From positions 1-32,611 of the forward strand of contig JAUVYH010000016.1 of assembly GCA_030603165.1 (NCBI GenBank): a stretch of DNA of 32,611 nt. The letters run 5' to 3'. The DNA comes from Fidelibacterota bacterium (lineage in GTDB: Bacteria > Fidelibacterota > UBA2242). This document shows, in pieces, positions 1-32,611 of this stretch; the stretch's first letter is position 1; each line of letters begins with the position of its first letter. The notes below the pieces were generated by a model. That model did not search any database and had not been told where the DNA came from. It saw only the letters and a list, made by a program, of their open reading frames with translations. The translations under genes and the position numbers were made by a program.

Positions 1-161
1 CAAGTCTGAATAGAGTTAGATATCTGTTTAATATGAAAAAAGATGGCTAAAATGTAGTGGTGAAAATAGTATGCGCTACAATAACTATTCCCATGTAAAA
101 CAATATGTTATCAAATTTGATTTGTCGAAGTTGGGTTAAGGGACTAACCTGGATAAGCCGG

Positions 162-195
162 AATATCAAATTGCAAATATCAAATATCAAATTGA
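162..195. repeat. Short AT-rich tandem repeat upstream of the dehydrogenase gene
   Basis: The word ATATCAAATTG, or close variants of it, occurs about three times in a row. The rest of bases 1-294 is AT-rich and holds no credible gene, and I found no convincing promoter there. Its function is unknown. Confidence 0.4.
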
Positions 196-294
196 AAAAC
201 TTTAAACAATATATAAACCAAAATGTAATTTACTTACACAACATACTGTGTGGTGAATTTGTAAGTTACGTAGTAAGGTAAAAGAGGAATAGCA

Positions 295-1356
295 ATGAAA
301 CCGAATCGTATAGCGATTATTGAAGGGGACGGCGTCGGACCTGATCTGATTGCACAAGTTGATAAAATTGCGAACTTGCTTAATTCTAAATACAATTCCG
401 GCATCGAGATATCTAAATTTCCGTATGGAGCTGATTATTACCTGAAGTCCGGAATATCGCTCCCATCTGAATTTGTCGAACAGCTTTCAAAAAATTATGA
501 TGTTATTTTGCTGGGACCATTAGGAGATCCGAGAATTCCCAATATGAAAAATGCTAAAGAAATTATTTTCGGTTTTAGACGCCGGTTGAACTTATTCCTG
601 AATATTCAGCCTGTAAAACTATACAGAAACTGGCTCTCTTCAGTGAAAGATACCGATGTGAAAAAGACAGATTTTCTGATAATCAAAGAAAATATGGAAG
701 CTTATGCCGCTCCGCTGGAAAATTACATTAATAAAGATAAAGATACTGAATTAGTCCTGCATTCCTCTGTTTTTACGCGAAAAAATGTTGAGCAGTTTAT
801 TCGGGGTTCCTTTGAGTTCGTAAAAAAGAAGGGAAGAAAACAAATCAGTTTCATCGATCGCAGTACGCTATTTCCAATTAGTCATCAACTTTGGCGATCC
901 GTTATAGAAAATATTGCGCCGGAATATCCGGATATTTCGGTTAATTATATGCTTATCAATACTGCTATTAAAGAGATAATAAATAATCCGGATAAATTTG
1001 ATGTAATTTTAACGACGAGTATGTATGGAGATTTATTATCCACGCTGTCAACAGTAATTACCGGTGGGTTTGGATTGGCAATGTCTGTTGAAATGAATCC
1101 AAATGTAATTTCTCTCTATCGTATAATGCAAAGCGCATCACCAAAATTAGCAGGACACAATACCGCAAATCCATTAGGCGCTATTTTAGCGTTTCGATAT
1201 ATCCTGAAAGAATTATCATTATTGACTGAAGCAGAAGTGTTGGATCGGGCTATCGAGAATAATTTTGAACAGCATTGGGGCACGATCGATATAGGCGGTA
1301 TTATGGGAACTGAAGAGATTGGCGATTATATCTGCGATTTTATCAGCGGTTATTGA
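295..1356 (+). CDS. Isocitrate/isopropylmalate dehydrogenase family protein (divergent)
   Basis: This 353-aa protein has the length and order of motifs of the beta-decarboxylating dehydrogenases (isopropylmalate, isocitrate and tartrate types), which oxidise a 2-hydroxyacid with NAD(P) and decarboxylate it. Seen: an N-terminal GDGVGPD motif (residues 11-17), GPLGDPR (74-80), an Arg-rich substrate segment FGFRRRLNLF (92-101), ENMEAYAAP (132-140, with the usual active-site Tyr at 137), MYGDLLS (243-249), and GHNTANPLG (287-295) at the nucleotide-binding position. Several key residues differ. The position usually held by the catalytic Lys in the D-K-A-N motif reads D-R-S-T (Arg 189), and the second metal-binding Asp expected four residues after Asp 246 is Thr 250. 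It may therefore be a paralogue with altered substrate or reduced activity. The ATG start has an AGAGGA ribosome site about 6 bases upstream. No leu or TCA-cycle genes lie beside it, so the substrate cannot be assigned. Confidence 0.85.
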   Translation: MKPNRIAIIEGDGVGPDLIAQVDKIANLLNSKYNSGIEISKFPYGADYYLKSGISLPSEFVEQLSKNYDVILLGPLGDPRIPNMKNAKEIIFGFRRRLNLFLNIQPVKLYRNWLSSVKDTDVKKTDFLIIKENMEAYAAPLENYINKDKDTELVLHSSVFTRKNVEQFIRGSFEFVKKKGRKQISFIDRSTLFPISHQLWRSVIENIAPEYPDISVNYMLINTAIKEIINNPDKFDVILTTSMYGDLLSTLSTVITGGFGLAMSVEMNPNVISLYRIMQSASPKLAGHNTANPLGAILAFRYILKELSLLTEAEVLDRAIENNFEQHWGTIDIGGIMGTEEIGDYICDFISGY

Positions 1357-1426
1357 AGGATGAAGAATATCGGAGTTTAAGAAGATATATCATATGTGTG
1401 TCCTTCTCGTTCTCCCCGATCATTCT

Positions 1427-1451
1427 CGTTCCCAAATTGTATTTGGGAACG
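1427..1451. repeat. REP-like palindrome, left copy
   Basis: Two 11-bp arms, CGTTCCCAAAT and ATTTGGGAACG, are separated by the 3-base loop TGT. The same arms occur on the other side of the transposase gene at 2154-2178. A degenerate half-unit (TCTCGTTCTCCCC) precedes it near 1405-1417. The arrangement matches REP elements mobilised by a neighbouring REP-associated transposase. Confidence 0.75.
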
Positions 1452-1507
1452 CAGATGGGAAAAAACTTAGTTTTGAAAATGTAGAAATATCAAAATAGGG
1501 ATAACAA

Positions 1508-2044
1508 ATGCGCAGCAGATACAAATTTGATATTGAAAAAGGTCTTTACTTTATAACCTCTACCATAATAGAATTCATACCGGTTTTTACATCCGATAAA
1601 TATTTTCAAATTATCACAGACTCTCTTAATTATTGTCGCATAAATAAAGAGATTAAAATATTTGCTTATGTAATAATAGACAACCATTTTCATTTACTTA
1701 TATCGGGTGAGAATTTATCCAACAAGATCAGATCGCTAAAACGCCACACTGCAAAAGAGATAATTGAAAAGGCAAAAAAGGATAATAAACAGTGGTTGTT
1801 AAATCAATTCAGTTTTTATAAAAAACGATATAAGAAAAATAGCGCTTATCAAGTCTGGCAAGAAGGAGCGCATCCACAGATTATTACAGAGATTGATATT
1901 GCTGAGCAAAAAATTAATTATATTCACTATAATCCTGTAAAAAGAGGGTTGGTAAAAGAGCCGCAAGATTGGAGATATAGTTCGGCTGGGAATTATTTTT
2001 ATGGTGATGGAGTGTTGGAAATTGATCGTTTTGAGGAGTTGTGA
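1508..2044 (+). CDS. REP-associated tyrosine transposase (Y1/IS200-like, RAYT)
   Basis: This 178-aa protein belongs to the HUH single-strand transposase group related to IS200/IS605 TnpA, which cuts and joins hairpin DNA through a covalent tyrosine intermediate. Seen: the metal-binding H-x-H in DNHFHLL (His 60 and His 62) and the family signature NYIHYNPVKRGLV (residues 137-149), whose first Tyr (138) is the likely nucleophile. The N-terminal MRSRYKF is typical, and the length is normal, so the gene appears intact. The start codon lies 11 bases after a GGGATAAC stretch, which gives only a weak ribosome site. Palindromes with identical arms flank it on both sides, as expected for a chromosomal RAYT acting on its REP elements. 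No second cassette gene (TnpB) is present. Confidence 0.9.
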   Translation: MRSRYKFDIEKGLYFITSTIIEFIPVFTSDKYFQIITDSLNYCRINKEIKIFAYVIIDNHFHLLISGENLSNKIRSLKRHTAKEIIEKAKKDNKQWLLNQFSFYKKRYKKNSAYQVWQEGAHPQIITEIDIAEQKINYIHYNPVKRGLVKEPQDWRYSSAGNYFYGDGVLEIDRFEEL

Positions 2045-2524
2045 TGGAAGGTGAAGTTAATTTTAGTAGTTATTATGAGAATAACAACATTTTTGGGACA
2101 GAGACGAATGTTGTATTTGAATAGAATGCAAAACACAGTTTTTGACTCAAGCGCGTTCCCAAATGCAATTTGGGAACGAGAGTATCGAGAGTGAGGGATC
2201 TCAGTTTGGGAACGAGGGTATTCCGAATGAATTTGGAAATGGCGAGAGAGAAGCGTTTATGCCCATTCACTTCCGTCAATCTATGTTGAATAAAGATTGG
2301 AGTCTATTATTAAAAGTTTAATCAATAGCAGGCTTATTAGACGGACTCCAGATAATTAATATTATCAGAACGTTTTTAAAATTTGGTAATAAGACTTATA
2401 TTGGCAATAGTCAAAAAATAGAGAGCGCCATGATATTTTATTTAAAAATTAAAAATTCCTTTTTATTTATGGATACTATCGAGTAATTTAAAACGTTGAA
2501 AATAGATTAGAAAAGGGAGAAAAC
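2045..2524. other. Intergenic region with REP copies and AT-rich promoter region
   Basis: The left third carries the right REP palindrome (2154-2178) and an isolated half-repeat, TTTGGGAACGAG, at 2205-2216. Further on, TGGAGTC (2298-2304) and GACTCCA (2344-2350) form widely spaced inverted arms. The remaining sequence is AT-rich and presumably holds the promoter of the following gene, but no clear -35/-10 pair stands out. No credible coding sequence is present. Confidence 0.5.
2154..2178. repeat. REP-like palindrome, right copy
   Basis: This is the same 11-bp arm pair as at 1427-1451, with loop GCA instead of TGT. It is followed about 26 bases later by a half-copy (2205-2216). The mirror-image layout around the transposase gene suggests a REPtron-like unit of about 0.8 kb (1405-2216). 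Confidence 0.75.
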
Positions 2525-2546
2525 ATGCCCAAATTAGTAAAAAAAG
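2502..2546. repeat. Direct repeat, left copy, covering RBS and first codons of the 723-aa gene
   Basis: The stretch runs from an ATAGATTAG start through GGGAGA and ATGCCC to AATTAGTAAAAAAAG. It recurs with about ten differences at 4693-4739, directly after the stop codon of the same gene. The repeat includes the ribosome site and the first seven codons. Confidence 0.7.
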
Positions 2547-4696
2547 TACAAAGATCGTCTGAGACATTAATTTACGACAATAAGATTGTCTTTTTGATTC
2601 CCCCGGAGTTAAATGAAATTGAAATTTCAAAAATATTTTTATTTTTACAAAGTGAAAATTCAAACCCGCTTTTTTCATATAAAAAATTAGTTTCAAATTT
2701 TAAAACCCTCGGAAATATCAGTAATAAATCACTTTATGAACTTGAGTTATATAAGGGAGTTGGTAAAAAGGCTTTGTTCTATTTAAGAAAATGGTATGAC
2801 GGTTTATTTATCGGAAAATTCAAAGATATGCCCTTATTGTTATCTACAAATATCGACACAATAAAATGCAGCCCCCTTTGTCATGAATTTCTTTTAAAAT
2901 ACGATATAAAAAAAACAGACGAACTTAAACGGTTAGATATGGTTCCAATAGAGGAATATACCTACAATGATAAACTTGCAATTCTTGAACTTCGGACACT
3001 GTATTATAGTAAAAAGAATCGTGTTATTACAAGCAAAATCAATACCGTCAAATCCAAAAATGTTAATTTAATTCACGACATTGATTGCTACTTGTCGGGA
3101 AACTATATCTCAGATTCTGAGAAACAAATCGTTCAATTTCGATATAATAATAAAAATGGGAAAATAATTCATAAAGAAATTGGAATATTATTTAATCTGT
3201 CGAGGGAACGTGTCAGACAAATATTAAGAGATAAAATAATAGCGCCATATTGTACATTTTTTATTATTGATCATCAATATTATCATCAATATTTTCTTAA
3301 CTTGATAAAAAACACCCTAAAGCCCATAGAATTTTCAGATATATCCAGTTTAGAATATAAATGCAAATTTCAAAGCAACTTATATCTGGGTTTTTTATCA
3401 GATGTTTTTAAAAATATACCGTTTGCAAATTTTCTGCCATCCGAGCAAAATTCGGCTGTTTTGAAGATAAATTCGACACTTTTCAAAAAAGCAAAAGTCC
3501 CGTACAAACTTGATTTTTTCAATTATATCCAAAATATGACCGTTAAAGATCAACTATTACACTTTTTATCGGTGTTTAGTTCAAAAAGACTTCTTTTAAA
3601 TGATAGAAATAATACAACGTATTTAGACAAACGTCATTATAATTTTCATAAATGTGTTAAGGTTATTTTAAAAAACAGTGTTAAACCAATAAGCACCAAT
3701 GATATTTACAAACACCTTTCAAATTTGCCCTTACACAATAAAGAAAGTTTTAAAATGATATTTTCTCGACCTATTAAACGAAAATCTATGTTAACATATA
3801 TGTTAAAGTATAAAGATCTTTTTAGAATTGACCGGCATTTATGGGGTTTGGAGAAGCATTTATCGTATCCCAGAGAACTATGGTTCGAGGTGCAGGAATT
3901 TTGTCAAAATGAAATGAAAAATATGGGGCGTCAAATGCATGCCCGTGATTTATATTTAAAAGCGATTAAAAAATTTCCAAAGTTAAATAGCAAATATGAA
4001 TTGGCTGAAATATTAAAGAGAGATAACAATACTCAAAACTTAGGATTTTATACTTACAGTTTAGCATCGACGGGACAAAGTGTAAGGCTTACTTTAGAAA
4101 AAACGGTTAGAAATATTTTTAATATTAATAAAAATCCAATACATTGTAAAAAACTATATCAAGAAATTATAAAACACCGCTCTTGTAGATTTGAAAGCCT
4201 TTACACATTTGCGAAACAAACAGAATTTTTAAAGTTATATCGTCCGGGTTATTACGGACTAACTGAATATGACAATTTTAATAAAGAGTATTTAAGTAAA
4301 AATAAAAAATTCCTTCTAAGTTATGTTAAATATCGCAAGAAAGATGCTACATTAATATCTGATATTATCAATGAACTTGAAACAGATTTATCACAACCTG
4401 ATTTTATTAATATTATTAAAACAATTCCTGAAATTATTGTTGTTGAATCGGAAGATCCGGTAAATGCAACTTACATAATTTATAAGAAGTGGAGTATTAT
4501 GAGAGTTATCATTACAATTCTTGCAAGCACAAAAAAATCATATTTATTAAAGGATCTAAATATTTTAATAAAAAGGCTTACAAACAAAGGTTTTAAACCT
4601 GCTAAAATTCGTTATGAAGTTAAGAATGATGTTAGAATAACAAAAATGAATAATGGCTCATATAAGTATAATTCGGTATCAGGGGATTTCATATAG
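2525..4696 (+). CDS. Putative DNA-binding protein: RNAP alpha-CTD-like + sigma region-4-like HTH + winged-helix repeats
   Basis: I do not recognise this 723-aa protein as a named family. Residues 65-90 (SLYELELYKGVGKKAL core) resemble the helix-hairpin of the RNA polymerase alpha C-terminal domain. Residues about 180-242 resemble sigma-70 region 4: a helix ending in SEKQIVQFRY, then HKEIGILFNLSRERVRQIL, including the typical recognition-helix phrase SRERVRQI (about 225-232). The C-terminal half holds units that look like winged helices, ending in similar beta-wing phrases: LFRIDRHLWGL, FLKLYRPGYYGL and VRITKMNNGSYKY. I see no catalytic motif, signal peptide or membrane segment. Base composition is very AT-rich compared with neighbours, which suggests acquisition by transfer. 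A GGGAG ribosome site lies 6 bases before the ATG. The likely role is transcription control or DNA binding. An accessory or defence role is possible but unsupported here. Confidence 0.75.
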   Translation: MPKLVKKVQRSSETLIYDNKIVFLIPPELNEIEISKIFLFLQSENSNPLFSYKKLVSNFKTLGNISNKSLYELELYKGVGKKALFYLRKWYDGLFIGKFKDMPLLLSTNIDTIKCSPLCHEFLLKYDIKKTDELKRLDMVPIEEYTYNDKLAILELRTLYYSKKNRVITSKINTVKSKNVNLIHDIDCYLSGNYISDSEKQIVQFRYNNKNGKIIHKEIGILFNLSRERVRQILRDKIIAPYCTFFIIDHQYYHQYFLNLIKNTLKPIEFSDISSLEYKCKFQSNLYLGFLSDVFKNIPFANFLPSEQNSAVLKINSTLFKKAKVPYKLDFFNYIQNMTVKDQLLHFLSVFSSKRLLLNDRNNTTYLDKRHYNFHKCVKVILKNSVKPISTNDIYKHLSNLPLHNKESFKMIFSRPIKRKSMLTYMLKYKDLFRIDRHLWGLEKHLSYPRELWFEVQEFCQNEMKNMGRQMHARDLYLKAIKKFPKLNSKYELAEILKRDNNTQNLGFYTYSLASTGQSVRLTLEKTVRNIFNINKNPIHCKKLYQEIIKHRSCRFESLYTFAKQTEFLKLYRPGYYGLTEYDNFNKEYLSKNKKFLLSYVKYRKKDATLISDIINELETDLSQPDFINIIKTIPEIIVVESEDPVNATYIIYKKWSIMRVIITILASTKKSYLLKDLNILIKRLTNKGFKPAKIRYEVKNDVRITKMNNGSYKYNSVSGDFI

Positions 4697-4739
4697 AGAT
4701 TAGGAAAGGGGAGAAGCGTGCCCCAATTAGTAAAAAAAG
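4693..4739. repeat. Direct repeat, right copy, after the 723-aa gene
   Basis: This is a second copy of the sequence around the start of the preceding gene, here with GTG in place of ATG (GTGCCCCAATTAGTAAAAAAAG). It begins at the stop codon of that gene and runs straight into a terminator hairpin, so it cannot encode a full protein. It may be the remnant of a tandem paralogue or a duplicated insertion boundary. Confidence 0.65.
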
Positions 4740-4763
4740 CCGCGATATATTGCGGCTTTTTTT
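4732..4763. terminator. Bidirectional rho-independent terminator
   Basis: The arms AAAAAAAGCCGC (4732-4743) and GCGGCTTTTTTT (4752-4763) enclose the loop GATATATT. T-runs follow the stem on both strands, so it can end transcription of the 723-aa gene (plus) and of the tRNA (minus). Confidence 0.85.
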
Positions 4764-4775
4764 TAAAGCAATTTG

Positions 4776-4848
4776 CTCCGGAGGAGGGATTCGAACCCCC
4801 GACAAAGTGGTTAACAGCCACCTGCTCTACCAGCTGAGCTACTCCGGA
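4776..4848 (-). tRNA. tRNA-Asn (GTT)
   Basis: Read on the minus strand, this is a full 73-nt cloverleaf. The acceptor TCCGGAG pairs perfectly with CTCCGGA. The D-arm is GCTCAGCTGGTAGAGC. The anticodon stem GGTGG/CCACT carries the loop CTGTTAA, giving anticodon GTT (Asn). The T-arm has the TTCGAAT loop. The discriminator base is G. CCA is not encoded. The terminator at 4732-4763 lies just downstream. Its 5' end is repeated at 5720-5746. Confidence 0.95.
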
Positions 4849-4900
4849 ATCACTTATAAAAAATCTTTTAACCCAACTAAAACTATAAAGTTTTTTAAAT

Positions 4901-5025
4901 AACGACCGAACTCACCCGCCGCCAACACAGCGGGGCAATGAACCTTGAAAAACCACCTGCTTTGATGCGGGGTAGAGCATTTCAAAAACCGCCGAGCCGT
5001 TGGTGGTCAGGTGCAGTGATTCGTT
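4901..5025. repeat. Long imperfect inverted repeat, attC-like, overlapping the antitoxin 3' end
   Basis: The outer arms AACGA (4901-4905) and TCGTT (5021-5025) pair. Inside them, CACC-C-GCCGCCAAC (4913-4926) pairs with GTTGGTGGTCAGGTG (5000-5013-ish) through two G-T wobbles and a bulge. Further in, TTGAAA (4945-4950) pairs with TTTCAA (4980-4985), and ACCTGC pairs around TTTGAT with GCGGGGT. A long stem with bulges, AAC/GTT ends, and a position overlapping the 3' end of a small gene are the layout of integron attC sites. The R-box match (RYYYAAC/GTTRRRY) is incomplete, so this is a resemblance and not an identification. Confidence 0.45.
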
Positions 5026-5224
5026 TAACACTTTTTTTTCTTAATGCCATCGCTTTTTGACTAATATCTTTTATAGTTAAATCTTCATCCAACCCTTGTC
5101 GCCACTTTGTATAATCAAAAGGTTCTCTTTGAATTAGAGCAATAAACCGCTCTGTTTCAATATCACCAAGATATTTTGCGAGGACTTGGACCCCTTTCAA
5201 CCTAATTTCTGTATTGGTCATCAT
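4982..5224 (-). CDS. Putative antitoxin partner of the PIN-domain toxin
   Basis: This 80-aa protein begins inside the last codons of the PIN gene (ATGATGA overlap of 4 bp), so the two are almost certainly co-translated. I do not recognise a named antitoxin family. It is predicted to be helical, with a charged middle (FIALIQREPFDYTKWRQGLDE) and a basic C-terminal part (MALRKKSVKR). The final residues (ITAPDHQRLGGF) are encoded inside the inverted repeat at 4901-5025, so they may have been supplied by that element and not by the original gene. Two successive ATG codons are possible starts. The antitoxin role is inferred only from size, overlap and its PIN neighbour. Confidence 0.7.
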   Translation of the reverse strand: MMTNTEIRLKGVQVLAKYLGDIETERFIALIQREPFDYTKWRQGLDEDLTIKDISQKAMALRKKSVKRITAPDHQRLGGF

Positions 5225-5655
5225 GAGAAGACCTCCTTTATGAAGCCGATTGGATCATTGATTTTAATATTGTTTAATAGCCTTGCTCGTTTCAGAATCC
5301 GATCATCGGTAGTCAAAAAATATTCACATTTTGCAATGATAGCACAAGCGATGTGTAATGAGTCAATCTTGTAAAATCCTTTTTCATTCAGTTCTTTTGC
5401 AGTTTCAATTACTTCTGAACTCTCTTCCATATCTTCTATGGCATATTTTTTCCATTCTTTAATTCGTTCTTTCCGTTCTTGATATGGATTCTTATTATTC
5501 TCATAATCCAAAATGTATGACCAAATCAACTGAACTTTTCCTACCCGGATTTCTTCCTGAATTTCCAGTTTTGCCTCTGACTCAAGCCGAATTCTGATTT
5601 GAGATTGATCGTCAAATGGTCGGTTGAAACAACAATTATCCAAGTACAATTTCAT
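5221..5655 (-). CDS. PIN-domain ribonuclease, putative VapC-like toxin
   Basis: This 144-aa protein has the PIN fold pattern of metal-dependent RNases. Seen: N-terminal MKLYLDNCCFNRPFDD with the first acidic residue Asp 6, the central acidic segment DYENN (Glu 52), KIDSLHIACA with Asp 98, and FLTTDDRIL with Asp 117/118. These match the quartet of acidic residues that bind Mg/Mn. The length is typical of VapC-like toxins. In many such pairs the antitoxin gene comes first; here the toxin gene is first and the small partner overlaps its end. The module lies between an intact tRNA-Asn and a degenerate tRNA-Asn copy, consistent with insertion at the tRNA. Upstream of the ATG no strong ribosome site is visible. 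The target RNA cannot be predicted. Confidence 0.85.
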   Translation of the reverse strand: MKLYLDNCCFNRPFDDQSQIRIRLESEAKLEIQEEIRVGKVQLIWSYILDYENNKNPYQERKERIKEWKKYAIEDMEESSEVIETAKELNEKGFYKIDSLHIACAIIAKCEYFLTTDDRILKRARLLNNIKINDPIGFIKEVFS

Positions 5656-5686
5656 TGTTTATTCCATATTTCAGATTATTTCGTCG

Positions 5687-5744
5687 CCGAACATAGTAGT
5701 TAATCCGGCGGCTGCCGGGCTCTACCAGCTGAGCTACTCTGGAA
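5687..5744 (-). pseudogene. Degenerate tRNA-Asn copy
   Basis: On the minus strand the first 25 bases (TCCAGAGTAGCTCAGCTGG and on through TAGAGC) match tRNA-Asn at 4776-4848 with one change. The 14-base hairpin CCGGCAGCCGCCGG then replaces the 5' side of the anticodon stem, followed by ATTAACTACTATGTTCGG, which still resembles the tRNA-Asn anticodon-loop and variable region. There is no T-arm or 3' acceptor strand, so it cannot fold as a tRNA. The 27-bp match (4824-4850 against 5720-5746) gives direct repeats around the toxin/antitoxin pair. Confidence 0.7.
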
Positions 5745-5792
5745 TTATTTTAAAAAGCGTGCTAATTTAAATTAAAAATCAGCGATAGTCAA

Positions 5793-6284
5793 TTAGTAAT
5801 CATTGAAATTATCGAAATATTGCTTCAAAGATTTCCAGGTGTCTTCCAGTCCCTGACTGATGACTTTGGTACTGCCGATGGTGGGCATGAAATTAGTGTC
5901 GCCATTCCAGCGTGGAACAACGTGAATATGAAGATGATCTTTTACTCCCGCGCCGGCGACCTGTCCAATATTTATTCCGATATTAAATCCTTCTGCGCGA
6001 AGTTTCTCTTTTAGAGCTTTTGTGCAGACATTAATATAATTCATCATTTCAAGCTTTGTCTGATTATCTAAATCATCAAAATCACTGATATGCCGGTAGG
6101 GAGCGATCATCATATGACCGTTGTTATAAGGATAGTAATTCATTATGACAAAAGATTTTTTCCCTCGATGAACGATCAGCCGTTTCCGATCATTATTTTC
6201 TTGTGAATATTTACAGAAGAAACAGCCTTCTTCCTTCGGTCCTTTGATATATTCGATTCGCCAGGGCGCCCATAAGCGTTTCAT
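5793..6284 (-). CDS. HIT-family nucleotide hydrolase/transferase (AP4A-phosphorylase-like)
   Basis: This 163-aa HIT-superfamily protein acts on nucleoside phosphates or dinucleoside polyphosphates in the cytoplasm through a catalytic histidine. Seen: an N-terminal MKRLWAPWRIEYI, a CxxC pair at Cys 21 and Cys 24 that fits the zinc site of bacterial HIT proteins of the AP4A-phosphorylase type, the segment NNGHMMIAPYRH, and the H-x-H-x-H triad HLHIHVVPRW with His 117, 119 and 121. The length and all motifs are normal. The ATG start is supported by the conserved MxRLWAPWR beginning. The gene stands alone between the tRNA-linked module and the EF-G gene, on the same strand as both. Confidence 0.93.
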   Translation of the reverse strand: MKRLWAPWRIEYIKGPKEEGCFFCKYSQENNDRKRLIVHRGKKSFVIMNYYPYNNGHMMIAPYRHISDFDDLDNQTKLEMMNYINVCTKALKEKLRAEGFNIGINIGQVAGAGVKDHLHIHVVPRWNGDTNFMPTIGSTKVISQGLEDTWKSLKQYFDNFNDY

Positions 6285-6380
6285 AAAGTTGGTTCTTTCT
6301 CGTTTAGAATGGGTAATTTCGTAACTTGTTGTCTGTGGCCCGTAGTCAGTAAAACAACCATAGCCTGTTCGTATGTCAAC

Positions 6381-6458
6381 TTATGCCAAAGGCATGCCTT
6401 TCCAAAGGAATCTTCGATCGGCATAAACATCTAAATCTTTTGCTGATTTAATATACAT
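6381..6458 (-). pseudogene. Remnant of a four-helix-bundle (23S rRNA intervening-sequence type) protein gene
   Basis: A 25-codon open frame begins MYIKSAKDLDVYA, closely resembling the usual start (KSAKDLDVYKxAYxLA) of the small four-helix-bundle proteins found in rRNA intervening sequences and scattered in many genomes. The frame then leaves the family pattern and stops. Nearby minus-strand sequence (about 6325-6353) contains GACTACGGGCCACAGAC, and GACCACGGACC lies on the plus strand near 6522. Such repeats are often seen at the ends of these genes. I infer a decayed copy. The rest of 6285-6567 shows no gene. Confidence 0.35.
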
Positions 6459-6567
6459 AATTTATCGCACCATTTTTGAACTCAAAAAATCATTGTTTAT
6501 TCCGAGGGAACTCCTTTGGAGCAGACCACGGACCTTACCCACTCGATTCAAGAAAGAGCCATAAAGT

Positions 6568-8652
6568 TTAATGTTCCTCTTCACGTTTCCGTTTATGTTC
6601 AGCGACAACCTTTTCCTGTTGTTCGCGCGGCATCGTTTCGTAATGGGAGAAACTTTGACGATGCATTCCTTTTCCCTGAGTCATCGAGCGGAGAGAAGTG
6701 CTGTAGCGATATAGTTCAGCCAACGGTACTCTGGCATTAATTTTCTGGAAGGAGCCTTCAGAATCCATCCCCTGGATTTTTCCTCGTCGAACAGAGATAT
6801 CACCCATTGCATCACCCATAAACTCATCGGGAATAATAACGGTTAAATCATAAATCGGTTCTAAAAGAATCGGGTTAGCATCCATAAAGGCTTCTTTGAA
6901 TGCGCCTTTACCGGCAATCTGGAAAGCAATATCTTTTGAATCAACAGGATGCGTTTTTCCATCATAAAATATAGCTTTTACGTCGGTGACATTATAACCG
7001 GCGAGGATACCTTCTTCGCAAGCCGCTTTCACACCTTTTTCAACAGAAGGCACAAAAACGCGGTCAACGTTTTGCCCCGTGAGAGTATTTAAAAATTCGA
7101 TACCTGTACCGCGCTCCGCCGGCTCAATACGCATCCATACTTCGGCAAATTGTCCGGCGCCGCCGGATTGCTTTTTATGACGATATTTTGATGAACCTTG
7201 TTTTTTAATAGTTTCACGATAAGGAATACGGGGAGGTAACTGATCGACTTCCACGTTGAATTTTTGTTTCAGGCGTTCTAACAAAATAGTGAAGTGAAGT
7301 TCGCCCTGACCGGAAAGGATAGTCTGTTTAAGTTCGGGATCGTAGTGATATGTGATAGTTGGATCTTCATCGGATAAGGTTTGCAGTCCGGAATTAATTT
7401 TGTCTTCATCGCCGCGGGATTTTGGGGTAATCGCTACTTGCAGGACAGGTTCAGGAAACTTGATTTTCGGATATTCAACCGGTGATTTTGAATCTGCAAG
7501 AGTATCGGTTGTATGCGTATATTTCAATTTAACGACCGTTCCGATGTCGCCGGCATGAAGGTGGGCAACCTCAAGTTTATCTTTACCGTTTGCAACGTAA
7601 ATTTGTCCAAGGCGCTCGCTCTTTCCGGATTTTACATTGACTAAATCCAAACCGGAACGAACCATACCGGACATCACACGAAATATTGATAACTCGCCAA
7701 TATGTTTTTCACTTATCGTCTTAAATACGAACATTGATACCGGTTCATCATCATTAACTTTTCTTTCTACAGATTGACCTTTGTATTCACCGGACACGAC
7801 TTTTTTATAATCGGGCGCCGGCGCATATTTGATAATAGAGTCGAGGAGAGCAGAACTGCCGGTATTATTAAAAGCGGAAGCAGCAAAAACAGGGAAGATA
7901 TTCCGATTGATAATGGCATTTTTTAGCCCTTCAAGTAATTCTTTTTCCGTAAGCGCGCCCTCTTCAAAATATCTTTCAAGCAAAGCATCATCGGATTCGG
8001 CAACGAACTCGATTAATTCTTCACGGAGAGTATTAACGGTATCCTGAAGATCCGCCGGGACTTCCTCTTCAGTTGAAGTACCTTTGCCGTCCTTAGAGTA
8101 ACGATATACTTTATTTGCTAAAATATCAACAATTGCGTCAAAATCTATGCCTTGATTGACGGGAATTTGTAACGGAACAACATGTTTTCCAAATGATTCT
8201 TTCAATCCCTGTAACGTCTTATCAAAATTTGCATGCTCCTTGTCCAGCATATTGATGACAAACCATACCGGTATATCTTCTTCTTTTGTAAAATTAAAAA
8301 CCAACTCAGTTCCTACCTCGACACCGGTTTGAGCATGTACAACAATTAAGCCAAGGTCACTAACACGGGTGATTGCTTTTGCTTCGCCGATAAAATCGAG
8401 GTATCCGGGAGTATCGAGAATATTAATTTTAAATTTTGCCCATTCACAATGGATCAGAGAAGAAGAAATGGAGAATTTTCTACTAATCTCATCATCGTTA
8501 TAATCGGAAACCGTTGTTCCGTCATTAATTTGTCCTAAACGAGTCGTAGCGCCGGCAGTATAAAGCAGCGCCTCGACAAAAGATGTTTTCCCCGCGGATG
8601 CATGACCTAAAACAGCAATATTTCGAATTTCATTAGTTTGGAATTCTTTCAA
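6568..8652 (-). CDS. Elongation factor G-like translational GTPase
   Basis: This 694-aa protein has the EF-G domain order: GTPase, beta barrel, and domains III, IV and V. Seen: G1 GHASAGKT (16-23), G3 DTPGYLDF (80-87), and a G4 that reads NMLD (134-137) where NKxD is usual. Domain IV-type sequence follows (SGGAGQFAEVWMRIEP and on), and the C-terminal SLRSMTQGKGMHRQSFSHYE is typical of domain V. The sequence fits the second EF-G class present in many bacteria beside the canonical factor; no rpsL, rpsG or tuf genes are near. Translation starts at TTG (8650-8652): a GGAGG lies 6 bases upstream, and no in-frame ATG is better placed. The GTPase frame begins 12 bases after the stop of the synthetase gene, so both are probably one operon driven by the promoter at 10223-10251. 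Confidence 0.92.
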   Translation of the reverse strand: MKEFQTNEIRNIAVLGHASAGKTSFVEALLYTAGATTRLGQINDGTTVSDYNDDEISRKFSISSSLIHCEWAKFKINILDTPGYLDFIGEAKAITRVSDLGLIVVHAQTGVEVGTELVFNFTKEEDIPVWFVINMLDKEHANFDKTLQGLKESFGKHVVPLQIPVNQGIDFDAIVDILANKVYRYSKDGKGTSTEEEVPADLQDTVNTLREELIEFVAESDDALLERYFEEGALTEKELLEGLKNAIINRNIFPVFAASAFNNTGSSALLDSIIKYAPAPDYKKVVSGEYKGQSVERKVNDDEPVSMFVFKTISEKHIGELSIFRVMSGMVRSGLDLVNVKSGKSERLGQIYVANGKDKLEVAHLHAGDIGTVVKLKYTHTTDTLADSKSPVEYPKIKFPEPVLQVAITPKSRGDEDKINSGLQTLSDEDPTITYHYDPELKQTILSGQGELHFTILLERLKQKFNVEVDQLPPRIPYRETIKKQGSSKYRHKKQSGGAGQFAEVWMRIEPAERGTGIEFLNTLTGQNVDRVFVPSVEKGVKAACEEGILAGYNVTDVKAIFYDGKTHPVDSKDIAFQIAGKGAFKEAFMDANPILLEPIYDLTVIIPDEFMGDAMGDISVRRGKIQGMDSEGSFQKINARVPLAELYRYSTSLRSMTQGKGMHRQSFSHYETMPREQQEKVVAEHKRKREEEH

Positions 8653-8658
8653 AACAAT

Positions 8659-8663
8659 CCTCC
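8659..8663 (-). promoter_or_regulatory. Shine-Dalgarno site that fixes the TTG start of the EF-G-like gene
   Basis: Minus-strand GGAGG lies directly after the TAA stop of the upstream synthetase gene (TAAAGGAGG), 6 bases before TTG AAA GAA. The stop/SD proximity suggests translational coupling. Confidence 0.8.
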
Positions 8664-8664
8664 T

Positions 8665-10182
8665 TTATTTCCTAACTATTTCATGTTGATGTAATTGTGA
8701 TTTTTTAATGACCCCGATGCAGTTTCGTTCAAAATGATCAAAAACGGTAATCTCATCGGGCACTAAATATTTTGGTAATTTCTCTTTACAGAATTTGAGT
8801 AATTCTTCTTTATCCGGAGATTCATCATCAAAGAGAGTTACAGCCAGTTGAATTTCGTTATGCCATTTACTGTCATTTGAATGCAATATAGTGGCTTCGC
8901 GGATATTTGGATGTTGAATGACTACATCCAAAATACTTTTTGGCAGTATTTGAAATCCCTTTCGATAAATACGGTCTGATTGCTTGGCTTCCCAATATAA
9001 AAATCCTGCGCTGTCTCTTCTCGCAATATCGCCGGTGTTAATCCATTCATCAGGTTCTCTTCCATTTCCCCTGTATTGATCAAAGCAATGGTGAAATACA
9101 TTTTTACCACGAACCATCAGATTACCCGGTTGTCCATCGGCTTCTTCATTGCCGTTCTCGTCAACTATCAATAATTCACAACAGGAGAGAGGCTTACCGA
9201 CGGACAATGAAATGTTTCTATTTGAATTTAGATTCATTGTGATTACAGGCGCTTCGGTAACGCCATAGGCTTCCATAACCATTGCGCCATAGCGTTGATA
9301 AATAAGGTCTTTTATTTTTATAGAAAAACTGTCACCAGCCGGAATATAGAAATCAATGGAATTGAGTTTTTCAGGTTCAAGGTGTTCGTCGCCGGTTAAT
9401 TCTTCTATAAATCCACTATTACTGATAAAAGTATTCACCTTATGATCGTAAATCGATGAATAAAGCGCTTCCCGCGAATCATCAACAGGAATGATAATAG
9501 TACTTCCTGAAACAATTGCCAGATTGATGACAAGTGAAAAGGGAAAGTAGTGAAAATAGGGAAGACTGGTGTATAGTCTGAACATATAATTTTTAGGAAA
9601 TCGTTCGATAGTTGCCGCCGCCGTTTCAAACAGGCTGTCATGTGTAAAAACGAGGGATTTGGGATGAGTGTAATCTCCGGCGCTAAATAAAATAACGGCG
9701 TTGTTTTTATCCTTAGTTGATAAATGATGTTTGGTCATGCCCCGGATATTCAGGCAATCACGAAGGTTCTCTGTATTATGATCTGTTTCACCGTCAAGCA
9801 CGAAACATTTTATAGGTCTGCCACAAAGATCGCAGATACTATCGGCATATTCCTGGAAGTGTCCTGAATAAATCAGAGTACCAATACGTGTTGTAGTTGC
9901 AAGTGTTGCGACCTCATCTTTAGAAACCGTCCATGGTAAAAGCGCTGCAATTGCACCGGTATTTAAAATCGCTAAATATGAAATGATGAATTCCGGACAG
10001 TTTTGAAGCAAAATGCCGACAGTATGACCGGGTCTGACTCCGGTATTTATGAGTTTATTTGTCAGAGATTGTATCTGGGATGACGCATCCTTAAATGTGA
10101 GATGATAATCACCGTGTATAATAAAGGGATGTACCGGATTATTTTGTGCAAAGAAGTCTATAAAGTCGTTTAGTTGTTTCAT
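8665..10182 (-). CDS. AMP-dependent synthetase/ligase family protein with degenerate catalytic motifs
   Basis: This 505-aa ANL-superfamily protein (acyl-CoA synthetases and related adenylating enzymes) has the normal length. Seen: an N-terminal acyl-CoA-synthetase-like region (HPFIIHGDYHLTFKD), YGVTEAP (A5-like, near residue 304), NTGDIARRD (A7-like, near 380), and SDRIYRKGFQILP (A8-like). Two motifs deviate. The P-loop usually written SGTTGxPKG reads SAGDYTHPKSLVFTH (about 169-183), and the C-terminal A10 motif, normally SGKI with the adenylation lysine, reads CIGVIKKSQL, with Val at the lysine position. Adjacent lysines might substitute, or the protein may have lost adenylation. The EF-G-like gene follows 12 bases later. 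No substrate can be named. It has no good ribosome site, but a strong promoter lies 41 bases upstream. Confidence 0.85.
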   Translation of the reverse strand: MKQLNDFIDFFAQNNPVHPFIIHGDYHLTFKDASSQIQSLTNKLINTGVRPGHTVGILLQNCPEFIISYLAILNTGAIAALLPWTVSKDEVATLATTTRIGTLIYSGHFQEYADSICDLCGRPIKCFVLDGETDHNTENLRDCLNIRGMTKHHLSTKDKNNAVILFSAGDYTHPKSLVFTHDSLFETAAATIERFPKNYMFRLYTSLPYFHYFPFSLVINLAIVSGSTIIIPVDDSREALYSSIYDHKVNTFISNSGFIEELTGDEHLEPEKLNSIDFYIPAGDSFSIKIKDLIYQRYGAMVMEAYGVTEAPVITMNLNSNRNISLSVGKPLSCCELLIVDENGNEEADGQPGNLMVRGKNVFHHCFDQYRGNGREPDEWINTGDIARRDSAGFLYWEAKQSDRIYRKGFQILPKSILDVVIQHPNIREATILHSNDSKWHNEIQLAVTLFDDESPDKEELLKFCKEKLPKYLVPDEITVFDHFERNCIGVIKKSQLHQHEIVRK

Positions 10183-10187
10183 TATTT

Positions 10188-10270
10188 TTCGCTATAAATT
10201 TTTAAAATAAAAAAAGCAGAAAATTTTAATCATTTTGCTTTCTTATGTCAAGATAATTACCGGATATTTT
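10188..10270. repeat. Duplicated upstream region, copy 1
   Basis: About 80 bases immediately upstream of the synthetase gene match 11965-12043, upstream of the MTHFR gene. The core from the -10 through the -35 and beyond (10223-10269) is nearly identical, while the leader part is looser. The duplication places the same promoter before two genes. Confidence 0.75.
10223..10251 (-). promoter_or_regulatory. Sigma-70-type promoter for the synthetase/EF-G operon
   Basis: Minus-strand TTGACA (10246-10251) and TAAAAT (10223-10228) are separated by 17 bases. The -35 is a perfect consensus match and the -10 matches in five of six positions. The expected transcript start lies about 35 bases before the synthetase start codon. 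Confidence 0.8.
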
Positions 10271-10373
10271 AGAATTATTTTTTGCACCAAAATATGGTTT
10301 TTTAAAAGCCCTTTGAATTAATATTATAGATACAGGGACCTGATAAAACAGCAATTTTTTATGTATGGTTTTT

Positions 10374-11951
10374 TTAACAATTTTCATCATGAACTTTTTC
10401 ATAGGCTTTATGATCTCTCAGCAGGAAGTAATTAGCCCAGCCTGATGAGTATCTTAGCGAATTATCCTTAATGACCGGTTTTCTGTTAAGCAAACCTGCA
10501 TTATTGCCGTTAAAGTATTTATTCCGGTAATAAGCCTTTACCCAGATACAGTCTTTTTCTCTTTGGGTTAGTTCGCAACGCTCGTTCAGACTGCCGCCGC
10601 AGGGACCATTGCGCTGGTTTTTAGCACACTGCTCGCCGGGACACAAGTAGGTAATATCCGGCAAGGAACAGTCACCGCATTCTTTACAGCCGAACAAAGC
10701 GACTTTCCACATTTTTTCATTGAAGTAAGCCAGTTTATTCAATGTCTTGAGCCGCTTTTTCTCCAGCACACTGTAGGTAAATTTACAAAAGCCGAACATG
10801 GGAGAATGATAAGTAAAGAAAATCCTGTGGACAATTCTGCAAAAACGATATGCCAGGGTAACATGCTTTGCGTAGTCTTTTTTCCGATAATTAATGTAAA
10901 CAGGGTTCTTCTGTTGCCTGTCGGCAAGCCCTGTGCTTTCATCTTTTACGTATAAATAGAATTCGTTCGCTCTCGGATTCGTCAGTTCCTCAACAAAATC
11001 ACACCACGGCGCTGATTCATATTCTTTCGCTTGTTCCAAGATAGCTGCGAAATCTTTATAATTATCAAAGCCACCGATATGAACGCCGTCATAGCCTATG
11101 TTTTTATAAGCGACTATCTGCTTAGCGGCAAATTCAATGAAAAACTTTTTCCCTTTGTCCGCTGATTGCTTTGCTTTATTTACCCGTTCGAGCAACAGGT
11201 CAGAAACAACACAGCCGGCAATCGTGCCGTTATTAAACGTCCGGGCAACACCGGGAGACAATAAATACACATTCGCAATCAGGGGAACATTAAACTTGTG
11301 TTCTTTCAGGAAACACAAGAGATCATGCGATTTCCGGATGTCGTATCCCAGCTGTGGAATGATAAAATTGGCGCCGGTTTTCAATTTTAGTCGGAGCTTT
11401 TCGTATTGCATGACCAACTCGGCTTCGGTCAGTTTGAACGGTGAGACCGTGCATCCCAGGAAAAAGTCCGTGCTGCCCAGATTGATAAAACTACCCGATT
11501 TCCTGCCGTTGACTCTCAGACCGGTATTCATATCGGTCAGCATTTCTAATAGCCCCACCGAATCCAGATCGAAAACCGGATAGGAAATTCCCCGGTAACC
11601 ATCGACCGGATAATCGCCGGTTAGCACCATCAGGTTTTCAATCCCTTCGCTGGCATATTTCCAGGCGCGGCTTTCGAGCATATTTCTGCTGCTGTCCTTA
11701 CAGGTAATGTTGACGACAACATTCTTGCCTCTCTGCAGCACCTGCCTGGCAACGATGTCGGGCGCAATCATCGGATTTCCGCCGGCATTATCAGTTAAGG
11801 ATATCCAGTCAAGACGTTCATCTATGCTAAGATCTTCGGCAAGCTTGAGCAACATCTGCCCGTTTTTCTGTTGTAGTTTGCCTCTCGTAGTCACCAGCTC
11901 TGCACCAATGACAAATTTTCCGCTTTTGATTATATCTCTTAGTCTTTCCAT
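10374..11951 (-). CDS. metF: Methylenetetrahydrofolate reductase fused to cysteine-rich MTHFR C-terminal domain
   Basis: This 525-aa protein carries two parts. Residues about 1-310 match the MetF-type barrel that reduces 5,10-methylene-tetrahydrofolate using flavin. Seen: GAELVTTRG near the start, LDWISLTDNAGG (metal/flavin-side loop), NITCKDSSRNMLES, and LMVLTGDYP, the usual MetF flavin/folate-binding phrase. Residues about 370-500 form a cysteine-rich domain with GCKECGDCSLPDITYLCPGEQCAK and GPCGGSLNERC, matching the MTHFR C-terminal/MetV-type zinc or iron-sulfur domain found with MetF in organisms with Wood-Ljungdahl-type or corrinoid methyl metabolism. The fusion suggests a ferredoxin- or partner-dependent reductase and not the simple NADH enzyme, but that is inference. 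The start has a weak AGGA site; the promoter at 11997-12025 supports it. Confidence 0.93.
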   Translation of the reverse strand: MERLRDIIKSGKFVIGAELVTTRGKLQQKNGQMLLKLAEDLSIDERLDWISLTDNAGGNPMIAPDIVARQVLQRGKNVVVNITCKDSSRNMLESRAWKYASEGIENLMVLTGDYPVDGYRGISYPVFDLDSVGLLEMLTDMNTGLRVNGRKSGSFINLGSTDFFLGCTVSPFKLTEAELVMQYEKLRLKLKTGANFIIPQLGYDIRKSHDLLCFLKEHKFNVPLIANVYLLSPGVARTFNNGTIAGCVVSDLLLERVNKAKQSADKGKKFFIEFAAKQIVAYKNIGYDGVHIGGFDNYKDFAAILEQAKEYESAPWCDFVEELTNPRANEFYLYVKDESTGLADRQQKNPVYINYRKKDYAKHVTLAYRFCRIVHRIFFTYHSPMFGFCKFTYSVLEKKRLKTLNKLAYFNEKMWKVALFGCKECGDCSLPDITYLCPGEQCAKNQRNGPCGGSLNERCELTQREKDCIWVKAYYRNKYFNGNNAGLLNRKPVIKDNSLRYSSGWANYFLLRDHKAYEKVHDENC

Positions 11952-11964
11952 AATATCCTGATTA

Positions 11965-12043
11965 TTCGCTAAAAAGTTTAAAAATAAAAGCCAGAAATTT
12001 TAATCATTTTGCTTTCTTATGTCAAGATAATTACCGGATATTT
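11965..12043. repeat. Duplicated upstream region, copy 2
   Basis: This matches 10188-10270. The conserved core covers the -10, the 17-bp spacer and the -35, plus about 20 bases further upstream, ending near ACCGGATATT in both copies. Confidence 0.75.
11997..12025 (-). promoter_or_regulatory. metF: Sigma-70-type promoter for the MTHFR gene
   Basis: Minus-strand TTGACA (12020-12025) and TAAAAT (11997-12002) have a 17-base spacer identical in length and nearly in sequence to the promoter at 10223-10251. The expected leader is about 40 bases. Confidence 0.8.
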
Positions 12044-12079
12044 GAGATATTTTTATTTTTGCCTCGAAATAATTCATTA

Positions 12080-12222
12080 GCCACAAAGACACCAAGACAC
12101 AAAGTTTTGATATAATATAGGTTAAAACAAATATTCCCAGGTTTATTAAAAAATTCAATTTACAGTCCCGACAAAGTCCGGATCTATATTTAATATTCTT
12201 AGTGACTTAGTGCCTTCGTGGC
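12080..12222. repeat. Imperfect inverted repeat with ACAAAG-type hexamer rhythm
   Basis: The left arm (12080-12104) starts GCCACAAAGACACCAAGACA. The right arm (12198-12222) read on the minus strand starts GCCACGAAGGCACTAAGTCA. About 20 of 25 positions agree, with 93 bases between the arms. Similar GCCACxAAGxCAC sequences are common intergenic repeats in environmental genomes. No gene lies within it. Confidence 0.6.
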
Positions 12223-12261
12223 ATAAATATATGAATAATCCAAGTTAAGACGGTTCATGTT

Positions 12262-14730
12262 CTATTTCATTAATATCATTTTCTTTGAAAACGTTTTAAA
12301 ATCAGTTTTAAGTACATAAATATAGAGACCTGAACACATTGTATTTGAGTTCCACTGGACAGAATATTTACCTGAATTCTGATATTCGTCAACTAAATGT
12401 TCAACTTCTTTACCAAGGATATCATATATAATGAGTTCAACCTGAGTGGGAGAAGCAACAGAATATCTGATTGTCGTTTGATTATTAAAAGGATTTGGAA
12501 AATTGGATTCCAGCGCGAATTTCAAAGGGAATGCATGATCGGTAATTTCTGTTGCCTGTACTTCATCAACCCATGCTACTTTAATCGCATCGGCTCTCAG
12601 TACCGGTCCGACAGTACTTTGGCGTGTATCAATAACTTGTATTTTCACAGTTTGATCTTTGAGTATGTTGTATCTGCCCAGAGGTTTCCAAAAACCACTA
12701 CCTTCGTTTTGATCAGTGATTATAGAATCTATTACAAGATCCTCCACGCTTATGATATAGAGCGCTTTATCGGCTGAATTAATTGTTGTGGGAACTATCT
12801 CGGAGATTTCATAGAATCCGTGCTTTTGGACTATTATCCAAAACTCCGCTTCAGCCGGCGGATTCTGCTTCAAGTAAGCGTAACGACTTGTTGGACCATA
12901 GGCTTGTGCTACGCTATAGTGCCAGGCTCCAAATTCCTCATAAAAACCCGTATCTTCATTATCAACAATTTCGAAGTAATCTTCAACCCGTGCGATAAGT
13001 TCGATTTTCACCACAGGTTCCAGAGGGTCGTCAGACCGAATCAACATTGTGTCATTAAAAGTTCCCTTTGTTGGAAAATAAAAGCGAACAGGAATCCCTA
13101 TCTCTGACATTGGCGGCACATAAATGGTCTCATCGGCGTCTTTGATTATCTCAATATTTCCGTTACAGGTTTCAAAATAGCCGTTGATCGTAAGCGCCTC
13201 GATGCCGCCGTTGAAAACAGAGATAATCTTGCTGACCGTATCGTATTGACTTACTTCCGTGAAATTAAATAAACGCGTTCGGAGTACCAGATCCCTTGGA
13301 CGTATAAGACCGGAGATTTTCAGTACATCGCTTACTGCTCGTTTACCGGCTTGATTTTCACCTGCAACCTCCATGAGGATATAATTCTCCTCGCCGGGAT
13401 TCAGGTTAATGCTGTTTAAGTAATTCCACTCATTCGGCGTCAATCCGGAAGTGATACCGGTCGTGCAAACCGGCATAGCGTTCGTAAAAAATGTAAAGAG
13501 TATTTGTTCAACCGCATTATCAACATCAGGTATCTGGATAAATACATTATATAATCCAGCCTTTTCTACTGATAGTATCCATTTCGCACTGATAGTATCG
13601 CCGGTTTCAATATTCGCTATTCGACTACTGGTTCCCCAGGCTGCTGTTTGATTTGAAGACCAGTTACCTGATAATTCCATATATCCGGGATCATCATTAT
13701 CAATATACAAATCGTCCGGTAGGTAGGTAATAAATTCCTGGGTTTGATTCCCTACCGAATCGCAAACTGTGACGCCAATCTTAGCCAGCATGCCTTTTTC
13801 TAATAGTTTCGACGTGCGCCATGTCAGCGAACCGGTTTCAATGCAGGGCACGACGTAGTAATTTTCATAGATATCTTTTGCAGCAACGAAAGGAGTCTTT
13901 TGAAAAATGGGTTCGCTGCTTTGAATCTGCAAATACAGGCTGTCACCGAAAAATTCTTCCGTTATCGTCAATTGTGGTGCGGTAACATCTTCACTTCCAA
14001 TCCATAGCCGCATGGCTTCCACTGCCGTGCAATATTGGAATTTAACACCTGGATACATTCCTTCTGCCCGATGTGCTAAACTATCAATGGCGGCAATATT
14101 TTCCAAGAAGTCCGTTTCCGGTAAGTGTCCCCAAATACAGGCAACTTGATCGATACCTTCATGTGCTGCTTTAAATATATCATAGAGATAATCATTTCCT
14201 CGTGTTGTGCCGAAATGAGCCGAGCGCACATTCCAGCCGGGTGTATCGCCGGGAATCCGATAATCATTATAGGCGGGATGAAAAGGTACCCATTCTGATG
14301 GAGAAATCGACCAGTCGTAAATATTATCGATAGGTTCAGTATCGCTAAGCCGCACATGAGGATAATCATTATGCATAGAAAAGGGGAGAAGGTCGTTTAA
14401 ATAATGTTGCCAGTTGTTATCCATATAATGCCAGCCGCTGCGGAAGGAGATTGGAAATACCTCTTCTTCTAAAAGAAATTGAGCAAGTGTAAAATCGAAA
14501 TCTTCTTTACATTCAAAGAAATCCTTAGTCTGATTCCACCACCATACACCATCTTTGTCATAATCCGTCCATTTCCAGGTGTGATAGTGCAAGGATAATT
14601 CATCGCCAGTGATTTCGACATTTTTGCCATGATATTTTTGCATTAAATAAAGCGTCATGATATTGGGAACCGGAATATTGGTATTAGTCGCATAGCGAAA
14701 CTGTGCCCCAGCCATCATCCACCAGGTCAT
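12262..14730 (-). CDS. Large T9SS-exported protein, main open frame after an in-frame TAG
   Basis: This open frame of 822 codons is the larger part of a gene that starts at 14976 and is cut by one TAG at 14770-14772. Past the stop the frame continues without a gap, beginning RSQFIDSYGNPLKMTWWMMAG before the ATG used here. The first 270 residues (DELSLHYHTW, PGWNVRSAHFGTTRG, HEGIDQVACIWGHLPE) form an unassigned, possibly barrel-type domain. Two segments resemble golvesin/xanthan-lyase-type domains (DDPGYMELSGNWSS and DNEDTGFYEEFGAWHYS). Between them lies a choice-of-anchor-type beta domain (RSDDPLEPVVKIEL). The C-terminus is a T9SS type A sorting domain (FPNPFNNQTTIRYS to SKKMILMK). It is presumably exported across the outer membrane and anchored or released. 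If the TAG is real, only a secretion-deficient fragment could be made from the internal ATG. Confidence 0.85.
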   Translation of the reverse strand: MTWWMMAGAQFRYATNTNIPVPNIMTLYLMQKYHGKNVEITGDELSLHYHTWKWTDYDKDGVWWWNQTKDFFECKEDFDFTLAQFLLEEEVFPISFRSGWHYMDNNWQHYLNDLLPFSMHNDYPHVRLSDTEPIDNIYDWSISPSEWVPFHPAYNDYRIPGDTPGWNVRSAHFGTTRGNDYLYDIFKAAHEGIDQVACIWGHLPETDFLENIAAIDSLAHRAEGMYPGVKFQYCTAVEAMRLWIGSEDVTAPQLTITEEFFGDSLYLQIQSSEPIFQKTPFVAAKDIYENYYVVPCIETGSLTWRTSKLLEKGMLAKIGVTVCDSVGNQTQEFITYLPDDLYIDNDDPGYMELSGNWSSNQTAAWGTSSRIANIETGDTISAKWILSVEKAGLYNVFIQIPDVDNAVEQILFTFFTNAMPVCTTGITSGLTPNEWNYLNSINLNPGEENYILMEVAGENQAGKRAVSDVLKISGLIRPRDLVLRTRLFNFTEVSQYDTVSKIISVFNGGIEALTINGYFETCNGNIEIIKDADETIYVPPMSEIGIPVRFYFPTKGTFNDTMLIRSDDPLEPVVKIELIARVEDYFEIVDNEDTGFYEEFGAWHYSVAQAYGPTSRYAYLKQNPPAEAEFWIIVQKHGFYEISEIVPTTINSADKALYIISVEDLVIDSIITDQNEGSGFWKPLGRYNILKDQTVKIQVIDTRQSTVGPVLRADAIKVAWVDEVQATEITDHAFPLKFALESNFPNPFNNQTTIRYSVASPTQVELIIYDILGKEVEHLVDEYQNSGKYSVQWNSNTMCSGLYIYVLKTDFKTFSKKMILMK

Positions 14731-14769
14731 TTTCAGTGGATTTCCATAGGAATCTATGAATTGAGATCG

Positions 14770-14976
14770 CTAGGAGGGATCCATGACTGCGAAGCAATTC
14801 CGGGATGGGTCTGTGTATAGACTGAGATTTAAAGTGCAATTATATTTACTGACACCTAATCCGTCCCATATAGCGGTATCAGAGCCGAGAACGAGATAGA
14901 CTTTTCCGGTGGATGAAAGTTGTGCAAAAGGGATGATTATGAGAAATAAAACATGGATGATACTAATTTTTTTCAT
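14770..14976 (-). pseudogene. 5' fragment of the T9SS-exported protein gene, ended by in-frame TAG
   Basis: This fragment has 68 codons. A clear signal peptide (MKKISIIHVLFLIIIPFAQL) is followed by YLVLGSDTAIWDGLG and LYTDPSRNCFAVMDPS, then TAG. The downstream frame is the same one, and 12262-14976 would read as one 904-residue protein if the TAG were a sense codon. The signal peptide here and the sorting domain at the far end belong together. The options are a recent nonsense mutation, an assembly or sequencing error, or readthrough. TAG ends the normal genes at 2525-4696 and 31580-32395, so recoding of TAG across the genome is unlikely. Confidence 0.75.
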
Positions 14977-15003
14977 AACATGAATCTAAGATATTTTTTC
15001 TCT

Positions 15004-15036
15004 AAAAAAAAGAGGGCTGGAAAATCCAGCCCTCTT
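15004..15036 (-). terminator. Rho-independent terminator of the TonB-dependent receptor gene
   Basis: The 11-bp perfect arms AAGAGGGCTGG (15010-15020) and CCAGCCCTCTT (15026-15036) enclose a 5-base loop. On the minus strand the stem is followed by a run of about eight T residues. It lies 25 bases after the receptor stop codon. Confidence 0.95.
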
Positions 15037-15060
15037 CGAAGTTATCTGTTTGGAATAATA

Positions 15061-17937
15061 TCAGAAATTAATATTCAGTCCAAAATTGATGCGACGCGGC
15101 ATACAGATATAAACTTCAGCATCATCGGCTTCATGGTTTTTATCTCCAAAAGCATTATATTGACTGTTATCAACAGCGTCCTGGATATAAATAGCGTCTA
15201 ATGCGTTGAATACATGTACGTAAGCCTGCAGACCTAAACCAAGCAGATTTACCGGAATGTCATATTTCGCATGGAGATCGATCTTGGAATATGACGGTAC
15301 CTGCCAGTTCTGATCACGATCTGCAGTTCCACCGGAACCGATTTCTCTGCTTGCCGGGTCCCATCTCGCCCAGAAGCGATCATAATAATTTAATGTCGCT
15401 GCTATTGCCAGACCTTTGATCGGGAAGAGAGAACCTGTGATAGAATAAATGGTTTGGGGCATATCGCCAACCATCAAGTCTTTCACAGCGTAGGTATATT
15501 GATAAGTCGTATCGTTATCTAAATCCTTATAGACTCCATCAGCATCGTCAGTATATATCCATTTACCGAAAGAGAAAGCGCCATCAAGACGGAACAGGCG
15601 CATAGGCTGATAGGCGACTTCTAATTCAAGTCCCATATGATGCTGGTTCAAACCCGTTAAGAAAATGAGATCGGTGTCTCCACTGGAACCCTGACCTGTA
15701 GTGACTGCTCTAACCAGGTTACGATCAAGCCACCTGGTATCATAGAGGTTCATTTTAGTGGCAAATTTACCGGCAAGTGCACGGAAATTCATACCGAGTT
15801 CGGTACTGATAAACTTTTCATTTGTTGGATCCGGCGCCAAGGCGATTTCCGTATCATCAATGATGTTGTCAAAAATCGGTACCTTTTCAACATAACCAAA
15901 ATTTGCAAAAGCTTCCATATTGTCGGTTAACTTATACAGACCGCCACCTTTGACCTGAATAGCCGAAATCCAATCGGCATTAATTTGCAGTTCGCCTTTA
16001 TCTGTTTTGTCAAATCCTGCCCAGTTTTCCGCCTTCTTGTAATGGTCTATAAGACTGTATTTTATCATGGAATAACCACCCATTCCATAAAAGGAAAAAA
16101 GATTGGTCTTATATTCTGCCTGACCAAAGAAACCCATCCAGTCAACGGTATTGGTGTTATGATAATCAATATTATCACCAAGACCTACTTTGGCGTCATC
16201 AATGGTGTCATCAAACTCGTTGTGTAGCTTTGAATATCGTTCGTCACCGACTTTTTTATTTTCATATTTACCATTAACAGCATAGTCGCCGCCAAGTAAA
16301 TCACGAACTTCACGACCGTGTTCAATCTCAGCAGTACGCCAATCAACGCCTAATTGAATTTTCAAAGCTTTGCTGACGTCATAATTCAGTTTGGAAATAG
16401 CGCCAATCGTCCACTGACGGTTGTAGCTATTTCTTAAGAAACCTACGGATTCTCCAGCTGGTTTATCATAATATATTTTCGTTGTCTGATTTGTATCTTC
16501 AGGGGCATAATAGTATTTTCGACTATGGTCACCTTCATTTATTGCAATTGTAGCATCGAAATCGACTTTTCTGGAAGGACCTGAATAATCCCAGAGCATG
16601 TCATTATAGGTACCTGTACCACCACCTGAACCACCAGAAAAATATGCAACTGTAGATAAACGCATTTTTTCATTAATGGTCAAATACCAGTTCAGGTTAA
16701 GCTGCGGTTTGTGGTAGTAGTTTTCGCTTTCATTCAGGAAATTCGGATCATGACGATCGACTTCTTTTCCGCCGTACATATAAAAGTATTGCTGACCTTT
16801 GTAATCACTACTCACAGTATTCCAGTTTTCGTTGTATTCACGACCAGCTTCAGAAAATGAATCAAACACGTCGGGTGTTCCATTGGCATCATCATCGATT
16901 GCCAGAACCTCATCGCTAAACACTTCTTCCGCATACTCATGATCATAGGCAGCTATGTTCTGCGCATAGCGCATCTGTCCGTGACGTTGTGGAGCGCCGA
17001 TTGCAAAAAATTCGAAACGGTTGCTTTTATTAGCCTGATAGCTGAGCCCCAGATAATAAGCCCATGCGTCGGTCCAGGCTTTGTCAATAACGCCATTGCC
17101 TGTTTTACGGACGACAGTACCACTTACCGCAAATTTGTCATTAATTAGACCGGAAGCATAGCTCAGTGTACTTTTAAGGAAACTACCGCTGCCGAATTCC
17201 TGTTTGAACTTTCCGCCGGCTTTCAGCGCAGCAGGATCAGTCAGGATGTTCATTGTGCCGCCGATAGAAGGGGCAGCCAGGTTTACGGCAGACAGACCGC
17301 GCTGCAGCTGAATAGAGGAAGTAGCATCAGCAACGCCATCCCAGTTAGACCAATAGACCCAGCCGTTTTCCATGTCATTAACCGGAACACCATTGATCAT
17401 AACGGCAACATTTCTCTGGTTAAAACCACGCACACTGACGCGGGCATCGCCGGCGCCGCCGCCCTGTTCGGTGGCGTAAACGCTCGGAGTTGTGTTTAAA
17501 ACCATCGGCATATCCCGTGAACCTAAGGACATTTCAATTTCGATTTTTTCAACATTTGTGTAGGCAACAGGCGTTTCCCTGGTTGCGCGTGACGCCAAAA
17601 CTTCCAATGCGCCTAATTCGAGTGTTTCTCTTTCCAATTGAAAGTTAACCTTTACAGTGCGTCCACTTGCAACAGTAACCGCCTTGTCAATTTTTGCATA
17701 TCCGATCACCGAAACAACAATCTTGATTGTTCCTGACGGAACATCAATAATTGCAAAATTACCATCAACGTCTGTCGCAGCGCCTAACGTTGTGCCCTCG
17801 ACAATAACATTTGCGCCTGCAATTCCTTCACCGGTTGTCTTGTCAACAACTCTACCCTGAACAGTTCCTGCCTGAGCAAAAACCATTACCGGAATCAGGA
17901 AAAGCAAAAGGGTTAAAGCAAATAGTTTACTCCTCAT
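15061..17937 (-). CDS. TonB-dependent outer-membrane receptor with carboxypeptidase-regulatory-like N-terminal domain
   Basis: This 958-residue outer-membrane protein imports a substrate through a plugged barrel, powered by TonB. The domains in order are: signal peptide (MRSKLFALTLLLFLIPVMVFAQ), a carboxypeptidase-regulatory-like beta domain (GTVQGRVVDKTTGEGIAGAN to VNFQLE), a plug domain (PSVYATEQGGGAGDARVSVR, NVAVMINGVPVNDMENGWVY, GGTMNILTD), and a long barrel ending in RRINFGLNINF with the terminal Phe needed for barrel assembly. An ATG 33 bases further upstream is in frame, but the chosen ATG has a GGAGG 7 bases before it and begins the signal peptide, so I use it. No SusD-like partner is beside it, which argues against a classical Sus pair. 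The ligand is unknown. A Bacteroidota-type promoter candidate lies at 18046-18077. Confidence 0.93.
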   Translation of the reverse strand: MRSKLFALTLLLFLIPVMVFAQAGTVQGRVVDKTTGEGIAGANVIVEGTTLGAATDVDGNFAIIDVPSGTIKIVVSVIGYAKIDKAVTVASGRTVKVNFQLERETLELGALEVLASRATRETPVAYTNVEKIEIEMSLGSRDMPMVLNTTPSVYATEQGGGAGDARVSVRGFNQRNVAVMINGVPVNDMENGWVYWSNWDGVADATSSIQLQRGLSAVNLAAPSIGGTMNILTDPAALKAGGKFKQEFGSGSFLKSTLSYASGLINDKFAVSGTVVRKTGNGVIDKAWTDAWAYYLGLSYQANKSNRFEFFAIGAPQRHGQMRYAQNIAAYDHEYAEEVFSDEVLAIDDDANGTPDVFDSFSEAGREYNENWNTVSSDYKGQQYFYMYGGKEVDRHDPNFLNESENYYHKPQLNLNWYLTINEKMRLSTVAYFSGGSGGGTGTYNDMLWDYSGPSRKVDFDATIAINEGDHSRKYYYAPEDTNQTTKIYYDKPAGESVGFLRNSYNRQWTIGAISKLNYDVSKALKIQLGVDWRTAEIEHGREVRDLLGGDYAVNGKYENKKVGDERYSKLHNEFDDTIDDAKVGLGDNIDYHNTNTVDWMGFFGQAEYKTNLFSFYGMGGYSMIKYSLIDHYKKAENWAGFDKTDKGELQINADWISAIQVKGGGLYKLTDNMEAFANFGYVEKVPIFDNIIDDTEIALAPDPTNEKFISTELGMNFRALAGKFATKMNLYDTRWLDRNLVRAVTTGQGSSGDTDLIFLTGLNQHHMGLELEVAYQPMRLFRLDGAFSFGKWIYTDDADGVYKDLDNDTTYQYTYAVKDLMVGDMPQTIYSITGSLFPIKGLAIAATLNYYDRFWARWDPASREIGSGGTADRDQNWQVPSYSKIDLHAKYDIPVNLLGLGLQAYVHVFNALDAIYIQDAVDNSQYNAFGDKNHEADDAEVYICMPRRINFGLNINF

Positions 17938-18045
17938 CTTACCTCCAATTTTTGGTTTGTTAAAAATCAACTACCCTCTTGATATATCACTTGATAATCT
18001 ACTTTAATTAATGTGCATCTTGTGTAATTGAATCTATCACCGCAC

Positions 18046-18077
18046 CAAATATAGTGTGAGTTAATAATAAAAAGCAA
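18046..18077 (-). promoter_or_regulatory. Candidate Bacteroidota-type promoter for the TonB receptor gene
   Basis: Minus-strand TATATTTG (18046-18053) matches the TAnnTTTG -7 consensus of Bacteroidota. A TTG (18075-18077) lies 21 bases upstream, as expected for the -33 element. The receptor start codon is about 110 bases downstream. Confidence 0.4.
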
Positions 18078-18142
18078 GTAAAGAAAATCTTTAAAAATTA
18101 CTTTTTGATTGATATTTATTTTTGTACATTCCAAAGTCAGAT

Positions 18143-18685
18143 ATGGAAGTGAAAACAATCAATAAGACAAGTATGAACCGCTATAGATTCCTACAATATT
18201 TTTCGATATTTTTATTGTTTTTTTCCATTCAAATTGGCGGACAGGAAATTCCCATACATCTTAGAAAACCAACAATTGATGATGATTCCAAATTTACATC
18301 AACAGGCAATATTGGAATAACCATCAGCAATTTTGGCACGTTCGGCGATGGCTTTGTTCAGCAAGCGCCAATCGATCAACCTTCGTGTGAATATCCGAAA
18401 GGATCCGGTATCGATATACCTTCTGAATTTGCGCTTAGGCAAAACTATCCCAATCCATTCAACCCGACTACGGTTTTTAATTGTGATATTCCCAGCGAGT
18501 CACATGTAAATCTATCTATATATGATATCAACGGACGAGTAATACGGACATTAATAAATAAGAAACAAAATTCCGGATACTATTCCGTTCAATGGAATGA
18601 CTCGGGGATACCCTCAGGGCTCTACTTCTATCAAATTATGGCAGGCGCGTTTTTTGATGTGAAGAAATTTGTGATTATCAAGTAA
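18143..18685 (+). CDS. Small secreted protein with T9SS type A sorting domain, apparently lacking a central domain
   Basis: This protein of 180 residues (from this ATG) begins with a signal peptide in MNRYRFLQYFSIFLLFFSIQ; the ATG at 18173 is an equally good start. After it comes TGNIGITISNFGTFGDGF and QPSCEYPKGSG. This resembles the N-terminal motif of the 711-aa protein encoded at 25796 (NQLGIGLTNFGVLGNGY, then QPSCMYK). In that protein several hundred residues follow. Here the chain passes almost directly into a complete sorting domain (FALRQNYPNPFNPTTVF to KKFVIIK). The gene is thus either an internally deleted family member or a real minimal cargo protein. It is exported through the Sec system and then T9SS by inference. 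It lies 187 bases before the five-gene operon, on the same strand. Confidence 0.8.
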   Translation: MEVKTINKTSMNRYRFLQYFSIFLLFFSIQIGGQEIPIHLRKPTIDDDSKFTSTGNIGITISNFGTFGDGFVQQAPIDQPSCEYPKGSGIDIPSEFALRQNYPNPFNPTTVFNCDIPSESHVNLSIYDINGRVIRTLINKKQNSGYYSVQWNDSGIPSGLYFYQIMAGAFFDVKKFVIIK

Positions 18686-18872
18686 ATCGGCTTTTTGAGT
18701 CCGGCTATTCTGAAATTGTTATAAAATGAGGCTTTTTGAAGTTATTTATGAAAACAATATTTTCTATTTCGGAATTTGGGAAGAAATATTTTTCTTGCAA
18801 TATGAATTCATGTGCTTTACATTCTATGAATTTATACAAAATGGAGTAATGTATAAAAAATAAAGAATAAAG

Positions 18873-20507
18873 ATGGATCTACCAGGGAATATATACAAAT
18901 TGTCCAATAAGTTTTTAGATAAAAAACTCTTCATTATAATCGTAATTGGTTTGCTCACGTTAGCGGGCTGCGAACTATTTGAAGAACTGCCGGTAAGCTC
19001 ACCATTTGAGAATGCAGCCCCGGAAACATATCTCAGCATTTCCAGCCAGTCTGTTATTTATGCCCGCTTGGATAGTGTCGTTTGTGACTCAACTGGCATA
19101 TGCGATACTTCCTACTCCTATTATTTCGAAGCGGATAGTACTCCTCCGGGCGATTTGGATACACTGCAGAACGCACTCCAGACTGTACTGGCCAGCACCC
19201 AGACAATGACCTGGTGGGGTGAGGATCCGGACGGGGATATCATCGGATACTACTATAAGTGGCGTCACGAACAGGATTGGACTTACACGACGAACGAATC
19301 CAAGACCTTTATTATACCGATCCGGCAAGCCTTCGGCATATTCGGATTTGCAGTAAAAGCCATGGATTCCGACTCGCTGGTGGACCCGACACCGGCGGAG
19401 ATTATTATACCCATCAAGAATACGCCTCCTGTGATCAGTTTCCGCTACCGCAGTAATCCCATTGTTACTAACCCCAATGTCACCGAGAAAACCTTCCCGA
19501 CTCGAACCTTCTTATGGGTTGTCGCCGATGATGATGGACTGGAAACGGTGGATTCGATTTACTACGCGTTGGATGATACCTTATCCTGGAATGCATTGCC
19601 TGCATCTGAAAAAGGAATCACACTCTCTGAACCTGAACTGACTTTCGGGACTCATGTTTTCTACCTGAAAGCAAGAGATATCGCCGGCGCTGAAAGCAAA
19701 ATCATCCATTATCCGGATATCAACGATGATTCTACGCCCAATACATGGCTAGTAATGGACCCGGTGGGAGATGTTCTGCTGGTAGATGATTTTCCTTGGG
19801 ATCCAAAAAATAATGCCATGGAATGGTACCGGAGCATATTGGACACCATTCCCGGGGTGGGGTTTGGGGGCTATTCCGACTGGGAGATTGGCAGCGCATT
19901 GCCATTCTCCGAAACGGACGTTTCCGCCACTCTCGGTTATTTCAAACACATTATCTGGCATTCAGCTACCAACGGACCGGAAACGTACGGTGATGCTTCC
20001 AATCCGATCAATCAATTTTTACAAAATGGTGGCAACATCTTTATCAATGTTACCGAGATAATTTCTTCTGCCACCGTCTGGTTCCCGTTTGATTCTACAG
20101 CTGTTATTAATCCCATGGGGCGCCTTTTTTCCGGCACGACTCTTGAGTCCAGTATAAATACAGACCTGGATCTTGAATTATCCAAATTGATACCGTACCG
20201 CGTCCGTTCCTTCGCTATTAACGACACCAGTGCTCTTGATCCTGTTCTCGGGCCTTATTATACACCGCTCTACCGGATGCCTGAGGCTACCAGCACCGAT
20301 CCGTGGACCGGATGCCCGATCGTTGCCGCCGAGTACGATCATCGTTCGGCAATTAATGAAAACGCCGGCAAAGCTATTCTCTTTTCCATTCCGCTCCATG
20401 ACGGCACAGATTTCGGTGGATCATATATTGGTGGAGCAACCATGGAGGGAAACGGCTCGGCCGGCAAGTTTATCTCCTGGGTTCTGCAGCAAAGGTTCAT
20501 GCCATGA
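18873..20507 (+). CDS. Lipoprotein, first gene of the overlapping operon
   Basis: This 544-aa protein has a lipoprotein signal with lipobox LAGC (Cys 33), so it should be anchored in a membrane, probably the outer one. I do not recognise a named family. The N-terminal half has two immunoglobulin/fibronectin-like stretches (TMTWWGEDPDGDIIGYYYKW, and LWVVADDDGLETVDSIYYAL with VFYLKARDIAGAES). Such D-x-D-G-x-I phrases are typical of extracellular beta domains. The C-terminal half starts DVLLVDDFPWD and contains FKHIIWHSATNGPETYGDAS and FLQNGGNIFINVTE, resembling a glutamine-amidotransferase-like fold used as a non-catalytic surface domain. The stop overlaps the next start by 4 bp (ATGA). No strong ribosome site precedes the ATG. 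Confidence 0.85.
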   Translation: MDLPGNIYKLSNKFLDKKLFIIIVIGLLTLAGCELFEELPVSSPFENAAPETYLSISSQSVIYARLDSVVCDSTGICDTSYSYYFEADSTPPGDLDTLQNALQTVLASTQTMTWWGEDPDGDIIGYYYKWRHEQDWTYTTNESKTFIIPIRQAFGIFGFAVKAMDSDSLVDPTPAEIIIPIKNTPPVISFRYRSNPIVTNPNVTEKTFPTRTFLWVVADDDGLETVDSIYYALDDTLSWNALPASEKGITLSEPELTFGTHVFYLKARDIAGAESKIIHYPDINDDSTPNTWLVMDPVGDVLLVDDFPWDPKNNAMEWYRSILDTIPGVGFGGYSDWEIGSALPFSETDVSATLGYFKHIIWHSATNGPETYGDASNPINQFLQNGGNIFINVTEIISSATVWFPFDSTAVINPMGRLFSGTTLESSINTDLDLELSKLIPYRVRSFAINDTSALDPVLGPYYTPLYRMPEATSTDPWTGCPIVAAEYDHRSAINENAGKAILFSIPLHDGTDFGGSYIGGATMEGNGSAGKFISWVLQQRFMP

Positions 20508-23320
20508 AACGTGTCATTTTAATGATTATCGCTGTTAGCTTAAAAATTGCTTTGGCTCAAGGGACTGCCATTATCAAGGGACGGGTGGTAGATAAAGGTA
20601 CCGGGCAGCCACTTATCGGTGTCAACATCGTCGTGCAAGGGACCTATTGGGGCAGCTCTACTGATGATAACGGGAATTACGTTATCACCGGCATTAAGCC
20701 CGGCGACTATGACCTTCAATTGACATATATTGGCTATAAGACGTATCAGCGGACCGGGATTGTTGTCCGAGCTGGAGAGGAGTTTGAGGCCAACTTCGAG
20801 ATGGAACAGACGGCTCTGTCCTTCGGCCGAGACATAGTCATCATTGGCAAACGACCGCTGTTCGACGTGGCGGAAACCTCGTCATCGACCAGAATGTCGA
20901 AAGAAGTCATCGAAACCATGGTCGTGGATAATGTCGTGGACATTCTTAGCAAGACCGGGGGTGTATCAACAACTGATAATGAGGTGCACATTCGCGGAGG
21001 CCGGCTCGATGAAACACTCTTCATCATTGACGGTATTGTCACCAAGGACCCGCTCACAGGCTACAGCGCAAATCTGTACATCAACGCCGATGCCATCGAG
21101 GAGATAGAAATACTTACCGGCGGCTTTAATGCCGAATACGGGCAGGCCATGTCCGGCGTAGTAAACGTGAAACTTAAAGAAGGCCGCCAGAACCTGGAAG
21201 GCAGTATCAAGCTAACAACGGACGGAGTAGCTAGGCTCCCCGATTACGGTACCCGCCGAGTCGAGTTCAACCTTGGCGGACCATCACTGGCTGAAAACCT
21301 GTTGAAAATTCTGGGTGTCAATCCATCGGGGGAATTCTACTTCTTCATGAACTGTTATGGCAAAGTATCAGATACTAATCTACCCACGGGAAAAAAACTC
21401 TACCCGCATCAGAGTTTGAGCTTCCCTGAATGGCTGCTCAGTGATAAACAAACTCAAAATCTCCTGGAGAAGCTGGCTCCCAGGGAAGAGAATGACTGGC
21501 ATGCCATGTATAAATCCACCTGGAAAATATCTCAGCGGCTTCAGTGGTCCAGCTCGGTTGACCTGTCGTTGAATATCAACCAGGGCTATTTTATGCCCCG
21601 CGCCTTCTCCAGTTCTTCCTTCCCTTACAGATATATAAAAATTCTGGATAACTATAATACCATTACACGCACGGCCGTCATGTTGAATTCGATCCTGGTG
21701 CATACTCTCAGCCCCAAGAGCTTCTATGAACTCAAACTGAGTCGCTTTAGCACCGAAGAGCACAGCGCCGTGCAGGACCTGCATTGGACCGAATATCGTG
21801 AGCGCCTCGACCTGGAGCCCAATTTCTACGTCCCATCAAGCCGTGATGGAGATATCAAGGTCACCTACGGCGATGAGTTTTATGATACCGGAATGTCCCC
21901 GGAATGGTACAACACTTTTAGTCGAAACGATGCCATAAAAGGTGACTGGACCTATTCCATTACGGAACGCCAGATCCTGAAGTCGGGCTTTGAAGGCAAT
22001 TGGACTTCAATCCAAGTAGTGGACATCAATGAGCCCTGGATCGGCACCACCGGGTTTGGTGCCGATTATGACATCTACCGGGCGCGGACACATCATGGCA
22101 GTTTTTATATTCAAGACAAAATCACCTTTGAGGGAATGATTGTCAACGTGGGATTGCGCTACGACTACTGGATGCCGGGGCAATACCTGGAGGATGCCAT
22201 CAATGTTTCACCACAGGTGGTTCTCACCCAGGCTGCGATCGATAAATTCAAAGATGAATCGTACGACTTATTTGGACATCGGATTAAGGGGCATCTGAGT
22301 CCACGTCTGGGCATCTCGCATCCGGTCACCGATAATGATGTGCTCTATTTCTACTATGGCCATTTTTCACAGTTACCCACTTTCCAATACGTATTTGCCA
22401 AATTAAGTAGTCATTCTCAGGGCGCTTACCAGATCATCGGCAATCCTACCCTGAATCCTAAGACGGCCGTCCAATATGAGTTTGGCGTGAAACACCGGTT
22501 CAGTGAAGACCAGGTTCTGGAAATCAAAGCGTATTGGAAAAATATGTATAACTACGAGACCTCTCAGAGGATTACCTCAGAAAACCCCAGGTATTCGCAC
22601 CTGAGTTTCAATATGTACTTTAACGCCGATTATGCCCGTTCCAGGGGTGTTGAAGCCATCCTGAGGGCTCGATTTTGGCGCAATTTCTACGCTGACGGGC
22701 ATTTCTCCTATTCCATCGCCACCGGTAAAAGCTCAAATCCCAACGATAACCTGCTGGTTCAAGCAGGTGTGTTGTCCGAGAAGCCTATAGGTGAGAATTA
22801 TCTGAGCTGGGATCGTCCGGTACGGTCATTCCTGAACCTGTCCTACTACAAGCCCCCCAGTGATTCACGCGTTTTCCTGGGGCTTAAAGATTGGGGTGCT
22901 TCTCTGCGCCTGGATTACGAAACCGGCAGAAGATATACTTCACAGACCCTGTTGGATGATCCCGCCGGAAATGATCTTCCCAGAGGGCAACGAGTAGGCG
23001 AGGATGGTGAAATTTATTGGTACGGAACGCCCAACTCGGATACTCCAAATAACCGGATCTCCAAAAAAGCGCGCTTCACGGTTGATACACGCATATATAA
23101 AAACTGGGTGGTAGGTGATACACGCATCCGCCTGTTTTTTGAAGTGCAAAACCTGCTGGACAACCGCATTCCCAGACGGATTAATGTCTTCACCGGTGAG
23201 GGATTTAATCCCGGGGAAATGATTCCGTACAGTTACATTGACGATCCCGATCCAAGGATTAACCCCGCACGCATGGAAAGACCGCGCACGACTGAAATCG
23301 GATTGCAGGTGATATTCTAA
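20504..23320 (+). CDS. TonB-dependent receptor with carboxypeptidase-regulatory-like domain
   Basis: This 938-aa outer-membrane receptor has the same architecture as the one at 15061-17937 but is clearly divergent from it. It consists of a signal peptide (MKRVILMIIAVSLKIALAQ), a regulatory-like beta domain (AIIKGRVVDKGTGQPLIGVN to ANFEME), a plug domain (MVVDNVVDILSKTGGVSTTD, VHIRGGRLDETLFIIDGIV, GGFNAEYGQAMSGVVNVKLK), and a barrel ending in TTEIGLQVIF with a terminal Phe. The start overlaps the lipoprotein stop by 4 bp, and the stop overlaps the next start by 1 bp (TAATG), so it is translated within the operon. With a lipoprotein before it and a PorV-like barrel after it, the setting suggests a surface uptake or assembly complex, but no SusD-like protein is present. 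Confidence 0.93.
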   Translation: MKRVILMIIAVSLKIALAQGTAIIKGRVVDKGTGQPLIGVNIVVQGTYWGSSTDDNGNYVITGIKPGDYDLQLTYIGYKTYQRTGIVVRAGEEFEANFEMEQTALSFGRDIVIIGKRPLFDVAETSSSTRMSKEVIETMVVDNVVDILSKTGGVSTTDNEVHIRGGRLDETLFIIDGIVTKDPLTGYSANLYINADAIEEIEILTGGFNAEYGQAMSGVVNVKLKEGRQNLEGSIKLTTDGVARLPDYGTRRVEFNLGGPSLAENLLKILGVNPSGEFYFFMNCYGKVSDTNLPTGKKLYPHQSLSFPEWLLSDKQTQNLLEKLAPREENDWHAMYKSTWKISQRLQWSSSVDLSLNINQGYFMPRAFSSSSFPYRYIKILDNYNTITRTAVMLNSILVHTLSPKSFYELKLSRFSTEEHSAVQDLHWTEYRERLDLEPNFYVPSSRDGDIKVTYGDEFYDTGMSPEWYNTFSRNDAIKGDWTYSITERQILKSGFEGNWTSIQVVDINEPWIGTTGFGADYDIYRARTHHGSFYIQDKITFEGMIVNVGLRYDYWMPGQYLEDAINVSPQVVLTQAAIDKFKDESYDLFGHRIKGHLSPRLGISHPVTDNDVLYFYYGHFSQLPTFQYVFAKLSSHSQGAYQIIGNPTLNPKTAVQYEFGVKHRFSEDQVLEIKAYWKNMYNYETSQRITSENPRYSHLSFNMYFNADYARSRGVEAILRARFWRNFYADGHFSYSIATGKSSNPNDNLLVQAGVLSEKPIGENYLSWDRPVRSFLNLSYYKPPSDSRVFLGLKDWGASLRLDYETGRRYTSQTLLDDPAGNDLPRGQRVGEDGEIYWYGTPNSDTPNNRISKKARFTVDTRIYKNWVVGDTRIRLFFEVQNLLDNRIPRRINVFTGEGFNPGEMIPYSYIDDPDPRINPARMERPRTTEIGLQVIF

Positions 23321-24336
23321 TGCATAAGCGAATAATCGCATTACACGTCCTGCTCTTGATTCTGGTGCCTGTGTTCGCATTCGGACAAACCCTGTTCCAG
23401 AATCTTGGTGGACAGAGGGTAGGGACGGCAGTTTTCCCCTTCCTGAAAATTGAAACCAGCGCCTATGGTGCCGGACTTGCCGGCGCTGGCGTCGCTCTGC
23501 CAAGGGATGCCGCCAGTGTATTCTATAATCCTACTGCAATCAGCCATCTTCCGAAACGTGACCTGGTGCTATTTCATCTCGATATGCCCGCAGATATCGA
23601 TTACGATTATTTTGCTTTTTCGTCACCCTTTGGCCGGATCAGCCACATCGGTTTCAGTTACGGTGCGCTCCACATGGATCCAATGATGGAGACAACCGAA
23701 TATATGCCATTCGGGACCGGGAGAACCTTTATCTACCGTGATGAATTCGTAGCCCTCACCTATAGCCTGAAGTTGTCTGATCGATTCACATTTGGCACAA
23801 CTGCTAAATACGCACATGAAACCATCGATGATCTGACTATGGGTGGCATATTCCTCGATTTTGGAACACTTTACATGACTGGCTTTCGATCACTGCGTAT
23901 TGCATCGTCCCTGACAAATTTTAGTGCTCAGTCCAGACCGACCGGCACATACTCCAAGACTATCCTTGATCAGGATGGTGAGGCAGTGGTGGCAGACTCG
24001 CTGGAATTTCAGTCCTTTTCACCCCCGACAACATTCCGCCTGGGTGTCGGATACGAAATTCTCGAATCTGATCAGAACCGCTTGACCACCACATTCCAGT
24101 TGACCCATCCGGCTGATTACGCGGAAACCTATGCCTTCGGCTTTGAATATCTCTATAGAAATCTTTTAAGCATACGATACGGCTATATCTTAAACAAAGA
24201 TGGATTCGGGTTTTCAATCGGCGGCGGCCTCAGGATTGGCCTGCCGGGTGGCATTAAATTAAGGTTCGATTACGCCTTTACCCAGACAGAGTACCTGACT
24301 GCTCCGCAACGCTATAGTATTGGATTCTCGTTATGA
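23320..24336 (+). CDS. PorV/PorQ-family outer-membrane protein
   Basis: This 338-aa predicted outer-membrane barrel has a signal peptide ending near FAFGQ. Residues about 30-80 carry the family phrase FLKIETSAYGAGLAGAGVAL with AASVFYNPTAISHL, characteristic of PorV/PorQ-like proteins. Alternating strands continue to the end (FSIGGGLRIGLPGGIKLRFD, then RYSIGFSL). PorV is the T9SS shuttle that carries sorting-domain proteins from the translocon to the attachment complex. Members found outside T9SS loci, like this one, have uncertain roles. Its position between a TonB receptor and secreted proteins with sorting-type ends suggests a dedicated export or attachment role for this operon, which is inference. 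It overlaps its neighbours by 1 and 4 bp. Confidence 0.88.
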   Translation: MHKRIIALHVLLLILVPVFAFGQTLFQNLGGQRVGTAVFPFLKIETSAYGAGLAGAGVALPRDAASVFYNPTAISHLPKRDLVLFHLDMPADIDYDYFAFSSPFGRISHIGFSYGALHMDPMMETTEYMPFGTGRTFIYRDEFVALTYSLKLSDRFTFGTTAKYAHETIDDLTMGGIFLDFGTLYMTGFRSLRIASSLTNFSAQSRPTGTYSKTILDQDGEAVVADSLEFQSFSPPTTFRLGVGYEILESDQNRLTTTFQLTHPADYAETYAFGFEYLYRNLLSIRYGYILNKDGFGFSIGGGLRIGLPGGIKLRFDYAFTQTEYLTAPQRYSIGFSL

Positions 24337-25799
24337 GAGGGTTATCCGTTATGAGGACGTTATCCTTAATGGGACTGTTGCTGGTAGCAACGGCTTGTCT
24401 CGAACGAATGCCATTGCCCTCGCTTGAAGAATCCGACCGCCCTGACTTCAATCCTGATACGACATATCTGCCCCTTTCCCCTTCCTGGGGCAGTGCGGAT
24501 GGCCTTATTACACCCATTGAAGTCGTTGTTTCCTATGACCGCCATATCTTTGTCGCCGACATCGGGGCTCGTGACATCCTCGTATTCAATCAGGCTGGAA
24601 CCAGGCTGGATCAAGTTGACCCAACCTATGCTACTCTGGATTTCGATCATCTCGTTGCAGACTTCACTCCCACGGATATGGATATCGATGGCAGGCTGAA
24701 CCTGCTGATAATCAACGGCTCCAATAAAATATACCGCTGGAACCAATTCTGGAATATTCACGGTATCGATTCGGTTGCCAGCGAAATCCTGGTTAAAAAT
24801 GTCAAGACGGGTGAACGGTTATGGTTGTCTCCATTTCAACAGGAGACAGGGGCCTTCCTGGCGCAATCACCGGATTGGTTCATAGAACTGGACAGCAGCA
24901 GATACGAAAAAAATGATGCTGTTGCAGATTCCCTACTCAGGCCCCATGAATTTTTCGACATGGCTTTTTGGGTGAATCAACAATATGATATCTTCTATCA
25001 TCCTGAAAGGACCGTCTTCTCAGCCATTTCCGCTGCTCGGCTCGATGACTATTTTTTCTATGCCGCCGATTCGATGCAGAACCGGATTCTCCGGGCCGAG
25101 CTGTTCCGCAACGGTGCCATTAAACTTGGCAACGGGGAAGCCTACTTTACCCACTTCGCATTATTTGTGGATAATGTGAAAGAAATCGGCACAGGTGCCG
25201 GAACGGTCAACCTGCCTACCGGTCTGGATGTGGACATTTTCGGAAATCTCTACTATTCCCAATATGGTAAGCAGATATACGCCCATTCGGTCCGGCCATC
25301 GAAGGAGTTGAGCTTCCCATCGCGCTTTGAACTTTTTGTCGATGACATTATGACTCCCGGGCAATATCTTAGACCAACCGATATCGCGGTCGATACACGA
25401 CAAATGATCTACGTTGCCAATACAGACTTGCAGGAAATCCTCGTCTTTAATGGGGACGGCAGCTTCTTCAAAAAAGCAGGTATTGAAAAGGTGACAATCG
25501 ATACGACAATGTGGGTACCCTTCATAGGTGAAGGCACCTTCCTCGATACCAGCCTCTGGGTCTATTTTGACAGCGATTCAGCCCTGGTTGACACTACGAT
25601 CTTTATTCCAGCGGTTATGGATTCGGCTCTTGTAGATACTTTTTACTATTGGGAGAAGAAGGGTCAGCTGGTAAAGCCGGTTTCCGTCGCTGCCGATGAG
25701 CGAGGGGTGATCTACGTCTGTGATCCGAAGCAGGGTGGAGTGTTCCGCTTTATCCTTTCCACCTCATTTGATGAAGAATTGACAGATATAAACCAATGA
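24333..25799 (+). CDS. NHL-repeat-like lipoprotein
   Basis: This 488-aa predicted lipoprotein (lipobox VATAC, Cys 22) carries beta-propeller-type repeats of the NHL kind. Clear units are PIEVVVSYDRHIFVADIGAR (about 55-75), RPTDIAVDTRQMIYVANTDL (about 348-367) and KPVSVAADERGVIYVCDPKQ (near 450). The middle is less regular and may hold further blades. Before the last unit lies an insertion rich in Asp, Ser and Thr, with DSALVDT twice. Propeller proteins of this type often bind proteins or carbohydrates at the surface; no enzyme site is visible. The overlap with both neighbours is 4 bp (ATGA), so translation is coupled. A second in-frame ATG seven codons in is possible. Confidence 0.8.
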   Translation: MRGLSVMRTLSLMGLLLVATACLERMPLPSLEESDRPDFNPDTTYLPLSPSWGSADGLITPIEVVVSYDRHIFVADIGARDILVFNQAGTRLDQVDPTYATLDFDHLVADFTPTDMDIDGRLNLLIINGSNKIYRWNQFWNIHGIDSVASEILVKNVKTGERLWLSPFQQETGAFLAQSPDWFIELDSSRYEKNDAVADSLLRPHEFFDMAFWVNQQYDIFYHPERTVFSAISAARLDDYFFYAADSMQNRILRAELFRNGAIKLGNGEAYFTHFALFVDNVKEIGTGAGTVNLPTGLDVDIFGNLYYSQYGKQIYAHSVRPSKELSFPSRFELFVDDIMTPGQYLRPTDIAVDTRQMIYVANTDLQEILVFNGDGSFFKKAGIEKVTIDTTMWVPFIGEGTFLDTSLWVYFDSDSALVDTTIFIPAVMDSALVDTFYYWEKKGQLVKPVSVAADERGVIYVCDPKQGGVFRFILSTSFDEELTDINQ

Positions 25800-27931
25800 G
25801 ATACTTTCTGAAACGCATGATTAAACTATATTGCTTGATATCATATTTATGGATAGGACTCCTGCCACTTACGATGCAAGCCCAGGTTGGAGACGATTAT
25901 AAAAAGTACACCAGTGTTAACCAGCTCGGTATCGGACTGACGAACTTTGGGGTGTTGGGCAACGGGTATACTAGAATCGATGGCAAGATCCAGCCCTCGT
26001 GCATGTACAAGCAGCATACTCTGGTCATGCGAGAACAGGTAGAGCACTTTGAATACTCCGGTTTGTGGGTCGGAGGTATGGTGGGTGGACAGGTCCGGGT
26101 CTCTACTGCCATCGTAGACGACGTGTCAGAGTCCGGTTCCGAAGGTTTCGAGTACATCCCGCTGACTCTCCTGACCGAGAGATCGAATGTCACCACCAGC
26201 CCCGTCTACGATCCTGATGCTGTTTCACACCAGGATTTCACAACCAGGTTCACCGACGTCTTCCCGGCCAGCATACCGGTCGTGCCAAACCACGTACCGT
26301 TGGGAATTGAAGTAACCATGCGCACCTATGGCTGGGACTTTTCCTTCGCGGAAGCCTTCGTGATTTTCGAATACACCATCAAGAATGTCAATCCCGATGA
26401 AACCATCTCGAATATCTATGCCGGAATATGGTCCGATGTGGTTGTTGCCAATATGAACTATACCAGCACCTATGAACCAGGTCAAGGATTTACCTATTAC
26501 GACGATCTGGATGGATTCGATGAAACCGTTGACGCTGCCGGATTCACACGGGACATGAGTTACGAGTACGACGCCGACGGTGATGACGGCTGGGCGGAAA
26601 CCTATATCGCTTTCAAAACACTGGGAGGCTCCGTTCCTCAGCCGTATCTCAAAACATTCTACAGTCAATGGCCCTGGAATGCTGCTATTAATGAGCTCTA
26701 TCCCCTGTACGTCATGGCATTGACGGATGCCGAACGTTATGCCCAGCTCTCCAGCAGTGTGCAACAGGGTGATAGATCGGATCCCTTGTATTTACCGGCT
26801 GACGGGTATCCTGCCAATCCCGGCAGCTGGCTCTTTCTGCACTCGGCAGGACCTCTGGGTTCAGTTCCAGTTGAAGGAGATTGGGAGCTGCCCCCCGGCG
26901 ATTCCCTGAAAGTGGTGTTTGCCGCGGTTGCTGCCCCCTGGGCAACCTCGGGGATCGACTCCCCTGCCAGGCGCAAAGCATTGCACACCAATGCCGACTG
27001 GGCTCAAAAAGCCTACAATGGTGAGGATGTGAACCGGAATAACGTTCTGGATCCCGGTGAAGACGGCAATAAAGATGGCCAACTTGACCGCTATATCCTG
27101 CCCGAGCCTCCGCCACCACCCGCGATTTACGTTGATAATCGCAGTCAGCAGGTGGACATCTATTGGGACCGATACTCTGAGGATTTTCTTGATCCTATCT
27201 CACACCGCAAGGATTTCGAAGGATACCGCCTCTATGGTGCGCGCAAAGTCCAGAGTGATGACCAGGAGCAGGAGTTTTCCCTGCTTGCTGAATTCGATCT
27301 GCCGGGCAACGATATCGGTTTCGATGTGGGCTTTGGTCCCGTACAGATTGTTAATGAAGTGGGCGAGCCTGATAGTGTTTTCTTCGCGGGCAGCTACTAT
27401 CACTATAAATACACGAACTATGGGGTCAAGAACGGCTGGCTCAATTACTATGCAGTAACCGCTTTCGATCAGGGTGATCCCGCCACCAACCTGGCAAGCC
27501 TGGAAAGCTCCAAGTTTGCCAACCGTAAGGTTGTATATCCCGGGACGGTGGCTGAAGATTGGACTGATAAAACCGGCGTTTATCCCAATCCCTACCGTGG
27601 GTCCGCGAAGTGGGACGGCTACGGCACCCGCGACAAGTTAATCTGGTTCCAGTACCTGCCACCGAAAGCGGAAATCCGTATCTATACTCTGGCCATGGAT
27701 GAGGTGAAAAAAATCATTCATGACGCCGGCAGCTACTCAGGGGAGGATGTCCGCAATATCAACTCGAGATTGAATCCCAAATTTTCCGGCGGTGAACACG
27801 CCTGGGATCTTATCACCCACCATGAACAGGAAGCTGCAACAGGCATGTACCTCTACACCGTGAAGAATATTGATAAAACCAGCTCTAATTACGGTAAGGT
27901 CAAAGAGGGCAAGTTTGTTATTTTGAAATGA
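25796..27931 (+). CDS. Large secreted protein with variant sorting-type C-terminus and calcium-binding-like loop
   Basis: This 711-aa exported protein has a signal peptide ending near LPLTMQAQ. Next comes the N-terminal family motif NQLGIGLTNFGVLGNGY with QPSCMYK, also seen in the 180-residue protein at 18143. The central region is beta-rich. DVNRNNVLDPGEDGNKDG (about 413-430) looks like two calcium-binding loops of the dockerin/EF-hand type. A proline stretch (EPPPPP) precedes a fibronectin-III-like part (VDIYWDRYSEDF). The C-terminal part begins VYPNPYRG (about 594), not NYPNPFN, contains an insert of about 40 residues, and ends in ATGMYLYTVKN to EGKFVILK. This may be a variant T9SS sorting domain; the final GKFVILK is typical. 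The last gene of the overlapping operon, it starts 4 bp before the preceding stop. Confidence 0.82.
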   Translation: MRYFLKRMIKLYCLISYLWIGLLPLTMQAQVGDDYKKYTSVNQLGIGLTNFGVLGNGYTRIDGKIQPSCMYKQHTLVMREQVEHFEYSGLWVGGMVGGQVRVSTAIVDDVSESGSEGFEYIPLTLLTERSNVTTSPVYDPDAVSHQDFTTRFTDVFPASIPVVPNHVPLGIEVTMRTYGWDFSFAEAFVIFEYTIKNVNPDETISNIYAGIWSDVVVANMNYTSTYEPGQGFTYYDDLDGFDETVDAAGFTRDMSYEYDADGDDGWAETYIAFKTLGGSVPQPYLKTFYSQWPWNAAINELYPLYVMALTDAERYAQLSSSVQQGDRSDPLYLPADGYPANPGSWLFLHSAGPLGSVPVEGDWELPPGDSLKVVFAAVAAPWATSGIDSPARRKALHTNADWAQKAYNGEDVNRNNVLDPGEDGNKDGQLDRYILPEPPPPPAIYVDNRSQQVDIYWDRYSEDFLDPISHRKDFEGYRLYGARKVQSDDQEQEFSLLAEFDLPGNDIGFDVGFGPVQIVNEVGEPDSVFFAGSYYHYKYTNYGVKNGWLNYYAVTAFDQGDPATNLASLESSKFANRKVVYPGTVAEDWTDKTGVYPNPYRGSAKWDGYGTRDKLIWFQYLPPKAEIRIYTLAMDEVKKIIHDAGSYSGEDVRNINSRLNPKFSGGEHAWDLITHHEQEAATGMYLYTVKNIDKTSSNYGKVKEGKFVILK

Positions 27932-27954
27932 GAGTCGGTACTTGCATTTTTTAA

Positions 27955-27982
27955 TTGCATCTCAGTAGAAGTACGCTATTTT
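27955..27982 (+). promoter_or_regulatory. Weak promoter candidate before the duplicated leader
   Basis: TTGCAT (27955-27960) and TATTTT (27977-27982) are separated by 16 bases, about 37 bases before the first start codon of the duplicated leader. The match to consensus is modest. Read-through from the upstream operon is also possible. Confidence 0.25.
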
Positions 27983-27994
27983 AAATAACACAAC

Positions 27995-28192
27995 AACAAA
28001 CAAAAGGAGGTAAAAGGTTATGAAGAGATTGTTAACAGTTCTGTCTCTCGGCATTACGATTGCCCTGGGTCAGAAATATCTTGTGTTTTATGTCACTTAA
28101 CAAACAAAAGGAGGTAAAAAGTTATGAAGAGATTGTTAGTTATGAAGAGATTTTTAATAGTTCTATTCCTCGGCATTACGATTGCCCTGGGA
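27995..28192 (+). repeat. Tandem duplication of leader, RBS and signal-peptide coding sequence
   Basis: Copy 1 (27995-28071) and copy 2 (28099-28192) share AACAAACAAAAGGAGGTAAA, ATGAAGAGATTGTTA, and CTCGGCATTACGATTGCCCT. Copy 2 contains an extra 18-bp internal repeat (28120-28137 and 28138-28155, AGTTATGAAGAGATT). Only copy 2 leads into a full gene. Confidence 0.9.
28020..28100 (+). pseudogene. Orphan signal-peptide mini-ORF (26 codons)
   Basis: The frame starts at ATG after a strong AAGGAGGT and reads MKRLLTVLSLGITIALGQ, then KYLVFYVT and stop. It matches the signal peptide of the 892-aa protein that starts 104 bases downstream (LFLGITIALGQ), but has no mature domain. It is either debris from a tandem duplication or a real short leader peptide. 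Its ribosome site is as good as the one used by the full gene. Confidence 0.6.
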
Positions 28193-30802
28193 CAAACGAT
28201 CACTCCGATCGCCGACATTCAGTATGTCGCTGATCCCGCCACGGATGACGCTTCTCCACTGGTCGGTCAGACCGTCACCGTGTCCGGTGTTGTGACAGCC
28301 GAGTTCTGGGGATCGTCAAGCAACAAGTACTTCAGGGTGCAGGATGCGGATACGGCTTGGAGCGGTATCACGATCTATAACACTGATGGCTGGGACAGCT
28401 ATTCCTTCACCCTGGAAGCTGGTGCCGGCAGTACCCTTGCCGAGGGTGACAGCGTGACAATTACCGGCGAAGTGTACGAGTCCTGGGGCAAGACCCGGAT
28501 CCGGAACACCACCAACGTCACCGTACATGGACCAGCGGTCAATCCCCCGGCTCCCATTGAGGTCTCAACTCTTGATGCTAGCCAGGAGAAATACGAAAAA
28601 GTCCTTCTCAAGGTAACCGATGTTGATATCTCCGATCCTGATTTAGATGGGGATTGGAGCGTAACCGACGGGAGTGGTGATCTGGTCATTGGCGATAAAT
28701 GGGACTATTACTACTACCCGAAAGCGGGCGACAGCCTGGCTACTATTACGGGCACCCTGGAACAATATGACGACGCATATTTACTGATGCCACGCCTGGC
28801 CCGCGATGTGGTGGAAGCCGGACCTTACACGCGCGTACAGCGGATCCAGCAGGTTCTGGGTTCGTCACTGTATATGACGCCAGACAGTGCGCACTTCGAC
28901 ATTAGTTATCTACTCGGTGATACTGTTACCTGCATCGGTATCGTAACGGCACCCGTCACTGAATTAACGGGTTTAGATTCAACTGGGGGACAATTATCGG
29001 GCTACATGCGATTCAACTGGCAGGATCCTAACGGCGGTCCCTTCAGTGGGATCATGTCTTACTATGATGATCCCAGCGCATTCCCGTGGCTCATAGAAGG
29101 CGATTCGATAATCATTACCGGGCGTATCGATGAATATAACCGCTTCAATGAGCTGTGGATTACCGAACCGATCCAGTTAGTCGCCGAAAATGCCCATATC
29201 CCTGAACGGCCGGTTCTTTCCACCGGCGATCTACGGCTGCCCATCACTGCCGAACAGTGGGAGTTGTGCATGGTTCGCATTGAGAACGCCACCGTCATCG
29301 ACAACGCCTTGGGATACGGGGAGTTCTCCATAGATGACGGCAGCGGCAGTATTAGGATTGATGGAGATGGCACGAACAGCATGGAGGGTATAGACATATA
29401 TGGCGGTCCAACCGATGCCGGGCCATTTGTTATTCCTCCTAACGGCACAACGATCGCGTCTCTCGATGGTTACGTATATCATGCCTACGGCTCCTATGAG
29501 GATTCTACCACCTATCAGGTGAGACCTCTTTATCATTCAGACGTAGTGCTTGGCGGTGGACCACCTTCCATCACCGGTTTTGCGGTCGTGGAGTCGCCGC
29601 TCGGTCCTGATGATGCCATAACAGTCAGTGCAACCATAACCGATGGGTCTGATGTTGCTTCGGCTGTCGTTAACTACCGGATAGATGGCGACACATGGAC
29701 TGAAGCGGCCATGACCGAGGGGGCCGATAGTGTCTGGAGCGGGACCATTCCGGCGACCGGCACTGAGGGAGCACTGGTGGAGTACTTCCTTTTCGCCACT
29801 GACGATGGATTGGATAACCAGGATGAGCCCATGTCAACCTTCTTACCGGCGAATACACGCCAGGCGCTATACGGTTACCATACCAGGGCAGATGGTCCTA
29901 CAATCCATGATATTCAGTACACGCCGTTTGAGAGCGGTGACACCTACTATATCACCGCGATTGTGAGCGTGAGTGGCGTGGTCACCAGCAATGCTAATCA
30001 ACCGGAATCGAGAGCGGGCGGCTTTGTAATCCAGGATGGTACGGGAATCTGGAATGGTATTTGGGCTGAATTAGGTACGGCTGCGGCTTATACCGTAAAC
30101 CAAGGTGACAGCATTACCATCAAAGGTACTGTGATTGAGGATGGCGGGATGACAGCAGTTAGCGATGTTTCCGCTGTCACGGTTCATGCCTCGGGCAAGA
30201 GTGTAGCAGCTCTCGAGATAACCGGCGCGGGGTTTGTAACCGATCCCGAGAAATACGAGGGTGTATTACTGCATTTTGGTGCAGTCACAGTTACCGATTC
30301 TGGCAGCTATGACAAGACGGTTACGGATGATGGCGGCGTTACTTCCTTCCTCATCGATGATGACTTTATGATTCATGAAAGCCCTGACGATATGCACTAT
30401 CATGCGCTGGATATTGGAGATGTCATTGCCGATCTCTCGGGTATCTGCCACTATTATTATGGCAATCATTTGGTGATGATACGCGACCCAGCCGACCTGG
30501 GAATCGACGTGTCCGTTGACGATGGCAATGGCCTTCCAGTGAAATTCTCCTTAAGCCAGAACTATCCGAATCCGTTCAACCCGACGACCACCATTGACTA
30601 TTCACTGGCCCGGCAGGTGAGTCACACACTGAAGGTTTACAACCTGCGGGGTGCGCTGGTGGCTACGTTGGTGGATGACATCAGTCCGGCTGGCTCATAC
30701 AGAGTTACCTGGAACGCAAATAATTTCGCTAGTGGGCTATACATTCTGCGTCTGAATGCAGAGGATTTCCACCAGACCAAGAAGCTAATCCTGCTCAAGT
30801 AA
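28124..30802 (+). CDS. T9SS-exported protein with OB-fold-type repeats
   Basis: This 892-aa protein has a signal peptide (MKRLLVMKRFLIVLFLGITI to LGQ), preceded by AAAGGAGGT 9 bases before the ATG; the inner ATG six codons on is too far from that site. Several repeats have the OB-fold look of extracellular YhcR-like or DUF5689-like domains: LVGQTVTVSGVVTAEFWG with YFRVQDADTAWSGITIY, LLGDTVTCIGIVTAP, WELCMVRIENATVID, and YYITAIVSVSGVVTSN with GGFVIQDGTGIW. A region near 480-560 resembles a fibronectin-like unit (ISVSATITDGSD-type). The C-terminus is a complete T9SS type A sorting domain (FSLSQNYPNPFNPTTTIDYS to KKLILLK). It is probably a cell-surface or released protein with several ligand-binding modules. 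No nuclease or protease motif is visible. Confidence 0.9.
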   Translation: MKRLLVMKRFLIVLFLGITIALGQTITPIADIQYVADPATDDASPLVGQTVTVSGVVTAEFWGSSSNKYFRVQDADTAWSGITIYNTDGWDSYSFTLEAGAGSTLAEGDSVTITGEVYESWGKTRIRNTTNVTVHGPAVNPPAPIEVSTLDASQEKYEKVLLKVTDVDISDPDLDGDWSVTDGSGDLVIGDKWDYYYYPKAGDSLATITGTLEQYDDAYLLMPRLARDVVEAGPYTRVQRIQQVLGSSLYMTPDSAHFDISYLLGDTVTCIGIVTAPVTELTGLDSTGGQLSGYMRFNWQDPNGGPFSGIMSYYDDPSAFPWLIEGDSIIITGRIDEYNRFNELWITEPIQLVAENAHIPERPVLSTGDLRLPITAEQWELCMVRIENATVIDNALGYGEFSIDDGSGSIRIDGDGTNSMEGIDIYGGPTDAGPFVIPPNGTTIASLDGYVYHAYGSYEDSTTYQVRPLYHSDVVLGGGPPSITGFAVVESPLGPDDAITVSATITDGSDVASAVVNYRIDGDTWTEAAMTEGADSVWSGTIPATGTEGALVEYFLFATDDGLDNQDEPMSTFLPANTRQALYGYHTRADGPTIHDIQYTPFESGDTYYITAIVSVSGVVTSNANQPESRAGGFVIQDGTGIWNGIWAELGTAAAYTVNQGDSITIKGTVIEDGGMTAVSDVSAVTVHASGKSVAALEITGAGFVTDPEKYEGVLLHFGAVTVTDSGSYDKTVTDDGGVTSFLIDDDFMIHESPDDMHYHALDIGDVIADLSGICHYYYGNHLVMIRDPADLGIDVSVDDGNGLPVKFSLSQNYPNPFNPTTTIDYSLARQVSHTLKVYNLRGALVATLVDDISPAGSYRVTWNANNFASGLYILRLNAEDFHQTKKLILLK

Positions 30803-30803
30803 T

Positions 30804-30842
30804 CTACTTGACATAAATCAAGTAGAAAATTTTCCGTTTTTT
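30804..30842 (+). terminator. Hairpin terminator after the 892-aa gene
   Basis: The 8-bp arms CTACTTGA (30804-30811) and TCAAGTAG (30818-30825) with loop CATAAA begin at the stop codon. T-rich sequence (TTTTCCGTTTTTT) follows. The stem is AT-rich and the long T-run is about 10 bases away, so strength is uncertain. Confidence 0.45.
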
Positions 30843-31052
30843 GATAATTGAGCAAAAGGTTTCATTGATTACAGGGTCAGATTCCATCAGAGTAGGGCAA
30901 GGGGCTGTTTTAAAGAGTACACATCCCTTACAGGATAGGAAGACTGTCGGATCGTCCTGATTTGCGATGTTTTCCAAACCACTCTTATTTGCGTAAATTG
31001 ATTTATAGTGAGTTTCATTGATGCCTTACTGTTCGTATTCGATTGGAAAGAT

Positions 31053-31132
31053 GGAAAAATAGCGTCGAAAAACCTTCCGAAGGTTCTAAACCTTTGGAAG
31101 GTTCTGACCCTTATTTAAATGTTCTGATTATG
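31053..31132. repeat. Palindrome-rich repeat, copy A
   Basis: AACCTTCCGAAGGTT (31071-31085) and AACCTTTGGAAGGTT (31089-31103) are both near-perfect palindromes in tandem. The whole stretch, starting at GAAAAATAGCGTC and ending near AAATGTTCTGATTATG, resembles copy B at 31460-31530. Confidence 0.6.
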
Positions 31133-31459
31133 TCAAAGATTTCTCAACATGCTATTTGTGGTCTGGCCACAAGTTACTTTTCAAAGCGCGGGAAAAATGG
31201 GTTTAATCACCCATCAATTGTCGGATTGGAAATGTTTGGACTGGCCGAATACTGACAATGGTTTTGCCTTAGCTCTATTCCTGTTTTTGGATGAGTTGAA
31301 GCAGAGTCGGGAGTGTGTCCTTTCGTTTTTGAAAGCAACAGCGGAGTGACATACCCACCAATATTTAGTTAAGACTATGACAACTCAGAATGGATCACAA
31401 ACGACCTGGGACAGAAACTGATAAGCTTCAAATAATTCGTACAGTCAGGAACAAGAATA

Positions 31460-31530
31460 GAAAAATTGCGTCAGTAACCCTTCTGAAGATTTTGAACCTT
31501 CGGAAGGTCCTGACTTGAATGTTTTTATGA
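31460..31530. repeat. Palindrome-rich repeat, copy B
   Basis: GAAAAATTGCGTC is followed by ACCCTTCTGAAGATT and AACCTTCGGAAGGT, then TTGAATGTTTTTATGAAC. It shows the same order of parts as copy A with perhaps three quarters identity. The paired AACCTTC/GAAGGTT words are a widespread intergenic repeat type. Confidence 0.6.
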
Positions 31531-31579
31531 ACTTTGATGTAACATATACATCATTAGTCAAGAATAAGGAGAGGAAAAT

Positions 31580-32395
31580 ATGCTTGGAATGAAAACGATT
31601 CGTCTCAACTATTTAATGAGTCTTCTGATTGCTATTATTTGCATCACAAGTATCAACAGCTGCGAGGAAGAACGACAGGAACAGCATTTTTACTTTGTCC
31701 AGATTACTGACACCCATTTTGAAACCGGAGATAATATGGATAGATCTGAAAAGGCAGTAGAACTCATCAACGATTTGCCAATGAAAATCCAATGTGTAGT
31801 GCATACAGGCGATATAACTACGGACAGACTTGAGGATAAACAACTTTTAGACTCCTGTTTGTCGATACTGGAGAAGATTACTGTTCCAATTCATTATGTC
31901 CCTGGTAATCATGATATTTTTCCTGAGAGACTGGAGTCAACATGCAAAGTGTATAAAGAGAATTTTGGAGGATTGATTTCACAGGCAGAATATGATAATG
32001 TTGTGTTTATATTTGTCTTTACAGAGCCACTAAGAAAGTCATTCACAATAAAAGGCTACCAACCCCTAAAGCAGCTTGAGGAATATCTCAAGAAGTCAAA
32101 AGGAAAGCCTGTGATAGTATTTCATCACGCTCCTTCAGTTGATGATTTTTATAACAATGAGTTTCACAAAAGATGGAAACAAGAGATAAGGGATAAATGG
32201 GTAAAGCTAATCAATGCTTACAATGTTAAGGCGGTAATTGCCGGGCATTTTCATAGAGATGAACATCACTGGTTGGAAGATGTTCCTTTATATGTGTCAG
32301 CTCCCATTTCAGGATGGTGGAGAAGGCAAGCAACATTCAGGATATATGAATACCGTAACGGTAAAATCGGATATCGAACACAGTACATAGAATAG
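31580..32395 (+). CDS. Calcineurin-like metallophosphoesterase, lipoprotein
   Basis: This 271-aa protein has the full set of calcineurin-like phosphoesterase motifs, which bind two metals and hydrolyse phosphoesters: TDTHF (Asp 44, His 46), HTGDITTD (Asp 78), GNHD (Asn 110, His 111), FHHAP (His 182/183) and AGHFHRDEHH (His 223, His 225). The N-terminus is a lipoprotein signal with lipobox INSC (Cys 28), so it is probably membrane-anchored and acts in the periplasm or on the surface. The start is fixed by AAGGAGAGG 5 bases before the ATG. Family members cut cyclic nucleotides, phospholipids or other phosphoesters; the substrate cannot be told from sequence. It stands alone, with no partner genes in view. 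Confidence 0.92.
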   Translation: MLGMKTIRLNYLMSLLIAIICITSINSCEEERQEQHFYFVQITDTHFETGDNMDRSEKAVELINDLPMKIQCVVHTGDITTDRLEDKQLLDSCLSILEKITVPIHYVPGNHDIFPERLESTCKVYKENFGGLISQAEYDNVVFIFVFTEPLRKSFTIKGYQPLKQLEEYLKKSKGKPVIVFHHAPSVDDFYNNEFHKRWKQEIRDKWVKLINAYNVKAVIAGHFHRDEHHWLEDVPLYVSAPISGWWRRQATFRIYEYRNGKIGYRTQYIE

Positions 32396-32510
32396 GGGTT
32401 GCTATGATACATCTCAAGTAATGGTTTCCTTCTCTAATTGTTCAAAATATGTCAATGAACCTTTTTACAGAACTTTTCGGACTTAACCAAAAATTGAGAA
32501 GGATGATATT

Positions 32511-32611
32511 ATGTATAATAAAAGGAATTTGTTGAGAGTGTTAATATTATTGATTTTTTCCCCATTACTTATTTATCCACAGGCAGCTCGTATTTTTGTT
32601 AACGGACGTTA
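32511..32611 (+). CDS. Start of a secreted protein, cut by the window end
   Basis: An ATG after GAGAAGGATG opens a frame of 33 codons that runs off the end without a stop. It reads MYNKRNLLRVLILLIFSPLLI, then YPQAARIFVNGR, a convincing signal peptide with probable cleavage after the first PQA. No domain can be recognised from so few residues. Confidence 0.7.
   Translation, partial: MYNKRNLLRVLILLIFSPLLIYPQAARIFVNGR

Follow-up and report, generated by a model that had tools for sequence, protein, structure and literature searches.

Helix-turn-helices of the sigma70 region 4 type are found in many regulators that are not sigma factors. Large serine recombinase elements that target tRNA genes are a second group of systems relevant to the locus considered here. 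In other bacteria a small annotated gene, DUF2924, is located directly 5' of a serine recombinase, which sets a precedent for a partner gene at such a place. A third system is PglW of type 2 BREX, in the published layout of which three wHTH modules come after an alpha-CTD-like domain (PMC12839542). Here we analyse a gene, P0001, in a 32,611-nt stretch of DNA (the window) in which it is followed by a tRNA-Asn gene. P0001 encodes a putative DNA-binding protein of a mobile element, in which one known helix-turn-helix (HTH) lies within an otherwise unassigned chain.

Results

P0001 is a maintained gene with few relatives

The sequence-only reading had described an AT-rich gene of 723 aa and had taken its composition as a sign of transfer. 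Coordinates, length and composition all proved correct.

2525..4696, plus strand: P0001 gene, a single open frame of 723 aa

The GC content of P0001 is 0.276 (27.6%) and its GC3 0.240, while the window mean GC is 0.422; it is the lowest value among the 19 window ORFs, and the foreign composition is thereby upheld. Three further loci carry the gene, with 98% (L004), 85% (L005) and 79% (L006) identity to P0001, and the frame is intact in all of them. Between the copies dN/dS is 0.29–0.50. Not a single premature stop was observed, whereas about 10 are expected if substitutions are placed at random up to the observed divergence (P(0) < 1/2000). Given the dN/dS values and the absence of stops, P0001 is a real gene under continued protein-level selection and not a chance ORF. 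The value near 0.5 in the most distant pair means modest constraint.

It is important to note that only three independent loci of P0001 are known, L004 being near-identical to the window. With four sequences, of which two hardly differ, the family is too small for reliable remote homology. L004, L005 and L006 were the yield of one scan over 84,980 species genomes using short exact-peptide seeds, the reach of which is limited to close relatives. Among 245 genomes of the phylum, P0001 is carried by G000, G002 and G005 only; the remaining full-profile matches extend little or not at all beyond region 4, and the C-terminal part gave nothing convincing elsewhere in this search. No relatives were found by tblastn in phage, plasmid and viral-contig collections, which is why a phage origin was rejected. 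Searches with segments of P0001 at E up to 10 returned chance matches only. One of them, to a Synechococcus phage 'kinase', was discarded because it and that phage gene are on opposite strands.

L004 (JAUVIB010000188.1) is filed under a Calditrichaceae genome, and its contig name states a coverage of 415. Over 4.5 kb it is syntenic with the window at 96% identity. Since the neighbour genes of the window are present on L004 at this identity, mis-binning is the simpler reading and transfer across phyla to Calditrichaceae is unlikely. L004 is probably a mis-binned Neomarinimicrobiota contig from nearly the same organism as the window. Genomes related to the holder of L004 gave region-4 matches only.

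Domains of P0001

Four parts of the protein had been proposed to carry recognizable folds.

3110..3229, plus strand: sigma70 region 4-type HTH (PF04545), P0001 residues 196–235
2675..2800, plus strand: possible alpha-CTD-like helix-hairpin-helix, residues 51–92, from hhalign to the RpoA-CTD profile
2822..3028, plus strand: proposed second alpha-CTD-like unit, residues 100–168, unsupported
3620..4678, plus strand: about five putative winged-helix units, residues 366–718, read by eye, with weak matches

The region-4-like HTH with the motif SRERVRQI, claimed by the earlier reading, is confirmed: PF04545 matches with 27.0 bits against a curated cut-off of 24.1 (E 3.1e-6), and region 4 of SigA and SigB proteins with solved structures can be aligned to the HTH. 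All four proteins retain ERVRQI. The longer motif is SRERVRQI or TRERVRQI in three of them and TGERVRQI in L006, where the Arg preceding ERVRQI is replaced by Gly, a single changed residue. All sigma matches of Pfam and NCBIfam fall within residues 181–237, and they include neither sigma region 2 nor region 3. Judged from these profile matches, P0001 is not a sigma factor, and the HTH is the sole certain domain among those proposed for it.

The alpha-CTD-like hairpin stood in part. Residues 51–92 score 21.0 against the RpoA-CTD profile (hhalign), a value reached by none of 400 shuffles but exceeded by one of 253 windows drawn as decoys from proteins encoded nearby. The generic HHH_2 model matches the hairpin with E 0.049. 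PF03118 gives no match to P0001 with E up to 1, and P0001 is absent from the genome search with this model at E 0.1. By profile comparison, alpha-CTD likeness of residues 51–92 is suggestive. The second hairpin was dropped, as 10 of 60 shuffles equal its score on the same profile. The general claim that the protein is built from RNA-polymerase parts does not hold: the sigma4 HTH alone is established, and the alpha-CTD part is a weak helix-hairpin-helix resemblance below Pfam thresholds.

These results bear on the idea that P0001 mimics parts of the polymerase, its alpha-CTD-like and sigma4-like modules occupying UP and −35 elements and so recruiting or blocking RNA polymerase. The ERVRQI motif in the recognition helix of the sigma4 HTH and the profile match that no shuffle reached would both fit such a mimic. 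However, the alpha-CTD match stays below Pfam reporting and is outscored by a decoy, the second hairpin is unsupported, and the recognition-helix Arg has become Gly in L006. We consider the polymerase mimic quite unlikely.

For the C-terminal region, several winged-helix units had been claimed, and these are undemonstrated. All winged-helix families of Pfam, HARE-HTH among them, stay below their cut-offs in P0001, WH_Egal being a weak match with E 0.017. There are weak matches over short stretches to two phage families without assigned function, phrog_4665 in all four members (best E 5e-5) and phrog_22617 in three of the four (best E 1.5e-4). In self-comparison no internal repeats of P0001 are significant after discounting shared boundary residues. 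Among the four best pairs, three match over 5 columns owing to these residues and were rejected as winged-helix repeats; the fourth, between the units 252–345 and 366–447, is weak and spans 17 columns. AlphaFold models made from the four sequences only have a mean pLDDT of 34 at full length and 37 for the C-terminal region, both too poor for use. The full-length model puts strands at the confirmed sigma4 region and does not recover its helices. As this confirmed region is also mispredicted, the silence of AlphaFold on the alpha-CTD is no counter-evidence. The low-confidence pattern of helices and strands, together with the weak profile matches, is compatible with winged helices without demonstrating them.

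A duplicated start region opens a dead serine recombinase

The start region of P0001 occurs a second time directly after its stop codon.

2504..2546, plus strand: 43-nt direct repeat, copy 1, covering the P0001 ribosome-binding site, its start codon and the codons just after it
4697..4739, plus strand: 43-nt repeat, copy 2, immediately 3' of the P0001 stop, at the former start of the serine recombinase that is now lost
4715..4764, plus strand: recombinase remnant of about 12 codons that now folds into a hairpin (−17.2 kcal/mol, z −2.9) resembling a terminator, with a T run after it

The two copies are identical at 36 of 43 positions; the next best position in the window reaches 25 of 43. Copy 2 reads VPQLVKKAAIYC in the window, and in L006 this reading is continued as a resolvase-like N-terminus. 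About 22 nt separate the P0001 stop from the recombinase start. In L006 the second start opens a larger decayed remnant of a large serine recombinase. Its N-terminal piece, LPQLVKKAAIYCRVS, matches an intact serine recombinase (E 4e-6), and its C-terminal piece shares 49% identity with the G014 recombinase. Every copy of the recombinase detected next to P0001 is dead. Since no intact copy of the P0001–recombinase element was found, we infer the two-gene operon from the remnants and from synteny.

The arrangement also raises the alternative that P0001 serves the serine recombinase only, as an accessory factor for directionality or for the target site, and plays no part in transcription. P0001 lies immediately upstream and forms one unit with the recombinase, in the position that the small DUF2924 gene takes by other serine recombinases. 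Yet P0001 is very large compared with known directionality factors. Moreover, selection on it seemingly continued even though every adjoining recombinase copy is dead, and in G240 the gene ahead of the recombinase has no relation to P0001. A purely accessory function of this kind appears distinctly improbable.

The tRNA-Asn site

The association with an accessory element, suggested by the earlier reading, is upheld in the form of a decayed serine-recombinase element at tRNA-Asn.

4775..4848, minus strand: tRNA-Asn (GTT), apparent insertion target (ARAGORN; Rfam RF00005, 68.6 bits)
2306..4774, plus strand: transferred element, approximate (P0001 and recombinase remnant), from the L006 homology limit; the left edge is approximate

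Homology with L006 begins near window position 2306. Between the window and G005 the P0001 gene with its flanks has 88% DNA identity, as compared to about 71% for HIT and EF-G next to it. Because of this difference, P0001 has most likely been moved horizontally relative to the genes around it. The dS of the P0001 gene is 0.21; that of EF-G is saturated and not computable.

Large serine recombinases, intact or cut by contig ends, end at tRNA-Asn in G014, G151 and G240. They all contain PF07508/PF13408, and those of G151 and G240 also PF00239. No recombinase ORF is present beside the HIT–tRNA-Asn arrangement in G004, G006, G008 and G016. Contigs end near the site in G002, G011, G018, G019, G009, G013 and G017, as expected for a variable site; other causes are possible. 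In G002 the P0001 contig stops after a tRNA-like copy that is broken; tRNA-Asn in intact form is on another contig, so the junction is not seen whole there. A second copy of the 3' part of the tRNA was sought in the window with up to 3 mismatches; the tRNA itself was the only hit and no attL/attR pair could be defined.

Several other features are seen around this site. L006 has an 86-nt tandem duplication (5061–5232, 98% identical) over part of tRNA-Asn and its flank. Broken tRNA-like copies are located near 4640–4735 in L006 and near 12226–12330 in L005. In L036 (G240:C195, 4810–8773) the tRNA-Asn serine recombinase has an unassigned gene of 206 aa ahead of it, and a DEAD-box helicase gene lies by the recombinase on the opposite strand, a different cargo at the same tRNA. 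In the window, a gene for a Y1-transposase of the REP-associated type (1508–2044) is surrounded by 42-nt inverted repeats (1424–1465 and 2140–2181) that are 83% complementary. L004 has this transposase gene; in L005 the interval from the dehydrogenase gene to P0001 gives no DNA match to it. Between tRNA-Asn and HIT there is a PIN-domain-like gene (4982–5655, minus strand; 23.0 bits, just below the Pfam cut-off of 23.6), which overlaps an 80-aa ORF by a few bases in the layout of a toxin-antitoxin pair.

P0001 could be anti-phage or invader-sensing cargo, a DNA sensor with a layout like that of the DNA-binding halves of PglW-type defence proteins. It would fit this possibility that the element sits at a tRNA hot spot, that the helicase gene adjoins another recombinase element at the same tRNA, that a PIN-domain-like gene is nearby and that PglW combines an alpha-CTD-like domain with three wHTH modules (PMC12839542). 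On the other hand, none of the four P0001-family proteins matches a PADLOC defence model, P0001 has no effector domain, and the transferred segment consists of P0001 and the remnant only, without neighbouring defence genes. Weighing these points, we regard a defence function as unlikely.

Discussion

We propose that P0001 is a predicted DNA-binding protein which regulates a tRNA-Asn integrative element, and we consider the case for this role evenly balanced. In Neomarinimicrobiota, a small integrative element would insert at the 3' end of tRNA-Asn, with P0001 as the first gene of a two-gene unit and a large serine recombinase directly after it. The protein would bind specific DNA, partly via its sigma4-type recognition helix. 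It may regulate the element by acting on the transcription of the operon to which it belongs, and perhaps on promoters of the host or of phages. Alternatively, P0001 may assist or restrain the recombinase at the sites of the latter, a route that is plausible because small DUF2924 partner genes directly precede serine recombinases elsewhere. Transcriptional control is slightly preferred, since the HTH is of the promoter-reading type. The recombinase has decayed, and P0001 would have been retained after that. Survival of P0001 past the loss of the recombinase suggests a benefit for the host, or at least that mobility was lost recently.

A more far-reaching version of this role combines alpha-CTD-like and sigma4-like readers and a row of winged helices in one chain. 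The element could then address host promoters without a sigma factor or polymerase of its own, and the host would have kept the protein after the recombinase was lost. We find this version quite unlikely.

If the regulatory role of P0001 is true, the large DNA-binding protein of a mobile element has survived the loss of its recombinase at a tRNA hot spot, and a promoter reader of the sigma4 type is tied to control of the element in a way that can be tested. The duplicated start region and the dead recombinase show how context can explain an orphan gene where domain searches cannot. If the alpha-CTD part is real, P0001 would be an uncommon pairing of polymerase-type DNA readers in a single regulator.

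Comparison with known systems

It had been claimed that no described family has the whole layout, and indeed no full-length family was found for P0001 in Pfam, NCBIfam, PADLOC, PHROGs and PDB sequences, nor any described protein with this layout in the open-licence literature. Known systems share parts of it. As in sigma70 region 4 (PF04545), there is one HTH (residues 196–235) with an ERVRQI recognition helix, but in P0001 it is embedded in 723 aa without regions 2 or 3. Residues 51–92 are collinear with the hairpin of the RNA polymerase alpha-CTD (PF03118), with 21% identity to the E. coli protein over 42 columns; unlike a true alpha-CTD, this hairpin is unreported by PF03118 at E 0.1 and is equally close to generic helix-hairpin-helix (HHH_2).

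MzaA, a sigma-factor-like component of MZA defence, is similar in length and weakly matches the sigma4 HTH of P0001 (E 0.097). The sigma-factor part of the MzaA model is at about 474–716, where ordinary sigma factors match as well, whereas P0001 covers 642–693 only. Membership in this family (NF041931) was rejected: the match has 11.5 bits over residues 181–233 against a cut-off of 800 bits, and region 4 alone is matched. No mza gene cluster was seen beside P0001. A 645-aa frame in L081 (G240:C11) does score 423 bits to the MzaA model; it has the sigma-factor half at its end and, read by eye, ankyrin-like repeats at its start.

PglW has the published layout nearest to the picture of an alpha-CTD-like domain with wHTH modules, a comparison made by layout and not by sequence. 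P0001 differs in having no match to a NERD nuclease or a kinase, and the window contains no BREX genes.

From tRNA-targeting large serine recombinase elements the locus differs in that the recombinase is dead here and about 2.5 kb is left with one intact gene. It resembles them in the recombinase pieces directly after P0001 at tRNA-Asn, and related recombinases overlap tRNA-Asn elsewhere in the phylum.
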